From assembly GCA_021732785.1 (NCBI GenBank), contig JAKFUG010000043.1, positions 1 through 64,000 on the forward strand: DNA of 64,000 nt. The letters are read 5' to 3'. The stretch is from Planctomycetaceae bacterium (GTDB lineage Bacteria > Planctomycetota > Planctomycetia > Planctomycetales > Planctomycetaceae). The translations under genes were made by a program, and so were the position numbers. Every line of letters starts with the position of its first letter. The stretch's first letter is position 1. The notes under the pieces are model-generated. The model was not told the origin of the DNA. It saw only the letters and a list, made by a program, of their open reading frames with translations, and made no database searches. Shown in pieces: positions 1 through 64,000 of this stretch.

Positions 1-88
1 ATCATCACCGGAACCGTGTCACATCGCCACCGGACGCGCTACAATACTACCGTGGCCCCTGCCCTGACAAAGAACTGGTTTGCTTGTA

Positions 89-1324
89 ATGACGCACCTC
101 GCTCCGCCGGAATTCAGCAGTATCGATGACGCTGTCGCGGCCCTGCGCGACGGGAAGATGGTCATCGTTACCGATGCGGAGGAGCGTGAAAACGAGGGGG
201 ACTTCATCTGTGCGGCGGAAGACATCACGCCGGAGATGGTGCATTTTATGCTGCGACACGGGGCGGGCGTGCTCTGTGTGCCGTTGTTGCAGGAAGCTGC
301 GGAACGCTTGGGGCTGACGCATATTGTCGAGGCGGAACGGAACACGGCTCCGAATCGGACGGCGTTTCTCACCCCCATCGATCATCGTGACAGCGGCAGC
401 GGCGTCAGTTCGGAAGCCCGGGCGTTGACCATCCGCGAATTGGGCAACCCGGCATCCGCCGCGCGGGATTTTGTCCGACCCGGTCACATTTCACCACTCC
501 TGGCCAAAGATGGCGGCGTGTTGCGACGGGCGGGTCACACCGAAGCGACGATTGATTTGCTGCGACTCGCGGGGAAGCAACCCGTCGGCGTGCTGATTGA
601 GATTCTCAGCGAAACCGGCCGCGGCATGGCTCACTTTGATGAGCTGGTCGCACTCGCCCGCAAACAACAGATGCCGATCATTTCGATCGAGCAACTCATT
701 CGCTATCGCCGGATGCGCGAGCAATTGGTCAAGCGCGAGGCCGATGTGCCGTTCAAGACACGGAACTATGGCGAATTTCGCGTCATCGCCTACGATGTGC
801 AGTACGAAGATCAGCAACCGTTGGCGATTGTGTGGGGTGATTTGAAGTCGGTCCCCGCGCCGCTGGTCCGTGTGCATTCATCCTGCTTCACCGGCGATGT
901 GCTCGATTCTCTGCGTTGTGACTGCGGCGATCAGTTGCACCTCGCGATGGAAATGATCGCGAAGGAAGGCGTCGGGGCCGTCGTCTATCTGCCGCAGGAA
1001 GGCCGCGGGATTGGACTGGTCGCCAAGCTGAAGGCGTACCAATTGCAGGATCAGGGGTTGGATACCGTCGAGGCGAATCACAAGCTCGGCTATAAAGCCG
1101 ATTCGCGCGACTACGGCATCGGCCTGCAGATTCTGAAAGATCTCGGCCTGTCCGCCGTGCGGTTGCTGACGAACAATCCGCGGAAGATCAACGCTTTTCC
1201 GGGATTCGATCTGCAACTCGTCGAGCAAGTCCCCATCATTGCCCCGATGGAAAAAGAGCGGGTGCATTATCTCGCCACCAAGCGCGACAAGATGGGTCAC
1301 ATTCTGCCGGCGGATGAACGGTAA
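89..1324 (+). CDS. ribBA: Bifunctional riboflavin biosynthesis protein RibBA
   Basis: This 411-residue protein fuses the two enzymes that open riboflavin synthesis. The N-terminal half (about 1-205) is 3,4-dihydroxy-2-butanone-4-phosphate synthase, shown by the acidic motif DAEERENEGDF at residues 29-39 and the GHTEA segment near residue 150. The C-terminal half (about 210-400) is GTP cyclohydrolase II, with the zinc cysteines in a C-x10-C-x-C pattern (CFTGD..RCDCGD) and the QEGRGIGL loop. Length is normal for the fusion. The first ATG is at 89; a TTG at 80 is also open. Only 88 bases lie upstream in the window, and no FMN riboswitch can be recognised there. Confidence 0.96.
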   Translation: MTHLAPPEFSSIDDAVAALRDGKMVIVTDAEERENEGDFICAAEDITPEMVHFMLRHGAGVLCVPLLQEAAERLGLTHIVEAERNTAPNRTAFLTPIDHRDSGSGVSSEARALTIRELGNPASAARDFVRPGHISPLLAKDGGVLRRAGHTEATIDLLRLAGKQPVGVLIEILSETGRGMAHFDELVALARKQQMPIISIEQLIRYRRMREQLVKREADVPFKTRNYGEFRVIAYDVQYEDQQPLAIVWGDLKSVPAPLVRVHSSCFTGDVLDSLRCDCGDQLHLAMEMIAKEGVGAVVYLPQEGRGIGLVAKLKAYQLQDQGLDTVEANHKLGYKADSRDYGIGLQILKDLGLSAVRLLTNNPRKINAFPGFDLQLVEQVPIIAPMEKERVHYLATKRDKMGHILPADER

Positions 1325-1381
1325 TTACGTCGCAGGGGCGAACCTCTTCGTTGCCCCGTGACGACAGCCGCCATGGTTCGA

Positions 1382-1681
1382 TTAGTGCGCCGCTTCCGCC
1401 ACCAGCGGCAGGCGAGTCGTATGCTCAGCATCGCTCATGCCGAAAAGCGTATTGAGTTCCGTCAGAAAACGATCCATCGCAGCTTCTTCTTCGTCGATTG
1501 AGGTGGCATCGGCGACCGGAGCGGTCGTGGTGTGCGGAGCGAGTTCTCCCCGCAGGACGCGAACATGGGCCGGGGCTTCGATACCGAGGCGGACGGTCCC
1601 CTTCCCCGTCTGAATCACAGTGATGACAATCTCGTTGCCAATCTTGATGGTTTCGGTCTTCTTGCGGGTTAAGACAAGCAT
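1382..1681 (-). CDS. csrA: Carbon storage regulator CsrA, with long C-terminal tail
   Basis: CsrA binds GGA-containing hairpins in mRNA leaders and controls translation. The first 50 residues match the family closely: MLVLTRKKTETIKIG start, a VITVIQ strand, and the RLGIEAP and HVRVLRGE segments that hold the RNA-binding arginine. The family is usually 60-70 residues; this one has 99, with about 45 extra residues rich in Ala, Thr and Glu that match no domain I know. A strong Shine-Dalgarno sequence (GGAGGAAA) lies just before the ATG at 1681. It is convergent with ribBA. Confidence 0.93.
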   Translation of the reverse strand: MLVLTRKKTETIKIGNEIVITVIQTGKGTVRLGIEAPAHVRVLRGELAPHTTTAPVADATSIDEEEAAMDRFLTELNTLFGMSDAEHTTRLPLVAEAAH

Positions 1682-2040
1682 CTGATTTCCTCCGTGATGG
1701 GATCAAACCGCCTCGAAGAACTGCGAATCGCACCCCCTTGGTGGTCGCTGGCGAGATCGTTCTGATCGCGACAGCAGAGAAAAGCAAGCGGTGTGCCGAG
1801 CTTTTCAGAATCCTGGCACGCACGACTTGATGCAGCGCAACTCACAATCGGCCAATGCCTTTCGACACATTGTTGGCGAATCGGCGCTATGCGCCGAATT
1901 TCGTGTCAAGAGGAATTCCCGATTTTTACAATGCTGATCGCAGCGAGAATTACAATCACATCAGCGACAGTGAGTGGAAAGTGTCTCGGAAGAGAGACAT
2001 TTTAAAGGAATGCAACCTGTGTGATCTGCAAAGCACAAGT
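1682..2040. other. Intergenic region without a recognisable gene
   Basis: This 359-base gap lies upstream of csrA and downstream of the acyltransferase gene on the same strand. It presumably carries the csrA promoter and leader. I see no convincing ORF, hairpin or known motif; open frames here are shadows running into the next gene. Confidence 0.5.
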
Positions 2041-2766
2041 TCAGGCGGCTTGTCGAACGGATTCGGCGCGTTGGGGCGGAGTATAGGTCCGACCAACGAG
2101 GCGTTCGGCTTCGATGTTCACTTCATCGAGCATCTGCTGCACGCGCTCGGCGTAGAAATCGAGCTGGTCCCGCGTGATGTTCGGCGGAATCGCCAGGAAC
2201 TCGCTATGGACGAGGTAAATCGTCGTGAACGGCTTCGGAATCAATTGGTCGGTCCATTTCCCTTTGATCCGCCATTCGCGCTTGCAGGAGTAGGCACACG
2301 CCGTGATGGGCCGACCGGTTTGCGAGGCCACATACACGGCTCCCGGCTTGAAGACGTGCCGGGGGCCGCGGGGGCCATCGGGGGTGATGACAATGTGCTG
2401 CCCTTCCACGTCTTCCATCAACTGCTTGATGGCCTGGGCTCCGCCGCGGCTGGAGGATCCGCGGACGGGCGTCAGTTCCATGATCCGCATCGCTTCGGCA
2501 AGAAAACCGCCGTCGTGATGCTGGCTGATGAGGCAGCTCGTTCGCCGCCGATTCGCCCGGTGGCTGGCAAAGGTGGGGATGAGCATCTGGTCGTGCCACA
2601 TCGCTCCGACGAACCGTAGCGGATCGTCGACGGCGACCGTGTAATCCAGCCGCAATTTGTCGCTCGGAACGACGTACACCTTCCGGCACGTCAGCATGAT
2701 GACGCGGATCGTCATGACGAGGGCCCAGACGAGCATCGTCGTCAGCCACGGACTGCGAATTTTCAT
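2041..2766 (-). CDS. DUF374/LPLAT-family acyltransferase, membrane-anchored
   Basis: A 241-residue protein of the DUF374 lysophospholipid-acyltransferase-like family. An N-terminal hydrophobic segment (about 8-28) is followed by HDQMLIP, which corresponds to the H-x4-D/E region of acyltransferases, the SQHHDGGFLAEAM stretch, the glycine-rich RGSSSRGGAQA loop and the PDGPRGPR signature typical of DUF374. The family is thought to acylate a lipid A-like or other membrane lipid; the substrate cannot be read from sequence. I chose the ATG at 2766 (MKIRSPW) because it opens directly on the membrane segment; an upstream start at 2838 would add a proline-rich leader of no family resemblance. Confidence 0.8.
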   Translation of the reverse strand: MKIRSPWLTTMLVWALVMTIRVIMLTCRKVYVVPSDKLRLDYTVAVDDPLRFVGAMWHDQMLIPTFASHRANRRRTSCLISQHHDGGFLAEAMRIMELTPVRGSSSRGGAQAIKQLMEDVEGQHIVITPDGPRGPRHVFKPGAVYVASQTGRPITACAYSCKREWRIKGKWTDQLIPKPFTTIYLVHSEFLAIPPNITRDQLDFYAERVQQMLDEVNIEAERLVGRTYTPPQRAESVRQAA

Positions 2767-2904
2767 GTCAGCATTCTCACGGTCGCACGGTGATGGTCCC
2801 GGGTGCTCACACGGCACCAAACCCTCCGGCGAAAACACCGCGAACTGTAAGAAATGCCCGGAAATGCGGGAATGGCAGTTTCGTCGCGTCTCCCTGAAAA
2901 CGCA

Positions 2905-2937
2905 CAGACCGCGGCGTCACGGGGACGTCGCGGTCTG
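2905..2937 (-). terminator. Hairpin terminator downstream of 2987-3301
   Basis: Two 13-base arms (2905-2917 and 2925-2937) pair with one mismatch around a 7-base loop. Read on the minus strand the stem is followed by TGCGTTTTC. It lies directly after the minus-strand gene at 2987-3301. Confidence 0.6.
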
Positions 2938-2986
2938 TTTGAGCCCGCGGTTTGCAACGTGGTTCCGTTGCAAGCTTGTTCTTTTC

Positions 2987-3301
2987 CTAGTTCTTCGCTG
3001 GTTGCTGCATGCGGAGCAGACGGGCACCCGCTTCACCGGGACCGTGATCGTAGCAGTCCTTGTTGTGCCACAGAGGCACACCGGCGGCATACCGCGCGGC
3101 GAGCATCAGCACCTTTTCTTCCGACCCCGGCTTCGCCGCTGTCGGCGCCCCCGGATCGATGCCTAAGGCTTCAAAGTCGATCTCTTCGAAGTTCAGCTCG
3201 CCATCTTCATACTCGGCGACTTCTTCGTCATCCGAATACCCTCCCGCAAAGCCGACTTCGGTTTCATCTTCAAGTTCATCTACGTCGTAATTGAACGACA
3301 T
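2987..3301 (-). CDS. Small acidic protein of unknown function
   Basis: A 104-residue protein that I do not recognise. The N-terminal 50 residues are very acidic (DVDELEDETEV, DDEEVAEYEDGE), the middle holds EKVLMLAARYAAGVPLW, and the C-terminus is basic and glycine-rich. There is no signal peptide or membrane segment, so it is probably cytoplasmic. The ATG at 3301 is preferred over the one at 3313 because GGAG lies eight bases before it. A terminator hairpin follows at 2905-2937, so it is probably a single-gene unit. Confidence 0.65.
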   Translation of the reverse strand: MSFNYDVDELEDETEVGFAGGYSDDEEVAEYEDGELNFEEIDFEALGIDPGAPTAAKPGSEEKVLMLAARYAAGVPLWHNKDCYDHGPGEAGARLLRMQQPAKN

Positions 3302-3797
3302 TCCCGACTCCACTCTTTTTTTAGACGTTCCATCACCGACTACCCATCGACCGGCGACATCGATACGAAGTCCGGTCGGCCCTGTTTATGCCCTAGCGTT
3401 TCAACGACAGTTGTCCACAGTGACGTCCGTCGGCGGGGAGGCCGACGACGGTGCCATTCCTGGCTCACACGGAGGGACCGGAGGCTTCATGCCGGTAGGA
3501 CAGCAGGCGGGGAGATCACCAAGGCGTAGGTATTCTTCTGGCAAACGGCCTGATTGTCAACAAAAATTCTCGAAGCCTTCCGGAGAAGACCCGTTTTTCC
3601 CGTGTCAGAGAACCACACAGGTTTCCGAATCGGAAGCGATTGCCGATCCCACGCAGAAAGGTTCTCTTAACCCACCCGAATTACCACTGCAAGCAAGCGA
3701 AAACTCGGCAATTTCTGGAAAAAAAGCCTGAATTCCACTCAAGTTCTCATCGGGGATCTGGCTCTGCCACATCGAACATCGTTGATGCGGACGCCAC
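3302..3797. other. Intergenic region without a recognisable gene
   Basis: About 500 bases between two minus-strand genes. Open frames exist on the plus strand, but their predicted products are low-complexity and start inside the neighbouring gene. I see no repeat, hairpin or RNA motif; it should hold the promoter of the small acidic protein. Confidence 0.45.
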
Positions 3798-5780
3798 TCA
3801 CGATGGCGATTTCTGATCGCTCTCGTAACGCTTCAACTTTCGGTCCAAAGTCGACCGTTCAATCCCCAGCAATTGTGCGGCCTGCGATTTGTTCCCCCCG
3901 GTGACTTGCAGAGTCGCCAGAATATGCTGACGTTCGATTTCATCCAGCGATTGTGGCTGAAACTCGGCCGGCACGACACCCGGAAGGCTGACGGTATCGT
4001 GCGCCGTTCGTCCCAGCGCCGAGAGCTGGATATCGTCGACTTCAATTCGCGGACCGGTAGTCAGAATGATGGCACGTTCGATCGTGTTCTGTAACTCGCG
4101 CACGTTGCCGGGCCAATCGTAATTGCGCAGCAAATCGAGCGCGGCGGAGGAGAAATCCATCGGCGGACGACCAATCTTCCGCGCGAACTTGTCCAAAAAA
4201 TACTGGCCCAATATCGGGATGTCCGTTCGCCGGAGCCGCAACGGCTCGACGGTTAACTCCACCACTTGCAGCCGAAAATAGAGATCCTTGCGAAATTGCC
4301 CTTCGGCGACCGCTTCTTCGAGCGCCCGATTCGTGGCCGCCACGACGCGCACATCCACCTGCACCTGCGCCCCCCCGCCGACGCGCTCAAACGGATGTCC
4401 TTCCAGCACGCGCAGGAATTTTGCCTGAATCGAGAGGCTCATTTCTCCCACCTCATCCAGGAACAGCGTCCCCTGATGAGCTTGCTCGAACTTGCCAATC
4501 TTCCGATTGACCGCCCCGGTGAACGAGCCTTTTTCGTGACCGAACAACTCGCTTTCCAGCAGACTTTCGCTCAATGCGGCACAATTCATCGTGATGAACG
4601 GGCCATTCTTGCGATTGCTGTTCAGGTGAATGGCACGGGCGACCAGTTCCTTGCCGACACCACTTTCGCCCCGAATCAGCACCGTGGCCCCGGTGGGAGC
4701 GATGCGGCTGAGACGATCCCGCAGACGATTCATCGACGTGCTGTCGCCCACGAGTTCGGTCTCGACGCGGAGTTGTTCGCGAAGCGTCTGGTTCTCGGTC
4801 TTGGCCCGCTCCAGCCCGGCGGCCAGTTGCTCGCGGCGCTGCAGATTTTCGACAGACAGCGCAAACTGATCGGCGACGGCGAGCGTGAAATCGAGATCCT
4901 CCATTCCCAGCGGCCGTGCCAGGTCGGTGGAATACAGATGGACCAGACCGTGCAGCGATTCCCCCGCCCGCAGGGCTGCACAGATCACGCTTTCCGCGCT
5001 GATTTCGTGAACGCTTTCTTTTTTCGATAACCGGGCGTCATGGTGCACATCGCGCGCGAGAATCGCATCCCGTTCCTTGAGCGCCAACTGCGAAAGCGAA
5101 TCGGACACCCGCTGATATTTCATCGGGGTGCGCGACTTGTAGACGACGAGTTGCAGGTCCGCACAACTGGGCACCTCGGTCGTCGGTACAGCGAGCAAGA
5201 GCACCGCGCCGATATCGGCCGCGGTACTGGCCAGCAAACCTTCCAGAACCGTTTCCGCCAGATCCGCAACGTCGGTGGCGGCCCCCATTTCCATCGCCAG
5301 TTTATACAACCGGGCCAGATCGCGTCCGAGTCGGTCGCGCGTGTGGGCCTCGGCGGATTCGTAACTCGATTTCCGCGTGCGATGCAGAATTTCGGGGTGC
5401 GCCCCGACGGTGACTACTTCCGTCGCGGTGTCCGATTCCAACGGATTGCGAATCGAGGAATCGCTCCCCTGGCCGGTCGGATCGAGCGTGTACATCAACA
5501 CCGTCGAACCGAGCTGGAACTGTTGTCCGGGCTGCAAGGCACAATCGCCGTCGATCGTCTGCCCCTGCACCTTCGTCCCATTGCGGCTTCCTAAATCGCG
5601 CACGAGCCACCGTCCGCCGGCCTGAAAGACTTCGCAGTGGTTGCGACTGCAAACTTCATCCGGAACGGCAATGCGGTTCGTGGGAGCGCGGCCCAGAGTG
5701 GTAATCTGGCCGGGGATGAGGCGAAACTGCCGCCCCTCCAACGGTCCGCTTTTCACGATCAGGAACGCGTCGGCTGTCAT
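3798..5780 (-). CDS. FHA-GAF-AAA+ sigma54-dependent transcriptional activator
   Basis: A 660-residue enhancer-binding protein. Domains in order: N-terminal FHA phosphothreonine-binding domain (about 5-105, with [16 protein letters not shown] and GSRNGTKV), a GAF-like sensor (about 160-330), a sigma54-interaction AAA+ domain (about 345-590; Walker A GESGVGKE near 366, Walker [10 protein letters not shown]), and a Fis-type helix-turn-helix (about 625-650). The sigma54 contact loop reads GSFTGA instead of the usual GAFTGA. The FHA domain suggests activation by a Ser/Thr kinase rather than by a receiver domain. The ATG at 5780 has GGAG six bases upstream; the longer frame to 5885 lacks similarity to FHA starts. 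Confidence 0.92.
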
Positions 5781-6066
5781 AGGACTCCGGGGGCCCGAGC
5801 CACAATCAAAAGAATTGAAAGCGGGCGTACGACACGACGCCGCGACCACATTGTGAGGGTTTTCCGGTTCAACGCCAAGCGACAACTCGACCGCACCAGG
5901 AAATCACCGGCCCGGCAAGTGCTTTGACTTTGCGAGCGGCCCCTCTCCCGATACGCTCAGAGGTTCTTAAAGATTCAAAGTGGGGAGGCACGATTTCGGG
6001 AGGGCGGACAATAGCCGTCACCGAGCGTCCCCCTTTCCAAATCAGGTTCCGTGCGGAGTGAAATCG

Positions 6067-6609
6067 ATGCGCTGCTGGATGATCATGGCCGCCACTCTTG
6101 CTGCGATTAACACCGGCACGTCGGTGAATGCTCAGGACGCAACGGGGAAAGAACAGCCGGCAGAAGAGAAACGCCACGTCGAAAAAGAGGGCGGCTATTC
6201 GTTCGTTCCCCCGGAAGGATGGACCGTCCGCGAATTCCCCGGACTGAAATACCAGCTCGCCATTGGCCCCGCCGAAAACCAGTTCGCCTCGAATATCAAT
6301 GTGGTCGACGAAGTCTATATGGGGACCGTCGAGAACTACATCAAAGCCACGAAAGAACTCCTGCCCAAAGCGATCAAAAAATATCGCGTGCTCAAGCAGG
6401 AACCCTTCAAAACCGCTTCCGGCATCAAGACCGAACGGTTGATCATTGAAGGCGAACAGCAGGGGCATTTGCTGCGGCAGACCTTTTACCTGTTTCCCAC
6501 TCCGAAAAAAATGTTCGTGGTCACCTGCAGCACCACCTCGGCCGGTGGTGAAAAGCTCGATGCCAACTTCGAATCGTGCATGAAAACGTTTCGCTTCGAT
6601 CAACCCTGA
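6067..6609 (+). CDS. Secreted PsbP/DcrB-like protein
   Basis: A 180-residue exported protein. The signal peptide covers residues 1-22 (MIMAATLAAINTG core) with probable cleavage after SVNA. The mature part begins with a charged stretch and then YSFVPPEGWTVRE, the opening typical of PsbP-like and DUF1795/DcrB-like domains, and ends with FESCMKTFRF, also typical of that fold. Role unknown; such proteins are usually periplasmic or membrane-associated. The ATG at 6067 gives the full signal peptide; an upstream in-frame start at 5980 adds a non-hydrophobic leader. Confidence 0.7.
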   Translation: MRCWMIMAATLAAINTGTSVNAQDATGKEQPAEEKRHVEKEGGYSFVPPEGWTVREFPGLKYQLAIGPAENQFASNINVVDEVYMGTVENYIKATKELLPKAIKKYRVLKQEPFKTASGIKTERLIIEGEQQGHLLRQTFYLFPTPKKMFVVTCSTTSAGGEKLDANFESCMKTFRFDQP

Positions 6610-6668
6610 CCGTTCCCTCCGGGCCAGTTCACCGCCTCGGTTTGACCGCTTCCGTAGGAGACACCGTG

Positions 6669-7208
6669 ATGACCACATCCCATCCGATCCATGCCCAGCG
6701 CGTGCTCATTTTCGTGGGCGATGATTACGAAGACCTCGAACTCTGGTATCCCAAGCTGCGGCTGATCGAAGCCGGCGTGCATGTCACCGTCGCTGGGGCC
6801 GAAGCCGGACAGAAATACGTCGGCAAAAATGGTTACCCCTGCGTTGCCGATGCGACCATTGCGGACATGGAAGCGGCGGACTTTCACGGCGTGATTTGCC
6901 CCGGCGGCTGGATGCCGGACAAGGTCCGCCGCGATCCCAAAGTGAAGCAACTTCTTAAAGAGTTCGCGACCGCCGGGAAACTGGTTGCCGCGATCTGTCA
7001 CGGTGGTTGGATGCCGATTTCCGCGGGGATTTACAAGGGCGTGAAGGTGACTGGCTCGCCCGGGATCAAGGACGATCTCGTCAACGCCGGCGCGATTTTT
7101 GAAGATGCCGCGGTGGTGATCGATCGGCATTTCGTCAGCAGCCGCAAGCCGGATGACCTGCCCGATTTCTGCCGGGCGATGTTGCAGGTGCTCGGTCGGC
7201 AGGCGTGA
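6669..7208 (+). CDS. DJ-1/PfpI family protein
   Basis: A 179-residue protein of the DJ-1/PfpI superfamily (protease- or deglycase-like). The nucleophile elbow is AAICHGGW near residue 115, with the cysteine followed by the usual histidine. An early acidic residue in GDDYEDLELWYP and the FHGVICPGGWMPD segment also match PfpI/YhbO-type members. Function is likely protein or metabolite damage repair, but activity in this family varies. The ATG at 6669 has AGGAG eight bases upstream. The stop codon abuts the next gene, suggesting co-transcription with the HisA-like gene. Confidence 0.88.
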   Translation: MTTSHPIHAQRVLIFVGDDYEDLELWYPKLRLIEAGVHVTVAGAEAGQKYVGKNGYPCVADATIADMEAADFHGVICPGGWMPDKVRRDPKVKQLLKEFATAGKLVAAICHGGWMPISAGIYKGVKVTGSPGIKDDLVNAGAIFEDAAVVIDRHFVSSRKPDDLPDFCRAMLQVLGRQA

Positions 7209-7210
7209 CG

Positions 7211-7927
7211 ATGCGGCTCATTCCGGTGCTCGATGTCCTGCACGGCGTAGCGGTCCGCGGTGTCGGTGGACGGCGCGATGAATACCGCCCACTCGTTACA
7301 CAATTGTGCGCCGGAAGCGACCCGCTCGACATCGCCGCGGCTTATCGCGCTCGATTGCAAACGCCGACGTTGTATCTCGCCGATCTGGATGCGATTGTCC
7401 ATCGGCGACCCAACACCGATCTCTATCAATCCCTGCTACGACATGAGACCGAATTATGGCTGGACGCCGGGGTGCGCACGCTCTCTGAAGTAGCAACGCT
7501 GGCGAATCTCAACATCCCCACGATCATCATCGGTCTGGAATCGTGGGTCTCACCGGCGTCTTTGCGGGACGTTACCGCAGCCAACACTCCTGAGCGTCTG
7601 ATGTTCAGTCTCGATCTGCGGAACGGCCAACCGTGCGGTGGTCCGGACTGGTCGACCGAGCCGATGCGGATTGTGGACAACGTGCTCGCCGCGGGGATCA
7701 GCCGCTTTCTGGTGCTCGATCTGCACGATGTCGGCCAGCACACCGGCGGCAGCACGGCGGACCTGTGTCGCGCGATTCGCGAGCGGGCACCAGCGGCGGA
7801 AATCATCACCGGTGGTGGAATCCGCGATGAAAACGACATTCGCCGCTGGGAACAGCACGGTGTGGACGGGTTACTGACTGCGTCCGCGATTCATGATGGA
7901 CGGGTGAAGTGGGGAAGCCCTGTGTGA
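7211..7927 (+). CDS. HisA-related TIM-barrel protein (COG1411 type)
   Basis: A 238-residue protein related to phosphoribosyl-formimino-AICAR-ribotide isomerase. It opens MRLIPVLDVLHGVAVRG like HisA and retains LADLDAI, the IIGLES strand, LDLHDVGQHTGG and the phosphate-binding IITGGGIRDENDI. It differs from true HisA in the loops and fits the COG1411 group, which in planctomycetes and methylotrophs is often found near tetrahydromethanopterin C1 genes. None of those genes is visible here. The ATG at 7211 is chosen; a GTG at 7205 would overlap the upstream stop by four bases. Confidence 0.75.
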   Translation: MRLIPVLDVLHGVAVRGVGGRRDEYRPLVTQLCAGSDPLDIAAAYRARLQTPTLYLADLDAIVHRRPNTDLYQSLLRHETELWLDAGVRTLSEVATLANLNIPTIIIGLESWVSPASLRDVTAANTPERLMFSLDLRNGQPCGGPDWSTEPMRIVDNVLAAGISRFLVLDLHDVGQHTGGSTADLCRAIRERAPAAEIITGGGIRDENDIRRWEQHGVDGLLTASAIHDGRVKWGSPV

Positions 7928-7940
7928 AGCCACGCGGGTT

Positions 7941-7956
7941 GCGAAGCCGCAAGCGG
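7941..7956 (+). repeat. GCGAAGCCGCAAGCGG repeat unit
   Basis: One copy of the short dispersed unit GCGAA(A/G)CCGCAAGCG(G/A), which also occurs at 15905, 22817, 24681, 26484 and 33017. Here it lies between two convergent genes. Confidence 0.7.
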
Positions 7957-7958
7957 GA

Positions 7959-8966
7959 TTACTGCTTTCCAGTCACTTTCAGCGATGCCGCGCGGACGGG
8001 GGCCGGGGCCGCTTCTTCACTGGCGATCGATCGTCGCAGGGGTGCCAGAATTTCATCGACCGGCACCGGTTGCATCATTTCCAACGCTCGCTTTTCGGCT
8101 TGCGTCTGGGCTTGCTGCGCGACATTCAGAAACGCGGTTTTCTCGGTTTCCTCGACATCCATCCGTCGGACAATGGATTGCACCCATTCCGGATGGCGGA
8201 CCATCGCCTGCGACATCAGATGCACATACAGCGATAACTGTTTGAAGTTGCGATCGGCGATGGAATAACTCACCGGCGAAATGACCCGGGCCACCGTTTC
8301 GACCGTCTGCGAGGGGAACTCCACGTACACGTCGCCGAAATGCTCCACTCGCGGGTGACCGAGGTTGTCTTTGTAGAACCGCGATTGCAACCGCATGATC
8401 GAGCGGGCGACAATCGGTTTCGTCAGCAGCGGGCTCTTGAAAGCGCCATCGCAATAAATCAGCGTCTCGGTCGGAGTCGATTTCCAGACTTCCACCTGCC
8501 CGACGGAACCGTCACCGGCGTCGGCGAAGTAGGTGTCGCCCCCGGTCCCACGCAGAGCCAGCCGCGAGATTTCCATGGCTCGCCAGGTGCTCACCGACGT
8601 GACGGGATGCTTGAGCAGAAACTCGTACACACCGGGATCGACATCAAAGCCGAGCGTCGGCAATCGGCGATACAAACCGAGCCCGCGCAACACGACCTGG
8701 GCTTTCTGACGGGCATCGGGGGTCAATTCCGCCAAGGGCAATTCATCAATCGCCGCCTTGCGTGTCGCCGCGGCCGAGTTACCGGGGCGGACATTTTGCA
8801 GCGGGCGATAATGAATTTCTTCGATGTCTTCCGTCGCCGCCCCGCGTGAGGCCGGCAACAGACTCCACCCGTCCGCTGCCCAACCGATGGTTGGTGCCAG
8901 CACGAGGAGCCAATACGCTCCCTGTCGCAGCCACGCAGTGCGCGGCGCGTCCCCCCTGTTGACCAT
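7959..8966 (-). CDS. Secreted protein of unknown function
   Basis: A 335-residue protein that I do not recognise. The N-terminus (MVNRGDAPRTAWLRQ then a hydrophobic stretch to IGWAADG) reads as a signal peptide or membrane anchor. The body is mixed alpha/beta without cysteines forming a motif; it contains RLPTLGFDVDPGVYEFLLKHP, WRAMEISRLALRGTGG and a long C-terminal helical part (VEETEKTAFLNVAQQAQTQ) ending in an Ala/Pro-rich tail. I chose the ATG at 8966, which has AGGGA a few bases upstream; the frame stays open to 9122 with a basic low-complexity leader. Confidence 0.65.
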   Translation of the reverse strand: MVNRGDAPRTAWLRQGAYWLLVLAPTIGWAADGWSLLPASRGAATEDIEEIHYRPLQNVRPGNSAAATRKAAIDELPLAELTPDARQKAQVVLRGLGLYRRLPTLGFDVDPGVYEFLLKHPVTSVSTWRAMEISRLALRGTGGDTYFADAGDGSVGQVEVWKSTPTETLIYCDGAFKSPLLTKPIVARSIMRLQSRFYKDNLGHPRVEHFGDVYVEFPSQTVETVARVISPVSYSIADRNFKQLSLYVHLMSQAMVRHPEWVQSIVRRMDVEETEKTAFLNVAQQAQTQAEKRALEMMQPVPVDEILAPLRRSIASEEAAPAPVRAASLKVTGKQ

Positions 8967-9227
8967 CCCGGTCCCTTCCCCCTCAGAGGCCTCCCCTTGC
9001 GGTCGCGTCATGCGACCTGCGGGGCGGCGATCTGATCGGACTCGTTTGTGTCTGCGGCTGCGCAACCTCGCCGTGGTTCGTCTGGACGAGAACCCAGGCA
9101 GCAACCCCCCGGTCGCGGCCAACGGTCAAGTTTGCGATACAGGAACCATCGTCACAGTCGCTACAATCGGACCACGGCAAACCGCCCCGACGTTGCCGGG
9201 GAACCGAAGCCAGCGGAGTCCGGTGGA

Positions 9228-9734
9228 ATGAACGACCCAGTTTTCGCAGCCGCCCTAAACCTTGCGACCGGACTTCGGAAAAACGGTCTCAAGATCGTGT
9301 TCGCCGAGAGTTGCACGGCCGGGTTGGTTTCGGCGACGCTCGCCCGCATTCCCGGAATTTCCGAGCACCATTGCGGCTCGGCGGTCGTGTATCGGCTGGA
9401 CACGAAACACCGGTGGCTTGATGTGCCGGAAGCGCTGTTGCTCGATCCGGGCGCGGTAAGCCGCGAGGTGGCCGAAGCGCTGGCCCGCGGCGTCCTGCAA
9501 AAAACGCCGGAAGCCGACGTCGCCGCCGCGATCACGGGCCATTTGGGACCGAACGCCCCGACGGAAATGGATGGCCTGATCTGGATGGCCGTCGCCGTTC
9601 GCCGCGATGAAATCGAAGTCACGACGCGCTCTGTGGTGTTGTCGACGGAAATTCGCGGTGCAGAAACGCTGCGGGAAGTCCGTCAAAGGGCCGCAACAGA
9701 AGCGCTGCTGCGCTTCGCGGCGGAAGTTTTGTAG
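9228..9734 (+). CDS. pncC: CinA C-terminal-type nicotinamide-nucleotide amidohydrolase
   Basis: A 168-residue stand-alone CinA-C domain. The catalytic serine lies in IVFAESCTAGLVSATLAR (residues about 24-41), the family hallmark. The AITGHLGPNAP segment replaces the more usual ATGIAGPGGG, so the active-site loop is divergent. The family deamidates nicotinamide mononucleotide in NAD salvage. The ATG at 9228 opens cleanly on the domain; the frame is open further upstream to 9048 with a basic leader. Confidence 0.82.
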   Translation: MNDPVFAAALNLATGLRKNGLKIVFAESCTAGLVSATLARIPGISEHHCGSAVVYRLDTKHRWLDVPEALLLDPGAVSREVAEALARGVLQKTPEADVAAAITGHLGPNAPTEMDGLIWMAVAVRRDEIEVTTRSVVLSTEIRGAETLREVRQRAATEALLRFAAEVL

Positions 9735-9840
9735 AACCGGGGTGTGAACGGGCAACACCACTCTGGCGAGCGATTGACCAGCAATGGCTCCACCACAAAT
9801 CTTGACGGAAGTATCACTACGTGATATCATTGGAGCAGAC

Positions 9841-10095
9841 ATGGGGCCGAATCATCGACGGACAATTCAGGCCATTTTCGAGGATCCGGTCCGTTCCAAT
9901 ATTCTGTGGCGAGACATCGAGAATCTGTTGACAGCGCTCGGGGCGCAGCTCAGCCAGGGGGCGGGATCGCGGGTGCGGATCGCTTTGAACGGCATGCGGG
10001 CCGTCTTTCACCGGCCGCATCCCCAGAAGGAAACCGATAAGGGCGCCGTCAAATCCATGCGGCGGTTTCTGAAGGAAGCAGGAGTCACACCATGA
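9841..10095 (+). CDS. hicA: HicA-family mRNA interferase toxin
   Basis: An 84-residue double-stranded-RNA-binding-fold toxin. It contains the typical helix (ILWRDIENLLTALGAQL), the GSRVRIALNGMRAVFHRPHP strand pair with the catalytic histidine, and the KSMRRFLKEAGV C-terminus. HicA cleaves mRNA when not bound by HicB. GGAG sits five bases before the ATG at 9841. The stop overlaps the hicB start by four bases (ATGA), so the two are translationally coupled. Confidence 0.9.
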   Translation: MGPNHRRTIQAIFEDPVRSNILWRDIENLLTALGAQLSQGAGSRVRIALNGMRAVFHRPHPQKETDKGAVKSMRRFLKEAGVTP

Positions 10096-10496
10096 TGGAA
10101 TATCACGGCTATCTCGGCCAAGTCGAGTTCGATGACGATGCCGGTATTTTTCACGGCGAAGTCATCAACACGCGCGATGTAATCACCTTCCAGGGCAAAA
10201 CCGTGGACGCTTTACGGAAGGCGTTTCAGGAATCGGTCGACGATTACCTGGCATTCTGCAAAGCCCGCGGAGAAGCCCCCGACAAGCCGTTTTCAGGGCA
10301 ATTTGTCACGCGCATCCCGCCCGATCTGCATCGTCAGGTCAGTCTTGCCGCTCATGTCACCGGCAAAAGTCTCAACGCCTGGGTGACAGAACAACTGCGA
10401 GACGCGGTCGTTCGTAACCGTCCTGGAAAGCGGTCCGCGACGAAAACGGTGCGAAAGAAAACGGCCCGTAAGACGACGAAAGCCGGCAGCAAATAA
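10092..10496 (+). CDS. hicB: HicB-family antitoxin with Lys/Arg-rich tail
   Basis: A 134-residue antitoxin partner of the upstream HicA. The N-terminal half (YLGQVEFDDDAGIFHGEVI) is the partial RNase H fold that covers the toxin; residues about 72-105 (IPPDLHRQVSLAAHVTGKS, WVTEQLRDAV) form a ribbon-helix-helix DNA-binding domain, so it should repress its own operon. The last 25 residues are a lysine/arginine/threonine tail (KKTARKTTKAG) like histone H1 tails, which is unusual for HicB. A strong terminator follows at 10524. Confidence 0.9.
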   Translation: MMEYHGYLGQVEFDDDAGIFHGEVINTRDVITFQGKTVDALRKAFQESVDDYLAFCKARGEAPDKPFSGQFVTRIPPDLHRQVSLAAHVTGKSLNAWVTEQLRDAVVRNRPGKRSATKTVRKKTARKTTKAGSK

Positions 10497-10523
10497 TCCG
10501 TCGGTATCACCGCGACGAAACGC

Positions 10524-10563
10524 AGACGCCCGGCATCCTGGGAGATGTCGGGCGTCTATTTTG
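10524..10563 (+). terminator. Terminator after hicAB
   Basis: Arms 10524-10537 and 10544-10557 pair over 14 bases with one mismatch around a 6-base loop and are followed by ATTTTGAT. The hairpin lies between the hicB stop and the convergent lipoprotein gene, so it may serve both. Confidence 0.8.
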
Positions 10564-10591
10564 ATCGATTACTGTTCGCTGGCACAAAACC

Positions 10592-11140
10592 TCATTCCGC
10601 ATCGAGAAACGGCGTACGCTGGTTGGTGCCGGGCAGGAAGGAGGTCGGCAACCAGCTCTTTTCCGACGAGCGCTCAGCCGACCCGGCTTCCGGGGCGTTG
10701 GGTTTCGGCGGCGTTTCCAATGCGGGCGCAGCCGGCTTGAGTTCGGTTTCGACGGGCACGCCGGGGTAGTCGGGCGTCCGCATCACGTCGGGAACTTTCG
10801 CGGATTTCGGCGGCGAGAGAATGCCGACGAGCGGCACGGCTTGCGACGGATACGAGTACGGATGATTCGGCGGGTAATGTTGCTGGTCGCAATATCCGCC
10901 CCAAATCCCCTGCTGGCACCGGCACGGACAAAGTTTGCGATTCAAGGGAGACCAGCACCAGTCCGGTCGACCGGCGCGGGACGCATCCCACGGCGGGTAA
11001 TACCAGCGGTCCCAGAGGATGTCGACGTCGGACACGCAATCGATGGTATCGTGGTACCGTTCGATCCCCGGCACACAGCGACAACCCGAGAGCAGGCCCA
11101 ACCAGCACATCAAACCGACGAGCGTGATCCCACGCAGCAT
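10592..11140 (-). CDS. Small proline-rich lipoprotein
   Basis: A 182-residue putative lipoprotein. The signal (GITLVGLMCWLGLLSGC) ends in the lipobox LLSGC with the lipid cysteine at residue 20. The mature N-terminus has many Trp, Tyr and Cys residues (WDRWYYPPWD, LCPCRCQQG) and the C-terminal half is proline-rich and disordered. I know of no family; planctomycetes encode many such proteins. It is convergent with hicAB. Confidence 0.7.
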   Translation of the reverse strand: MLRGITLVGLMCWLGLLSGCRCVPGIERYHDTIDCVSDVDILWDRWYYPPWDASRAGRPDWCWSPLNRKLCPCRCQQGIWGGYCDQQHYPPNHPYSYPSQAVPLVGILSPPKSAKVPDVMRTPDYPGVPVETELKPAAPALETPPKPNAPEAGSAERSSEKSWLPTSFLPGTNQRTPFLDAE

Positions 11141-11500
11141 GTTCGATCCCCCCTGTTCGCTCCGACGGCGACTTTGGTCGCTGTCAGAACCCTATCGGCG
11201 GACCGACTTTGATGACTTCAACGATTTTGCGAAGTCTGTTGATTCTAGGGAGCTTACGGAATTTAGGGTGGTGTTGCCCGTCCGAAGATGGCGGCCCAAC
11301 CCCGGGATCGTGTCCTCAGTTGAAGCCAGCAGCCCGGCTGCTCCGAAGCAGCCGGGCTGCTTTCCGCGCTGTCAGCCATCAAATTCGGATACGGCCAACC
11401 CCGGCGGAAGAGGCGGAATCGTTCGCCCTGAGCCCAGCGGCGGGTTAAGATGGGGGGCTCGCTGTTTCGCGCTCCCGAGTCATCCGAAGCCAATCCACTG
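11141..11500. other. Promoter region upstream of the giant synthase gene
   Basis: A 360-base divergent intergenic region between the lipoprotein gene and the synthase gene. It contains the perfect hairpin at 11328-11361 and otherwise no clear feature. Confidence 0.5.
11328..11361. repeat. CAGCCGGG-type hairpin, copy 1
   Basis: Perfect 15-base arms (11328-11342 and 11347-11361) around a 4-base loop. The same core, with the same flanking words (CAGCGCGGAAAGC), recurs inside the synthase gene at 13601 and, with a related flank, at 52549. A fourth hairpin with the CCCGGCTGCT core is at 15370. Confidence 0.85.
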
Positions 11501-14500
11501 ATGTCGACCGAACGTATTGCCATTGTCGGCATGGGGGGAGTTTTTCCCGGAGCCACGGATCTCGCCGGCTTCTGGCAAAATGTCGCCCATGGTGTCGACA
11601 GTGGCCGTGCAGCATCTGCGGAGCGCTGGTTTCTGAAACCGGAACGCGCCCTGGCCGCTGGCGGTCCGCAACCCGATCGCGTCTATTCGACGTGGTGTTG
11701 CCCACTCGATGACGCCGCACTCGAGTTCGACCCCGCGGTCTTGCCGCAGCCTGCCATCGGGGAACGGTTGGGACAACTCGATCCCTTGTTCCGCATTGGT
11801 TTGAAAGCGGCACATCAGGCGTGGACGTCCGCGGGGTCGCCGAACATCGATCCGTCCCGCGCCGGGGTGATCCTCGGACACATCGTGTTGCCGACGGAAT
11901 CGACATCGGCCCTCGCGCGCGATGTCCTCGTGCAGGACTTCGCCGCGAAGTTGCTGGGGGACCGCGCTCCGCAGTGGCAACCGTCAAAATGGAACCGTCG
12001 CAACTGGTCGGCGGCGGGGTTGCCAGCGGCGCTGATTGCCGGGGCGCTCGGACTGCGTGGCACCGCGTTTACGTTGGACGCCGCGTGTGCGTCGTCGCTG
12101 TATGCGTTGAAACTGGCGTGCGATGAATTGCGGGCCGGTCGCGCGGATGTGATGCTTGCCGGCGGTCTTTCACGGCCCGATTGCCAATACACGCAGATGG
12201 GGTTCGCGCAGTTGCAGGCGCTGACCAGGCGCGGCCGGTGTGCCCCGCTGTCCGCCGCCGCGGATGGGCTCGTGGTCGGCGAAGGGGCCGGCATTTTTGT
12301 GCTGAAACGGCTCGGCGATGCCCTTCGTGACGGTGACCGCATCGCCGCCACCATTGCCGGGATTGGTCTCTCCAACGACCGCGGGGCAAATTTGCTCGCG
12401 CCGCATTCGGAAGGCCAACTCCGCGCGATGCAGGCGGCGTATCAACAAGCGGGTTGGCGACCGGGCGATGTCGATCTCATCGAATGCCACGCCACCGGCA
12501 CCCCGATTGGTGACGCGGTGGAACTCGACAGTCTCCACACGTTGTGGCACGAAGAAACTGGCCAACCACGGCGGTGTGTGCTCGGTTCGGTGAAGTCCAA
12601 CGTCGGTCACCTGCTCACCGGTGCGGGCGGTGCGAGCCTGATGAAAATGCTATGGGCGCTGCAGCAGCAAACATTGCCGCCGACCGCGAACTTTATCGAT
12701 CCTGCCCCGGCGCTGAACCGTGCGGACAGCCCGTTTCAGGTGCTCGCGCAGTCACAACGGTGGGAAGCTCGCGACGACAAAACACCACGCCGGGCGGCGA
12801 TCAACGCGTTCGGCTTCGGCGGCATCAATGCGCACGTGCTACTGGAAGAGGTTGAGGGTTTAGGGCTTAGAGCTAAGGGACAGAGACATACAGAAGATCT
12901 GTCTGCAACGGTGTCATTGTCTTCCTCCGTCCCTCAGCCCTTAGCTCTTAGCTCTCAGCCCTCCATCGCCATCGTCGGTCTCGCAGCGCGGTGCGGTTCG
13001 CTCACCCGCATCGACGACATTGCCGCACGGTTCTTCGGCACGGGCTCCAGCATCCGGACCGATATTGCCGAAGTGGCGACGCCGGTGGGGGAGTTTCGTA
13101 TTCCGCCGCTGGAACTCGAAGAGATGTTGCCGCAGCAGCAGTTGATGCTGCACGTGGCGGCGGCGGCGCTCGATGATGCCCATTGTGGCCGCGATCTCGG
13201 CAACCGTACGGGCGTGTTCGTCGGTATCAACCTTGATCCCAACACAACGAACTTTCACGGCCGGTGGTCGCTGGAAGAATTCGCCCCGGACTGGGGTGCG
13301 CGGTTGGGGTGGACGTTGTCGCCTGAAGAAATGACAGCGTGGGTGCAACAACTCCGCGATGTCTTCGGACCGCCGCTCACTCCGAACCGCGTGATGGGCA
13401 ACCTCGGGGGCATCGTCGCCAGCCGCCTCGCGCGCGAATTCGACGTCGGCGGGCCGAGTTTCACGCTTTCCAGCGATGAAACCTCCGGCGTGCAGGCCTT
13501 GCAAGTCGCCGTGCGGTCGTTGCAACAGGGCGAGTTAGATCGCGCGCTGGTAGGTGCGGTCGATTTCCAATGTGATGTGCGGCTGGCGAACAGCGCGGAA
13601 AGCACCCCGGCTGCTTCTGAGCAGCCGGGGTGCTCTTTGCCAGCGCCCCTGCCGGGGGATGCCGCTGTCGCATTCATCCTGAAGCGACACGAAGACGCCG
13701 TGCGCGACGGCGACCGCATCTACGCCTTGGTCACCGATGTGACGTCGTCTTCGTCCCACTCTCAACTCTCAACCCTCAACTCTCCACCTCCGCACCTCGA
13801 AACCGACCTCGGCCATTGCGGGGCCGCGACCGGGTTGCTTGCGTGCTTGAAGTCCACATTGTCCCTGCATCACCGGGTCATCCCGCCCACCACGCCGGGG
13901 GATCCGCATGGAGCGCAAGCCTGGTTGCACGATCGCATCAATGGCCCGCGCACCAGCACGACAACGGTCACCGCCGCCGATGGCACGCACGTTGTGGTCA
14001 CTTTGCAAGCAGCGGCGAACACGAATCGCACGCCGCCGTTGTCCGCGGGTGTATTTGTATTCGATGGCGACACGCCGCAAGAAATTCTTACCGCGATGGA
14101 CCAATGTCGGCCGCTCATCACCGACGACATCACGCCGCATCGCGCCGCGCAGCGCTGGTTCCATCAGCGCCGTCCGGATGCGCAGCGAAAACTCGCCGCA
14201 GTGATCGTGGCCAGTTCGTCATTGGAATGGCACGCCGCCGCGGATCAACTCCGTGCGACATTAACCGCTTCGCCTTTCCGACCACCGACCACCGACCACC
14301 GGCCACCCGCCTTCTTCACACCGACGCCGCTCGGCAACACCGGCCGCATCGCCTTCGTTTTTCCCGGCTCGGGCAACCATTTCCTCGGCATGGGAAAGGA
14401 ATTGCTGGCCGCGTTTCCGCAGGTGCTACAACAGCAGGATGCCGAAAACGAACGGCTCGCGAGCCAGTATCAACCGGACCTCATCTGGAATGGGCCGTCG

Positions 14501-17500
14501 ACCGATGCGATTGGCCGCGATCACAAGGCGATGATCTTTGGACAGGTCGCGCTCGGCACCGCCGTGTGCGATTGGCTCGCCCTTTTCGGCGTTCGTCCCA
14601 CCGCAGCGATGGGCTACAGCCTAGGTGAATCGGCGGCGCTGTTCGGGTTGCGGGCGTGGACCGATCGCGATGAAATGCTCCGGCGGATGGAAGCGTCCAC
14701 GCTCTTCGGCAGCGATCTGGTCAAACCATTTGATGCCGCGCGACAGGTGTGGGCCATCCCACAGGGGCAAGAGGTGCCGTGGTTGTCGGGTGTGGTGGAT
14801 CGTTCCGCGATACAAGTCAGCGAAGTTCTGCAACGGCGGACACGTGTGTACCTGCTCATCGTCAACACGCCGACGCAATGCGTCATCGGCGGCGATCGCA
14901 CGCAGGTGGAAGCCCTCGTCCGCGATTTGCAGGCGACGTTCGTCCCCTTCCCGGCTCCGAGCACGGTCCATTGTGAACTGTTGCAACCGGTGGCCAAGGC
15001 GTACGTCGCGCTGCATCTGATGCGGACCACGCCGCCGGTGGGTGTCGATTTCTACAGTGCCGCGACCGGGTTGCCGTACGGCCTCAGCGAACAATCCGCC
15101 GCGGGGGCGATTCTCGCCCAAGCCCGCGGAACCGTCGATTTTCCAGCGGTCATCGAACGGGCCTATGCCGATGGCGTGCGGTTGTTCGTCGAGATCGGGC
15201 CGGGCTCGTCCTGCACGCGGATGATCGACGACATTCTTGGCGAGCGCCCGCATTGGGCACGACCGGTTATGCCCGCGACCGCGGATCCGGTGACGCATGC
15301 GCTGCGGGTGCTCGGTGAACTCATCACACATCGGGTGCCAGTTGATCTTTCCCTGTTGTACGGTTCAGACCGCGCGTTGCTAGCATCCCGGCTGCTCCGC
15401 AGCAGCCGGGATGCTAGCAACGCGCGGTGTGTGATCACGAAGACCACGTTGCCCGATTGGCAGCTCGCGCCGTTGACACAGCGTCCGCAATCCCAGCCCG
15501 TCGTGTCACCAGTCCCTGTTCTCGCCCCGGCGTCCGCCCCTCTGCGACCGAAAGAAAGTCCGATCGTGCCGCTCCGTTCGCCTGCACCGTCGAGTGCCGT
15601 CCAAAATGATCCCGCCCCGGCACGCTGGGATGGCAACGGGGTTGAGGGTCGCGGGGCGAAGGTTGAGGGTCAGAAAAATGTGCCGGTCACTTTAATGGAA
15701 CGATCCTTGTCCGCCTCCAACCCTCAACCCTCAACCCTCAACTCTCAACCCGTCGGAGCGGACAGCACCGTTACACTGCTCGACCGCTGGATGACCGAGC
15801 GGATCGCGGCCCATGAGACGTTCTTACGGTTTTCGACCGAGGCGCAGCGGCTGGCGGCGGAATGGGTCTCGAATGGGGACACTGAGACCGAGTTGGCGCG
15901 GGACGCGAAACCGCAAGCGGATGTGGCGGTCGTACCGACATTGCCGCGGCCGGTACCATCCGCGCCGGTTCGCCCCGTCGAACCACCGCGGTCGTTGAAC
16001 TACGACCAATGTATGGAGTTCGCGATCGGTAAGATCGGCAATGTGCTTGGTGAAAAATTCGCGGCGATTGATGCGTATCCCACGCGCGTGCGGCTGCCCG
16101 ATGTGCCATTGATGCTGGTGGATCGCATTCTTCACATCGAAGGCGAACCATTGTCGATGACGCACGGCCGCGTCGTCACCGAGCACGATATCCATGCCGA
16201 CGACTGGTACCTCGACTGCGGCAAGATTCCGACGTGCCTCGCCGTGGAATCGGGACAGGCGGATTTGTTCCTCTCCGGTTGGCTCGGCATCGATTTCATC
16301 ACCCGCGGGTTGGCAAGCTATCGGTTACTCGATGCGGTGGTCACGTTCCATGACGCACTGCCGGGGCCGGGGAACACCATTCATTACGACATCAAAATCA
16401 ACCGCTTCTTTCAACAGGGGGACACGTATCTCTTTCGCTTTGAATTCGATGCGACCGTCGACGGAAGGCCGTTGCTCACCATGCGCGACGGTGTCGCCGG
16501 GTTCTTCACGATGGCGGAACTCGCCGCCGGGCAGGGGATTGTGCATACCGCGCTGGACAAACAACCGCGGCCGGGAAAACGCCCGGAAAATTGGCTCGAT
16601 CCCGTGCCGATGGCGGTCGAGTCCTACAGCGATGCCCAACTCACCGCGCTGCGTCACGGCGATCTCGCGGCATGCTTCGGGCCGGTGTTCGCCGGGTTGC
16701 CGCTGCATCATCCAGTGACATTACCGTCGGGCCGCTTGAATCTCGTGCATCGCGTGCTGGAACTCGATCCCAGCGGCGGCAAATTCGGCATGGGCAAGAT
16801 TCGTGCAGAAGCGGATATCCACCCCGATGACTGGTTTCTCACCTGCCATTTCTGCGACGACCAGGTGATGCCTGGCACGCTGATGTACGAGTGCTGTCTC
16901 CACACGCTCCGCATTTTCCTGCTGCGCATGGGCTGGATCGGCGAAGCGGGCCAGATCGACTACGAACCGGTGCCGGGCGTGAAAAGCCGCCTCAAGTGCC
17001 GTGGCCAGGTTCTCGCCAGCACGAAGAAGGTGTGGTATGAGGTGACGCTGAAGGAAGTGGGGGAGGGCTTAGGGCTAAGGGCTGAGGGTTTAGGGACAGA
17101 GGGAGACGATGAGTCACTGTATTGCATCGCGGATGCGTTGATGTACGCGGATGGCAAAGCCATCGTCGAGATCACCGACATGTCGGTGCGATTGACGGGA
17201 CTGAGTCGTGTGGATGTTGAAGCGCTTTGGAGCGGAGAACCAGTTGGCTTAGGGCTAAGGGCTAAGGGTTTAGGGACCGAAGAAAATGCCGATGCCCAAT
17301 TCTCTTCTCCGTCCCTTCACCCTAAACCCTTAACCCTTAGCCAACCTCTGTCCCTGAACCCTCAGCCCTTAGCCCTTAGCCCCCTCTTCGACACCGCCCG
17401 CATCACCGCGTTCGCGATTGGCAAACCGTCTGAAGCCTTTGGCGACCGTTACAAAATCTTCGACAACGAGCGCGTGATCGCACGATTGCCGGGGCCGCCG

Positions 17501-18529
17501 TTTCAGTTCTTGGATCGCATTGTCTCCATCGAGAATTGCGAGCCGTGGAAACTCGCGGCGGGCGGCGTGATTGAAGCCGAGTACGATGTCCCGGCGGATG
17601 CGTGGTATTTCGCGGCGAACCGACAGCGTGCCATGCCCTTCGCCGTGCTCCTGGAAGCGGCCCTGCAACCATGCGGCTGGCTCGCGGGATATCTCGGTTC
17701 CGCTTTGACGAGCGACAGCGATCTCTCGTTCCGCAACCTCGGCGGCACCGCGACGCAGTACGAAGAGGTCTACCCCGACTCCGGCACGCTCACCACGACG
17801 GTGAAAATGACCGCGGTCTCGCAGTCCGCCGGCATGATCATCCAGCATTACACTTTCGACCTGCGCTGCAACGGCCGCCCGGTGTACGTCGGCAAGACGT
17901 ACTTCGGGTTCTTCTCGAAGGCCGCGCTCGAAAATCAGGTCGGCATCCGTGATGCTGCGGTCTACCAGCCGACCGATGAGGAACGCCAGCGCGGCGAATC
18001 ATTCCCGCTTCCGACCGAGCCGCCGTTTCCGGACGACCAATTCCGCATGGTGAAACAGGTTGACCTGTTCGTCCCCGACGGCGGACCGCACGGCTTCGGC
18101 TACATCCGTGGCAGCGTGAATGTCGATCCGGAGTTGTGGTTCTTCAAAGCCCACTTTTATCAAGACCCCGTGTGGCCGGGTTCGCTGGGGCTGGAATCGT
18201 TCCTGCAGTTGCTGAAGGTGTATGTGGCGAGGAGGTGGGGGAGTGGCTTAGGGCGAAGGGCAAAGGGTTTAGGGACGGAGGAAAACGCCGACGCCCAATT
18301 CTCTTCTCTGTCCCTTAGCCCTCAACCCTTAGCCCTTAGCCACTCCCACGAATGGATCTACCGCGGTCAGGTGATTCCGCGCGACAAAACGGTTACCGTG
18401 GAAGTCGTGGTGACGGCGGTCGATGACGACCGAAAAATCGCCACCGCGGACGGCTTCCTGACGGTCGACGGCCGCGTGATTTATCAGATGAAACAATTCA
18501 CGCTTGCGCTTTGCGGACCCCACGAGTAA
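11501..18529 (+). CDS. PUFA-synthase-like multidomain protein (KS-CLF-AT-DHx4)
   Basis: A 2342-residue type I PKS/FAS related to PfaC and PfaB. Domains: active ketosynthase (about 3-450; DAACASS with Cys near 196, ECHATGTPIGD, GSVKSNVGHL); a second KS-like chain-length factor (about 487-920) whose active cysteine is lost (TLSSDETSG); acyltransferase (about 945-1275; FVFPGSGNHF, serine in GYSLGES near 1039); then four FabA-type hotdog dehydratase domains (about 1500-1680, 1720-1900, 1965-2145, 2180-2340; HFCDDQVMPGTLMYE in DH2, HFYQDPVWPGSLGLE in DH4). I find no ACP motif and no KR, so partners must be elsewhere. At least eight palindromic repeat insertions lie in frame within linkers and loops. 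The start at 11501 (MSTERIAIVG) fits KS openings; 51 bases separate it from oleA. Confidence 0.9.
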   Translation: MSTERIAIVGMGGVFPGATDLAGFWQNVAHGVDSGRAASAERWFLKPERALAAGGPQPDRVYSTWCCPLDDAALEFDPAVLPQPAIGERLGQLDPLFRIGLKAAHQAWTSAGSPNIDPSRAGVILGHIVLPTESTSALARDVLVQDFAAKLLGDRAPQWQPSKWNRRNWSAAGLPAALIAGALGLRGTAFTLDAACASSLYALKLACDELRAGRADVMLAGGLSRPDCQYTQMGFAQLQALTRRGRCAPLSAAADGLVVGEGAGIFVLKRLGDALRDGDRIAATIAGIGLSNDRGANLLAPHSEGQLRAMQAAYQQAGWRPGDVDLIECHATGTPIGDAVELDSLHTLWHEETGQPRRCVLGSVKSNVGHLLTGAGGASLMKMLWALQQQTLPPTANFIDPAPALNRADSPFQVLAQSQRWEARDDKTPRRAAINAFGFGGINAHVLLEEVEGLGLRAKGQRHTEDLSATVSLSSSVPQPLALSSQPSIAIVGLAARCGSLTRIDDIAARFFGTGSSIRTDIAEVATPVGEFRIPPLELEEMLPQQQLMLHVAAAALDDAHCGRDLGNRTGVFVGINLDPNTTNFHGRWSLEEFAPDWGARLGWTLSPEEMTAWVQQLRDVFGPPLTPNRVMGNLGGIVASRLAREFDVGGPSFTLSSDETSGVQALQVAVRSLQQGELDRALVGAVDFQCDVRLANSAESTPAASEQPGCSLPAPLPGDAAVAFILKRHEDAVRDGDRIYALVTDVTSSSSHSQLSTLNSPPPHLETDLGHCGAATGLLACLKSTLSLHHRVIPPTTPGDPHGAQAWLHDRINGPRTSTTTVTAADGTHVVVTLQAAANTNRTPPLSAGVFVFDGDTPQEILTAMDQCRPLITDDITPHRAAQRWFHQRRPDAQRKLAAVIVASSSLEWHAAADQLRATLTASPFRPPTTDHRPPAFFTPTPLGNTGRIAFVFPGSGNHFLGMGKELLAAFPQVLQQQDAENERLASQYQPDLIWNGPSTDAIGRDHKAMIFGQVALGTAVCDWLALFGVRPTAAMGYSLGESAALFGLRAWTDRDEMLRRMEASTLFGSDLVKPFDAARQVWAIPQGQEVPWLSGVVDRSAIQVSEVLQRRTRVYLLIVNTPTQCVIGGDRTQVEALVRDLQATFVPFPAPSTVHCELLQPVAKAYVALHLMRTTPPVGVDFYSAATGLPYGLSEQSAAGAILAQARGTVDFPAVIERAYADGVRLFVEIGPGSSCTRMIDDILGERPHWARPVMPATADPVTHALRVLGELITHRVPVDLSLLYGSDRALLASRLLRSSRDASNARCVITKTTLPDWQLAPLTQRPQSQPVVSPVPVLAPASAPLRPKESPIVPLRSPAPSSAVQNDPAPARWDGNGVEGRGAKVEGQKNVPVTLMERSLSASNPQPSTLNSQPVGADSTVTLLDRWMTERIAAHETFLRFSTEAQRLAAEWVSNGDTETELARDAKPQADVAVVPTLPRPVPSAPVRPVEPPRSLNYDQCMEFAIGKIGNVLGEKFAAIDAYPTRVRLPDVPLMLVDRILHIEGEPLSMTHGRVVTEHDIHADDWYLDCGKIPTCLAVESGQADLFLSGWLGIDFITRGLASYRLLDAVVTFHDALPGPGNTIHYDIKINRFFQQGDTYLFRFEFDATVDGRPLLTMRDGVAGFFTMAELAAGQGIVHTALDKQPRPGKRPENWLDPVPMAVESYSDAQLTALRHGDLAACFGPVFAGLPLHHPVTLPSGRLNLVHRVLELDPSGGKFGMGKIRAEADIHPDDWFLTCHFCDDQVMPGTLMYECCLHTLRIFLLRMGWIGEAGQIDYEPVPGVKSRLKCRGQVLASTKKVWYEVTLKEVGEGLGLRAEGLGTEGDDESLYCIADALMYADGKAIVEITDMSVRLTGLSRVDVEALWSGEPVGLGLRAKGLGTEENADAQFSSPSLHPKPLTLSQPLSLNPQPLALSPLFDTARITAFAIGKPSEAFGDRYKIFDNERVIARLPGPPFQFLDRIVSIENCEPWKLAAGGVIEAEYDVPADAWYFAANRQRAMPFAVLLEAALQPCGWLAGYLGSALTSDSDLSFRNLGGTATQYEEVYPDSGTLTTTVKMTAVSQSAGMIIQHYTFDLRCNGRPVYVGKTYFGFFSKAALENQVGIRDAAVYQPTDEERQRGESFPLPTEPPFPDDQFRMVKQVDLFVPDGGPHGFGYIRGSVNVDPELWFFKAHFYQDPVWPGSLGLESFLQLLKVYVARRWGSGLGRRAKGLGTEENADAQFSSLSLSPQPLALSHSHEWIYRGQVIPRDKTVTVEVVVTAVDDDRKIATADGFLTVDGRVIYQMKQFTLALCGPHE
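12851..12963 (+). repeat. In-frame TTAGGG/CCCTAA palindrome, KS-CLF linker
   Basis: A left arm with TAGGGCTTAGAGCTAAGG and a right arm with CCCTTAGCTCTTAGCTC lie 50 bases apart inside the synthase gene. The frame is kept, giving a Leu/Gly/Ser-rich linker between the ketosynthase and the chain-length factor. Confidence 0.8.
13601..13634 (+). repeat. CAGCCGGG-type hairpin, copy 2 (in coding)
   Basis: Perfect 15-base arms (13601-13615, 13620-13634) around a 4-base loop inside the chain-length-factor domain. It encodes STPAASEQPGCS in frame and is preceded by the same CAGCGCGGAA word found beside copy 1. Confidence 0.85.
13759..13793 (+). repeat. CTCAACTCTCAACCCTCAAC arm (in coding)
   Basis: A solitary arm of the CAACCCTCAACC family inside the chain-length factor, encoding SQLSTLNSP just before the LGHCGAATG motif. 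No partner arm is visible close by. Confidence 0.6.
15370..15427 (+). repeat. 27-bp perfect hairpin inside the synthase gene
   Basis: Arms 15370-15396 and 15401-15427 are perfectly complementary over 27 bases with a CCGC loop. The centre carries the CCCGGCTGCT core of the CAGCCGGG family; the outer 12 bases are unique. It lies in the AT-DH linker and encodes RALLASRLLRSSRDASNAR. Confidence 0.9.
15640..15752 (+). repeat. GGTTGAGGG/CCCTCAACC palindrome (in coding)
   Basis: Left arm words GGTTGAGGGTC (twice) and right arm words CAACCCTCAACCCTCAAC flank a 60-base centre in the proline-rich AT-DH linker. The same right-arm words occur at 13759 and upstream of the AAA ATPase gene near 55572. Confidence 0.75.
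15905..15920 (+). repeat. GCGAAACCGCAAGCGG unit (in coding)
   Basis: A copy of the dispersed 16-base unit in the synthase linker, read as DAKPQA. The same unit is read in the same frame in oleC and in the radical SAM gene. Confidence 0.75.
17062..17387 (+). repeat. Nested in-frame palindromes in DH2
   Basis: An outer arm (17062-17107, GGGCTTAGGGCTAAGGGC) has its inverse at 17344-17387. Between them lie 47 codons of genuine dehydratase sequence and a second complete palindrome (17245-17344). All of it is in frame. The outer arm interrupts a beta-hairpin loop of the second hotdog domain. Confidence 0.8.
18240..18348 (+). repeat. In-frame palindrome in DH4, same core as 17245-17344
   Basis: Arms built of AGGGCAAAGGGTTTAGGG and its inverse flank a loop containing CGCCCAATTCTCTTCT. 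The loop is nearly identical to that of the copy at 17245-17344, so these two are copies of one element. In frame, it encodes EENADAQFSS and flanking Gly/Leu/Ser residues. Confidence 0.8.
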
Positions 18530-18580
18530 CGATTTTTTCTGCATCCCGCTTTCGCATTCCCGCCGCCTTGAGTCCCCCCA

Positions 18581-19750
18581 ATGGTCATGAAATACAACCG
18601 TGTCTACGTCGATGCCATCGGGTACGAACTCGCGCCCGTGGTCGTCACATCGACGGAGATCGAAACCCGGCTCGAACCGCTGTACCAGAAGCTGCGGATT
18701 TCGCCGGGGCAACTGGAAGCGTGGACGGGGATCGCCGAACGCCGGTGGTGGGAAGAAGGCCACAGTCTCAGCGATGGCGCGACCGAAGCCGCCCGGCGGG
18801 CGCTCGAACAATCCAACGTCGCCGCCCGCGATCTGGACATTCTCATCTACGCCGGGGTTTGCCGGGAACACTTTGAACCCGCGACGGCATGTTCGGTCGC
18901 GGCGAAGCTCCACATCAGTCCCGATGCCGCGATTTTTGATGTCAGCAATGCGTGCCTGGGCGTGCTCAACGGCATGGTCGACATTGCGAACCGCATCGAA
19001 CTTGGCCAGATCCGCGCGGGAATGGTTGTCTCCTGCGAAACCGCCCGCGAGATCATCGATTACACGATTCAACGCCTGCTCGAAGACATGAGCATGGACT
19101 CGCTGACAAAATCGCTGGCCACACTCACCGGCGGGTCCGGTGCGGTCGCCGTCTTGTTGACCGACGGATCGTTCAGCAAAGCCCATCAGCATCGATTACT
19201 CGGCGGCGTGACGAAATCGGCTCCCGAACACCATTCGCTCTGCCGCTGGGGCTTTGAATCGTTGCTTCCCGCCGCGGTGGATAAGGTCGAGCAGATTTTG
19301 CCGTCGGCTCTCACGCAGACCAAGTTCGGCCGGTTTATGCCGTCGCTCGTTCAACAGAGAGTGAGCGGCCTGCTCCCTGCGAAATTGCAGCACGCCTTCA
19401 CGCAGTTCATGCAGACCGATTCCATCTCCGTGCTGCGGTTCGGCGTCGATCTCGGCATGAAAACGTGGGACAGTTTCCTCGCCAAGATCGGCCTGCGTCC
19501 CGACCAGATCGATAAGGTGATCTGCCACCAGGTCGGCAAAGGCCACCGCGATCAGGTCATGCAAACCCTCGGCATCGCCCCGGGGAAAGACTTCAACACC
19601 TATCCGTACCTGGGCAACATCGGCACCGTCAGCCTGCCGCTCACCGCCGCGATTGCCGACGAGCGGGGCTTCCTCGAAAAAGGAGACCGCGTCGGCCTCC
19701 TCGGCATCGGCAGCGGCCTCAACTGCCTGATGCTCGCGGTGGATTGGTAG
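18581..19750 (+). CDS. oleA: OleA: 3-oxoacyl-ACP synthase III-type head-to-head condensing enzyme
   Basis: A 389-residue thiolase-fold enzyme of the OleA group. The active cysteine is in VSNACLGVLNGM, the histidine in ICHQVGKGH, and the asparagine in YLGNIGTVSLP. The AGVCREHFEPATA segment carries the glutamate that OleA uses as a base from the second monomer, which sets it apart from FabH. OleA condenses two acyl-CoAs to a 2-alkyl-3-keto acid. It lies 51 bases after the PUFA-synthase-like gene and upstream of oleB and oleC, so it is probably in the same operon. ATG at 18581 or 18587. Confidence 0.9.
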   Translation: MVMKYNRVYVDAIGYELAPVVVTSTEIETRLEPLYQKLRISPGQLEAWTGIAERRWWEEGHSLSDGATEAARRALEQSNVAARDLDILIYAGVCREHFEPATACSVAAKLHISPDAAIFDVSNACLGVLNGMVDIANRIELGQIRAGMVVSCETAREIIDYTIQRLLEDMSMDSLTKSLATLTGGSGAVAVLLTDGSFSKAHQHRLLGGVTKSAPEHHSLCRWGFESLLPAAVDKVEQILPSALTQTKFGRFMPSLVQQRVSGLLPAKLQHAFTQFMQTDSISVLRFGVDLGMKTWDSFLAKIGLRPDQIDKVICHQVGKGHRDQVMQTLGIAPGKDFNTYPYLGNIGTVSLPLTAAIADERGFLEKGDRVGLLGIGSGLNCLMLAVDW

Positions 19751-19756
19751 TGAAGA

Positions 19757-19795
19757 AAAGAGTTTTTAGCCACAAGAGGCACAGAAGACACAAAA
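19757..19795 (+). repeat. Left arm of inverted repeat bracketing the GxxExxY gene
   Basis: The arm reads AGAGTTTTTAGCCACAAGAG then GCACAGAAGACACAAAA. Its inverse with about three mismatches is at 20373-20412. Together they enclose the GxxExxY gene between oleA and oleB. Confidence 0.85.
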
Positions 19796-19817
19796 GGGGA
19801 TAAGAGAAAAGGGAAGA

Positions 19818-20234
19818 CTATTCGGACAGGTCAGAATTCGGAGTTGGATAGTCATCCAACATTGCGAACTTCTTGATCTGGAGTTTGGGCGCACCGAAGT
19901 TGATGAGCAGGCCGTGTTCGATGCGGCTGGCACGGAGGTAACCCAGAAGCTGGGCGATGTGCGCATCGACGAGTCGCTCGCAGGCTTTGACTTCGATAAT
20001 CATCGGCCACGGCAGGAACAAGTCAGCCGCATACTCGCCGAGTTCTGTTCCATCCTCGTCAAGAACCGCCAGTTCGAATTGTTGATCGACATTCAGTCCC
20101 GATTTTCTCAACCGATGCGCCAATCCGTTTTCATAAACTTTTTCCAGATGCCCGTGCCGAAGATACCGATGCAATTCAAAACTGGTTTGCCGCACGAAAT
20201 CACACAATGCAAAGACATCAGAGAATCGATCCAC
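19818..20234 (-). CDS. GxxExxY protein (PDDEXK_3 nuclease-fold family)
   Basis: A 138-residue protein of the GxxExxY family. The signature appears as GHLEKVYENGL (residues about 28-38), followed by the PD-(D/E)XK-like core: ADLFLPWPMIIEVKA supplies the aspartate, glutamate and lysine, and AQLLGYLRAS follows. Family function is unknown; a nuclease fold is inferred from sequence. It stands on the opposite strand inside the ole operon and is bracketed by a 40-base inverted repeat, so I read it as inserted cargo rather than an ole gene. Confidence 0.85.
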   Translation of the reverse strand: MDRFSDVFALCDFVRQTSFELHRYLRHGHLEKVYENGLAHRLRKSGLNVDQQFELAVLDEDGTELGEYAADLFLPWPMIIEVKACERLVDAHIAQLLGYLRASRIEHGLLINFGAPKLQIKKFAMLDDYPTPNSDLSE

Positions 20235-20372
20235 GGCAGTGCTCCATGAGTGAGTGAAGGGCGAGGGACTCGGTCAACCAATTCCATTGTGCCTTCCCTC
20301 AATGGTTTGACAATCTCACGATTTCGATCCCGCAACTTTTCTCTTGCACTCCTGCATTCTTTTTCCTTCCTC

Positions 20373-20412
20373 CTTTTTGTGTCTTCTGTGCTTCCTGTGG
20401 CTAAAAACTCTT
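20373..20412 (-). repeat. Right arm of inverted repeat bracketing the GxxExxY gene
   Basis: This is the inverse of 19757-19795 (TTTTGTGTCTTCTGTGCTTC then CTGTGGCTAAAAACTCTT). It runs into the 5' end of oleB. Confidence 0.85.
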
Positions 20413-21281
20413 CCATCCCCGCATTCGCTTTCCCTCCCCACTTCGCCGAGATCGGTGGGCATCGGCTTCATTATCTCGATGAGGGCAGCGGTGCGCCGGT
20501 GGTGATGGTGCATGGGAACCCGAATTGGGTCTATTACTGGCGGAACTTGATTCCCGCGTTGTCGGATCGGTTTCGTTGCCTCGCGATTGATCACATCGGG
20601 TGCGGGTTGTCCGACAAGCCGACGGATGAAAAATATCCGTATACACTGTCGCGGCGGATTGATGATCTCGAAACGTGGCTCGATGGTCTCGGCGTGCGCG
20701 AGAACATTTCATTCGTCGCGCATGACTGGGGAGGCATGATTGCGTGCGGGTATGCGACGCGGCATCCCGAACGCATCGCGAAGCTGGTGATGCTCAACAC
20801 CGGGGCGTTTCCGTTGCCGGTGACGAAACCGGTGCCGTGGCAATTGAAGCTCGCACGAACGCCGCTGCTGGGGGCAATGCTGGTGCGCGGGTTCAATGCG
20901 TTCAGCCGCGGGGCGGTGCAATCGTGTGTGACGCGCAAGCCGATGCCGCCGGATGTCGCGGCAGCATACTGTGCGCCGTATGACTCGTGGGCCAATCGCA
21001 TCGCCGTGCATCGCTTCGTGCAAGATATTCCGTTGCAACCGGGCGATCGCGCTTGGGACACGGTTAACAACGTTGCGGATCGGTTGAGTCTGCTAAGCGG
21101 CAAGCCGATGTTGCTTGGATGGGGTGATCGCGATTTCGTGTTCGATCACCACTTCCTTGAGGAATGGCAACGCCGTTTCCCAAACGCCGAACTGCACCGC
21201 TTTCCCGACTGCGGCCATTATATTTTGGAAGACGCCGCGGAAGAACTCATCCCGGCGATTCGTGCGTTTCTGGTGAAGTGA
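20397..21281 (+). CDS. oleB: OleB: alpha/beta hydrolase, beta-lactone decarboxylase
   Basis: About 294 residues, haloalkane-dehalogenase-like alpha/beta hydrolase. The oxyanion motif is HGNPNWVYYW, the nucleophile is Asp in AHDWGGM, and the histidine is in CGHYILEDAAEE. OleB removes CO2 from the beta-lactone made by OleC to give a cis-olefin. The true start is uncertain: similarity begins around PPHFAEIGGHRLHYLDEG, and the nearest in-frame start upstream is the GTG at 20397, which lies inside the inverted-repeat arm; another GTG at 20250 would translate the whole arm. It overlaps oleC by one base (TGATG). Confidence 0.88.
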   Translation: MAKNSSIPAFAFPPHFAEIGGHRLHYLDEGSGAPVVMVHGNPNWVYYWRNLIPALSDRFRCLAIDHIGCGLSDKPTDEKYPYTLSRRIDDLETWLDGLGVRENISFVAHDWGGMIACGYATRHPERIAKLVMLNTGAFPLPVTKPVPWQLKLARTPLLGAMLVRGFNAFSRGAVQSCVTRKPMPPDVAAAYCAPYDSWANRIAVHRFVQDIPLQPGDRAWDTVNNVADRLSLLSGKPMLLGWGDRDFVFDHHFLEEWQRRFPNAELHRFPDCGHYILEDAAEELIPAIRAFLVK

Positions 21282-22987
21282 TGGCTGCATCCATCGAACC
21301 TTTGCGACGCTGGCTTGATGATCCGGAAGCGGCGCTCGCGTCATCGAACGTCGCGGCGGCGTTTGTCCGGCAGGCGGTGGAACGACCCCAAGTGCATGCC
21401 GTCGCCACTCCGCGTGGCGGTTTCTTATCGTCGCCACGGACGCGCGCGTATGAGTTCACCACGTTTGGCCATCTCGTTGAAGGAGCCGAGCGTGTCGCGC
21501 TGGGGCTGCATCGTTTGAGCATCGGTCCGGGTACGCGTGTGGCGTTGATGGTGCCGCCATCGGTGGAACTGATTCAACTCGTCTATGCGTTGTTTCAGCT
21601 CGGTGCGGTCCCGGTGCTGATCGATCCGGGAATGGGACTGAAGAACATCGGCAAGTGCCTGGCAGAAGCCGAACCTGCCGCATTCATCGGGATCACGAAA
21701 GCTCACATTGCGCGCAGTGTTGCCGGATGGGGACGTCAGTCGGTGCGACAACTCGTGACCGTCGGCCGCTCGACAGGATGGTGGGGCGGCGTCACGTTGA
21801 AATCGTTGATGGTCGCCGAAGCCACGGAGAAGTCGCCGTTCTTCAACGCCATGAACGACGACCCCGCCGCGATTCTTTTCACGAGTGGCAGCACGGGGGT
21901 GCCCAAAGGGGCGGTCTACACGCATGGCATCTTCAATGAGCAGATTCGACAATTGCGAACGCTCTTTCACATTGAGCCGGGCGATGTTGATCTCTGTACG
22001 TTTCCGCTGTTCGCATTGTTCGCGCCCGTGCTGGGAATGATGGCGGTGATTCCGCGAATGGATGCGACCCGACCGGCGAAAGTGCGCTCATCCGAGATTA
22101 TTGATGTCGCTAACCGCCTCAGCGTCACGAATTTGTTTGGATCGCCGGCATTGTTGAACCGTGTGGGGCAAGCCGCAGAAACAGGTGTCAAACTTCCGAA
22201 TGTGTCGCGTGTCCTCTCGGCGGGCGCACCGGTGTCACCACGCATTCTCGAACGCTTTTCTCAATTGCTGTCCCCCGGCGTACAAATCTATACCCCTTAC
22301 GGTGCCACCGAGGCGTTACCCGTTGCGGTCATCGGCAGCGATGAAGTCCTGCAGGACACGCGGCATCAGACCGCGCGCGGGGCGGGGACGTGTGTCGGGC
22401 GACCGGTGGCGGGATTGGAGGTGCGCATCATTCGCATCAGTGATGAATCAATCGCGGCATGGTCCGATGATCTGGTGTTGCCTTCGGGCGAAATTGGCGA
22501 GATCGCGGTGTATGGGCCACAGGTGACGCAGGAGTATTTCCGTCGCCCGGACCTCACGGCCCTCGCGAAGATTCCTGACACCACGCGCGGGCGGAAGTGG
22601 CATCGCATGGGGGATGTCGGTTACTTCGATGAGCAGGGCCGCTTGTGGTTCTGCGGGCGGAAGTCGCAGCGCGTGATCACGCCGCAGCGGACATATTTTA
22701 CCGATCCCGTGGAAGGGGTTTTCAATGCGGTTCCAGCGGTGTTTCGTACGGCGTTGGTCGGTGTGAAACGAGATGGGGAGATGCAACCCGTCCTGTGCGT
22801 GGAGTTGGAGCGGGGCGCGAAGCCGCAAGCGAGCATTCGTGACGAACTGTTATCACGCGGGGCCGAGTTGGAACTGACGCGCGACATCCGCACGATTCTG
22901 TTCCATCCGCGCTTCCCCGTCGACATCCGCCACAACTCGAAAATCTTCCGCGAAAAACTCGCCGTGTGGGCCGCAAAACAACGCTGA
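21281..22987 (+). CDS. oleC: OleC: AMP-dependent beta-lactone synthetase
   Basis: A 568-residue ANL-superfamily enzyme. The AMP-binding signature is ILFTSGSTGVPKGAVYTH (near residue 200), with YTPYGATEALP and GDVGYFDEQGRLWFCGRK for adenylate contacts and a C-terminal domain with the lysine region NSKIFREKLA. OleC adenylates the beta-hydroxy acid and closes the beta-lactone. The ATG overlaps the oleB stop by one base. The dispersed unit GCGAAGCCGCAAGCGA lies in frame at 22817, giving GAKPQA in a surface loop of the C-terminal domain. No oleD gene is present in the window. Confidence 0.88.
   Translation: MAASIEPLRRWLDDPEAALASSNVAAAFVRQAVERPQVHAVATPRGGFLSSPRTRAYEFTTFGHLVEGAERVALGLHRLSIGPGTRVALMVPPSVELIQLVYALFQLGAVPVLIDPGMGLKNIGKCLAEAEPAAFIGITKAHIARSVAGWGRQSVRQLVTVGRSTGWWGGVTLKSLMVAEATEKSPFFNAMNDDPAAILFTSGSTGVPKGAVYTHGIFNEQIRQLRTLFHIEPGDVDLCTFPLFALFAPVLGMMAVIPRMDATRPAKVRSSEIIDVANRLSVTNLFGSPALLNRVGQAAETGVKLPNVSRVLSAGAPVSPRILERFSQLLSPGVQIYTPYGATEALPVAVIGSDEVLQDTRHQTARGAGTCVGRPVAGLEVRIIRISDESIAAWSDDLVLPSGEIGEIAVYGPQVTQEYFRRPDLTALAKIPDTTRGRKWHRMGDVGYFDEQGRLWFCGRKSQRVITPQRTYFTDPVEGVFNAVPAVFRTALVGVKRDGEMQPVLCVELERGAKPQASIRDELLSRGAELELTRDIRTILFHPRFPVDIRHNSKIFREKLAVWAAKQR
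22817..22832 (+). repeat. GCGAAGCCGCAAGCGA unit (in oleC)
   Basis: In-frame copy of the dispersed unit, encoding GAKPQA. The bases just before it (GCGGGGC) also match the copies in the radical SAM gene and at 26484. Confidence 0.75.
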
Positions 22988-23459
22988 AAAGAAGAGTTTT
23001 TAGCCGCAAAAAGGCGCAGAAGGACGCAAAAAGAAGACAGAGAATCAGAGGATATTTTTGCCACAAGAGGCACAAAGGCCACAAAAGGAAAGAGAAGAGA
23101 ATGTGTCTCTGACTGGATTCCCCTTTTGTACTACTAAGGGTCAAAATCTTTGCGTGATGCGAAGATTTTGAAGTTCCAAATTCCAAACGCCAAGTTCCAA
23201 ACAAAGGCCAAATTCCAAGTTCCAAACGGGGAGCGGACACTCTTCGTTTGGAATTTCTGTCTCTTTGGAGCTTGTTTGGAACTTGGAACTTGGAATTTGG
23301 AACTTGGAGCTTTCCTGATATCGATTGGGTTGCGGGTTCCCCGCGCTGGGCTTCTTGTGGCCAAAACTCTGCTCTCTTCCTTTTGCGTCCTCTTGCGCCT
23401 TTTTCGCGGCTCACTCCTCTTTCTGGTATGCTCGGCGGACACTCTTCGAGGAACCGCGG
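22988..23459. repeat. Composite palindromic intergenic element, copy A
   Basis: This 470-base gap is nearly all repeat. From the left: an arm AGCCGCAAAAAGGCGCAG, a CCACAAGAGGCACAAAGG arm, then a 224-base core (23129-23352) of TTCCAAATTCCAAACG and inverse TTGGAACTTGGAA words ending in GGGTTCCCCGCGCTGGGCTT, then the inverse of the first arm (CTTGCGCCTTTTTCGCGGCT). The core recurs inverted at 38624-38836. Confidence 0.85.
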
Positions 23460-24947
23460 ATGACTGCGACGTTGCCGGTGCGGGATTACACGTTTCTGGG
23501 GATCACGCAATCGTTGTGTCCCGAATGCTTGGCCGTGGTCCCGGCGAAGATTCTTGTTCGTGACAACCGGGTCTACTTCCGCAAGACGTGTCCCACCCAC
23601 GGCGTCCGCGAGGACTTCGTTTGCAGCGATGCCTCGCAGTACGACCAGATGACGTTCAGCGTCCCCGGCAAAGTCCCCCGTGAAGTCGGCGTCGAACCGG
23701 ATAAAGGTTGTCCGCTCGACTGCGGGCTCTGCACCGAACACGAACAGCACACCTGCATCGGACTCGTCGAACTCACTGAATCGTGCAATCTGAAATGCCC
23801 GCTCTGTTATTCGGCGAGCGGTCCCGGCGGCAAACATTTTTCGTTCGAACAATGCTGTGCGGCGATCGATCGGCTCGTGCAGGTCGAAGGCCGTCCCGAG
23901 GTACTGCAACTCTCCGGCGGCGAACCAACAATTCATCCCGAGTTTGAACGCATTCTCGATTACGCCGTCGCGCAGCCGATCGACATCGTGATGATCAACA
24001 CCAACGGCCTGCGGCTGGCCCACGATCCGCGCATGATCGACGTCCTCGCGAAGCACAAGAAGCGGATCGAAGTCTATCTGCAATTCGACGGCTTGCGTGA
24101 CAGCACGTATCAGTCACTGCGCGGCGAACCACTTGCGGCGGTGAAACACAAGGCGGTGGAAACGCTCGGGAAGGCGGGCATCCGTACCATTCTCGTCAGC
24201 ACACTGCAAACCGGCGTGAATGCGGACGAAATCGGGGCGATTGTGAAGTATGGCCTCGAACGCCGGTGGATCACGGGCGTCAGTTTTCAACCGGCGACAT
24301 ACTCCGGCCGGACGGAGTTGCCGGAGACGCTGGAGCAGCGGATCACGTATCCCGACGTGATCAAAGCCATCGCCGCGCAGACCGATGGCATCTTCAAGGT
24401 GGACGATTTTCTGCCGTTGCCGTGTGCCCATCCGAACTGTCATCAACTGACGTACGCCTACCGCAGCGGCGGCCAAGTGGTGCCGCTCTTACGGTTCATT
24501 GATGCTCATGAGAATCTCGACCTGCTGGCGAACGGGATTACGTTCACCCGGGCCCGCGCACGGCAATTGATCGAGCGGTATCTCGGGCGGCTCGGGTGTT
24601 GTGCAGGGGGCGACTGCGGGGATGGCGTGACGCTGGTGTCCCTCGGTGCGAACACCGTCGAGAGTGATTCCGCGCGGGGCGCGAAACCGCAAGCGGAAGC
24701 AGTGCCCGTGGATATTTCTCAGGAGTTTTTTGCGCGGGCGCTCGTCGAACAACTGGACCCGGAGGACGTGTTCCGGATCACGATCACATCGTTCCTCGAC
24801 CCGTACAACTTCGATGTCCGCCGCGTGATGAAGTGCTGCGTCCACAACATTCTCCCCAGCGGCCACGTCGTCCCGTTCTGTGCCTACAACACGCTCTATC
24901 GCAATGGGACGGTGCCACTGCCGGAACTGACGGCGATTCGACGGTAG
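23460..24947 (+). CDS. Class-D (MJ0619/Tes-like) radical SAM protein
   Basis: A 495-residue radical SAM enzyme. The N-terminal domain has paired cysteines (SLCPECL, KTCPTHG, GCPLDCGLC) as in MJ0619-type methylases and archaeal tetraether synthase. The 4Fe-4S cluster motif is CNLKCPLCY near residue 105, followed by LSGGEPTIHPEF. The C-terminal half has further cysteines (CAHPNCH, LGCCAGGDCGDG, MKCCVHNILPSGHVVPFC). Such enzymes methylate or couple inert carbons. Being next to a PUFA-synthase-like gene and oleABC, it may act on the lipid product (inference). An in-frame GCGAAACCGCAAGCGG unit is at 24681. Confidence 0.82.
   Translation: MTATLPVRDYTFLGITQSLCPECLAVVPAKILVRDNRVYFRKTCPTHGVREDFVCSDASQYDQMTFSVPGKVPREVGVEPDKGCPLDCGLCTEHEQHTCIGLVELTESCNLKCPLCYSASGPGGKHFSFEQCCAAIDRLVQVEGRPEVLQLSGGEPTIHPEFERILDYAVAQPIDIVMINTNGLRLAHDPRMIDVLAKHKKRIEVYLQFDGLRDSTYQSLRGEPLAAVKHKAVETLGKAGIRTILVSTLQTGVNADEIGAIVKYGLERRWITGVSFQPATYSGRTELPETLEQRITYPDVIKAIAAQTDGIFKVDDFLPLPCAHPNCHQLTYAYRSGGQVVPLLRFIDAHENLDLLANGITFTRARARQLIERYLGRLGCCAGGDCGDGVTLVSLGANTVESDSARGAKPQAEAVPVDISQEFFARALVEQLDPEDVFRITITSFLDPYNFDVRRVMKCCVHNILPSGHVVPFCAYNTLYRNGTVPLPELTAIRR
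24681..24696 (+). repeat. GCGAAACCGCAAGCGG unit (in radical SAM gene)
   Basis: In-frame copy of the dispersed unit; it encodes GAKPQA in a linker just after the LGCCAGGDCGDG cysteine cluster. Confidence 0.75.
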
Positions 24948-24957
24948 GAGCAGCGCC

Positions 24958-25395
24958 ATGTCCGAAGAACCGTTGCCCCTCGGCGATGTCGTCTGTCCCC
25001 AATGTCGCTGGCAGAGTTCGTTCGAGTACAAACGCTGTCTCGTTTGCGGAGCAGCGACGGTCTCTGTGGATCATGCGAATCAGATTCGTGACCGTTGGCT
25101 GGCCTGCGCGATCGGCGGGTTCTCGACCGTCCTTTGTGGCTATTTCATCTTCATTGCGATGCAGGCCTCGGGAGGATTTGCATATGAACGTGAACTCCCC
25201 GTGCTCGCAGCTTGGGTCATTACAGGTTGGTTATGGGTGCTGCCAATTCTGGTCGTCGTCATGGGCGGTCCACGAATGCAAAAGAGTCGCCTTCCGACAT
25301 CGCGCTGGCGGCTGTTCTGGCAGATGCAGGCGATCATGTATGCGATTTCGACCGCGCTGTTTCTGCTTTGTCTGGCGACGTGTGCCACGCGATGA
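24958..25395 (+). CDS. Zinc-ribbon membrane protein, paralogue 1
   Basis: A 145-residue protein with an N-terminal zinc ribbon (VCPQC..RCLVCG, residues about 12-31) and two or three hydrophobic segments (about 48-70, 82-102, 122-142). It ends with a C-terminal LFLLCLATCATR helix. Function unknown. The next two genes have the same plan, so this is the first of three tandem paralogues. It starts 10 bases after the radical SAM stop and may be co-transcribed with it. Confidence 0.7.
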   Translation: MSEEPLPLGDVVCPQCRWQSSFEYKRCLVCGAATVSVDHANQIRDRWLACAIGGFSTVLCGYFIFIAMQASGGFAYERELPVLAAWVITGWLWVLPILVVVMGGPRMQKSRLPTSRWRLFWQMQAIMYAISTALFLLCLATCATR

Positions 25396-25461
25396 TCGGC
25401 ATGGAGACGAACACCATGCCGCGACCAGGATGTGTCTCCAGTGACCCAGCAGGACTGAGTT

Positions 25462-25929
25462 ATGCCTGAAAATATTCTTGCATCGTCGGAGCGGTGTCCC
25501 CACTGCGGTAATGCCGTACCGTCAGATCAGACGGTGTGTGCTTCCTGCGATGCAACAAATAGCCATCTTTTACCATCAGAAAAACGATCGAAGAGCTTCC
25601 CGGATCAAAGAATCGCCGAGTGGATCGGCATCCTTGCGTTCATCATTTCCGGTGGTTCCGTCTTCGTGGCCTTCTCGTGGACACAGAGCGATGTCGACCC
25701 GGCGGTCATCAGTTTTTCGATCGTGATGCTGTTGATCGAAATCACGCTGCTATGGGGAATTCCTTTCTGGGTGATCTCTGAATTACAAGAACCATCGGCG
25801 GACTTGCTGCAAAGACGCTCGAAACTTTTTTGGCAAACGCAATTGTTCCTCTGCCTGACGGCGTTTCCGTTATATCTATTGCTCTGCACCGCTTGTTCGC
25901 GAATGTTGCCAAAAGGTCCTCACTTTTAG
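25462..25929 (+). CDS. Zinc-ribbon membrane protein, paralogue 2
   Basis: A 155-residue relative of the preceding protein: zinc ribbon RCPHCGN..CASCDA (about 11-30), hydrophobic segments near 52-75, 82-105 and 125-148, with the shared pattern RSKLFWQTQ before the last helix (compare SRWRLFWQMQ and CRWRLYWQAQ in its neighbours). Function unknown; orientation and spacing suggest an operon of three. Confidence 0.68.
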   Translation: MPENILASSERCPHCGNAVPSDQTVCASCDATNSHLLPSEKRSKSFPDQRIAEWIGILAFIISGGSVFVAFSWTQSDVDPAVISFSIVMLLIEITLLWGIPFWVISELQEPSADLLQRRSKLFWQTQLFLCLTAFPLYLLLCTACSRMLPKGPHF

Positions 25930-25976
25930 CCTTGCGACGCCGCGTTCACGGGCAAGTTCATTTGCTGGTATTCGAT

Positions 25977-26453
25977 ATGGACAGCAATGCACAACCTGAC
26001 GATCCCCCGCCGCGCACCTGTCCGCGATGTGGGTGGACGTCGACTTCGTCAGCGCGGCGATGTGTGCAATGCCGCCGGGTGCCGAATTTCAATGAAGCCC
26101 CGCCACGGTTTCATCTGGATGTCGTCTTTGGCATCGTCATGGTCATCGTGACCGCAACCATCACTCTCACGGCCTTATCGCCCTTCCTGCTGGCGATCCT
26201 GTTTGATCCCTTTCGCTCAGGAAACGGATGGGGATTCTTCATCATCGGGCTCGTGGTCACCTGGCTGTGGGGACCGCCGTGGATCTTCGTCCGTCGCGAT
26301 TCGCTCAACCCCGCGACCGAAGAACCCTACTATTCGCGATGCCGATGGCGACTGTACTGGCAAGCCCAACTCGGCACACTCGCGGTGACGCTCGGGTTGT
26401 TCCTGTTGCTCTTCACCGTGTGCGCGATGATGTTCAGTTCGGGGTTCCACTGA
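25977..26453 (+). CDS. Zinc-ribbon membrane protein, paralogue 3
   Basis: A 158-residue third member. It has the zinc ribbon TCPRCGW..CVQCRR (about 13-33), long hydrophobic segments (about 48-75, 85-105, 130-155) and the shared CRWRLYWQAQ motif before the last helix. The ATG at 25977 is chosen because it starts just before the ribbon; the frame is open to 25830 within the previous gene. Confidence 0.68.
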   Translation: MDSNAQPDDPPPRTCPRCGWTSTSSARRCVQCRRVPNFNEAPPRFHLDVVFGIVMVIVTATITLTALSPFLLAILFDPFRSGNGWGFFIIGLVVTWLWGPPWIFVRRDSLNPATEEPYYSRCRWRLYWQAQLGTLAVTLGLFLLLFTVCAMMFSSGFH

Positions 26454-26483
26454 TGAAATCACGCGGTGGGATCAACGCGGGGC

Positions 26484-26499
26484 GCGAAACCGCAAGCGG
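26484..26499 (+). repeat. GCGAAACCGCAAGCGG unit (intergenic)
   Basis: Intergenic copy of the dispersed unit, with the same GCGGGGC words before it as in the coding copies. Confidence 0.75.
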
Positions 26500-26520
26500 G
26501 GAAGTTCACCCAAAGAAAAA

Positions 26521-26552
26521 CCGCCGACCGGGGCTCGTGCCTGGGTCGGCGG
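26521..26552 (-). terminator. Terminator for 26622-26900
   Basis: Nine-base arms CCGCCGACC (26521-26529) and GGTCGGCGG (26544-26552). Read on the minus strand the stem is followed by TTTTTCTTT, so it ends the minus-strand gene just to the right. Confidence 0.8.
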
Positions 26553-26621
26553 TGATGGGGCGATAGTAATCTTCACCCGCGGCGATGACGGTCAATGTCA
26601 TCGGGCGGAGGGGATGACGTT

Positions 26622-26900
26622 TCACACCGCGGCGGGTTCGGAGCGGCGGCTCTTGACGTCGAGCATTTCGACGAGCTGGCGGATTTCGCTCAACTCTTCC
26701 TTCCGCTTGTCTTCGGTGATTTCCGAAGAGTCACGGAATTCCAGCATGCGACTGCTGCGGACAAACCGCAGGCCGCGAAGCAACAATTCACGCTGACGAT
26801 CATTGAGTTCCACGTTCAGCTTCTCACTCATCGGAAGGAATCCGCCAAAGGTGGCGAAGTACCTGAGATCGCCGATGAGGCGGTCTCTGTCATCTGACAT
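26622..26900 (-). CDS. Small conserved-looking cytoplasmic protein
   Basis: A 92-residue protein of unknown function. The core KLNVELNDRQRELLLRGLRF is amphipathic and helix-forming, followed by SRMLEFRD and a charged helix (EDKRKEELSEIRQLVEML). No signal peptide. It may start at 26900 or at the internal ATG 26831 (MSEKLN), which opens directly on the helical core; neither has an obvious Shine-Dalgarno sequence. A terminator lies at 26521-26552. Confidence 0.6.
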   Translation of the reverse strand: MSDDRDRLIGDLRYFATFGGFLPMSEKLNVELNDRQRELLLRGLRFVRSSRMLEFRDSSEITEDKRKEELSEIRQLVEMLDVKSRRSEPAAV

Positions 26901-27293
26901 TATGGTAGCCGCCGCCTGCCGGGAACTTCAAGCCGCGACGTGTCAAGCCAGCTTTTTCCGGGAAAGTTCACCGGAGCGAAACGTCCGGTTGGCGAGCGGT
27001 GCGGAAGGGTAGATCGAGCGCTCGGACAGTGAAACTTGCGTCGCGCGGCGGCGGCCGGTGGTGACCCGCACAACTGGTGAACCCGGCCGGAATCGGCACA
27101 CTTTGCCGGACCGGTCGGCGGCGCAACCAGGGATCGGAGATCGTTGATATGAATTCCGGGCAAACCACATCGAGTCTGCCGGTCACATCGACTTTTCCTG
27201 AAGTAGGGGTTTTACGGGGGTCGACATTGAAAGAGGAAACGACCGCGGCCCGCGCTGCGCCCCGGATACGCCTCTTAGTGATGCGACTCGCCT
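26901..27293. other. Intergenic region upstream of the efflux operon
   Basis: About 390 bases between divergent genes. I see only shadow frames and no repeat or operator that I can defend. It should contain the promoter of the tripartite efflux operon. Confidence 0.45.
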
Positions 27294-30200
27294 ATGACGC
27301 CCCCTGCCCCTTCCTCACCGATGGATGCCGGACGGTCGCTGAAACGGAACCTGTTACCTCGAAACAGGTTATCGATGTCAGTGGCATTCCTGATGCTCGT
27401 CGCCACGGCACCGGGTTGCTCCCGCATGTTCTGGCGGACGCAGGCCGATTTCGATTCGTACAACCTGTTAATGCAAAAGACGCAAGATCCCCGCTGGGAC
27501 TTGCCGCGGCTGACCGTCGAGCCCGATGTCCGCAGCCGCTTTCACAATTTCGCCAATCCCGACCGTCAGCCGCTGCCGCCCGATGACCCGACCGCCCATC
27601 AATATATGGAGTGGGTCGACGGCATGAAGGGGTACAAAAGCTGGCACAAGTTCGGCGAGGACATGGGGGTCGAGAATCCGCAATGGCTGGAGAATTTCGG
27701 TTTCCAGCCGGAAGTTTCGCAAGCCGACTGGGAAGAACCGTCCAAGCCCGATCCCGATCTCGTGGCCCGCGGCGAAGCAACCGTCATTCGGACCGTTCCC
27801 ACCATCGAAGATTTATCGCTGGAACAAGCGATCGAACTGACGAACATCCACAACCGCGACTATCAGACACAGATCGAGAACCTCTACATCTCGGCGCTGC
27901 AACTCAGCTTCGATCAGTTTCAGTTCAATGTGCGGTATCTCGGTTTGGGGGGGCAGCGCCCGACTTCGAGTCTGGCGTACATCAACGTTCCGACCGCGCA
28001 GGATAACCTCGCGTTCAACAACCGGTTTGGTATCAGCCAGTTGACGCCGTCCGGTGGACAGTGGGTGGTGGAACTGGCGAACAACACGCTGTGGCTGTTC
28101 CAGGGCCAGAACCGCACGAGTTCGTCGTCGATTCTGACGTACCAACTCACGCAGCCATTGCTGCTGGGAGCCGGGCGAAAGATCGTGCTCGAAGGACTCA
28201 CGCAGTCGGAGCGCGATGTCCTTTACAACGTGCGCGCTTTGGCGCGGTACCGCAAAGGGATCTTCAGCACGGTGGTCACCGGAACGGGGGCCACCGTCGG
28301 GAACACCGGCAGCTTCTCGGTGGGCGGCACCTTCGGCGGTAACGGCACGGCAACCAGTGCGGTCTCGGTCGCCTCGAATGCGGGTAGCGGCGTCGGCTAT
28401 CTCGATCTGCTGCAGGTTCAGCAACAAGTCATCAACCAGCGGGACAACATCCGCGAGTTGCTGATTCAGGTGGAACGGAGCCGTGCGCAAAGCCAGATTC
28501 CTCCCGGCGAAGAACTGCCCAAGCTTCCGGAAGGACTCGCGATCCCCCCCGCTTTCGAATTGCAGCTCACGTACGATCCGATCATCAAACGCCTCAATTG
28601 GCGCTTCGGTCCGATGACGCTCGAAATCCGCGATCAACTGCTGGCGCTCAGCAACGATCCGTCCTGGCAACTCGCTATCGGAAATCTTTACTCGCGCGTG
28701 AAAGCCGGTGTGGTTCCGCTGGAACTCGCCCAGTTGCTCACCCGCGCGTCGTCACAAATCACGTCGCTGCGCGATCAGGAGCGGGGCTATCTCGATAACG
28801 TCGATTCCTACAAATTGACGTTGGGACTCCCTATCGATTTTCAAATCGACATTGATACCGGTCTGTTGAAGCAGTTCGAGTTCATCGACCCCCGCATCAC
28901 GCAGTTGGAACAGGAAATTCTGGTCTTTCAACAACAGTTTTCCCGCGTCGATGAAACCAATCCGCCCGTCGAAGATCTCCGCCGGATTGCCGTGCAACTG
29001 AATCAAATTCGCGAACGGGTCAAAGCGGAAGGGATGACGCTCATTGAATCGGATATCCGCCGGGTGGATGAAAACCTGCCGCGACGTCTCAGCGAGCTGA
29101 CGCGTCCCGAAGATCGCGAAATCGTGCAACAAGATGTGGAGCGAAACCGGCTGGTGTTTCGTGAAGTCATTCAGGACATCTATCGCGAACTTGGCCAGAA
29201 CCTAAGCGATCTGTCGGACTTGCTCGGCCAGCAGGAACTGACCTTAGAGCAGCGTCAAACCTTCCTGACGGAACTCGACCGGATTCGCGAAACCCTGTTA
29301 CAGATTTCGCAAAACCTGAAGTCGGTGCAGGTCGGCTTGCGGTCGGAACTGATCCGGCTGCATCCGTTTGAAATGACCCAGGCCGATTGCGTCGCCGCGG
29401 CTCTCGAAAACCGTCTGGACTTGATGAACGCCCGCGCGCAGGTGATGGATGCCCGCCGGCAAATGGAAGTCGCGGCGAACCGTCTGGAGTCGATCCTGAA
29501 CATCGTCACCAATGGCAGCATCCAAAGCAGCGGGAACGAAAATCCGTTCGATTTCCGCGGCGATCGAAGCACGTTCCAGGTGGGCGTGCAGTTCACGGCA
29601 CCCCTCGATCAGGTGCAACTGCGGAATACCTACCGGTTGACGCAAATCAATTACGAACGGGCACGCCGCGGCTATCTCACGCTGGAAGATCAAATCCGCA
29701 ATACAGTTAGGGCAGAATGGCGATTGATGCAAACGTCGTCGCTGAACTTCGAGACGACCCGTCAGAACTTGCGGATTGCGGCGTTGCAGTTGGATAGTGC
29801 GATTGAAACGTTTAATCAGCCGGCGCGCGCCGGTGTCGGTGCCGCGGGCGGTGGGGGCGGAACCGGCGGGCAAAATCAGGGTTTAAACCTTATTAATGCG
29901 TTGCAGAGCGTTTTGCAGGCCCAGAATTCTTTGATCCAATTTTGGACGCAATACGAGCAAACTCGCATTAACATTCACTTGGATATGGATATCATGCAGG
30001 TTGACGAGCGCGGGATCTGGCTCGACCCGATCTATCAAGATTTGGGGCGAGATTCGGAGACTGGCTCGAATCCCACCTTGAGCGAGCCCGCCGATGACAA
30101 CCGCCTCCCCCCCCCGCCCGGGTTTGTCCGCCCCGTCGACAACGGCCAATCCGCCCGCACTCGCCCCGCGATCCGCCTCCGCGCCGAAGACGAAGAGCCG

Positions 30201-30368
30201 GCGCTGGCTCGTGTGGGGACCGGTGTTGATGCTCCTCGTCGGGGGCTTCGTCGCGCGGGATCAGCTTTCTTCGCTCCTCGGTCCGATGGGGCATCAGTTC
30301 GCCTCACTGATTCCGGGACTGGCAGCGGCCGAGCATCGCTTCGATCACCTGAGCCTGGAAACCGTTAA
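27294..30368 (+). CDS. TolC-like outer membrane efflux lipoprotein
   Basis: A 1024-residue outer membrane factor, about twice the usual TolC length. A lipobox-like site (ATAPGC, Cys near residue 42) suggests a lipoprotein. OEP-type sequence appears as SLEQAIELTNIHNRDYQTQ near 185 and, in the second half, ADCVAAALENRLDLMNAR and QVGVQFTAPLDQVQLRNTYR; the middle is a long coiled-coil-rich insert, and a Gly-rich loop lies near 850. It heads an operon with a MacA-like adaptor and MacB proteins. Its 3' end overlaps the adaptor gene by 275 bases. Possible start codons are 27294, 27321 and 27375. Confidence 0.85.
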   Translation: MTPPAPSSPMDAGRSLKRNLLPRNRLSMSVAFLMLVATAPGCSRMFWRTQADFDSYNLLMQKTQDPRWDLPRLTVEPDVRSRFHNFANPDRQPLPPDDPTAHQYMEWVDGMKGYKSWHKFGEDMGVENPQWLENFGFQPEVSQADWEEPSKPDPDLVARGEATVIRTVPTIEDLSLEQAIELTNIHNRDYQTQIENLYISALQLSFDQFQFNVRYLGLGGQRPTSSLAYINVPTAQDNLAFNNRFGISQLTPSGGQWVVELANNTLWLFQGQNRTSSSSILTYQLTQPLLLGAGRKIVLEGLTQSERDVLYNVRALARYRKGIFSTVVTGTGATVGNTGSFSVGGTFGGNGTATSAVSVASNAGSGVGYLDLLQVQQQVINQRDNIRELLIQVERSRAQSQIPPGEELPKLPEGLAIPPAFELQLTYDPIIKRLNWRFGPMTLEIRDQLLALSNDPSWQLAIGNLYSRVKAGVVPLELAQLLTRASSQITSLRDQERGYLDNVDSYKLTLGLPIDFQIDIDTGLLKQFEFIDPRITQLEQEILVFQQQFSRVDETNPPVEDLRRIAVQLNQIRERVKAEGMTLIESDIRRVDENLPRRLSELTRPEDREIVQQDVERNRLVFREVIQDIYRELGQNLSDLSDLLGQQELTLEQRQTFLTELDRIRETLLQISQNLKSVQVGLRSELIRLHPFEMTQADCVAAALENRLDLMNARAQVMDARRQMEVAANRLESILNIVTNGSIQSSGNENPFDFRGDRSTFQVGVQFTAPLDQVQLRNTYRLTQINYERARRGYLTLEDQIRNTVRAEWRLMQTSSLNFETTRQNLRIAALQLDSAIETFNQPARAGVGAAGGGGGTGGQNQGLNLINALQSVLQAQNSLIQFWTQYEQTRINIHLDMDIMQVDERGIWLDPIYQDLGRDSETGSNPTLSEPADDNRLPPPPGFVRPVDNGQSARTRPAIRLRAEDEEPALARVGTGVDAPRRGLRRAGSAFFAPRSDGASVRLTDSGTGSGRASLRSPEPGNR

Positions 30369-32139
30369 ACGGGGCCCGTTTCAGATTACGGTCCTGGAAA
30401 AGGGCCAGCTCGACAGCGCCCGCAACGCCGTCCTGACCAGCAAGGTCGAAGGGACGACCACGATCATCAGCATCGTTCCCGAAGGGACACACGTCAAAAA
30501 AGACGACCTGGTGGTGGAACTCGATTCGTCCGCCCTCGTTGATAAAGAGCGGCAGCAGGACATCGCGGTCACACAAGCCGCGTCGGCCAAACAATCGGCC
30601 GAGAAAGATGTCGAGATTCAGCAGACGCAGAACGATAGCGACAAAGCCGCGGCGGAACTGAAACTGAAGCTGGCGGAGATCGATTTAAAAAAATTCAAAC
30701 TCGGCGATTCCGAGCAGCAGAAAAACGAGCTTCAAGCGGCGGTCAGTCTGGGCGGACAAAAGACGGCGCAGGCCAAGGAATCGCTCGACTTCACCAAGCG
30801 ATTGGTCAAGAAGGGCTACAAGACCCAGAACGATCTGGAGCAGGCCCGCATCACCTTTGAAACAGAAAACACGAATCTCGAAGTCGCCAAAGACAAACTC
30901 CGCGTGCTGAAGGATTACACGCTCGACCGGACGGTGACCGAACTGGAAGCGAATGCGACGGAATTCGGCCGCGAATTGAAGCGTGTCGAGCTGAAAGGCC
31001 AGGCGGCGCTCTCACAAAAGAAGACCGACTTGCTGGCCCGCGAACGGACGTTTGAAGTCGAGAAAGACAAGCACGAACGCCTTCTGGCCCAGATCGCGGT
31101 CTGTAAAATCTATGCCCCGCAAGATGGTCAGGTGATCTACGCGAACAGTCGCGATGGCCGCAGCAGCGAAACCATTCTGATTGAAACCGGGGCCACCGTC
31201 CGCGAACGTCAGCCGCTGGTCACCCTGCCCGATCTCAACGAAATGAAGGTCAACGCCCGCATTCATGAATCTCGCATCAGCATGATTCGTCCCGGCATGA
31301 CCGTTAAAGTGAAAGTCGATGCGTTTGTCGATGAAGACTTTCACGGCGTGATCGATGCGGTCGCGTCGGTCCCCAGTTCGACCGGTAACTCCTTCATGCG
31401 CGACATCAAGGAATACGAAGCGATCGTGAAATTGATCGATAGCCGCGAAAAAGTGAACCGCTTGCGACCGGGTTTGACGGCCAATCTCGAAGTCCTGGTG
31501 GATTCCCGCGAAGACGTCCTGCAAGCCCCCATGCAGGCAGTCCTGACGATCGTCGGCAAGCAGTTTGCGTTCGTCATTCAGGGCGACAAGGCCGAACGCG
31601 TGGAAGTCGAGATCGGCCAGACGAGCGATCGCATGATCGAAATCAAAACGGGCCTGAAGGAGGGCGATCAAGTGGTCCTCAATCCCCGTTCGCACTTCGA
31701 AAAGGAACTGAAAGAACTCGAAGCCGAGCTCATCAAGAAGCAGGCGACCGAGAAGCCCGAATCGCCTGCGGTCAAACCTGAGATCGTGGCACCGGCCGCT
31801 CCGGGGGCGGGTCGTCCGCCGGGAGCCCCGCAAGGGGGTCGCCCGGAAGGGAGTGGCAATCCGCCGCCGAATGGTTCGGAGGGCCGTCCGCCGGGTGGGG
31901 GAACCTTCAACCCGATGGCGATGTTCGAGCGAATGGATGCGAATGGCGACGGCAAGCTCGCGAAAGACGAGTGGTCCGAACGCTTCAAAGAGCGCGCCGC
32001 GACATTGGATAAGGACGCCGATGGAGTTGTGACACTGGACGAATTCAAGGCGGGCATGGCCAACGTGGGTGGTGCCGGTCGTCCCGGCGGCGGTCGTCCC
32101 GCAGCTCCCACCGAAGCCACCGGCGGCAGCGGCGGTTGA
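30094..32139 (+). CDS. HlyD/MacA-type efflux adaptor with C-terminal EF-hands
   Basis: A 681-residue periplasmic adaptor. A single membrane anchor (RRWLVWGPVLMLLVGGFVA, about 36-54) is followed by a barrel-sandwich half (ITVLEKGQL, IISIVPEGTHVKKDDLVVEL), a long coiled-coil hairpin (about 165-330) and the second half (YAPQDGQVIYA, beta-barrel with VLTIVGKQFAFVIQGDKAERV). Unusually, the C-terminus adds a Pro/Gly linker and two EF-hand loops, DANGDGKLAKDE and DKDADGVVTLDE, so calcium may regulate it. It overlaps the TolC gene by 275 bases; internal starts such as Met46 would reduce that. Confidence 0.88.
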   Translation: MTTASPPRPGLSAPSTTANPPALAPRSASAPKTKSRRWLVWGPVLMLLVGGFVARDQLSSLLGPMGHQFASLIPGLAAAEHRFDHLSLETVKRGPFQITVLEKGQLDSARNAVLTSKVEGTTTIISIVPEGTHVKKDDLVVELDSSALVDKERQQDIAVTQAASAKQSAEKDVEIQQTQNDSDKAAAELKLKLAEIDLKKFKLGDSEQQKNELQAAVSLGGQKTAQAKESLDFTKRLVKKGYKTQNDLEQARITFETENTNLEVAKDKLRVLKDYTLDRTVTELEANATEFGRELKRVELKGQAALSQKKTDLLARERTFEVEKDKHERLLAQIAVCKIYAPQDGQVIYANSRDGRSSETILIETGATVRERQPLVTLPDLNEMKVNARIHESRISMIRPGMTVKVKVDAFVDEDFHGVIDAVASVPSSTGNSFMRDIKEYEAIVKLIDSREKVNRLRPGLTANLEVLVDSREDVLQAPMQAVLTIVGKQFAFVIQGDKAERVEVEIGQTSDRMIEIKTGLKEGDQVVLNPRSHFEKELKELEAELIKKQATEKPESPAVKPEIVAPAAPGAGRPPGAPQGGRPEGSGNPPPNGSEGRPPGGGTFNPMAMFERMDANGDGKLAKDEWSERFKERAATLDKDADGVVTLDEFKAGMANVGGAGRPGGGRPAAPTEATGGSGG

Positions 32140-32272
32140 TTGATTCCAAATCCGTTGGCAATCGAAAAGGTCAAATGGGAAGACCTGATTTGAAATGGTC
32201 TTGTCTTCCAGTTTTCATTTTCTCATTGCCAATCGTCTCGATTCCTTATTGCCCGCTTTGTGATCCGCCCCG

Positions 32273-32983
32273 ATGCGTCTTGCTGCTCAACTTGTCGACC
32301 TGGAAAAGCACTACCACCTCGGTGAACACACGGTGAAGGCGCTCCGCGGGGTCTCGGCCGATTTCCCCGAAGGCGATTACGTGGCCATCATGGGGTCCTC
32401 GGGAAGTGGCAAGAGCACGCTGCTGAACATCCTTGGCGCGCTCGATCGCCCCACGATGGGAAACTACATCCTCGCGGGATATGACGTCGGCACCATGTCC
32501 GATGATGAACTCTCCGAGATTCGCAATCGCCGCATTGGTTTCATTTTTCAGTCGTATAACCTCATCGCGCAGAACACGGTGCTGGAGAACATCCAGGTGC
32601 CAATGCTGTATCGACGAGATGCCCGGCGGATCTCCGCGGCGGATGAACACCGCTGTCTCGATCTCGCGGCGAAAGTGGGACTCGGCGATCGGTTGGATCA
32701 CCGTCCGTTTCAGTTGTCCGGGGGGCAGCAACAGCGCGTGGCGATTGCCCGCGCGCTGGTGAACGACCCGGAAATCATTCTCGCCGACGAACCGACAGGA
32801 AATCTCGATTCGGCGACCGAGAAGGATATCATGAACTTGCTGTCGGCGCTGAATGACGAAGGCCGGACGATCATCATTGTGACGCACGAAACCTCGGTCG
32901 CCCGCCGGGCAAAACGCCAGATCGTGATGAAAGACGGACTGATCGAACGGGACGGAATGCTGCTCACCGAAGATGGGAAGTAA
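32273..32983 (+). CDS. MacB/LolD-type ABC transporter ATPase
   Basis: A 236-residue ATPase of the MacB/LolD family. Walker A is GSSGSGKST, the signature LSGGQQQRVAIARAL, Walker B ILADEPTGNLD, and the H-loop VTHE. It should energise the MacB-like permease encoded next and, with the adaptor and TolC-like protein, form a tripartite exporter for a macrolide, peptide, lipid or siderophore-like substrate that cannot be deduced. The ATG at 32273 follows a 133-base gap from the adaptor gene. Confidence 0.93.
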   Translation: MRLAAQLVDLEKHYHLGEHTVKALRGVSADFPEGDYVAIMGSSGSGKSTLLNILGALDRPTMGNYILAGYDVGTMSDDELSEIRNRRIGFIFQSYNLIAQNTVLENIQVPMLYRRDARRISAADEHRCLDLAAKVGLGDRLDHRPFQLSGGQQQRVAIARALVNDPEIILADEPTGNLDSATEKDIMNLLSALNDEGRTIIIVTHETSVARRAKRQIVMKDGLIERDGMLLTEDGK

Positions 32984-33016
32984 GTCGGATCACACGCGGT
33001 TCATCGGCGCGAGGCG

Positions 33017-33032
33017 CGAAACCGCAAGCGAG
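33017..33032 (+). repeat. GCGAAACCGCAAGCGA unit and CCACTGACCAC words
   Basis: An intergenic copy of the dispersed 16-base unit between ATPase and permease genes, followed at 33050-33076 by a short repetitive tract (GACCACTGACCACAAACCAC). A related CCGACCACCGACCACC tract is inside the synthase gene near 14280. Confidence 0.65.
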
Positions 33033-33079
33033 ATAATGTTGGCTTTTCTTGACCACTGACCACAAACCACTGACACCTC

Positions 33080-34441
33080 ATGCTTCCTTTCGGCAATACC
33101 TTCCGCGCGATCAACCTGGCTTTCAAAAGCCTGTTGCTGCACAAGCTGCGCTCCGGATTGACGATGCTGGGGATCGTGTTCGGGGTGTTCTCGGTCATCG
33201 CGATGCTGGCGATCGGCGAAGGGGCCAGTGCGCAGGCCCAACAGCAGGTGCTGGCCCTCGGGGCGACGAACATCATTGTGCTGTCGGTCAAGCCTCCCGC
33301 GGATTCCGCACAAGCCGGTGGCGGGGGATCACGCGGTCGCAGCTTTGGTCTGCAATACGGCTTGCTGCGGTCGGATTACCGCCTGCTGCGCGGATTGCCT
33401 TCGATTGTCGGGGCGGTCCCCATCCGGGAAATCTTCAGCGAAACGCGGTATCTGCAAAAAACCCCCAATGCCCGCGTGGTGGGCTGCACGTCGCAATATC
33501 CCGATATGAACCACCTCACCATCCAGCAGGGACGGTTCATCGCCGATGCCGACGAAGACAAACTCCTCAACGTCTGCGTGCTGGGAGCCGGGATCGCGGC
33601 GGAACTGTTTCCGTTCGACGACCCGCTCGGCAAGGCGGTGCAGATCAAATCGTACCGGTATGAAGTGATCGGCATCACGCAGGAACGAACCGCGTCGGCG
33701 GCCATCGGTGGCAGCATGTCGGGGCAGGACTACAACAAAGATATCTACATCCCGCTGAAGACATTCCAGGTTCGCATCGGCGACCGCGTGGCCACCGCAC
33801 AAGCGGGTTCATTTTCGGCCGAGCAGGTGGAACTCAATCAGATTACGATTCAAGTCCGCGAACAGAAAGATGTGCTCCCGACGGCGGAGGTGATTAAGGA
33901 ATCGCTGACCCGCACGCACGGAACCAAGAAAGACTGGGACGTGATCGTTCCGCTGGAATTGTTGCGGCAGGCCGATCAAATCCGCCAGATTTTCAACATC
34001 GTGCTGGGGTCCATCGCGGCAATCAGCCTCGTCGTCGGCGGCATCGGCATCATGAACATCATGCTCGCCACGGTGACCGAACGGACGCGCGAGATTGGTA
34101 TTCGCCGCGCCCTCGGTGCCCGGCGCAGCGACATCGTGCAGCAATTTCTCACCGAGACGATCGTGCTCGCCGGTGCCGGCGGATTGATCGGCGTCCTGAT
34201 GGGGCTTGCCACTCCATTGGCGTTTGAAGGGATTCAGTGGATCGTCGAGCACTTTGTGCTGGATGCTGCCACACAGAATTCGCCGCTGAGCAAGATGTTC
34301 ACCGACATGCACCCGAAGATCAACTGGTTCAGTTTGCCGGTCGCGTTCGGAATCTCGGTGGGCATCGGCATCATCTTCGGCATCTATCCGGCCCGCGCGG
34401 CAGCGTACATGGATCCGATTGAAGCGCTCCGCCACGAATAG
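33080..34441 (+). CDS. MacB-type ABC transporter permease
   Basis: A 453-residue FtsX/MacB permease. It has the N-terminal transmembrane helix ([21 protein letters not shown]), a large periplasmic MacB_PCD domain (about 45-300; it begins [19 protein letters not shown]) and three C-terminal helices ([21 protein letters not shown], the [15 protein letters not shown] coupling helix, [19 protein letters not shown]). It pairs with the preceding ATPase. It is the last gene of the efflux operon and faces the TetR gene. Confidence 0.92.
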
Positions 34442-34453
34442 GCGGGGCGGAAT

Positions 34454-35092
34454 TCAACGGACCAGAATTCCCGTCAGCAGCGATTCAATGACGACCTTGG
34501 CAATTTCGCGCGGCTTGCGCCGTGCCGCGACGGCGGTGTTATCGAGGACGCCATCGAGAACCAACATCGCGGCTCCGTGCAATGCGGACCAACCCACCAG
34601 GGCGTTCTGCTGAACGGTTCCTCCGTGCATCAGCCCGGCTTGTTCGCTCGACAGAAGTTCGCTTTCGAAAAAGCGGAAGGTGGTGTCTTGTGCCGCTTTC
34701 AGTTCGCCCGTGCGGTTGCGCGCGACATCGCTGGAAAACATCACGCGAAAATGGGCCGCATGGGCCATCGCGAATTCCATGTAGGCGATCCCCAATCGGA
34801 CGAGGCGCTCCCGGTGATCGGCGGACCGGGCGACCGCGGACTGCAAGGCTTTCAGCAGATGCCCTTGGCCTTCGATTGCCAATTCGATGAGCAGATGCGT
34901 CCGGCTCGGAAAGTGTCGGTACGGGGCGTTGTGCGAGACGTTCGCCGCCCGTGCGGCCTCGCGGAGTGTGAAGCCTTGCACGCCGTGAGTCGCCACCAAC
35001 CCTAACGCGGCGTCGAGCAGACTGCGGCGCAAGTCGCCGTGATGGTAGGCGATTTTGACGGGAGTCGTGGGGGCCGTCGGCGCTTTTTTCAT
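34454..35092 (-). CDS. TetR/AcrR-family regulator with WHG domain
   Basis: A 212-residue repressor. The helix-turn-helix (residues about 32-60; FTLREAARAANVSHNAPYRH) is of TetR type, and the C-terminal domain (about 90-200) has the WSALHGAAMLVLDG pattern of the TetR_C_33/WHG group. It lies between the efflux operon (convergent) and the CDP-alcohol phosphotransferase operon (divergent); two palindromes in the 90-base divergent gap are candidate operators, so the lipid operon is its likeliest target. Confidence 0.88.
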   Translation of the reverse strand: MKKAPTAPTTPVKIAYHHGDLRRSLLDAALGLVATHGVQGFTLREAARAANVSHNAPYRHFPSRTHLLIELAIEGQGHLLKALQSAVARSADHRERLVRLGIAYMEFAMAHAAHFRVMFSSDVARNRTGELKAAQDTTFRFFESELLSSEQAGLMHGGTVQQNALVGWSALHGAAMLVLDGVLDNTAVAARRKPREIAKVVIESLLTGILVR

Positions 35093-35114
35093 AGTTCATT
35101 TTTACCGCAACGAT

Positions 35115-35129
35115 GTTGACGCCGTCAAC
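35115..35129. promoter_or_regulatory. Candidate TetR operator 1 (GTTGACGCCGTCAAC)
   Basis: A 15-base perfect palindrome in the divergent gap between the TetR gene and the CDP-alcohol phosphotransferase gene. Size and location fit a TetR-family operator. Confidence 0.55.
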
Positions 35130-35139
35130 TTGTCGCGAT

Positions 35140-35160
35140 AATGTTGCGTGTGTCAACATT
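35140..35160. promoter_or_regulatory. Candidate TetR operator 2 (AATGTTG-n7-CAACATT)
   Basis: Seven-base perfect arms around a 7-base spacer, 10 bases from operator 1. It shares the GTTG/CAAC half-site with operator 1, suggesting two dimers binding in tandem. Confidence 0.5.
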
Positions 35161-35182
35161 ATTTCCGGGGAGGCCCGCTCGC

Positions 35183-35791
35183 ATGTCGCACCGCATTCCC
35201 TTATGGAAATCCGCCCTTCCGTGGTCGTTGATCTGGTTCCGGGGTGCCGTGGCACCGGCAATCATGTGGGGGGCGATGGCAGGCGACCGAAACGGGTTGC
35301 TCGGCGGGCTGGTCATCGCGGCGTTTCTGTCCGACTGGATCGATGGCGTCCTCGCCCGCCGCTGGGGGACTTCAACAGCGGCTCTGCGGCGCGCCGACTC
35401 CCTGGCCGATACGGTGTTCTATGTCAACGTGCTGGTGCTGGCCCTCGTGGGACGATGGGACGTGATTCGCCCCACGTTGCCGCTGTTCGCCGGACTGGTC
35501 TTGCTGGAAGGCGTTTGTCAGATCACGAACTATGCCCGCTTCGGCTGTCATACGGCGACGCATGCGTATTTGTGCAAAGCCTGGGCCGTGACGTTGTGCC
35601 TCGCGGCGACCGACTTGCTGCTGTTTCACATGGTCCGGGAATCGATGTGGATCTGTCTGACGTTGGGTTACCTCGCCTACGTCGATGTCCTGGCCATCCT
35701 GTGGATCATGCCCGTTCCCGCGGTGGACATACCCACCTCGTGGCACGCCTGGCAACGGCGCACCGTTCCGCTTACTCCTCGTTCTGAATGA
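35183..35791 (+). CDS. CDP-alcohol phosphatidyltransferase family protein
   Basis: A 202-residue membrane enzyme with about five hydrophobic helices. The CDP-alcohol phosphotransferase motif is present as DWIDGVLARRW..RRADSLAD, i.e. DxxDGxxAR-x8-L-x3-D-x3-D. The usual glycine after x8 is leucine here, so activity or substrate may differ from PgsA. Substrates would be CDP-diacylglycerol or a related CDP-alcohol. The ATG at 35183 has GGGGAGG upstream. It is followed 15 bases later by a polyprenol-kinase-like gene, probably in one operon under the TetR protein. Confidence 0.82.
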   Translation: MSHRIPLWKSALPWSLIWFRGAVAPAIMWGAMAGDRNGLLGGLVIAAFLSDWIDGVLARRWGTSTAALRRADSLADTVFYVNVLVLALVGRWDVIRPTLPLFAGLVLLEGVCQITNYARFGCHTATHAYLCKAWAVTLCLAATDLLLFHMVRESMWICLTLGYLAYVDVLAILWIMPVPAVDIPTSWHAWQRRTVPLTPRSE

Positions 35792-35806
35792 TTGCGGAGA
35801 CCGTCC

Positions 35807-36595
35807 ATGATTCCCACCTGGTTCTGGACCAATATCGATGTCGTCCGTGTGATCACTTTCGTGGCCGTGGTCACTGGCATATGGGTCTTCGCCGGCGGGC
35901 TGAAAATCCACGGTCGCTTGCGAACCGGTGATGCCCGCAAGCTCAATCACGCCACCGCACTGGCCGGCGGCGTCCTCTGGTTTGCGAGTGGCAACGCCTT
36001 GTGCGACCGCGTGAGCTGCCATGTCGCCGTGGTGATCCTGTTCGGATTGCTGCTCGCCGTGTGCCACTTTCGAGAGTGGGGCCCGTTCCATTACGCCTTT
36101 ATTGGATATGCCCGTGAGTCGGACCGCCCGCATGACAGTTTTCACGTCTGGTTTTCGTGGCTCGTGAGCATCGTCGGTATCGAGCTTGTCGACTTGAGTT
36201 TCGGATCGCTGGAGTTAACCCGCTGCGCCGCGCTCATTCTCGGTCTTGCCGATGCCATCGCCGAACCGATTGGCTCGCGGTTCGGCAAACATCGTTATCA
36301 AGTCCGCGATGTTTTGACGGCGACAACACGCCAGCGGAGTTGGGAAGGGAGTTTGTCCGTCGCACTCACGACCGCCGCGATCGTGTTTGTCGCATTGTCG
36401 CCCGCGCTCTTGGGAGGCGTGTCGTGGCCCTTGCTGACGGCGGTCTCCTTGCCACTCTCATCGCGCCTGGCATGGGCGACGGTCGCCGGGCTGCTGGTCT
36501 CGCTGGTGGAAGCCTGGACGCCGCATGGGCTCGATAATCTGACGATTCCGTTGAGCGCCGCAGTCCTGGTCCGCGGCATGTGGGCCTGTCTGTGA
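35807..36595 (+). CDS. Phytol/dolichol-kinase-like CTP-dependent membrane protein
   Basis: A 262-residue polytopic protein. GDARKLNHATALAGG (about 41-55) matches the RKxxH segment of SEC59/phytol kinases, and GLADAIAEPIGSRFGKHRY with RSWEGSLSV matches their CTP-binding C-terminal motifs (GDAxASxxGxxxGK and KSxEGS). The family makes lipid phosphates or CDP-lipids using CTP. Pairing with a CDP-alcohol phosphotransferase suggests a small lipid head-group pathway. GGAG lies seven bases before the ATG at 35807. Confidence 0.78.
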   Translation: MIPTWFWTNIDVVRVITFVAVVTGIWVFAGGLKIHGRLRTGDARKLNHATALAGGVLWFASGNALCDRVSCHVAVVILFGLLLAVCHFREWGPFHYAFIGYARESDRPHDSFHVWFSWLVSIVGIELVDLSFGSLELTRCAALILGLADAIAEPIGSRFGKHRYQVRDVLTATTRQRSWEGSLSVALTTAAIVFVALSPALLGGVSWPLLTAVSLPLSSRLAWATVAGLLVSLVEAWTPHGLDNLTIPLSAAVLVRGMWACL

Positions 36596-36685
36596 CGCGC
36601 AGGTGCTGCGGCGGTCGTCCGAATTCGTTAAGATAACGAACGCTCCTGCTGCTGCTTTGGTCCCGTCGGCAAAGTTTGTCCCGCT

Positions 36686-37894
36686 ATGGCCTCTGAGTTT
36701 CAATCCGCCAATCTCCCACCGGTTGACGAAGGCGTGGGCCTGGTGCAGACGCACTCGGTCGAACTCTTCGCGGCTTCCCATCCACTCGAACTGGAAAGCG
36801 GCGGAAGCATCGGTCCGGTGACCGTGGCGTATGAAACGTACGGCACCCTTTCCGCGGCGAAAGATAATGCCATCTTCGTGTGCCACGCGCTGACGGGTGA
36901 TGCGCATGTCGCCGGCAAATACGCCGCAGACGATAAAAAAGTCGGCTGGTGGGATGGGTTGATCGGGCCGAACCGCTCACTCGATACGAACAGATATTTC
37001 GTCATTTGTGCGAATGTGCTGGGGGGTTGTCAGGGAACAACCGGGCCGAGTTCCATCAACCCCGCGACTGGCAAACCGTTTGGCCTGGCGTTCCCGTTTA
37101 TCACCGTGGGAGACATGGTCGCCGTCCATCTGGAACTGGCACGGTCGTTCGGAATTGAAAAGCTGCTGTGCGTGATCGGCGGCAGCCTCGGCGGCATGCA
37201 GGTCCTGAAATGGGCGGCCCGTTATCCGGACACGTTGCGGTCGGGAATCTGTCTCGCGGCTGCTGCGAATCTGTCGGCGCAAGGGATCGCCTTCAATGCC
37301 GTGGGGCGGCGGGCGATTTATGCCGACCCGCATTTTCATAACGGCGACTATTACAATCCCAACGGACCCCGCAATTTCGGTGAAGACGGCCCGCGCTACG
37401 GACTCGCACTGGCCCGCATGCTGGCCCATATCACGTATCTGTCCGAACTTTCGATCGAGCGCAAATTCGGCCGCCGATTGCAGCACAGCGATCATCTCGC
37501 CTATGAATTGCAGCGCGAGACCGAGTTTCAGATCGAGAGCTATCTGCACTATCAGGGGAAGCGGTTCATCGAACGGTTCGATGCGAACAGTTACCTGTAC
37601 CTCACCCGCGCGATGGATTACATCGATCTCGCGGCCCAGTACGGATCCTTGCAGGCCGCGCTCGGTAAAACGGACGCCCGGTTTCTCGTGGCGTCGTACA
37701 ACACCGACTGGCTCTTCCCGGCATCACAAAGCCGCGAGATTGTGACGGCGATGCTGCAAGCCCGGCGGCACGTCACGTACCTGGAACTCGAAAGCGTCTT
37801 CGGCCACGATTCGTTTCTGATCGAAGTCGACCAGTTGAAAGAACTGGTGGTGCCGTTTCTCGCCGAGACGTACCGGCAAGCCGCGCGGACGTAG
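36686..37894 (+). CDS. metX: Homoserine O-acetyltransferase
   Basis: A 402-residue alpha/beta hydrolase of methionine synthesis. It shows the family hallmarks YETYGTLSAAKDNA, VCHALTGDAHVAG, NVLGGCQGTTGPSS, the serine nucleophile in VIGGSLGGMQVLKWA, the catalytic Asp in YNTDWLFP and the His in FGHDSFL. It acetylates (possibly succinylates) homoserine. The gap upstream is only 90 bases and I do not see a SAM riboswitch. A bidirectional terminator follows at 37907. Confidence 0.94.
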   Translation: MASEFQSANLPPVDEGVGLVQTHSVELFAASHPLELESGGSIGPVTVAYETYGTLSAAKDNAIFVCHALTGDAHVAGKYAADDKKVGWWDGLIGPNRSLDTNRYFVICANVLGGCQGTTGPSSINPATGKPFGLAFPFITVGDMVAVHLELARSFGIEKLLCVIGGSLGGMQVLKWAARYPDTLRSGICLAAAANLSAQGIAFNAVGRRAIYADPHFHNGDYYNPNGPRNFGEDGPRYGLALARMLAHITYLSELSIERKFGRRLQHSDHLAYELQRETEFQIESYLHYQGKRFIERFDANSYLYLTRAMDYIDLAAQYGSLQAALGKTDARFLVASYNTDWLFPASQSREIVTAMLQARRHVTYLELESVFGHDSFLIEVDQLKELVVPFLAETYRQAART

Positions 37895-37906
37895 CGGCGA
37901 ATGACA

Positions 37907-37935
37907 ACGACCCCGGCGGAATGCACCGGGGTCGT
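37907..37935. terminator. Bidirectional terminator between metX and the small gene
   Basis: Perfect 10-base arms (37907-37916, 37926-37935) around a 9-base loop lie between two convergent genes. Neither side has a strong T-run. Confidence 0.65.
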
Positions 37936-37961
37936 GCCAGGCGAATCGAACCGTCTCGAAT

Positions 37962-38147
37962 TTACGCGGCCAGGCCTTCCGCGCCTTCTTCGTCGTCATA
38001 GACGGTGTAGTACACGTTCGTGGAGCATTCTTCGAGGAATGCCTTGATCGTTTCGCTGTTCGTCGTCGCCATCAATTCTTCGATCGCGGCAACCACCCGA
38101 TCGACTTCTTCGCTGGTGATTTCTTCGTATTCGATTTCGTCGGACAC
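37962..38147 (-). CDS. Small acidic protein, GTG start
   Basis: A 61-residue acidic protein (IEYEEITSEEVDRVVAAIEE start; VYYTVYDDEEGAEG end) with one probable helix pair. I know of no family. A textbook Shine-Dalgarno (AGGAGG, 38153-38158) lies five bases before the GTG at 38147, which makes it a real gene despite its size. Confidence 0.72.
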   Translation of the reverse strand: MSDEIEYEEITSEEVDRVVAAIEELMATTNSETIKAFLEECSTNVYYTVYDDEEGAEGLAA

Positions 38148-38334
38148 AATGGCCTCCTGCGGGTTGGGGTCCGGAATGCACTCGAGAAGCAGATAGGACT
38201 ATCGGCAACTCGCCCCGGTCGTGCGCACCTCCATTGCGACAAGACCGTCATCCCAACGCCATGTGGCCGCTATCAACGGCATCCGCCGCAAAGTTTCGCG
38301 CGATAGACATCCCAGGGAAGGCATTCCCTGGGCG

Positions 38335-38565
38335 TCATTTCTTTTTAGCGGACTTCTTCTTCGATTTTTTCTTAGCGGATTTCGCGGCGGCCGACTTTTC
38401 CGTCGAGGCAGACGGTTCCGCCTTCTTTTTCTTGCCGGCGAAAATGTGGTCCCAGCCGCCGGAAAACTTGATGTTGGACCCGGTGTGAACTGTGTAACCC
38501 GTCATGAACCCGCTGCTCCTGCAAATACGAACTTCGGCCGCTTCACTTTCAGCCCCGATCTGCAT
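38335..38565 (-). CDS. Small protein with Lys-rich tail; start uncertain
   Basis: About 76 residues. The N-terminal half (MQIGAESEAAEVRICRSSGFM, then TGYTVHTGSNIKFSGG) is a compact beta-like segment and the C-terminal 30 residues are an Ala/Lys tail (KSAKKKSKKKSAKKK) like nucleic-acid-binding tails. The ATG at 38565 lacks a good ribosome site, and the frame upstream (IIGTVLKLGAWELVVTM) looks like more of the same protein before it runs into the dispersed repeat at 38624. The repeat may have replaced the natural 5' end. Confidence 0.55.
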   Translation of the reverse strand: MQIGAESEAAEVRICRSSGFMTGYTVHTGSNIKFSGGWDHIFAGKKKKAEPSASTEKSAAAKSAKKKSKKKSAKKK

Positions 38566-38623
38566 TGTAACGACGAGTTCCCACGCGCCCAGTTTCAGAA
38601 CGGTACCGATGATTCGCCACGAA

Positions 38624-38836
38624 AAGCCCAGCGCGGGGAACCCGCAGCCCAAGCGGCCAGAATGAAGTTCCAAGCTCCAAATTCCAAGCTCCAAACAAAT
38701 TCCAGGGAAGGCAGAAATTCCAAACGAGGAGTGCCCTTCCCTGCTTGGAATTGGGTCCTTGTTTGGAATTTGGCGTTTGGAACTTGGAACGTCAAATTTC
38801 TTCGCGCCGCGCAAAGATTCTGACGGTTAGTAGTAC
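38624..38836. repeat. Composite palindromic element, copy B (inverted)
   Basis: This is the inverse of 23129-23352: it begins with AGCCCAGCGCGGGGAACCCG, runs through CCAAATTCCAAGC and TTGGAACTTGGAA words, and ends with GCAAAGATTCTGACGG then TTAGTAGTA. Both ends and the order of words match copy A. Confidence 0.85.
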
Positions 38837-38878
38837 AAGTGGACGCAACAAGGAAGAAAACAGAAGTGGCGGAGGTTT

Positions 38879-38980
38879 GCCACAAGAGGCACAGAAGACA
38901 CAAAAAAGAAGGCGAGAAGAGAGCCATCCGCTTCACTGTTTCTCTTTTGTGCCTTCTGTGTCTCTTGTGGCTAAAACTCT
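38879..38980. repeat. Solo CCACAAGAGGCACAGAAG inverted pair
   Basis: Arms 38879-38906 and 38945-38971 (extended to 38980) carry the same words as the arms around the GxxExxY gene but enclose only about 38 bases. A CGCTTGCGCCTTTTCGCGGC word follows, as it does in copy A. Confidence 0.8.
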
Positions 38981-39080
38981 TTATCTTTCCTGTTTCGTCC
39001 GCTTGCGCCTTTTCGCGGCAAACCTTCTTTCCTCTCCGTTGCAGTTGAAACAGCCATCGCGACATTGCACCATACGGAAC

Positions 39081-40379
39081 ATGAAACACTTCCCCCCCTG
39101 CACCGCCACTGTGTTGTTCGTCGCCCTCTTTGCGAATGGTTCCGATCTGCGAACCGTGACGGCGGCGGACGTGCCGAATCTGCAAATCCCGGCCATCGAT
39201 GACGGCCTGCCCGGTGCGGGGCCGATTCGCCGGTATGACTGGTTCCAAAATCTCTGGACGCAGAAGCGGACCGCGTGGTCGAAGTCCGTCGAGAAAGATC
39301 AGCAGGCGCTCGTCTTCCTCGGCGACTCCATCACCCAGGGCTGGGGCGATGATTTCAAGGGAAGCTTTCCCGGCGTGAAACTCGCTAACCGCGGCATCAG
39401 CGGCGACACCACCCGCGGGATGTTGCTGCGGTTGAAGGACGACGTGCTCGCCCTCCATCCGCGCGGCGTGGTGATGCTGATGGGGACCAACGATCTCGAA
39501 GAGGGGGCCGAGCCGGAAACGATTGCGGGCAACTTCAAGCTGATCATCGCGGCGCTGAAGGAACACAATCCGAAGATGCCGATTGTGGTGTGTCAGGTCT
39601 TTCCAAGTTCCGAAACGAAGAAGCGACCGGCGGCGAAGATCAAGGCGATGAACGATCTCTACTTCGCCGCGGTGAAGGGCGACCCGCAGGTCACGTTCCT
39701 GGAAACGTGGACGCTGTTCGCTGACGACAAGGGCGATGCCAAAGCCGCGGACTTTCCGGACCTGCTGCATCCCAACGACGCGGGTTACGCCCAATGGGCG
39801 GCAGCGCTGAAACCGATTTTCGCCACGCTCGATTTCACAGAAACCACGGATGACAACTTCCCACCGGAAGCGGGTTTCGTGAGCCTGTTCAACGGCCGCG
39901 ATCTCACTGGCTGGGGTTTCCGCATTCAAAAAACGCTGGAAAAGACTGCGACATTCGATGGCAAGACGCAGAGCGATGACGGCCGCTATGTCGCCAAACA
40001 TGGGCGGATCATCGTCACCACGCCGCCGGAAGGCCGCCGCGTGCAGCAGATGTGGACGACGCAGGAGTTCGGCAAGAACTTTGTGCTGAAGCTCGAATTC
40101 CGCGCGACGCCGAACGCCGACAGCGGCGTCTTCGTGCGGGCTCCGCAACTGCAATGTCGCGATTACCCGCTCGCCGGGCCGTACAAGATGCTCGAAAAAT
40201 ACAAGCCGCAGGATTGGAACGAGTTGGTGATCACCGTGAAAGACAACGTCGCCCATTGCACCTGCAACGGCGAAGTCCTCGAAGCGGCGATGAAGCTTCC
40301 CGAATCGGGCCCGATTGGTCTCGAAGGGGACCGCGGTCAAATGGAATACCGCCGCATTCGCCTGATGGAAACACCATAG
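39081..40379 (+). CDS. Secreted SGNH hydrolase fused to a DUF1080 domain
   Basis: A 432-residue exported protein. A signal peptide (about 1-29, ending TVTAA) precedes a GDSL/SGNH hydrolase (about 55-265; FLGDSITQGWGD, GISGDTTRG, MGTNDLEE, DLLHPNDAGY with the catalytic Asp and His). Then comes a DUF1080 (3-keto-disaccharide hydrolase-like) domain (about 280-430; FVSLFNGRDLTGW, MEYRRIRL). Likely role: deacylation or cleavage of an extracellular polysaccharide. The ATG at 39081 opens on the signal peptide; the frame upstream is repeat DNA. A second DUF1080 gene follows. Confidence 0.88.
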   Translation: MKHFPPCTATVLFVALFANGSDLRTVTAADVPNLQIPAIDDGLPGAGPIRRYDWFQNLWTQKRTAWSKSVEKDQQALVFLGDSITQGWGDDFKGSFPGVKLANRGISGDTTRGMLLRLKDDVLALHPRGVVMLMGTNDLEEGAEPETIAGNFKLIIAALKEHNPKMPIVVCQVFPSSETKKRPAAKIKAMNDLYFAAVKGDPQVTFLETWTLFADDKGDAKAADFPDLLHPNDAGYAQWAAALKPIFATLDFTETTDDNFPPEAGFVSLFNGRDLTGWGFRIQKTLEKTATFDGKTQSDDGRYVAKHGRIIVTTPPEGRRVQQMWTTQEFGKNFVLKLEFRATPNADSGVFVRAPQLQCRDYPLAGPYKMLEKYKPQDWNELVITVKDNVAHCTCNGEVLEAAMKLPESGPIGLEGDRGQMEYRRIRLMETP

Positions 40380-40431
40380 ACTTCGCACGCCACGTTATCA
40401 AAATCGCCAACGACAACGAGGATCATGCACC

Positions 40432-41049
40432 ATGCGACAACTTCTTTTGCTCCTCTCCGTAATCAGCTTGGTGACCACCACCGTTTCTGCGGCGGAGGAA
40501 GGCTTCACGCCGTTGTTTAACGGGAAAGATCTCAGCGGTTGGGAAGGCCGCGAAGATTTGTGGAAGGTCGCCGACGGCATGATCACCGGGGCTTCACCGG
40601 GTTTGAAGCAGAATCATTTTCTGGTCACCAAAGACGAATTCGGCGATTTCGAACTTCGTTTTGAAGTGCGCTTGCAGGATCCGAAAGAGAATTCCGGCGT
40701 CCAGTTCCGTTCGCAGCGGCTGGAGAACAGCACCGAGATGACCGGCTATCAGGCGGACATCGGCCCCGGTTATTGGGGCAGTTTATACGACGAATCCCGT
40801 CGCAACAAAATTCTTGCCGCCGCCAAACCGGAAGTGATTCAGCAGACGCTGAAGGAAAAAGAATGGAACCAATACGTCGTGCGTGCGGAAGGCAAGCACA
40901 TCACGCTTTCCATCAACGGCGTGACGACCATCGACTACACCGAACCCGACGACGCCATTCCGCAGAAAGGCAAATTCGGCCTGCAAGTCCACGCCGGCGG
41001 ACCGTTCCAAATCGACTTCCGCAACCTCCGGATCAAGTCGCTGAAGTAG
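40432..41049 (+). CDS. Secreted DUF1080 (3-keto-disaccharide hydrolase-like) protein
   Basis: A 205-residue exported protein: signal peptide LLLLLSVISLVTTTVSAAEE (about 4-23), then a single DUF1080 domain starting TPLFNGKDLSGWEG and containing ENSGVQFRSQRL, YQADIGPGYWGSLYDESRR and IDFRNLRIKSL. The domain is a concanavalin-like fold expanded in planctomycetes and linked to glycan breakdown. It follows the SGNH-DUF1080 gene by 52 bases, probably in the same operon. Confidence 0.9.
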   Translation: MRQLLLLLSVISLVTTTVSAAEEGFTPLFNGKDLSGWEGREDLWKVADGMITGASPGLKQNHFLVTKDEFGDFELRFEVRLQDPKENSGVQFRSQRLENSTEMTGYQADIGPGYWGSLYDESRRNKILAAAKPEVIQQTLKEKEWNQYVVRAEGKHITLSINGVTTIDYTEPDDAIPQKGKFGLQVHAGGPFQIDFRNLRIKSLK

Positions 41050-41061
41050 CAATCGGCCCAC

Positions 41062-42558
41062 TCAACGTTCGGCGAGATCCGTGACGGCTCGCTGGGATTT
41101 GCGTTGCCATCGCGGTGGCGGAACCGGCGACTCGTTCAATGCGGCCGCGGCGGCGGCCGTTGCGGAAAGCACGGCGGCTTCGGGCGACGCCTCGTCGTCC
41201 AATTCCGTTTGGGTGAAGCTGCGGTACAAACCGATTGGAAATGCCAGCGCGCGCCAGTTCATACTGTCGCGCAGTTCGCTGAAAATGGCGTGCGTTCCCT
41301 GCGATTTCGGTTCGCGGACGAAGAGGACGCCGACGCAGGCGCCCCAGCGGAGCAACACACTCCCCGCGAACAGGACGTGAAAATGATTCCACGATGTTCC
41401 GAGGAACTCCATGTGCCAGCCGGCCATTTTGGTCATGAGCCAACCGGCGAGAATCGACGTCACGCCCCCGACCATTCCGGCCACGGCGGTGCTCGCCGCG
41501 ATGTACATCGTGCGGTTTTCGCTGGGTGAGTTCTTGATCATGAAGCCGTTATTGGCAATCAGAATCCCGGCGTTCAACACCTGATCGAACATGAAGACCG
41601 GCGCGAGAACCCAGAACGCGATCACGGGATCGCGCGGCGTGAGCAGCAATGCCATCATGTTGAGCGACTTGAACGCCACGCAGAACACCAGCACCGGTCG
41701 CGCACCGTATTGGTCGGACCAGCGACCCAGGCGGCGCGACCAGCACGCGCCCCCCACCCACGCCAGCATCGAGAGGATGAGCACATGGATCAGATCCATG
41801 TGCAGGTGCGCAAGCAGATACAGGCTGATGAACGGGGCTCCGACCATCGCGGCAAAATGCCAGTAACAGGTGAAATTGATATACCGGCGAAAATCGCGAT
41901 GCCGAAAGGGTTCCGCGAAAACCTTCGTCAGCTTCGGACATGCCACCCGCGCGACCGGCGGCTCTTCCACTTTGAAGAAGAAGAGCAGATCGATCACACC
42001 GAGAACCGTTCCCACGGCAATCTGCAGCGTGAAGTCGGTGAGCGGGTCCAGCGGGCTGTATATCCGCATGACGGCGGCGAGAAATAACGTTGCGGCAGAA
42101 GTCCATTGCATCCAGAACTGACGGCGGCCCCAGAACTGGCTCAAGCCGTTGTGCGGTAAATAGTCGCCCATCCAGCTCAGCCAGAGAGGCGAGCTGAAAT
42201 GGAGTAACGCCTGATTCGCCGCAGTGGTTCCCAGGAGCAGCCAGACCCACGTGTGATGGGACACATCGGGCCAGACCCACGGGCCAATCGCCACGGGCAA
42301 GAGCAACAGTCGATGTATCATCGCCGTCCAGAACCACAACCAGCGACGGTAATGCAGATGGTTGACGACCACGGCCGCGAGGAACTGGCAGAAGAGCATC
42401 AACGTCGGCAGTGCGCCGAGTATGCCGATATGGAATTCGTCGGCCCCGATCGTCCGGGCGAATTCGATCGTTGCCGGAGAGGTTGTCAACTGCGTATAAG
42501 CGGCGGCCAGACAGCCCGCGATAATCACGGCGCGCTGGGCCGCGGTGAGGGACCACAC
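41062..42558 (-). CDS. Major facilitator superfamily transporter
   Basis: A 498-residue polytopic protein with about 10-12 hydrophobic segments. MFS traits include the basic loop YRRWLWFW after helix 2, a central basic loop (EPFRHRDFRRYINF, about 222) and RRLGRWSDQYGARPVL, the A-like motif of the second half. A long Ala-rich and basic cytoplasmic tail follows the last helix. Substrate unknown. It is convergent with the DUF1080 gene, with stops 12 bases apart. Confidence 0.82.
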   Translation of the reverse strand: MWSLTAAQRAVIIAGCLAAAYTQLTTSPATIEFARTIGADEFHIGILGALPTLMLFCQFLAAVVVNHLHYRRWLWFWTAMIHRLLLLPVAIGPWVWPDVSHHTWVWLLLGTTAANQALLHFSSPLWLSWMGDYLPHNGLSQFWGRRQFWMQWTSAATLFLAAVMRIYSPLDPLTDFTLQIAVGTVLGVIDLLFFFKVEEPPVARVACPKLTKVFAEPFRHRDFRRYINFTCYWHFAAMVGAPFISLYLLAHLHMDLIHVLILSMLAWVGGACWSRRLGRWSDQYGARPVLVFCVAFKSLNMMALLLTPRDPVIAFWVLAPVFMFDQVLNAGILIANNGFMIKNSPSENRTMYIAASTAVAGMVGGVTSILAGWLMTKMAGWHMEFLGTSWNHFHVLFAGSVLLRWGACVGVLFVREPKSQGTHAIFSELRDSMNWRALAFPIGLYRSFTQTELDDEASPEAAVLSATAAAAAALNESPVPPPRWQRKSQRAVTDLAER

Positions 42559-42670
42559 GGTGCGGGTCTTTTCAAAAACGTCGGTAGGGAGGAGTGCGAG
42601 GCGGGAGTTCTAGCAGGGTGACACCAATCGGCCAAGATCGGTTCGCGTCATGTTTCCAGCTTCAGGAAAC

Positions 42671-42690
42671 CCAGGCATTCTGATGCCTGG
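42671..42690. repeat. Small hairpin CCAGGCA-n6-TGCCTGG
   Basis: Perfect 7-base arms with a 6-base loop in the gap between the MFS and protease genes. Confidence 0.6.
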
Positions 42691-42717
42691 CAGCCCGTGG
42701 AAGGATTCGGTTCTGTA

Positions 42718-42789
42718 TGCCACGGTCGTGTCAGCCGTGCAATTTTTTCGAGCGTTTTGCCATTTTGCACGGCCGACACGGCCGTGGCA
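42718..42789. repeat. 25-bp-arm intergenic hairpin (TGCCACGG type)
   Basis: Arms 42718-42742 and 42765-42789 match at 23 of 25 positions around a 22-base T-rich loop. It sits just past the stop of the protease gene on the minus strand and could act as a terminator. Confidence 0.75.
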
Positions 42790-42809
42790 CACAATCAATC
42801 CACACGCGG

Positions 42810-43670
42810 CTAATCCCTGATCGAAGGAGGTGGTGCGGGATCTTTTTTTGTAAGGCCCCACATCTTTTGGATCATTGCATGCCCAATCGGGTCGTACTTC
42901 TTCAAACCGCCCCGATCAAATGGGGCATAGTTGCATTTGGCGAAGTAAAGAGTCGTCAGTTCTGCAAAATATTCGAGCTGATTCGTCAGAGCGTACGCTT
43001 TGGGAATTGATTTTCCGGTGTCCTCCTGCACGTTGACGTACAGACCAGTGTCTACCGCATTCTTCCAGGCGGCCATGATATCGGGCTGGTCTTCCTCCCA
43101 ATGTTCCTTGTGGTGGGCATGCCCCAACTCATGCAGAACCGCCTTGAGTGCCCACAGATTGGAAAGCTGGGTGTAATTCTCGGCGCAGTACACCAACAGA
43201 CATGACGACCAGCGTTCATCGAGCTTTGCATTGAACTTGGGAGCGTTGTGCGCGAAATATTCTAATCCACTGTCCAGCCCTCCGCCGCGTGACTTCGGTC
43301 CGTACAGAATGTAGAACTTCAACTCCTTTAGCACCGGATGAGCCGGTTTCGGCAAGATGCGAAACGCTTCATCCAGATTTTCCTGAAGCCGTATCAAGGC
43401 TCGCTGAGCAATCACCGGGTTGTCGGTGACCAGCTGTTGCTCGACCTCAAACGACCATCTGCCCCGCTTCACCGTTTGATATCCGCGATCCGGCGTGCGA
43501 AAGTCGATATCCTCTTTCTTCCTCTTTTCGGGAGCCGCCAGGTCTTGGCCTGCGACGAAGTTGGGAAAGCTCATCGAAGTCGCGAGCGGGATGAGCAGCG
43601 AGAATGACAAAAATATGAGTACCGTCGGTGAGCGACGGCGCGCGAATGTGACCGAAGGAAACTGGCGCAT
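42810..43670 (-). CDS. Putative exported zinc metalloprotease (HExxH)
   Basis: A 286-residue protein with an N-terminal signal (SPTVLIFLSFSLLIPLATS). The zinc motif is VLHELGHAHHKEH (near residue 185), and about 55 residues on, LEYFAELTTLYF supplies the third ligand, the layout of gluzincin-like peptidases of the ATLF type. The region before it (VLKELKFYILYGPKSRGGG) resembles the same group. Substrate unknown; it probably acts outside the cytoplasm. Start at 43670 or 43685 (MRVRSM); the frame to 43907 has a nonsense-like leader. Confidence 0.7.
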   Translation of the reverse strand: MRQFPSVTFARRRSPTVLIFLSFSLLIPLATSMSFPNFVAGQDLAAPEKRKKEDIDFRTPDRGYQTVKRGRWSFEVEQQLVTDNPVIAQRALIRLQENLDEAFRILPKPAHPVLKELKFYILYGPKSRGGGLDSGLEYFAHNAPKFNAKLDERWSSCLLVYCAENYTQLSNLWALKAVLHELGHAHHKEHWEEDQPDIMAAWKNAVDTGLYVNVQEDTGKSIPKAYALTNQLEYFAELTTLYFAKCNYAPFDRGGLKKYDPIGHAMIQKMWGLTKKDPAPPPSIRD

Positions 43671-43836
43671 GGATCGTACTCGCATAACCCGATATGACGA
43701 TCTAATGGTAACCATTTGCGCCGCGGCGAGGAAGGGCGATTGCATATTAAGCCGCGGAAAATGCGGTCCAAATCTGTTCGAGGACTTACTCGTCCCAGCT
43801 TTCGCCAGTGGCTTCACCTCGGAGCGTTCGACAATC

Positions 43837-43868
43837 ACACTGGCGGCCCAAAGCGACCGCCAGTGGCA
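43837..43868. repeat. CACTGGCGG hairpin
   Basis: Arms CACTGGCGG and CCGCCAGTG (43839-43847, 43857-43865), followed by GCAC. It belongs loosely to the CACTGGC family at 44166, 47341 and 47390. Confidence 0.6.
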
Positions 43869-43896
43869 CCCCCCAAGCAGCCGCATGCGCCCAATC

Positions 43897-44149
43897 TCAG
43901 GGGTCACAGATCACCGTGCATTCGGGCAAGCTCTGCAGAAACAATCGCCGATACGCTTTGGTGCGGATGCGAGGGTCCAGGATCGCGACCATGCCGGTGT
44001 CGGTACGGGTGAGGCGGCCGAAGCCTTGTTTCAGTTTGATCACCGCTTCCGGCACCTGGTACTCGTTGAACGGGTTACTCCCTGGGCTCGGATTGCTTCC
44101 ACGCGGGCTTCCAGCAGCGGGTGGTCGGGGACGCTTTCTCCAAACGTAA
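43897..44149 (-). pseudogene. Remnant of a DinG/XPD-type DNA helicase (C-terminal end)
   Basis: The reading frame at the 3' end gives [18 protein letters not shown], then [20 protein letters not shown] and SLPEC, which is the motif VI end of DinG-family ATP-dependent helicases. Upstream, [20 protein letters not shown] continues the family sequence but in another frame; one base is missing around 44081-44084. Before that, homology ends at a palindromic repeat (44166). Only about 80 of some 650-900 residues survive, so this is a frameshifted, 5'-deleted relic. Confidence 0.82.
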
Positions 44150-44165
44150 GCACACTTTAACATCG

Positions 44166-44182
44166 CACTGGCAGAGCCAGTG
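44166..44182. repeat. CACTGGC-AGA-GCCAGTG hairpin, copy 1
   Basis: A perfect 7-base-arm palindrome followed by GCAC. Identical to the copy at 47390 and one of three with arms CACTGGC/GCCAGTG. Confidence 0.75.
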
Positions 44183-44231
44183 GCACACGAAAGTTAAGCT
44201 GTGGCCAAGTGCTCGGTCCGGTAGTGGTGAA

Positions 44232-44615
44232 TCAATATCCGCGGTAAATCGAGCCCGGGCTGCCGGATACCGTGGGGGCGTACTGGTAGCCCGTTCCCCC
44301 CAGGTAAAGCGTGGGCTGGGGCTGGTAATAGATCGGTTGCGGCTGGGGCTGAACGACATACACCGGGTCGTAGCCATGCCGTCGCGAGAGCGCATTCCAT
44401 GCCCCCTGCGCGCCGTATCCGAACTGGCTATTGTAACCGGAGTTGTTGTAGCCGCCGTTATAGTAAGAGGAATTGCCCGTACCATACCGGGGACCAGCAT
44501 TGTAATAGCCGGGGCCGTTGTTGTACGCCGCACCGTTCTGGTAGCGGGTCTGGGCCCACGCCGAAGAACCCATCATCGCCAGACAGACCGCCGCTATCGA
44601 CATGATCGTTCGCAT
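44232..44615 (-). CDS. Small secreted Tyr/Gly/Asn-rich protein
   Basis: A 127-residue exported protein. The signal peptide (MRTIMSIAAVCLAMMGSSAWA) ends at a clear AxA site. The mature part is low-complexity: YNNGPGYYNAGPRYG, then GYNSQFGYGAQG, then VVQPQPQPIYYQPQPTLY. It has no enzyme motif and is likely a surface or matrix protein. A run of Gs before the ATG at 44615 can serve as ribosome site; a longer frame to 44663 is less likely. Confidence 0.68.
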   Translation of the reverse strand: MRTIMSIAAVCLAMMGSSAWAQTRYQNGAAYNNGPGYYNAGPRYGTGNSSYYNGGYNNSGYNSQFGYGAQGAWNALSRRHGYDPVYVVQPQPQPIYYQPQPTLYLGGTGYQYAPTVSGSPGSIYRGY

Positions 44616-44773
44616 GATGCCCCCCGCTGAATTCGCACACTCCGGTGTCGACTCGTGCCGCACCGCGACGACACAAGCCCCATTTCAGTCGATCTTAAGA
44701 TTCATCGGCACTCCTCCGCAATCCCGGACCTCACTTCCATGAAAGCTGGAGGCAATTCGTCCAGCCTTCGGGC

Positions 44774-45325
44774 TCATTCGTCCTCGAAAACCGGACTTTC
44801 GGGCTGTTGCCGACGCCGGCGTTCGACTTCCCGCAACACGTTGGCCCCCACCTGGAGCGAAACCAGCTTGCGCAATTCGGCGGAGGGAACTTCCGGATCG
44901 GGTCCCGTGGCCAATCCCACCAGATTCCGCCCGATTTGAATCGGCGTGATAATCAGCCCGAACGGAAAACCCCACCACCCGAGAACACCGGAAAACGCCG
45001 TCGAAAAGAGCTTGGCTTTCACTGCACAACTCCGGCAGCAAAGCTGGGGATGATCGCTCCACGACGTCATGACCAGCACGGACCAGACGCGGTGCGACGT
45101 GTGCATATCGACCGGTCCGGGACCGCCGCACTGGGGGCACTCTCCCTGATGGACTTCGGCGATGGCCTCGTCGAGCACGTCGTCCGGCAGTTGCTGGACC
45201 ACCCGCTGGGTGACCCCTTTCGCACGACAATTCTCGCCGCAATAGGTGAAATCTCCCTCGCGAACCGCCCCCCAGAGAATGTGGGTGCCGCATGCGTCGC
45301 ATTTTGCCATGATGAAATCCGCCAT
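44774..45325 (-). CDS. Zinc-ribbon and membrane-associated protein of unknown function
   Basis: A 183-residue protein. The N-terminus has zinc-ribbon-like cysteine pairs (KCDACGTHI, YCGENC, ECPQCGG, LCCRSC); the second half has a hydrophobic stretch (VLGWWGFPFGLIITPIQIG) and ends in a basic helix (NVLREVERRRRQQ). I know of no function. Its ATG directly follows the stop of the dTDP-glucose dehydratase gene (TGAATG), so the two are translationally linked. A second start at 45310 (MAKCDACG) is possible. Confidence 0.7.
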   Translation of the reverse strand: MADFIMAKCDACGTHILWGAVREGDFTYCGENCRAKGVTQRVVQQLPDDVLDEAIAEVHQGECPQCGGPGPVDMHTSHRVWSVLVMTSWSDHPQLCCRSCAVKAKLFSTAFSGVLGWWGFPFGLIITPIQIGRNLVGLATGPDPEVPSAELRKLVSLQVGANVLREVERRRRQQPESPVFEDE

Positions 45326-46369
45326 TCACAACAGGATGGAGTCGTTCGTCAGTCGCGTGCCATATTGCTCGGAATAATAGTTTCGATAGACGCCGGATTG
45401 AATGTGGGCCACCCAATCGCGATGAGATTGGTACCAGGCGATCGTCTCGCGCAAACCGTCATCGAACGCGACTTGCGGCGACCATCCCAATTCGCGATGG
45501 GCTTTTGAGGAATCGATCGCGTAACGCAGATCATGGCCGGGACGATCGGTCACGAAGCGAATGAGCGAGCGCGGCTTGCCGAGCGCGTCCAATAACCGAT
45601 GCGTGAGATCGAGATTCGTCAGTTCGCAGCCGCCGCCGAAATTGTAAACTCCGCCCGGTTGTCCGTTTCGCCACGCCGCCTCAATCCCCCGGCAATGGTC
45701 GAGCACGTGAATCCAGTCACGCACGTTTTGTCCGGCTCCATACAACGGCAGCGGCAAATCGGCGAGCGCATTCGAAACAAATAACGGCAGCACTTTTTCC
45801 GGGAACTGGTATGGCCCGTAATTGTTCGAGCACCGCGTGATAATGCCCGGAAAACCGAACGTGTGAACGTACGACCGCACCAGCAGGTCGGCAGCGGCTT
45901 TGCTCGCGGAATACGGGCTATTCGGGGCGAGCGGCGTGTCTTCGGTAAACAGCCCGGTGGGTCCGAGACTGCCGTAAACTTCGTCCGTCGAAACCTGCAC
46001 ATACCGGGCGATGTTCGCCTTGCGGCTGGCGTCGAGCAGCACCTGCGTGCCGACGATGTTCGTCTGAATGAAGGGGCCACTGTCGAGAATGCTGCGATCA
46101 ACGTGGCTTTCCGCCGCGAAGTGAATCACCGCTTCGAAGCGATCGGGAGCGATGACCGATTCCATCAGCACCCGGTCGACAATATCGCCGTGAATGAACT
46201 CGTACCGCGCTGACTCCGACACCGCGAGATCGGCAAGATTTTCGGGATTTCCGGCGTAGGTGAGTTTATCGAGATTGGTAATCGCGACCGTCGGATCGGT
46301 CTGCAGCAGATGCCGGATGAAATTCGAGCCGATAAACCCGCAGCCTCCCGTGACCAGCAGCCGCGGCAT
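45326..46369 (-). CDS. rfbB: dTDP-glucose 4,6-dehydratase
   Basis: A 347-residue extended short-chain dehydrogenase. NAD binding by TGGCGFIGSNFIRH; then HFAAESHVDRSI, STDEVYGSLG (TDE triad specific for the dehydratase), the catalytic YSASKAAAD, RCSNNYGPYQFPEK and RDWIHVLDHCRG. It converts dTDP-glucose to dTDP-4-keto-6-deoxyglucose for rhamnose and other deoxysugars. No other rml gene is near. It is followed immediately by the zinc-ribbon gene. Confidence 0.94.
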   Translation of the reverse strand: MPRLLVTGGCGFIGSNFIRHLLQTDPTVAITNLDKLTYAGNPENLADLAVSESARYEFIHGDIVDRVLMESVIAPDRFEAVIHFAAESHVDRSILDSGPFIQTNIVGTQVLLDASRKANIARYVQVSTDEVYGSLGPTGLFTEDTPLAPNSPYSASKAAADLLVRSYVHTFGFPGIITRCSNNYGPYQFPEKVLPLFVSNALADLPLPLYGAGQNVRDWIHVLDHCRGIEAAWRNGQPGGVYNFGGGCELTNLDLTHRLLDALGKPRSLIRFVTDRPGHDLRYAIDSSKAHRELGWSPQVAFDDGLRETIAWYQSHRDWVAHIQSGVYRNYYSEQYGTRLTNDSILL

Positions 46370-46417
46370 GATGTTTCTCTCAGGTGCGGCCTGGGGGATC
46401 CGAGAAAGGGGACGCGG

Positions 46418-46777
46418 TCAAGACCAGAAGTTCTCGCCATGCAAATTCAGCGGCGGTTGCGTTTCGACTTCGACATCTCCCTGGACGCCGAGTTGGCACG
46501 CCAGCCGCAGGTCTTTTTCGTGACCGATCCGCGCGAAGAAGGCCAGCGGATGGGCGATCATGGAGACTTTTTCAAAGACGCCTTGATGCGTGCAGTTTTC
46601 CAGGCCTTTTTTCACGACCACGCGGCAACTGCAACAGAGACCGTTCCCCAGGCAGTTCAAATAGTTGTGCGGAAACGGGTACAGTTGCACCCCCGCTTTC
46701 ATCGCCTCGCGCCGCAAATTGGCCCCGGCGGGAACTTCAATCGTCTTCTTTTCTTTGACGAATGTCACAGTCGGCAT
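46418..46777 (-). CDS. 2Fe-2S ferredoxin-type protein
   Basis: A 119-residue ferredoxin-like protein. The beta-grasp fold begins PTVTFVKEKKTIEVPAGANL; the cluster ligands are likely the cysteines of NCLGNGLCCSCRVVV and the later one in LRLACQ. It is an electron carrier with unknown partner. The ATG at 46777 opens on the domain; the frame to 46912 adds an unrelated leader. It is divergent from the ABM monooxygenase gene. Confidence 0.85.
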   Translation of the reverse strand: MPTVTFVKEKKTIEVPAGANLRREAMKAGVQLYPFPHNYLNCLGNGLCCSCRVVVKKGLENCTHQGVFEKVSMIAHPLAFFARIGHEKDLRLACQLGVQGDVEVETQPPLNLHGENFWS

Positions 46778-46996
46778 ATCGAACGATCCCTGACCCGCAC
46801 TCCCGGCGGGGAAATCTGAACCACCACTCCAGAACGTCGATGATAAATCCGCATCGAGGGAAATTCCAGACCGCCGGGCGAGAAGATTTCGGGGCGGGTG
46901 CGGTGGTATCATCCCGACTCCTGAAACCTGACGGCGGCGTCAGGACGTCGCGAAATTCATCCCGACACAGTTCAAAAACATCAAGGACTTTTTTCG

Positions 46997-47305
46997 ATGA
47001 TTTTTGTTCTCGCCCGCATCGAAGTCGCCCCCGGCACCCGTTCGCAGTTCCTCGAAGAATTCCACCGCCTGATGCCCGCAGTTCACGCGGAAGCCGGCTG
47101 CATCGAATACGGCCCCGCAATTGACGTGGAGACCGGGATGGCGAAGCAGTCAAAGCTGGGAGACGACGTCGTGATGATCGTCGAAAAATGGGAATCGCTG
47201 TCCCATCTGGAGGCCCATCTGGTTGCCCCGCACATGACGCCGTACCGCGAACGGGTGAAAGACATCGTCCGCAGCACGCAGTTGACCGTCTTATCGCCGG
47301 CCTAA
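46997..47305 (+). CDS. Antibiotic biosynthesis monooxygenase (ABM)-domain protein
   Basis: A 102-residue protein with the ABM ferredoxin-like fold: FVLARIEVAPGTRSQFLEEF, AEAGCIEYGP, VVMIVEKWESLSHLEAHL and HMTPYRERVKDI are the usual segments of YgiN-like quinol monooxygenases. Such cofactor-free enzymes oxidise or bind quinols; some have other roles. Single gene. Confidence 0.88.
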   Translation: MIFVLARIEVAPGTRSQFLEEFHRLMPAVHAEAGCIEYGPAIDVETGMAKQSKLGDDVVMIVEKWESLSHLEAHLVAPHMTPYRERVKDIVRSTQLTVLSPA

Positions 47306-47340
47306 ATACTCGGTCACGAATAAGAATGCGGGCGGTGTGC

Positions 47341-47357
47341 CACTGGCTCGGCCAGTG
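47341..47357. repeat. CACTGGC-TCG-GCCAGTG hairpin, copy 2
   Basis: A 7-base-arm palindrome preceded by GTGC, in inverse orientation to copies 1 and 3, 33 bases before copy 3. Confidence 0.75.
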
Positions 47358-47389
47358 TCTTCTTCCGAACGGACGCACTGCTTGCATCA

Positions 47390-47406
47390 CACTGGCAGAG
47401 CCAGTG
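47390..47406. repeat. CACTGGC-AGA-GCCAGTG hairpin, copy 3
   Basis: Identical to copy 1 including the trailing GCAC. Copies 2 and 3 face each other. Confidence 0.75.
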
Positions 47407-47432
47407 GCACTCGATGAATACGAACCTGAAGG

Positions 47433-48002
47433 CTACTTCAGCAATTCCAGCACCGCGGGGGCGATCTGCTTTTCGTAGGAGACCCCCTCGTCCCCCTTGC
47501 TGGTGCGGTTATCGAAGCGATGGGCCAGCTTGCCCTCGCGGCCGTAAACGAAAACCGCGGGAATTGAATCGATCTTCAGCGCCGCAAACAGATCATCCGA
47601 CGGCAGCGTACAGAGCACGTTGATCAGTCCCTGAGCTTTCAGCCCCGTCAACGTTTTGGTCACGCGCTCGGTATAGAACTCCGGCGGCTTCTTTTTCAGG
47701 CCGATGTAGTCGCAATTCACGCTGATCCCCACCACATTTTTGCCGTGTTGTTCCTGCAGGGCGACCAGATGCGGGAACTCGCGCAGGCACGGTTCGCACG
47801 ACGTCGACCAGAAATCGATGACGACCACCTTCCCAACATGCTGCTTCAGCGACGACTGCAATTCGTCCCACGACTGCGGCTGCAGATTCACCACCGGATC
47901 GACCGCGGCCCCGGAACAGGTCGGACAGGAAACGGAACCCACCCAGGCCAGCCACAACAGACCGCCCACAGCGAACAGGAATCGCACACTATCAGCCCGC
48001 AT
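47433..48002 (-). CDS. TlpA/ResA-like exported thioredoxin
   Basis: A 189-residue thioredoxin-fold protein. A signal sequence (VRFLFAVGGLLWLAWVGSVS) is followed by the TlpA-type domain with VVVIDFWSTSCEPCLREFPHL (active CxxC as CEPC), GISVNCD and SIPAVFVYGREGKLAHRF. It probably reduces disulfides or c-type cytochrome precursors in the periplasm. AGGAG lies eight bases upstream of the ATG at 48002, which decides the start over the longer frame at 48062. Confidence 0.87.
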   Translation of the reverse strand: MRADSVRFLFAVGGLLWLAWVGSVSCPTCSGAAVDPVVNLQPQSWDELQSSLKQHVGKVVVIDFWSTSCEPCLREFPHLVALQEQHGKNVVGISVNCDYIGLKKKPPEFYTERVTKTLTGLKAQGLINVLCTLPSDDLFAALKIDSIPAVFVYGREGKLAHRFDNRTSKGDEGVSYEKQIAPAVLELLK

Positions 48003-48193
48003 GCTTGGTTCTCCTGAAGATCGAGAAACGTACATTCTGCCATAGTTGCCCAATCTGAACAATCTAAGAACTGCGAACCGAATGCGTCCTCAATCGTCGC
48101 CTGTGACTCCTCAGATCATTCTGACCGCGTGTTGATTGCTATGATGGCATCTGGAAAATCGCCAACCGCGCATGTATTTAGGAGCAAAGTGGC

Positions 48194-48403
48194 ATGAACC
48201 TTGGGACTATTCTGGCTGCCATCGGCGCGATCATCACGATGATCTTCGCCTTCGCCAATTTGGGCATGTATCTCGTGGGCAGCCGTGATTGGGGAGCGTT
48301 TGCCTTGCTGATGGTGATCGCTGCCGGCATAGGAGCGCTACCCGGATTGCTAATTCGTGTTCTCACGGCCAACGATAAAGGCCATCGGAAACCGCCAGCT
48401 TAG
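48194..48403 (+). CDS. Small two-helix membrane protein
   Basis: A 69-residue protein with two hydrophobic helices (ILAAIGAIITMIFAFANLGMY and WGAFALLMVIAAGIGALPG) and a short basic tail. No family known. AGGAG nine bases before the ATG supports translation. Confidence 0.62.
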   Translation: MNLGTILAAIGAIITMIFAFANLGMYLVGSRDWGAFALLMVIAAGIGALPGLLIRVLTANDKGHRKPPA

Positions 48404-48605
48404 GCGGAGATCCCCGAGAATTCTCCAAGCGCACCTTCCATCGGGCACCGGGCCATTCCTTGTGACCTGATGTTGGCTCAGCACTATTTTCGGCATGTCT
48501 GCAACGTCCTTTTCCGGATGCAATCTCGTCGCTACGATGTGGCGAATCGACCACTCCCCTCCCCGCGCCCGATACGGCGAAATTTCGCCCCAGGAATGCA
48601 CCACC

Positions 48606-49913
48606 ATGGCTTACTTCCCCGAAGTTCCGAAGATTCCGTTCGAAGGCCCGAAGTCCCGGAACCCGCTGGCGTTCAAACACTACAACCCCGACGAGCAGCT
48701 CGAGGGGCAGTCGATGAAGTCGCTGTTCCGCTTCGCCGTCGCGTACTGGCACACTTTTCGTGGCACCGGCAGCGATCCGTTCGGTCCCGGCACGATGTCC
48801 CGCCCGTGGGAAGAAGGGGATCGCCATGCGATGGACCTGAAGCGGGTCGATGTCGCCTTCGAGTTTATGGATAAGCTCGGCGCTCCGTTCTACTGCTTCC
48901 ACGATCGCGATGTCAGCGGCGAAGGAGACGATCTCAAGGAAACCAACGCCCTCTTCGATAAGGTCGCCGCGAAGCTCAAGGAGAAGCAGGAAGAAACCGG
49001 GATCAAGCTGCTGTGGGGGACCGCGAACCTCTTTTCGCACCCGCGGTTCCTGCACGGGGCGGCGACGAGTTGCAACGCGGATGTCTTCGCCTATGCCGCG
49101 GCGCAGGTGAAGAAGGCGATGGAAATCACGCAGCAACTCGGCGGCGAAAACTACGTCTTCTGGGGCGGCCGTGAGGGTTACCAGAACCTCTACAACACCG
49201 ACATGAAGCGGGAACTCGATCACCTCGCGAAGTTCATGCACATGGCGGTCGATCATGCCAAGCAGATCGGTTTCAAGGGGACGTTCCTATTCGAGCCCAA
49301 GCCGAAAGAGCCGACGAAGCATCAGTACGATTTCGACGCCGCCGCGTGCTGCAACTTCCTGCGGGCGTACGGCCTGTGGGATCATGTGAAGCTGAACATC
49401 GAGACGAACCACGCGACGCTCGCCGGGCATACCATGCACCACGAACTGGCGTATTCGTCGATGCAGGACAAGCTCGGCAGCATCGACGCCAACACCGGCG
49501 ACCTGCTCCTCGGCTGGGACACCGATCAATTCCCGACCGACATCTATCTCACCACGCAGTGCATGCTGGTGATCCTCGGCCAGAAGGGGATCGGTCCCGG
49601 CGGCGTGAACTTCGATGCCAAGGTCCGCCGCGAGAGCTTTGAGCCGATTGACTTGTTCTACGCGCACATTGGCGCGATGGACACGTTTGCCCGCGGTGCC
49701 AAAATCGCCGCCGCGATCCGCAAGGAAGGCCGATTGGCGGAGTTCGTCAAGCAGCGCTACAGCAGCTACGACAGCGGCATCGGCGCGGATATCGAAAAGG
49801 GAACGGCGAGCTTCGAGACGTTGTCGAAGTATGTCCTCGATAAAGGTCAGATTGCACCGAATCAGTCTGGTCGTCAGGAATGGCTGGAGAATCTGGTCAA
49901 CGAGTATTTGTGA
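48606..49913 (+). CDS. xylA: Xylose isomerase
   Basis: A 435-residue class II xylose isomerase. Motifs: [28 protein letters not shown] (catalytic His-Asp), [40 protein letters not shown] and [10 protein letters not shown] for metal binding. It interconverts xylose and xylulose (and glucose and fructose). The ATG at 48606 fits the family start ([13 protein letters not shown]); upstream frame is unrelated. No xylulokinase is next to it. Confidence 0.96.
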
Positions 49914-49930
49914 TGAATTGATGTCCTAAT

Positions 49931-49985
49931 CGCTTGCGCTTTGCAGATCACATGGTAAACATTGTGATCCTGCAAAGCGCAAGCG
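49931..49985. repeat. REP hairpin left of the RAYT gene
   Basis: Arms CGCTTGCGCTTTGCA and TGCAAAGCGCAAGCG with an inner GATCACA/TGTGATC pair. It ends 15 bases before the transposase start. Confidence 0.88.
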
Positions 49986-50000
49986 CGGGGAGAGACCATC

Positions 50001-50591
50001 ATGCCGGGCCGCGTCCTCGCCCATCACCTCATCTGGACTGGCTACGGACACTGGCTCCCCAATGACCCGCGCGGCAGCGGCTCTCCCGCCGCACAAGACA
50101 TCATCGCCGCCCTCGGCCCACTTCACTTCGGCCGTAAGACCCAACAACCCTCTCGCGTGGAAGTGAAAGAGTTCTATTCGCGCGCCGACGAAATCCTGAA
50201 ATATCCGCGGATTTCCTTTTCCGACGACCACATTCAAACCATCGCCCAGTCCTACGCTGAAACGATCCGTTCCCAAGGTTACACCTGCTATGCGTGTGCG
50301 ATCCTGCGGGACCACACGCATCTCGTTATACGGGCGCATCGGGATTCCGCAGAAACAATGATCGACATACTTCAGCGAAGCAGCCGTTTGGCGTTACCGA
50401 AGAATTCAGATTTGCCGATTGATCACCCTGTCTGGTGTGAAGGGGGATGGAAAGTATTTTTGGGCACGGCGGATGAAATCTGGACGCGAGTGAGATATGT
50501 CGAGCGCAATCCGATCAAAGAAGGATTGTCTGCCCAGCGATGGGAATTTGTCACACCGTATGATGGCTGGCCGATGAATAAGAAACGGTAA
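50001..50591 (+). CDS. REP-associated tyrosine transposase (RAYT, Y1/HUH)
   Basis: A 196-residue IS200-like single-strand transposase. The HUH metal motif is the HTH of LRDHTHLVIRAH (near residue 111) and the nucleophilic tyrosine lies in VRYVERNPIKEGL (near residue 165), both typical of the RAYT family. It starts MPGRVLAHHLIWTGYGHWLP. RAYTs cut and join REP hairpins and are held as single copies between two REPs; here hairpins lie 15 bases upstream and 5 bases downstream, so this is an intact REP-RAYT unit. GGGGAGA upstream serves as the ribosome site. Confidence 0.9.
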   Translation: MPGRVLAHHLIWTGYGHWLPNDPRGSGSPAAQDIIAALGPLHFGRKTQQPSRVEVKEFYSRADEILKYPRISFSDDHIQTIAQSYAETIRSQGYTCYACAILRDHTHLVIRAHRDSAETMIDILQRSSRLALPKNSDLPIDHPVWCEGGWKVFLGTADEIWTRVRYVERNPIKEGLSAQRWEFVTPYDGWPMNKKR

Positions 50592-50596
50592 TCGGC

Positions 50597-50658
50597 GCTC
50601 GCTTGCGCTTTGCAGGATCACAAAGATCGCCTGGTGATCCTGCAAAGCGCAAGCGAGC
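50597..50658. repeat. REP hairpin right of the RAYT gene
   Basis: Perfect 25-base arms (50597-50621 and 50634-50658) around a 12-base loop. The arm contains the same GCTTGCGCTTTGCA(G)GATCAC words as the left REP. Confidence 0.9.
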
Positions 50659-50718
50659 AATTGCGTCTCCCCATTTCTTCGCACACAATGGAGAAACTCT
50701 TGGGGAACTCTCGCGTCC

Positions 50719-52350
50719 ATGGCCAAACGTACGATCGGACCGTTTGAACTCGGCGACAAGCTCGGCGTCGGCGGCATGGGCGTGGTTTATCGCGCCATCT
50801 ACACCAAGACCGGGATCGCGTGCGCCATCAAGGTGCTGGCTCCCGAAGTCAGCGATTCGCCGCAGGTGCAGCAACGGTTCGAGCGTGAAATCGCGATCCT
50901 CAAAAAGTTGCAACATCCGCACATCGTCCGCTACTTCGGCGGCGGAAAGGTCGGCAACCAGCGGTTCTACGCCATGGAACTCGTCCAGGGCGGATCGCTC
51001 GAAGGTTATCTGAAAGAGCGAAAAAAAATCCCGTGGGAAGAAGCCCTGCGGTATATCCGACAGGTCGCGGAAGCCCTCGAACACGCGCACACCGCGGGCG
51101 TGATCCATCGCGATCTCAAACCCGCCAATCTGTTGCTCGGACCGAACGGCGTCCTGAAACTCACCGACTTCGGCATCGCGCGCGATACCACCGCCACGGC
51201 GCTCACGGCGGCCGGAAAAACCGTCGGCACCTACGCCTACATGGCCCCCGAACAAATCCGCGGCAAGCCCCCGGTTGATCGTCGTACTGACCTGTATTCC
51301 CTAGGCTGTGTTCTCTTTGAGATGCTCACGGGGGAAACGCCGTTCGACAGCGACAACGCCGGCGAACTCCTCGTCAAGCATCTGCAGGATGATCCGCCGC
51401 GGGTGACTTCGTTCACGCCGGATTGCCCCATCTGGCTGGAAGAAATGGTCTTCCGGCTGATGGAGAAAGAACCGGACGAGCGCTACTTCGATGCCCTCGC
51501 GTTGCAAGTGGCCATCGACGAAATCAACGAGAAGATCTCACGCCAGGCGAGCCTCGTGGGCACGGCGATGGGTGACGCTTCGACCAAATCCGTCGGAGCG
51601 GGCGGCGTCACGCAGCTCAAAGACGGCATCGCCAAGAAGAAGAAAAAGAAGAAGAAAGATCAAGCCCCGTTCTATGAACAGATCTGGTTTCTCGCGACCG
51701 GGTTGGTCCTGATTGCCGGCGTTGTCGTTTGGAGTCTGATGCCGCCGAGCGAAGCCAAACTCTTCGCGGCCGCCGAAACGCTGATGAAGACGAACGATGT
51801 CTACAAGATGCGCGATGCCCGCGAGAAGTATCTGCTGCCGCTGCTGAAGCGGTTTCCGAAAGGGGAACACGCCCCGCAGGCGCAGGAATATCTCGACCAG
51901 GTCGACATGCAGCGGATTGAAGACCAGGCAAAGAACCGCAAAGGCAAGCCGAAGACCGAAGGTGAAAAGTTCTATCTGCAGGCCGAACGATTCCAGAAGT
52001 ATGGCGACCGGATCAAAGCGCTGGAAATCTTTCAGAAGATGATCGTGCTGTTGCAGGATCAGCCGGAAGAAGGGGACGCGGAAAAGTTTCGCGAGAATCA
52101 GTTGTGGATGCGAATGGCGCAGAAGAAGGTCGACGAGATCAAAGCCGAAGGGGGCGAGATGCTCGATTCCGAGCAGGTCGTCCGCAACAAGCTGCGTGAA
52201 GCCGACGAGCACGTGGCCAACAACAAGCGCATCGAAGCGATGAAAATCTGGGACAGCATCGTCGAGCTCTACCGCGACAACGACGAACTCGCCCCGTACG
52301 TCGCCGAAGCCCGCCAGAAGCAGACGCTGAAGCCGAAGGCGGCCGAGTAA
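50719..52350 (+). CDS. Membrane-anchored Ser/Thr protein kinase (PASTA-less)
   Basis: A 543-residue Hanks-type kinase. Kinase domain about 8-275: LGVGGMGVVYRA, lysine in CAIKVLAPE, HRDLKPANLLLGPNG, DFGIARD, and YMAPEQIRGKPP. Then a juxtamembrane poly-lysine run (KKKKKKKKDQ), one membrane helix (WFLATGLVLIAGVVVWSLM, about 325-343) and an extracytoplasmic part of helical TPR-like character. It could phosphorylate FHA targets such as the sigma54 activator at 3798-5780, but that is speculative. Confidence 0.92.
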   Translation: MAKRTIGPFELGDKLGVGGMGVVYRAIYTKTGIACAIKVLAPEVSDSPQVQQRFEREIAILKKLQHPHIVRYFGGGKVGNQRFYAMELVQGGSLEGYLKERKKIPWEEALRYIRQVAEALEHAHTAGVIHRDLKPANLLLGPNGVLKLTDFGIARDTTATALTAAGKTVGTYAYMAPEQIRGKPPVDRRTDLYSLGCVLFEMLTGETPFDSDNAGELLVKHLQDDPPRVTSFTPDCPIWLEEMVFRLMEKEPDERYFDALALQVAIDEINEKISRQASLVGTAMGDASTKSVGAGGVTQLKDGIAKKKKKKKKDQAPFYEQIWFLATGLVLIAGVVVWSLMPPSEAKLFAAAETLMKTNDVYKMRDAREKYLLPLLKRFPKGEHAPQAQEYLDQVDMQRIEDQAKNRKGKPKTEGEKFYLQAERFQKYGDRIKALEIFQKMIVLLQDQPEEGDAEKFRENQLWMRMAQKKVDEIKAEGGEMLDSEQVVRNKLREADEHVANNKRIEAMKIWDSIVELYRDNDELAPYVAEARQKQTLKPKAAE

Positions 52351-52390
52351 GACGCATTCCAGGAATCATCCGCGCGTTTTGAAACGTGCC

Positions 52391-52448
52391 GCTCATCACG
52401 CGGAGCGTGATGGCCACCATCGTCGCCATCACGCTCCGCGTGATGAGC
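52391..52448. repeat. 24-bp-arm perfect hairpin
   Basis: Arms 52391-52414 and 52425-52448 are perfectly complementary with a 10-base loop (GCTCATCACGCGGAGCGTGA on the left). It lies shortly after the kinase gene and may serve as its terminator. Confidence 0.85.
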
Positions 52449-52497
52449 GGATTCCACACAACGCGCTGTTCATTGTGAGGATCGGTATCAGTCGGAG

Positions 52498-52665
52498 AAC
52501 CACGGAATACACGGACGACAAGAGATGCGGAATGCTTGCTGTGAGGAAAGCCCCCCGGCTGCTCAGAAGCAGCCGGGGGGCTGGCTTTCGACACGAATGC
52601 CTCCGACGCATCACTCCGCCGATTCGGACTCATCCTTTTCCGTGTGCTCCGTGTATTCCGTGGTT
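52498..52665. repeat. AACCACGGAATACACGGA pair around CAGCCGGG hairpin copy 3
   Basis: Outer 18-base arms (52498-52515, 52648-52665) are exact inverses. Inside them lies the perfect hairpin at 52549-52582 (15-base arms, CAGA loop) of the CAGCCGGG family. This is a nested structure of two repeat families. Confidence 0.82.
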
Positions 52666-52753
52666 CCCCTCCGGGTTCGATTGCGTCCCCGCGACGAACG
52701 TGGTTTATTGCACGCATCATCCGTGATCGATGCTTTCGCCCCGAGGACCGAGC

Positions 52754-54049
52754 ATGCTCTCTCGACGTGAGTTCATCCAAACCGCATTGGCCGCCGGCAC
52801 GGCGACGGCCCTCCCCTTCATGCCGCGTCAGCAACACGTCGCGGCGGCGGAAGCGCGGAGCGCCAACGAAAAGCTGAATCTCGCCGTGATCGGGGTCGCG
52901 GCTCGAGGCGGAGCCAATCTCGCCGGCGTTGCGCATGAAAACATTGCTGTCCTCTGCGACATCGACAGCGTCCGCCTCAACGAAGCGGCGATGAAGTTCC
53001 CGTCGGCGAAGAAAATCGTCGATTTCCGCGAGATTTTCGAGATGCGCGATCTCGATGGCGTCGTTGTCAGCACCCCCGATCACACCCACGCCATCCCGGT
53101 GGCGATGGCGCTCCGCAAAGGCTTACCGGCTTATTGCGAGAAGCCGCTCACGCACTCCGTCTATGAAGCTCGTGTGCTCCGTCGACTGAACGCGCAGGCC
53201 AAAGTTCCCACGCAGATGGGGAACCAGATTCACTCCGACCTGCACAACTATCGCCGGGTGGTGGAGATCATCCGCGCCGGGACCATTGGTGAAGTGGCCC
53301 GTGTGCATGTGTGGCTCGGAAGCGGCGTGAAGGAAGGTAAGCGTGTCGAAAAAGGTGATCCGCCGAAGACGGTCAATTACGATCTCTGGACCGGTCCCGC
53401 TCCGATGCGGCCGTTCCACGAATCGCATTTCCACTTCAACTGGCGGTATTGGTGGGATTTCGGCGGCGGTCAACTCGGCGACTTCGGTTGCCACTATATG
53501 GACCTGCCGTTCTGGGCGTTGCAACTCGGTGCGCCGACCACCGTCGCCGCCAAGGGCGAAAAGGCCCACAACGGGGACAACGAATGCCCCAACAAGATGC
53601 AGGTCGATTACCACTTTCCTGCACGCGGAGGCATGCCCGCCGTCCACATGACGTGGTATCACGGCGGTGAGATGCCCGAGGGAGCCGAGCCATACAAGAT
53701 GAATTCAGCCGTGCTCTTTGAAGGAACCGAAGGGAAGCTGATCGCCGACTACGGCAGCAACAAAGTCTTCCTCAACAGCGGTGCGACAGCCGCTCCGGTC
53801 ACGCCGTGGATTCCGAATTCCATCGGCCATCACAAAGAATGGCTGCACGCGATTCGCACCGGCGAAACCACGGGTTCCACGTTCGAGTACGGCGCAAACA
53901 TGACCGAAGCGGTCCACCTCGGCAACGTCTCCTACCGCGTGGGCAAGCCGATCACGTGGGACGCCGCCAACATGAAGTGCGTCGATTGCCCCGAAGCGGA
54001 CCCGATCCTCAATCGCCAGTATCGCGACGGCTGGACGCTGCCGACGTAG
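52754..54049 (+). CDS. Tat-exported Gfo/Idh/MocA-family oxidoreductase
   Basis: A 431-residue NAD(P)-dependent oxidoreductase. The N-terminus SRREFIQTALAAG followed by a hydrophobic stretch is a Tat signal, so it folds with its cofactor and is exported. The Rossmann part starts LNLAVIGVAARGGANLAGV; CEKPLTHSVYEARVL holds the conserved EKP lysine; GQLGDFGCHYMDLPFWAL is the C-terminal domain's signature. These proteins act on sugars or inositols and are very expanded in planctomycetes. The ATG at 52754 opens on the Tat signal. Confidence 0.9.
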   Translation: MLSRREFIQTALAAGTATALPFMPRQQHVAAAEARSANEKLNLAVIGVAARGGANLAGVAHENIAVLCDIDSVRLNEAAMKFPSAKKIVDFREIFEMRDLDGVVVSTPDHTHAIPVAMALRKGLPAYCEKPLTHSVYEARVLRRLNAQAKVPTQMGNQIHSDLHNYRRVVEIIRAGTIGEVARVHVWLGSGVKEGKRVEKGDPPKTVNYDLWTGPAPMRPFHESHFHFNWRYWWDFGGGQLGDFGCHYMDLPFWALQLGAPTTVAAKGEKAHNGDNECPNKMQVDYHFPARGGMPAVHMTWYHGGEMPEGAEPYKMNSAVLFEGTEGKLIADYGSNKVFLNSGATAAPVTPWIPNSIGHHKEWLHAIRTGETTGSTFEYGANMTEAVHLGNVSYRVGKPITWDAANMKCVDCPEADPILNRQYRDGWTLPT

Positions 54050-54055
54050 CAGCAT

Positions 54056-54125
54056 TGTGAGCCGCAAGGCGCTAGCCGGCGGGTGAATTTAGAAGAACCC
54101 GCCGGCTAGCGCCTTGCGGCTCACA
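54056..54125. repeat. 29-bp-arm perfect hairpin between convergent genes
   Basis: Arms 54056-54084 and 54097-54125 are perfectly complementary (GGCGCTAGCCGGCGGG in the left). It lies between the stops of two convergent genes and can serve as a two-way terminator. The word GGCGCTAGCCG recurs in the hairpin at 59234. Confidence 0.88.
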
Positions 54126-54130
54126 GTTCC

Positions 54131-54790
54131 CTACCACCGATACGGCGGGTACGAATACGGCGACCACGAATTGTGGATGCCGTACCAGTTGTACCACGGC
54201 AAGGTCTGCCGTTGAGCGGGGAGGTTCACGTCGATCCGCGTGCGTTGCTGCCGTTGAATGACGGTCGGCCGCATTTGTCCGAACAGGAATTCCATCGTCG
54301 CGTCATGACGGTACGACGGATTCGCTTCGTACTCCGCGCGGCTGAAGGGAATCGAGTCATAAATCGCGCGGTACGATTGGACCCGTGAAATTCCCTCAAC
54401 AGATGTCGCCGGACTCGGAGCCGCGGATGAGGACGTCGTCGCTTCGGGATCGGGATTCACCAGCATCGCATCGATCGGTGCATCGACATGGCCCGCCTCG
54501 GCTGGAGGATGCGGTGCCGGCGGAATGGACTGGAAGCTCATCAACTCGATGTGCGACGGATGGACTTTCCGCGGTTCGACAATCATCGCGGGAACATTCA
54601 TCGCCGGGGAACTGCTCCCCGGCGCGGGTTGCACGACGACCGTCCAATCTTCGAAGCGATACACCGCCGCACGCACCGGCTGCGGTTCCACGGCCTGGGT
54701 TTCCGTCGGGAAAACCGCCAGACAAATCGATAATCCGCACCCCAATGTCGTTCCCGTTGCCAACATGATCAAATCCCTGAAAACTTCCAA
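54131..54790 (-). CDS. Secreted Pro/Ser-rich protein of unknown function
   Basis: A 219-residue protein with an N-terminal signal-like helix (LIMLATGTTLGCGLSICLAVF). The middle is Pro/Ala/Ser-rich and probably disordered. The C-terminus has a more conserved look: SYRAIYDSIPFSRAEYEANP, then MRPTVIQRQQRTRIDVNLP, then a Trp/Tyr/Pro tail (SWSPYSYPPYRW). No family known. Confidence 0.6.
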   Translation of the reverse strand: MEVFRDLIMLATGTTLGCGLSICLAVFPTETQAVEPQPVRAAVYRFEDWTVVVQPAPGSSSPAMNVPAMIVEPRKVHPSHIELMSFQSIPPAPHPPAEAGHVDAPIDAMLVNPDPEATTSSSAAPSPATSVEGISRVQSYRAIYDSIPFSRAEYEANPSYRHDATMEFLFGQMRPTVIQRQQRTRIDVNLPAQRQTLPWYNWYGIHNSWSPYSYPPYRW

Positions 54791-55123
54791 TCCCGTGTGC
54801 TCGCGTTGCCATTCCCCTTCACGCTAAAGACACGAACAGACCGCTGTCAAACTGTTCTTCAGACAACGGGGGAAAAACGCTGCGGGTCGTAACGGTTATC
54901 GCGATGAGAGTTGGGTAGGGTTTGCCGAGTCTGCGAGGCGAACCACGCTGGATCAACGACATACGGTTCGCCTCGAGGACTCGGCAAACCCTACGGTCTG
55001 CGGGTCGTAACGGTTATCGCGATGAGAGATGCCGCGGAGTGATTTTGGGGCGATGCAAGACGGCGTGCAGCGCATTGGGTTATAATCCGTTCCCGTTCCT
55101 GTCGTGATGAAAGTGACACTCCG
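54791..55123. other. Divergent intergenic region with duplicated 31-mer
   Basis: About 330 bases between divergent genes. It holds two identical 31-base direct repeats (54880-54910 and 54998-55028) that flank a large hairpin (54915-54994). Nothing else is seen. Confidence 0.8.
54915..54994. repeat. 30-bp-arm hairpin flanked by 31-bp direct repeats
   Basis: Arms 54915-54944 and 54965-54994 match at 28 of 30 positions (GTAGGGTTTGCCGAGTC outer part). The 31-base sequence that begins CTGCGGGTCGTAACGG lies identically on both sides, as if duplicated on insertion of the hairpin. Confidence 0.85.
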
Positions 55124-55528
55124 ATGACGACTACTCAATTGACGCCGCAATCCCTCGCCGATCGCCTGCTGATTCGCCTGCACAGCCTGTTGCTGGAAGC
55201 CGATGCGCAGACAAAACCGCTGGAGCACGACCCGTATCGCAGCCAATTGTTCGAGCTGTTCGTCACGGCGGAAGGGGCCGGGTATCTGCAGCGCGACGCG
55301 ACGCCCGATTTCTCTCCGGAAGGACTGTGCCGGTTACTCGGCGAGCGCTGGGGCCTGACGCAAGCCGCGAAGGACGCGACCGAAGGGCAAGCCGCGTTGC
55401 CGCAAGACCATCTTCGCAAAATGCGGTTGCTGTGGTCGCTGTCGCGGATGTGGATGGAATGGGATTATGCGTGGCGACGCTGGGAGGAATTTCATGGTTT
55501 CCATGAGGATGATGCGGCGAAGGCGTGA
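55124..55528 (+). CDS. Small helical protein beside a Ycf46-like ATPase
   Basis: A 134-residue protein of unknown function, mainly helical: LADRLLIRLHSLLLEADAQ, YRSQLFELFVTAEGAGYL, LRKMRLLWSLSRMWMEWDYAWRRW. It has no membrane helix. It is encoded 101 bases upstream of the Ycf46-like AAA ATPase on the same strand, which suggests they work together; REP-like and CAACCCTCAAC-type repeats lie in the gap. Confidence 0.68.
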   Translation: MTTTQLTPQSLADRLLIRLHSLLLEADAQTKPLEHDPYRSQLFELFVTAEGAGYLQRDATPDFSPEGLCRLLGERWGLTQAAKDATEGQAALPQDHLRKMRLLWSLSRMWMEWDYAWRRWEEFHGFHEDDAAKA

Positions 55529-55542
55529 GGAGTCGCGGACGC

Positions 55543-55605
55543 GGGATGCTGCAAAGCGGCAAGCGAGGCAGGTTTCACCCTCAACATTCGACCCTCAACT
55601 CTCAA
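55543..55605. repeat. GGGATGCTGCAAAGCGGCAAGCGAGG unit and CCCTCAAC words
   Basis: The first part (55543-55570) resembles the unit at 63183 and the REP arms around the RAYT (GCAAAGCG..CAAGCGAG). It is followed by CACCCTCAAC and GACCCTCAACTCTCAACC words like those inside the synthase gene. Confidence 0.65.
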
Positions 55606-55629
55606 CCTCCTCGATGCGGGCCCCCTACC

Positions 55630-57621
55630 ATGCCGATCATGACTGCGGAACTGGTGCTGGATGACATTCGCAGTCGCATTCAGGCGGGGTATCCGCTGCT
55701 GTTTCTCCGCACGTGGGAAGAAGAACGGTGGGAAGGTTTATTGGCGGAACTCGCGCTTGAAATGGAACGCGGGCTGGTGATCTGGTCGGAAACCACGGGC
55801 TGGCAACCGGCGCTCAGTAGCGATCGTGATGATTCCACATCCGCCTTGCACGCGCTGTACGACCTCGAACGTTATCCACCGGACCACGTTTTTTTGCTGA
55901 AGGACTTCCATTCGCATGCCGCCGATCCAATGGTCCTGCGACGGCTTCGTGATCTCGCGCTCCTCCTGCCCGAGCGGCGACAAACATTGTTGCTGCTCGA
56001 TCCCGTCGCGCGTGTCCCCTTGGAATTGACGAAGGACGCGCTGGCGATCGAATTGCCGTTGCCGTTGTACGGTGACTTTCGCGCGGCACTCGATGACCTG
56101 CTGGTGGAAACCGATCACAGCGAATGGGACCTGTCCGCGGAACAGCAGGACTGGCTGATCAAGGGGGTGATGGGGCTCACGCTGAAGGAAGGCCGCAAGG
56201 CCTGGACGCGGGCGCTTCAAGGTCAAACCACGCTTTCGGACACGGCTCTCACAGGGCTCATCTCCGAAAAACGGGCACTCGCTTCGGCGTCGGAATTTCT
56301 GGAGTTCTACGATCTCGACACCGCGGTCGATGACGTCGGCGGGCTCGATGAAATGAAGGAATGGCTTCGCCGCCGGGTGAAAGCCTATTCGCCCGAAGCC
56401 CGCGAGCAAGGGATTCCGCTTCCCAAGGGGGCCATGCTCCTCGGCGTGCAAGGTTGCGGCAAAAGTCTCACCGCCCGCGCGACGGCGCGCTTGCTGGCGT
56501 TCCCGCTGATTCGCTTGGACATCGCGAACCTGCTCAGCAGCAGCCGTGGTGGGTCCGAAAAGAATTTGCGTGAAGTCCTCGATCTCGTCGACTCGATCGC
56601 CCCCGCGGTGTTGTGGCTCGACGAAATGGAAAAGGGCTTTGCCGGCGCGGGTGGCGACACCTTCAGCGACTCCACGATGGCTCGCCTCGTCGGCAGTTTC
56701 CTGCTGTGGATGCAGGAGCAAGCCAAGCCGGTGTTCGTGATTGCCACCGCGAACTCCGTTAACAATCTTCCGCCGGAAATGTTGCGGCGGGGTCGTTTCG
56801 ACGAACTCTTTTTCATCGACCTGCCCAACTTCCACGAGCGCAAACACATCCTCACGATTCATCTCTCCAAGCGGAACTGGAAACCCGAACGATTCCGGCT
56901 CGATGAACTCGCGGAAAAGACGGACGGCTACAGCGGCGCGGAACTCGAACAAATCATCGCCGCGGCCCTCATCGATGCCTTCGGCCGTGGCCAGGTCTTG
57001 AGTGACGATGATCTCGATCGCGCCCGGCGGCAACTGGTGCCGTTGTCGGTGACGATGGAAGACAAAATCTTTGCCCTGCGGCAATGGGCGCAGGACCGGT
57101 GTCGCCGCGCGACCTCCGACAACCGTGTCACGCAGATGCTCGACGCCGAAGTCCGCATCAATCCCGAAGCTCCCAAGGCCGACGATTCCGGCCCCCCGGC
57201 CTGGGCCACGCTCGCAGAAGCGGGGCAGATTAAAGCGGCGCTGGTGGAGTATGTTCGCCAGGGGGGCGATATTCTTTTCACTCAAGTGCAGGAGGCACTG
57301 CGGCCGTATTTCGAAGTCGACGGTGAGCAGGGCCTCGCGCTGAAGAGCAACCCGAACACGGTGCTCTGGCTCGGCATGAGCGGCGATCTCTGCCTCGCGA
57401 TCATCGAACTGGTCACCGCCCGCCGGTTGTATATCCACACGGTGGATGGCGAGCTTTACTCCAGGCGAAAAGCGGGACTGAAACTCCCGGTGCTGGAAGT
57501 CCCCACCGACGAAAAGCTGCCGCGCCCGAAGTGGTTACCGTCTTCGTTGCGAACCGGTCCGCATCCCGTTCACGCCGCGAAACTCGCACGGGTCGGCCGC
57601 ATTCAACTCGCGAATGCGTGA
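55630..57621 (+). CDS. Ycf46-like AAA-family ATPase
   Basis: A 663-residue protein. The N-terminal region (about 1-200; DDIRSRIQAGYPLLFLRTWEEE) is the typical Ycf46-type domain that resembles an inactive ATPase; the AAA domain (about 235-480) has Walker A GVQGCGKSLTAR, Walker B VLWLDEMEKGF, sensor ATANSVNNLP and the arginine finger LRRGRFDELFFIDLP. A C-terminal domain follows. In cyanobacteria Ycf46 affects inorganic carbon uptake; here the role is unknown. Start at 55630, or 55639 (MTAELV). Confidence 0.85.
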   Translation: MPIMTAELVLDDIRSRIQAGYPLLFLRTWEEERWEGLLAELALEMERGLVIWSETTGWQPALSSDRDDSTSALHALYDLERYPPDHVFLLKDFHSHAADPMVLRRLRDLALLLPERRQTLLLLDPVARVPLELTKDALAIELPLPLYGDFRAALDDLLVETDHSEWDLSAEQQDWLIKGVMGLTLKEGRKAWTRALQGQTTLSDTALTGLISEKRALASASEFLEFYDLDTAVDDVGGLDEMKEWLRRRVKAYSPEAREQGIPLPKGAMLLGVQGCGKSLTARATARLLAFPLIRLDIANLLSSSRGGSEKNLREVLDLVDSIAPAVLWLDEMEKGFAGAGGDTFSDSTMARLVGSFLLWMQEQAKPVFVIATANSVNNLPPEMLRRGRFDELFFIDLPNFHERKHILTIHLSKRNWKPERFRLDELAEKTDGYSGAELEQIIAAALIDAFGRGQVLSDDDLDRARRQLVPLSVTMEDKIFALRQWAQDRCRRATSDNRVTQMLDAEVRINPEAPKADDSGPPAWATLAEAGQIKAALVEYVRQGGDILFTQVQEALRPYFEVDGEQGLALKSNPNTVLWLGMSGDLCLAIIELVTARRLYIHTVDGELYSRRKAGLKLPVLEVPTDEKLPRPKWLPSSLRTGPHPVHAAKLARVGRIQLANA

Positions 57622-57634
57622 CACGGATTGACGA

Positions 57635-57854
57635 GCCCGAAGCGCCAGCGCCGGGTGCATTTCTACGGATGAGGAACACATACCATCCACAGATTTCACA
57701 GATTCACACAGATTTAAAGAGGAAGAGAGATGAAGAAGACATTTTCTCATTCCCCTCAATCGTATTTTGTTTTCTCTGAATCTGTGTCAATCTGCGAAAT
57801 CTGTGGATCGCATTTGTCTTGCGATCAAAGAGACCCGGCGCTGGCGCTTCGGGC
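57635..57854. repeat. Nested inverted repeats (outer GCCCGAAGCGCCAGCG, inner CCACAGATTTCACAG)
   Basis: Outer perfect 22-base arms (57635-57656, 57833-57854) enclose inner arms (57685-57714 and 57779-57808) that match at 28 of 30 positions and are made of CCACAGATTTCACAGATTC words. The centre is A/T-rich. The element fills nearly all of the gap between the ATPase and APC genes. Confidence 0.85.
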
Positions 57855-57865
57855 TTGTGACGCGA

Positions 57866-59218
57866 TTATGTTGTCTCGTCGATGATGACCGCATCACGCT
57901 TACACCATGCGGCAATGGGATACATCAACGGCCCGGTTGCCATCATGACGATCGCGATGCCAATCACGTTCCACACGCCCTGCTCCATCGCCCGGCATGT
58001 CGCCCCGATCGCCGCCAGCGACAGCGGCAGCAGGCAGAGTCCCCCCGCCACGATCCAACCGCCGGGAATACGAAACGGCCGCGGCAACTGGGGCTCGCGC
58101 ATTCGCAACACCAGAAACGACAGCATTTCGAGGCTGATCGTCCCGGCATAAAACGTGACGGAGGCCTCGGCGAGCGTTTCGAATTCGTGCAGCACCAGAA
58201 TGACCATCGAGTAGGCAATCCCGGACACGATGAGCGCCGTTGCTGGTACCCCCGCGGTGTTGCAACGCATGAGGCCGCGCGGAAAGTAACCGTCGCACGC
58301 CATCGCGAAGGGGACCCGGCTGTACGTCAGCAACAGCATCGCGAAGAGCCCCAGTGCGGAGACCATGCCCATCGCGCTCACGAACATGCCCAGCCACGGT
58401 CCGGCGATCCGTGCGGACATTTCGCTCCAGGCACCAATGATCCATTCTTCCGGAATATGCGGCACGTGCAGAAAGACGGCGAGCGTCGGCAGTCCGTAAA
58501 CGGCAATCACCAACACCGTCGCACACAACAACCCGCGCGGATAATCCCGCCGCGGATGTTCCATTTCGCCCGCCAAGGTGGAGATGGAATCCCATCCCTG
58601 AAAGTTCCACATGACAAGCGGAATGGTCGCCCCCAACGCGGCGGGCAGTGACAGCCCCTGCGCGAGAAACGGCGCGGCTGGGTTTCGTGCGGCCTCACCG
58701 AACACAGCGCGATAGACGCTGATGAGGATGAGCAAGACGAAGGGTGAGATCACGAGGATGGTAAAAACGCGGGCGAAGTTTCCGACGAGCCGCGTGCCGC
58801 GGAGATTGATCCCGACAAAGCCCCACACAATGGCGAGCATGATCGTTTTGCGGAGCCGGAAGTTTCCTTCCGTGCCGATTTCAGGCAGGAAGTAGGCGAG
58901 ATAATCGCAGAACATCGACGGATAAATGCCGATGTCGACAATCGTGAACAACCACGCCCACCAGCCGTGACAGAACGCCCCCAACGGGCCGAGGGTGCGT
59001 TTCGACCAGGCGTAATAGCCCCCTTCGTTCGGCAGCGCAGAACCGAGTTCCGCACAGACCAGCGCGATCGGGGCACTCCACAACAGCGGCGTGAGCACGA
59101 TCAACGTCAGCGCCAACCCCGGCCCGGCGGCGATCACCCCTTCCAGCGCATACGGACCGCCGCACACGTTGAAGAAGATAATGCTGACAATCGCCGTGAG
59201 CGACAGCGTGCGTTTCAC
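57866..59218 (-). CDS. APC-superfamily amino acid permease
   Basis: A 450-residue transporter with about 12 hydrophobic segments. APC traits are IIFFNVCGGPYALEG in helix 1, ELGSALPNEGGYYAWSKRTLG between helices 2 and 3, and NFQGWDSISTLAGEMEHPRRDYPRG in helix 6. Likely an amino acid or polyamine carrier. The start is uncertain: the GTG at 59218 gives a normal N-terminus (KRTLSLTAIVSI), while the longer frame to 59278 would translate the hairpin repeat at 59234-59323. Confidence 0.87.
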   Translation of the reverse strand: MKRTLSLTAIVSIIFFNVCGGPYALEGVIAAGPGLALTLIVLTPLLWSAPIALVCAELGSALPNEGGYYAWSKRTLGPLGAFCHGWWAWLFTIVDIGIYPSMFCDYLAYFLPEIGTEGNFRLRKTIMLAIVWGFVGINLRGTRLVGNFARVFTILVISPFVLLILISVYRAVFGEAARNPAAPFLAQGLSLPAALGATIPLVMWNFQGWDSISTLAGEMEHPRRDYPRGLLCATVLVIAVYGLPTLAVFLHVPHIPEEWIIGAWSEMSARIAGPWLGMFVSAMGMVSALGLFAMLLLTYSRVPFAMACDGYFPRGLMRCNTAGVPATALIVSGIAYSMVILVLHEFETLAEASVTFYAGTISLEMLSFLVLRMREPQLPRPFRIPGGWIVAGGLCLLPLSLAAIGATCRAMEQGVWNVIGIAIVMMATGPLMYPIAAWCKRDAVIIDETT

Positions 59219-59233
59219 GAGTATCGATCTTAC

Positions 59234-59323
59234 TGAGCGGCACGGCGCTAGCCGCCGGTGTCTTTCAGGATCACCCAAACCCCACTCTCACTGCGGAACC
59301 GGCGGCTAGCGCCGTGCCGCTCA
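59234..59323. repeat. 26-bp-arm perfect hairpin between purA and the APC gene
   Basis: Arms 59234-59259 and 59298-59323 are perfectly complementary (GGCACGGCGCTAGCCGCCGG in the left) around a 38-base loop. It lies just downstream of purA and upstream of the permease, both on the minus strand. Confidence 0.88.
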
Positions 59324-59327
59324 CAAA

Positions 59328-60677
<1,350 letters not shown>

Positions 60678-60757
60678 TCAGTCAGTGGACCGCCACGTCC
60701 GGGCAACCGAGTCAGTATACCCGCCGGGCGAACGGGAGGGGAGCGTACAGGGATGTT

Positions 60758-60860
60758 GTTTAGCCGCGACCCGGAGTCCGCGGAGGGGAGCGCGGCGCCG
60801 ATTTCATCAACTCGCGTTGCGCGATCCACCCAGCGCTCCCCTACCGGGTCGCGGCTAAAC
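60758..60860. repeat. Interrupted inverted repeat upstream of purA
   Basis: Outer 17-base arms (60758-60774 and 60844-60860, GTTTAGCCGCGACCCGG) are perfect inverses; GGGGAGCGC (60785-60793) and GCGCTCCCC inside extend the stem with a bulge. It lies in the gap between divergent purA and LRR genes. Confidence 0.8.
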
Positions 60861-60955
60861 GGGGTGGGATCGTTTCCGTCGTCGACGAATTCGCATAGAC
60901 TGATTCGAGAATGCCGCCGGTTCCCCCAATTCGAGTTCCGCAGGAGTCAGCCACG

Positions 60956-61573
60956 ATGCGAATGACCACAACCATGATCGCCGCCGCGAGTTTTCTGATT
61001 CTGGCCGGTATGGCCGGGGCCGAAGACAAGCCCATGCCGACCGAAGCCGAAAAGCAGGCCACCGCGGCGATCAAAAAGCTCGGCGGGCAGGTGCTGGAAC
61101 TTGCGCAGAACGATGCCCGGCTGGATGTCGCGTTTCATCTCGCCGACGGGAAAATCACCGATGCGGAAGTCGCGCTGGTGAAGGATTTGCCAAAGACGGC
61201 GAACCTGAATCTGCGAGGGACGGAAGTCACCGACGCGGGGTTGGCCGCCGTGAAGGATCTCAAGGGACTCATGCGGCTGCATCTGGAAAAGACGAAGATC
61301 ACCGACGCCGGTTTGGAACAACTCAAGGGACTGGAAAACCTCGAGTATCTCAACCTGTACGGCACTGGCGTGACGGATGCGGGACTGAAACATCTCGAAG
61401 GGTTGAAGAAACTCCGCCGCATTTATCTGTGGCAAACGCCGGTGACGGATGCCGGTGTGGCCGCGCTCAAAGCCGCGATTCCGGAAATTCAAATCACCCG
61501 CGGCGTGGAACTCGCCAAGCCCGCGGAACCGAAGCCGGAAGAAAAGAAGCCCGAAGAGAAAAAGCCGGAGTAA
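60956..61573 (+). CDS. Secreted leucine-rich-repeat protein
   Basis: A 205-residue exported protein. A signal peptide (TTTMIAAASFLILAGMAGAE) is followed by about four LRRs of the GALA/AMN1-like type (LNLRGTEVTDAGLAAVKDL, LHLEKTKITDAGLEQLKGL, LNLYGTGVTDAGLKHLEGL, IYLWQTPVTDAGVAAL), and a charged tail PEEKKPEEKKPE. Such short LRR proteins are expanded in planctomycetes; binding partner unknown. CAGGAG sits 10 bases before the ATG at 60956. Confidence 0.85.
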   Translation: MRMTTTMIAAASFLILAGMAGAEDKPMPTEAEKQATAAIKKLGGQVLELAQNDARLDVAFHLADGKITDAEVALVKDLPKTANLNLRGTEVTDAGLAAVKDLKGLMRLHLEKTKITDAGLEQLKGLENLEYLNLYGTGVTDAGLKHLEGLKKLRRIYLWQTPVTDAGVAALKAAIPEIQITRGVELAKPAEPKPEEKKPEEKKPE

Positions 61574-61577
61574 TGCT

Positions 61578-61919
61578 GTGACGCCATTGCCGGTTCTCGG
61601 ACCGGAGTCGTGCGCCGGCTGCGGCCATTGCTGCGAAGGGATCGGTTCGCCGGTCGCGGTCTATGCGTCACGACGAAACTATGGTGGCGACCATCCGTTT
61701 CGGCCCACGGACCTGCCCGCCGAATTGATCGCCGAAATCGATGACCACTTCGCGGGGTTAGTCCGCGGGCAGGAACCGCAGGAACGGTGTCTGTGGTTCG
61801 ACCCGGCGCTGCGGCAATGTCGCCACTACGATTACCGGCCGCCGTTGTGCCGGGAATACGAACTCGGCGGCCGCGCGTGTTTATCGCTGCGAAAAGAACG
61901 CGGCGTTGCCATTACGTGA
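61578..61919 (+). CDS. YkgJ-type Cys-cluster (zinc/iron-chelating) protein
   Basis: A 113-residue protein of the YkgJ family. The cysteines lie in SCAGCGHCCEG (residues about 11-21), RCLWFDPALRQCRHYDYRPPLCREY and ACLSL, matching the C-x2-C-x2-CC ... C ... C pattern thought to bind metal or an Fe-S cluster. Role unknown. The GTG at 61578 lies four bases after the LRR gene stop, so the two genes are probably co-transcribed. Confidence 0.83.
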   Translation: MTPLPVLGPESCAGCGHCCEGIGSPVAVYASRRNYGGDHPFRPTDLPAELIAEIDDHFAGLVRGQEPQERCLWFDPALRQCRHYDYRPPLCREYELGGRACLSLRKERGVAIT

Positions 61920-62094
61920 AGGGCTGAAGGGTGGAACTTTGAAACTCGCTCGACACCACGATCGGCAATGTCAACGATGCGAGGAGACTTCGGTTTGTGG
62001 CCGGGTGCAGTTACGGTTTGTTCGGTCAGAAGCCAGACACGTAAATTGATGCGACATGGATGACGTCTCAAGCGGTCCTTTCGTGAGGCAACGC

Positions 62095-63168
62095 ATGCTG
62101 GATATCACCGCCCTCAAGCAGGCTGTCGATGCGAAGACGATTCCCGCGATCAAAACGGATCGGCAGATCAGCCAGGTTCGTTATTCGCCGTGCGGGAAAT
62201 ATCTGCTCGCGGCAGGACACGACGCGCTGGTGCATCGCTGGGAACTCGTCGGCGAGGAACCGCGATTGTTAAAGCCGGCGATGGGACATCAGGGATGGGT
62301 GCAGTCCCTCGTGTGCCGCGCGACGGCTGATGTGATGCTGTCCGCCGATTCGTGGGGACAACTGCGCTGCGGCAGTTTTCAGGGGGATGAGCCCGGTGTC
62401 CACTGGGCCGTGCCGAGTGCGCATGATGGCTGGATTACCGGTCTCGCGCTCCGCCCGGATGGCGAAATTGCGGTGACCGTGGGCATCGATCGGGCCGTCC
62501 GCGGCTGGTCGGTCGCGAATGGTGAAAAGCAGTTCGAGTGGATGCCGCATCGATCGGAAGTCTTCAGCGTCGCCTTCGCGACGGACGGAAAAAGCATCTT
62601 CTCCGGTGATCTTGATGGCCGGGTCATTCAAAGCGAACTCAGCGACGGAACAATGATCCGCGAGTTCGATGCTTCCGCCTTGCATGTCGTCAATCGATTG
62701 CAGGATGTGGGCGGAGCGCGGTTGCTTGCCACGTCGAAATCGGGCACGGAGTTTTTGGTCGCGGGAACGAAACCCAAGAACGGCGGCAACGTGCAGGGTG
62801 TGCCCACGGTCCTCGTGTTTCGGATTGCCGATGGCACATTGCTCAAGTCCATTGAACTTGGCAAAGAGGGCGATGTGTACGTCACGGATCTCGTGGAAAC
62901 GGGAGACCAACAATGGTTGGCCACGGTCAGCGGCAACCCCGGCACAGGAAAGCTGGTGGTCTTTCAGGTCGCCGATGAAAAACCGGTGTATGAAGCCACC
63001 AAATTTCCGAACTGCCATTCGCTGTCACTGCATCCGGATGGTCGGCGGCTGGCCGTGAGTGCGACAAACTCCGGCAGTAATGGGAACGGTCGCGCGGTGG
63101 ATCAGGAGGGGAAGTACGCGGGGAATTATTCACCGATTCATTTGTTGGTGGTCGGTGAGATGAGGTGA
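62095..63168 (+). CDS. WD40-repeat protein
   Basis: A 357-residue beta-propeller protein. WD40-like blades include VRYSPCGKYLLAAGHDALVHRWEL, ITGLALRPDGEIAVTVGIDRAVRGWSV, VFSVAFATDGKSIFSGDLDGRV and LSLHPDGRRLAVSATNSG. No signal peptide is visible, so it may be cytoplasmic; a scaffold role is likely. GAGG lies seven bases upstream of the ATG at 62095; an upstream ATG at 62056 is also in frame. Confidence 0.82.
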   Translation: MLDITALKQAVDAKTIPAIKTDRQISQVRYSPCGKYLLAAGHDALVHRWELVGEEPRLLKPAMGHQGWVQSLVCRATADVMLSADSWGQLRCGSFQGDEPGVHWAVPSAHDGWITGLALRPDGEIAVTVGIDRAVRGWSVANGEKQFEWMPHRSEVFSVAFATDGKSIFSGDLDGRVIQSELSDGTMIREFDASALHVVNRLQDVGGARLLATSKSGTEFLVAGTKPKNGGNVQGVPTVLVFRIADGTLLKSIELGKEGDVYVTDLVETGDQQWLATVSGNPGTGKLVVFQVADEKPVYEATKFPNCHSLSLHPDGRRLAVSATNSGSNGNGRAVDQEGKYAGNYSPIHLLVVGEMR

Positions 63169-63182
63169 GAGGCGCGGGCGCT

Positions 63183-63209
63183 GGGATGCTGCGAAGCGCA
63201 AGCGAGGGA
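63183..63209. repeat. GGGATGCTGCGAAGCGCAAGCGAGG unit
   Basis: It matches the unit at 55543 and shares GCGAAGCGCAAGCGAG with the REP arms around the RAYT gene (GCAAAGCGCAAGCGAG there). It is probably a solo REP half. Confidence 0.7.
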
Positions 63210-63251
63210 GAGATCACCTTCCTTGTCCACGGACAACGATCCAAAAACGAA

Positions 63252-63279
63252 ACGACCCCTGAGTTGCCTCAGGGGTCGT
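63252..63279 (-). terminator. Terminator of the Cys-rich gene
   Basis: Perfect 12-base arms (63252-63263, 63268-63279) around TTGC. On the minus strand the stem is followed by TTTCGTTTTTGG, so it ends the minus-strand gene; it may also act for the WD40 gene. Confidence 0.88.
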
Positions 63280-63313
63280 CGATCATTCGATCATCTCATC
63301 GAGACTGCGGGAA

Positions 63314-64000
63314 CTAGTCCAACAGGCCGAGGAGTTGGCTGAGGCCGCCACGGCGAGCCTGGCCGTCTTGCGGAGGCACCGGAGCCGGGGCCGGAGCGGC
63401 GGCAGGAGCCATCGCCGGGGCCGGAGCATAACCGGTCGTTCCACAAGCACCCGTACCACAAGCACCCGTTCCGCAAGCGGTGGTGCCACAGCTATCGCAG
63501 CAGCCATCGACCACTTCGTAACCGCACAGTTCGAGGGCTTCCTTGGCTTGCTTGACGACGTGCTTATCGCAGTCACCAAGAGCACAGGTCAAGGCAGCGA
63601 CCACTTCCGGGCAGCAGCAGCAGTTCTTGCGGATCTGGTCGCCGATTTCGTCGGCGGCCTTTTCACGGACGTCTTCGTCGCAGTCATTGAGACCCACGAT
63701 GAAGGCGGTCATGATTTCCGGGTTGCAGATGCAGTCGAACTTGTCGCCGAGCTTATGAATCGCTTTCTTGCGGTCTTTGGCTTTGCAAGCGGTTTGCGAT
63801 TCGTAGATCAGCGTGGCCACTTCGCAAGGATCGGCATTGCAGCAACGGACTTCGCAGGCCGGGGTGCAAGCGGTCGGAGCGGAGCAGTCGTTCTTCTTCA
63901 TCTTGCCGAAGAGGCCGCTCAACAGGCCTTTCTTCGGATGGCAGCAAGCCGGAGCACAAGCCGGGGTGCAGGCAGCCGGAGCGGCACAAGCCGGAGCACA
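63314..64000 (-). CDS. Cys-rich HEAT-like repeat protein (partial, runs off window)
   Basis: At least 229 residues; the 5' end lies beyond the window, since the frame stays open to base 64000 with a CAPACAAPAACTPACAP-type Cys/Ala/Pro leader. The middle carries two HEAT-like helical repeats (MTAFIVGLNDCDEDVREKAA, VVAALTCALGDCDKHVVKQA) with many cysteines (NCCCC, CDCICNPE-like). The end has CGTGACGTGACG repeats, an Ala/Pro stretch and a GGLSQLLGLLD tail. Function unknown; metal binding or disulfide cross-linking is possible. A strong terminator follows. Confidence 0.75.
   Translation of the reverse strand, partial: CAPACAAPAACTPACAPACCHPKKGLLSGLFGKMKKNDCSAPTACTPACEVRCCNADPCEVATLIYESQTACKAKDRKKAIHKLGDKFDCICNPEIMTAFIVGLNDCDEDVREKAADEIGDQIRKNCCCCPEVVAALTCALGDCDKHVVKQAKEALELCGYEVVDGCCDSCGTTACGTGACGTGACGTTGYAPAPAMAPAAAPAPAPVPPQDGQARRGGLSQLLGLLD

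Follow-up and report, generated by a model that had tools for sequence, protein, structure and literature searches.

The synthase gene and its repeat tracts

The window analyzed here is a stretch of 64,000 nt from a Planctomycetaceae genome (G000) that is available as a draft of 96 contigs. It contains a synthase frame that encodes a KS, a KS-like CLF, an AT, and four FabA-like dehydratase stretches, and that is open throughout, also across every repeat tract (Table 1). The frame is likewise open in the orthologues of G001, G002, and G003, and the protein is 84% identical to that of the sister species G002, whose assembly is 64% complete. As this sister MAG has several of the same tracts, the caveat of a draft assembly carries less weight.

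Table 1. Positions of the synthase gene and its repeat tracts in the window; bits are scores with the covariance model R1.
Position	Strand	Feature	Location and remarks
11325-11361	+	REP palindrome, same family as 13601-13634 and 15370-15427	Upstream of the synthase
11450-18529	+	Lipid/PUFA-type synthase, KS-CLF-AT-(FabA-like DH)x4	2359 aa
12848-12961	+	Heptad palindrome, GGGCTAA subfamily	KS-CLF linker; R1 82.7 bits
13601-13634	+	REP palindrome	Chain-length factor loop; cognate RAYT gene at G000:C8
13755-13788	+	Single heptad array, CTCAACC word	CLF loop; absent from G002
14274-14314	+	Heptad array, CCACCGA word	Between CLF and AT; common to G002
15370-15427	+	REP palindrome, extended outer stem	AT-DH linker
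15638-15752	+	Heptad palindrome, GGTTGAG subfamily	AT-DH linker; R1 45 bits; not in G002
15893-15919	+	Dispersed 27-mer GCGCGGGGCGCGAAACCGCAAGCG	Includes most of 15905-15920, the weakest tract of the earlier list
17062-17100	+	Left outer heptad arm	DH2 beta-hairpin loop; 97% identical to G002; pLDDT <50
17244-17343	+	Heptad palindrome, GGGCTAA subfamily	DH2-DH3 linker; R1 97.6 bits
17346-17385	+	Right outer heptad arm	Complementary 35/39 to 17062-17100
18243-18342	+	Heptad palindrome, GGGCTAA subfamily	DH4 loop; R1 99.8 bits

The synthase carries at least nine repeat tracts, all of them in frame. Eight had been listed in an earlier note on this DNA and were all found where it had placed them; the array at 14274-14314 is the ninth. 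The note had further claimed that no tract breaks the frame, which is confirmed by the frame of the sister species being open end to end as well, and that the four word families also occur outside genes, which holds. Its view of all tracts as one palindrome phenomenon remains valid for the heptad palindromes, of which the gene contains four complete copies plus separate arms, but not for two tracts that we assign to the REPs of a RAYT, a different class of element; the 27-mer is a minor addition to these two kinds. Three of the tracts are missing from G002, which retains only the right arm of the palindrome in the DH2-DH3 linker and has the AT-DH linker REP with altered outer arms. The outer inverted pair at DH2 encloses conserved DH2 coding sequence.

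Three look-alikes, of a KASIII-type condensing enzyme (18581-19750), an alpha/beta hydrolase (20250-21281), and an AMP-binding enzyme (21164-22987), lie downstream. Their order recalls OleA-OleB-OleC of olefin synthesis, and it is possible that the synthase supplies a hydrocarbon pathway. Nested palindromes with outer GCCACAAGAGGCACA arms and inner TTCCAA/TTGGAA heptad arms are present at 23057-23403 and 38665-39013, and a heptad array at 23273 lies outside the called genes.

Most tracts of the synthase are united by a 7-nt period. With a threshold of at least 17 matches in a 21-nt window (autocorrelation by period), we detected 13 period-7 arrays in 840 kb of the genome but 10 within the 7.08-kb synthase gene alone (odds ratio 91, p about 1e-15, with paired arms not being independent). 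Periods of 5, 6, 8, 10, 11, and 13 gave no arrays in the same 840 kb, and there were no period-7 arrays in four other giant-ketosynthase gene regions of this genome. The idea that the synthase is the sole affected gene was dropped, as genome-wide gene calls put arrays in other genes. For this assignment, a codon-usage gene call and Pfam were used in place of a longest-ORF rule, which had understated the coding copies.

Arrays were also analyzed in 80 synthase orthologues of public genomes, compared by pairwise mapping. In 18 of these orthologues, which include planctomycetes, Desulfobacterota, and Elusimicrobia, 7-nt arrays of many words were found inside the gene, clustering in the KS-CLF, AT-DH, and DH2-DH3 linkers. 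By base, 39 arrays in 536 kb of synthase compare with 3 in 265 kb of neighboring giant ORFs (p about 1e-4); counted per gene, arrays occur in 17/80 synthases versus 3/46 neighboring giant ORFs (p 0.04). As most of these arrays have no inverted partner (present for 7 of 42), they are a looser phenomenon than the palindromes. In-frame arrays of unrelated words in the same linkers were noted in synthase orthologues of other lineages at L137, L148, L150, L157, L174, L181, L188, and L209.

Heptad palindromes and REPs across the genome

The heptad palindromes consist of two inverted arms, each with 3-5 degenerate heptads, around an unconserved loop that is unique to each copy. Copies at different loci have a common scaffold of heptad order and inner stem (GGGACRGA/TCTGTCCC), and their lengths range from 85 to 152 nt across 34 sites, with a 30-pair stem. 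The covariance model R1, built from nine copies, gave 63 two-strand matches in G000 (about 32 sites), 60 in G001, 51 in G002, and 17 in G003. At the 34 sites examined in G000, 13 palindromes are in frame in 9 genes and 21 are outside genes. Host genes named by Pfam are those of IleRS, an AsnRS-type tRNA synthetase, MetH, MnmG/GidA, KdtA, hydantoinase A/B, DUF7133/cytochrome c proteins, and the synthase; MetH contains two palindromes, one in each of two interdomain linkers, and ValRS has two separate heptad arrays. With 4 of the 13 in-frame palindromes, where about 0.016 would be expected from its share of coding length (7.08 kb of about 5.7 Mb), the synthase is a strong outlier in palindrome load. 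Part of this excess is explained by what appears to be a duplication within the gene, judging from the 89% identity between 18243-18342 and 17245-17343.

The palindromes had no match in Rfam, and we found neither a transposase nor a target-site duplication for them. AsnRS, IleRS, and ValRS were searched for an empty site with clean edges and a target duplication, without success; in AsnRS, the native linker is replaced by the tract and not split. The overlap of a Y1_Tnp ORF with the end of the IleRS gene had suggested an origin from RAYT, which was rejected, as none of the eight RAYT loci examined has a heptad palindrome at both ends. This RAYT-like ORF lies at L055:10540-11124, and G002 has a Y1_Tnp match likewise just after its IleRS (C21:19982). 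MetH (L260:4917-9302) has about 105 additional residues (VHRTVRLLAETGLL) at ~1150-1255; this region is present in G000 and G002, absent from G001, G003, and other families, and possibly winged-helix-like.

The two tracts of the other kind, 13601-13634 and 15370-15427, have the hairpin CCGGCTGCTNNGAAGCAGCCGG with an AGCACC...GGTGCT outer stem. This pattern gave 171 two-strand matches in G000, 25 in the incomplete G002, and 0 in G001; its copy number in G000 agrees with the many-copy hairpins of 20-40 nt expected of REPs. At L056, two such hairpins (9890-9927 and 10593-10624) closely flank a Y1_Tnp ORF (9945-10559) that contains the RAYT-like sequence MPNHYHLL. As the hairpin flanks this ORF on both sides, and the outer stem at 13601 is the same as that of the copy beside the Y1_Tnp gene, the sequence evidence identifies both tracts as REPs of that RAYT. 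No GTAG or CGTC tag was seen at a fixed position in 31 REP copies inspected by eye, and the REP thus appears to be outside the two large GTAG/CGTC superfamilies, as far as its sequence tells. Spaced inverted REP pairs of about 60 nt occur elsewhere in the genome, and a REP of the same family lies in frame inside a UvrA-like gene (L110:10350-12887). The REPs at 15370-15427 and L078:8926 have grown into the flank by 19 and 15 bp, respectively, and are palindromes with hardly a mismatch, as expected for palindrome-perfecting template switching. A third candidate repeat in G002, GGCTCCCGCCGAGCC, turned out to be low-copy (3 matches).

Reading frame, selection, and history of the sites

All 13 coding palindromes have an open frame, 12 of them exactly one of six, and the open one is used. 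Only two of eight intergenic GGGCTAA-type copies have any open frame, but intergenic copies of other words are often open too, so that only the GGGCTAA subfamily shows a clear contrast. The peptides of the coding copies are related (LRAKG...PQPLALSPQP or LRVES...QLSTLNSQ); the tract in the KS-CLF linker encodes VEGLGLRAKGQ...PQPLALSSQPS. In the synthase orthologues of many phyla, 54 of 54 arrays are open in the gene frame versus 66 of 108 (61%) in the other two forward frames. All indels relative to the sister species comprise whole codons; as the codon alignment was made on translations, frame retention is supported mainly by the lack of any stop in the two frames from end to end. Since every tract is open in frame, phase variation and a removal in the manner of introns were judged unlikely.

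In comparison to the sister species, dN/dS was 0.035-0.10 for KS, CLF, AT, DH1-2, and DH3-4, 0.12 and 0.27 for two short DH end pieces, and 0.3-1.0 within the tracts. Since the domain cores are under strong purifying selection, the synthase is functional. The synonymous divergence of the arms (pS 0.16-0.35) is below that of the core (0.39-0.56), and therefore something besides neutral protein drift acts on the arm DNA. An AlphaFold model, which covers DH2-DH4 only (40 sequences, mean pLDDT 82.6), had pLDDT values below 50 only at residues 1875-1884, 1935-1974, 2268-2277, and 2288-2296, and these low-confidence loops coincide with the tracts. The tract peptides are thus predicted to be unstructured and to lie in linkers and surface loops, and their retention in the protein is inferred.

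The history of the sites could be followed in relatives. In the three members of the genus, the DH4 loop is 40, 39, and 35 codons long, with strong hairpins (z -9.7, -9.2, and -4.6); it is a plain loop of 20 codons without a hairpin in G003 and G038. At MetH site 1, there are 43 codons in G000 and G002, 44 in G003, and 33 in G001, as compared to 13 and 11 in other families. The same site can hold another word: MetH has GGGCTAA in G000 versus a GATGGTT type in G003, G003 has GAGTTGA at DUF7133 and at the DH2 linker, an AGTGTCA-like remnant marks the IleRS site of G002, and the CLF loop with the REP of G000 holds a GAGTCGA heptad array in G002. Comparable full arms are 88-97% identical between the sister species, with loops at 50-63%; in the KS-CLF palindrome, the arms are 91-94% and the loop is 50% identical. 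Changes on both sides were found for 26 of 30 stem pairs; shuffles gave 18.8 such pairs and slid controls no more than 23, and double-change cells numbered 424 versus about 158. These counts rest on 113 distinct aligned rows that are not independent and include both palindrome strands.

Orthologues in other families had no insertions at the sites compared. The expectation that the tracts are absent elsewhere with clean flanks was thus met in its first half only, since the edges are not clean, the tracts replacing or enlarging linkers that were already variable, and no target-site duplication was found. The earlier note would have been refuted by distant genera with identical peptides in identical positions; these were not encountered at the sites compared, and the sister genus often has a palindrome of a different word there. 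Because many sites are common to the sister species, much of the tract load is inherited rather than a run of fresh insertions. The data are explained either by old insertions with replacement of the word in both arms or by repeated filling of the same sites, and these cannot be separated.

Comparison with known systems and origin of the tracts

In-frame palindromes in protein genes have been reported to be unusually frequent in Rickettsia, whose palindromic elements (RPEs) they constitute (PMC10969869). The planctomycete elements resemble RPEs (PMC3767692, PMC10969869) in being palindromes of ~90-150 nt in several families that lie in frame inside unrelated genes, including housekeeping genes, and also outside genes, in the related peptides of their coding copies, in differing element groups at the same orthologous locus, and in insertion at fold-compatible surface positions, as far as DH2-DH4 were modeled. 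They differ in the phylum, in their arms of degenerate heptads with unconserved loops, in words that vary between genera while stem and site persist, in the several copies within one gene, and in their coexistence with REP/RAYT. By analogy, their character matches the RPE phenomenon in kind, genome-wide, without this making them RPEs by descent. Homology to RPEs across phyla is not to be expected.

Heptanucleotide repeats are well known in bacteria, the cyanobacterial STRR sequences being one example. The unit of exactly 7 nt is shared with the GGGAATC arrays of Xanthomonas, which include many convergent inverted pairs (PMC4692102), and with the TAACTGA repeat of Beggiatoaceae (PMC4679880). 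Those arrays are mainly intergenic, tandem, and of one word, whereas the planctomycete repeats are degenerate, have many words, and in more than one third of the examined palindromes are in frame. Heptamers are the commonest bacterial repeat class, as cited in PMC4679880. The REP family agrees with the REP/REPIN and RAYT systems (PMC2817692, PMC3116915, PMC3733652) in flanking a Y1_Tnp gene on both sides and in its ~60-nt spaced inverted pairs, and departs from REPs, which are named for being extragenic, in having two copies within the reading frame of a gene. The tandem repeats of Borg ORFs (PMC9879509) likewise turn repeat DNA into new disordered protein stretches, but are tandem and belong to archaeal extrachromosomal elements, whereas the present ones are palindromic. 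In the open-access literature, we found no report of such elements in planctomycetes, nor of the in-gene, many-word, site-sharing form.

The observed dispersal, in-frame position in linkers and loops (the latter in the model), retention of the open frame, purifying selection, and absence from outgroups support the earlier note's central reading of recurrent in-frame insertion of RPE-like palindromes, whose mobility is an inference, presence and absence having been seen between species only, and the stems show compensatory changes; this reading does not extend to the two REPs, and it has to accommodate the inherited share and the unclean edges. We consider it probable that a family of short palindromes has spread both intergenically and in frame in protein genes of this planctomycete lineage, RPE-like in kind. 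Insertions would survive where they land in an interdomain linker or surface loop, preserve the frame, and are read in one of the few phases without a stop; they would then give rise to unstructured peptides and be passed on. Having many long linkers, the giant synthase has accumulated the most, and REPs of a RAYT transposase are a second class within it. That the peptides stay in the protein and are neutral is inferred, as is a movement of the heptad palindromes by a hairpin or template-switch related mechanism and a possible homogenization of their arms by conversion between copies. The unique loops and the conserved host codons enclosed by the outer DH2 arms suggest that host DNA can receive arms on both of its sides, an outcome that is possible by template switching but not by simple transposition.

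It is also possible, though rather unlikely, that local mutation and not mobile elements produced the tracts, with slippage making 7-nt arrays, strand or template switching copying an arm inverted nearby, and spread being rare or due to gene conversion. This would agree with period 7 being the only enriched short period with many unrelated words, with the unique loops and the DH2 arms that flank host sequence, with the frequent arrays that lack an inverted partner, with the 19-bp extension of the 15370 REP outer stem, and with a published proposal, as cited in PMC4679880, that 7-nt repeats reflect polymerase slippage. However, the scaffold that copies at different loci have in common requires copying between loci, and all copies found have the G-rich arm first, with the reverse arrangement not found among the loci searched (exact pattern only). 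Local mutation and copying between loci may both be acting.

A function of the tracts, as long flexible linkers or as mRNA hairpins that slow the ribosome at domain borders and thereby aid co-translational folding, we regard as improbable. The stem retained by covariation, the conservation of the arms above that of the loop and of synonymous sites, the strong RNA folding z-scores of intact palindromes (about -3 to -10), and the location at domain borders would fit such a role. The same stem is, however, kept in intergenic copies and so characterizes the element itself, not its use in coding; moreover, other families manage without the tracts, three are dispensed with in G002, and the tract dN/dS is 0.3-1.0. 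With ten arrays in the gene and a unit length of 7, which 3 does not divide, gain or loss of one unit could in principle switch the frame and make the gene phase-variable. This is very improbable: the units within an array differ, so that slow slippage is expected, the frames of the two sister species run open over their full length with indels of whole codons, and the same elements are found in MetH and aminoacyl-tRNA synthetases, whose inactivation would be lethal or carry a very high cost. The number of insertions could even be taken to indicate a decaying gene or an artefactual frame, but the low dN/dS of the core and the open frame common to the G001, G002, and G003 orthologues contradict this reading, the least credible of all.

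For the preferred spread of a palindrome family, a more specific form remains tentative and just short of an even chance: in Planctomycetaceae, independently of Rickettsia, protein-coding palindrome sites persist across genera and have their 7-nt word swapped whole in both arms with the stem intact. If true, some as yet unknown process must rewrite the two arms jointly while the genic site stays fixed. RPE-like palindromes are known from reduced parasite genomes, and if the overall reading is true, the large-genome planctomycetes would be a second lineage for testing the part of selfish repeats in protein loops, with sister species that show presence, absence, and word exchange at the same site. 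The tracts of the synthase would then show where giant lipid synthases naturally tolerate insertions.
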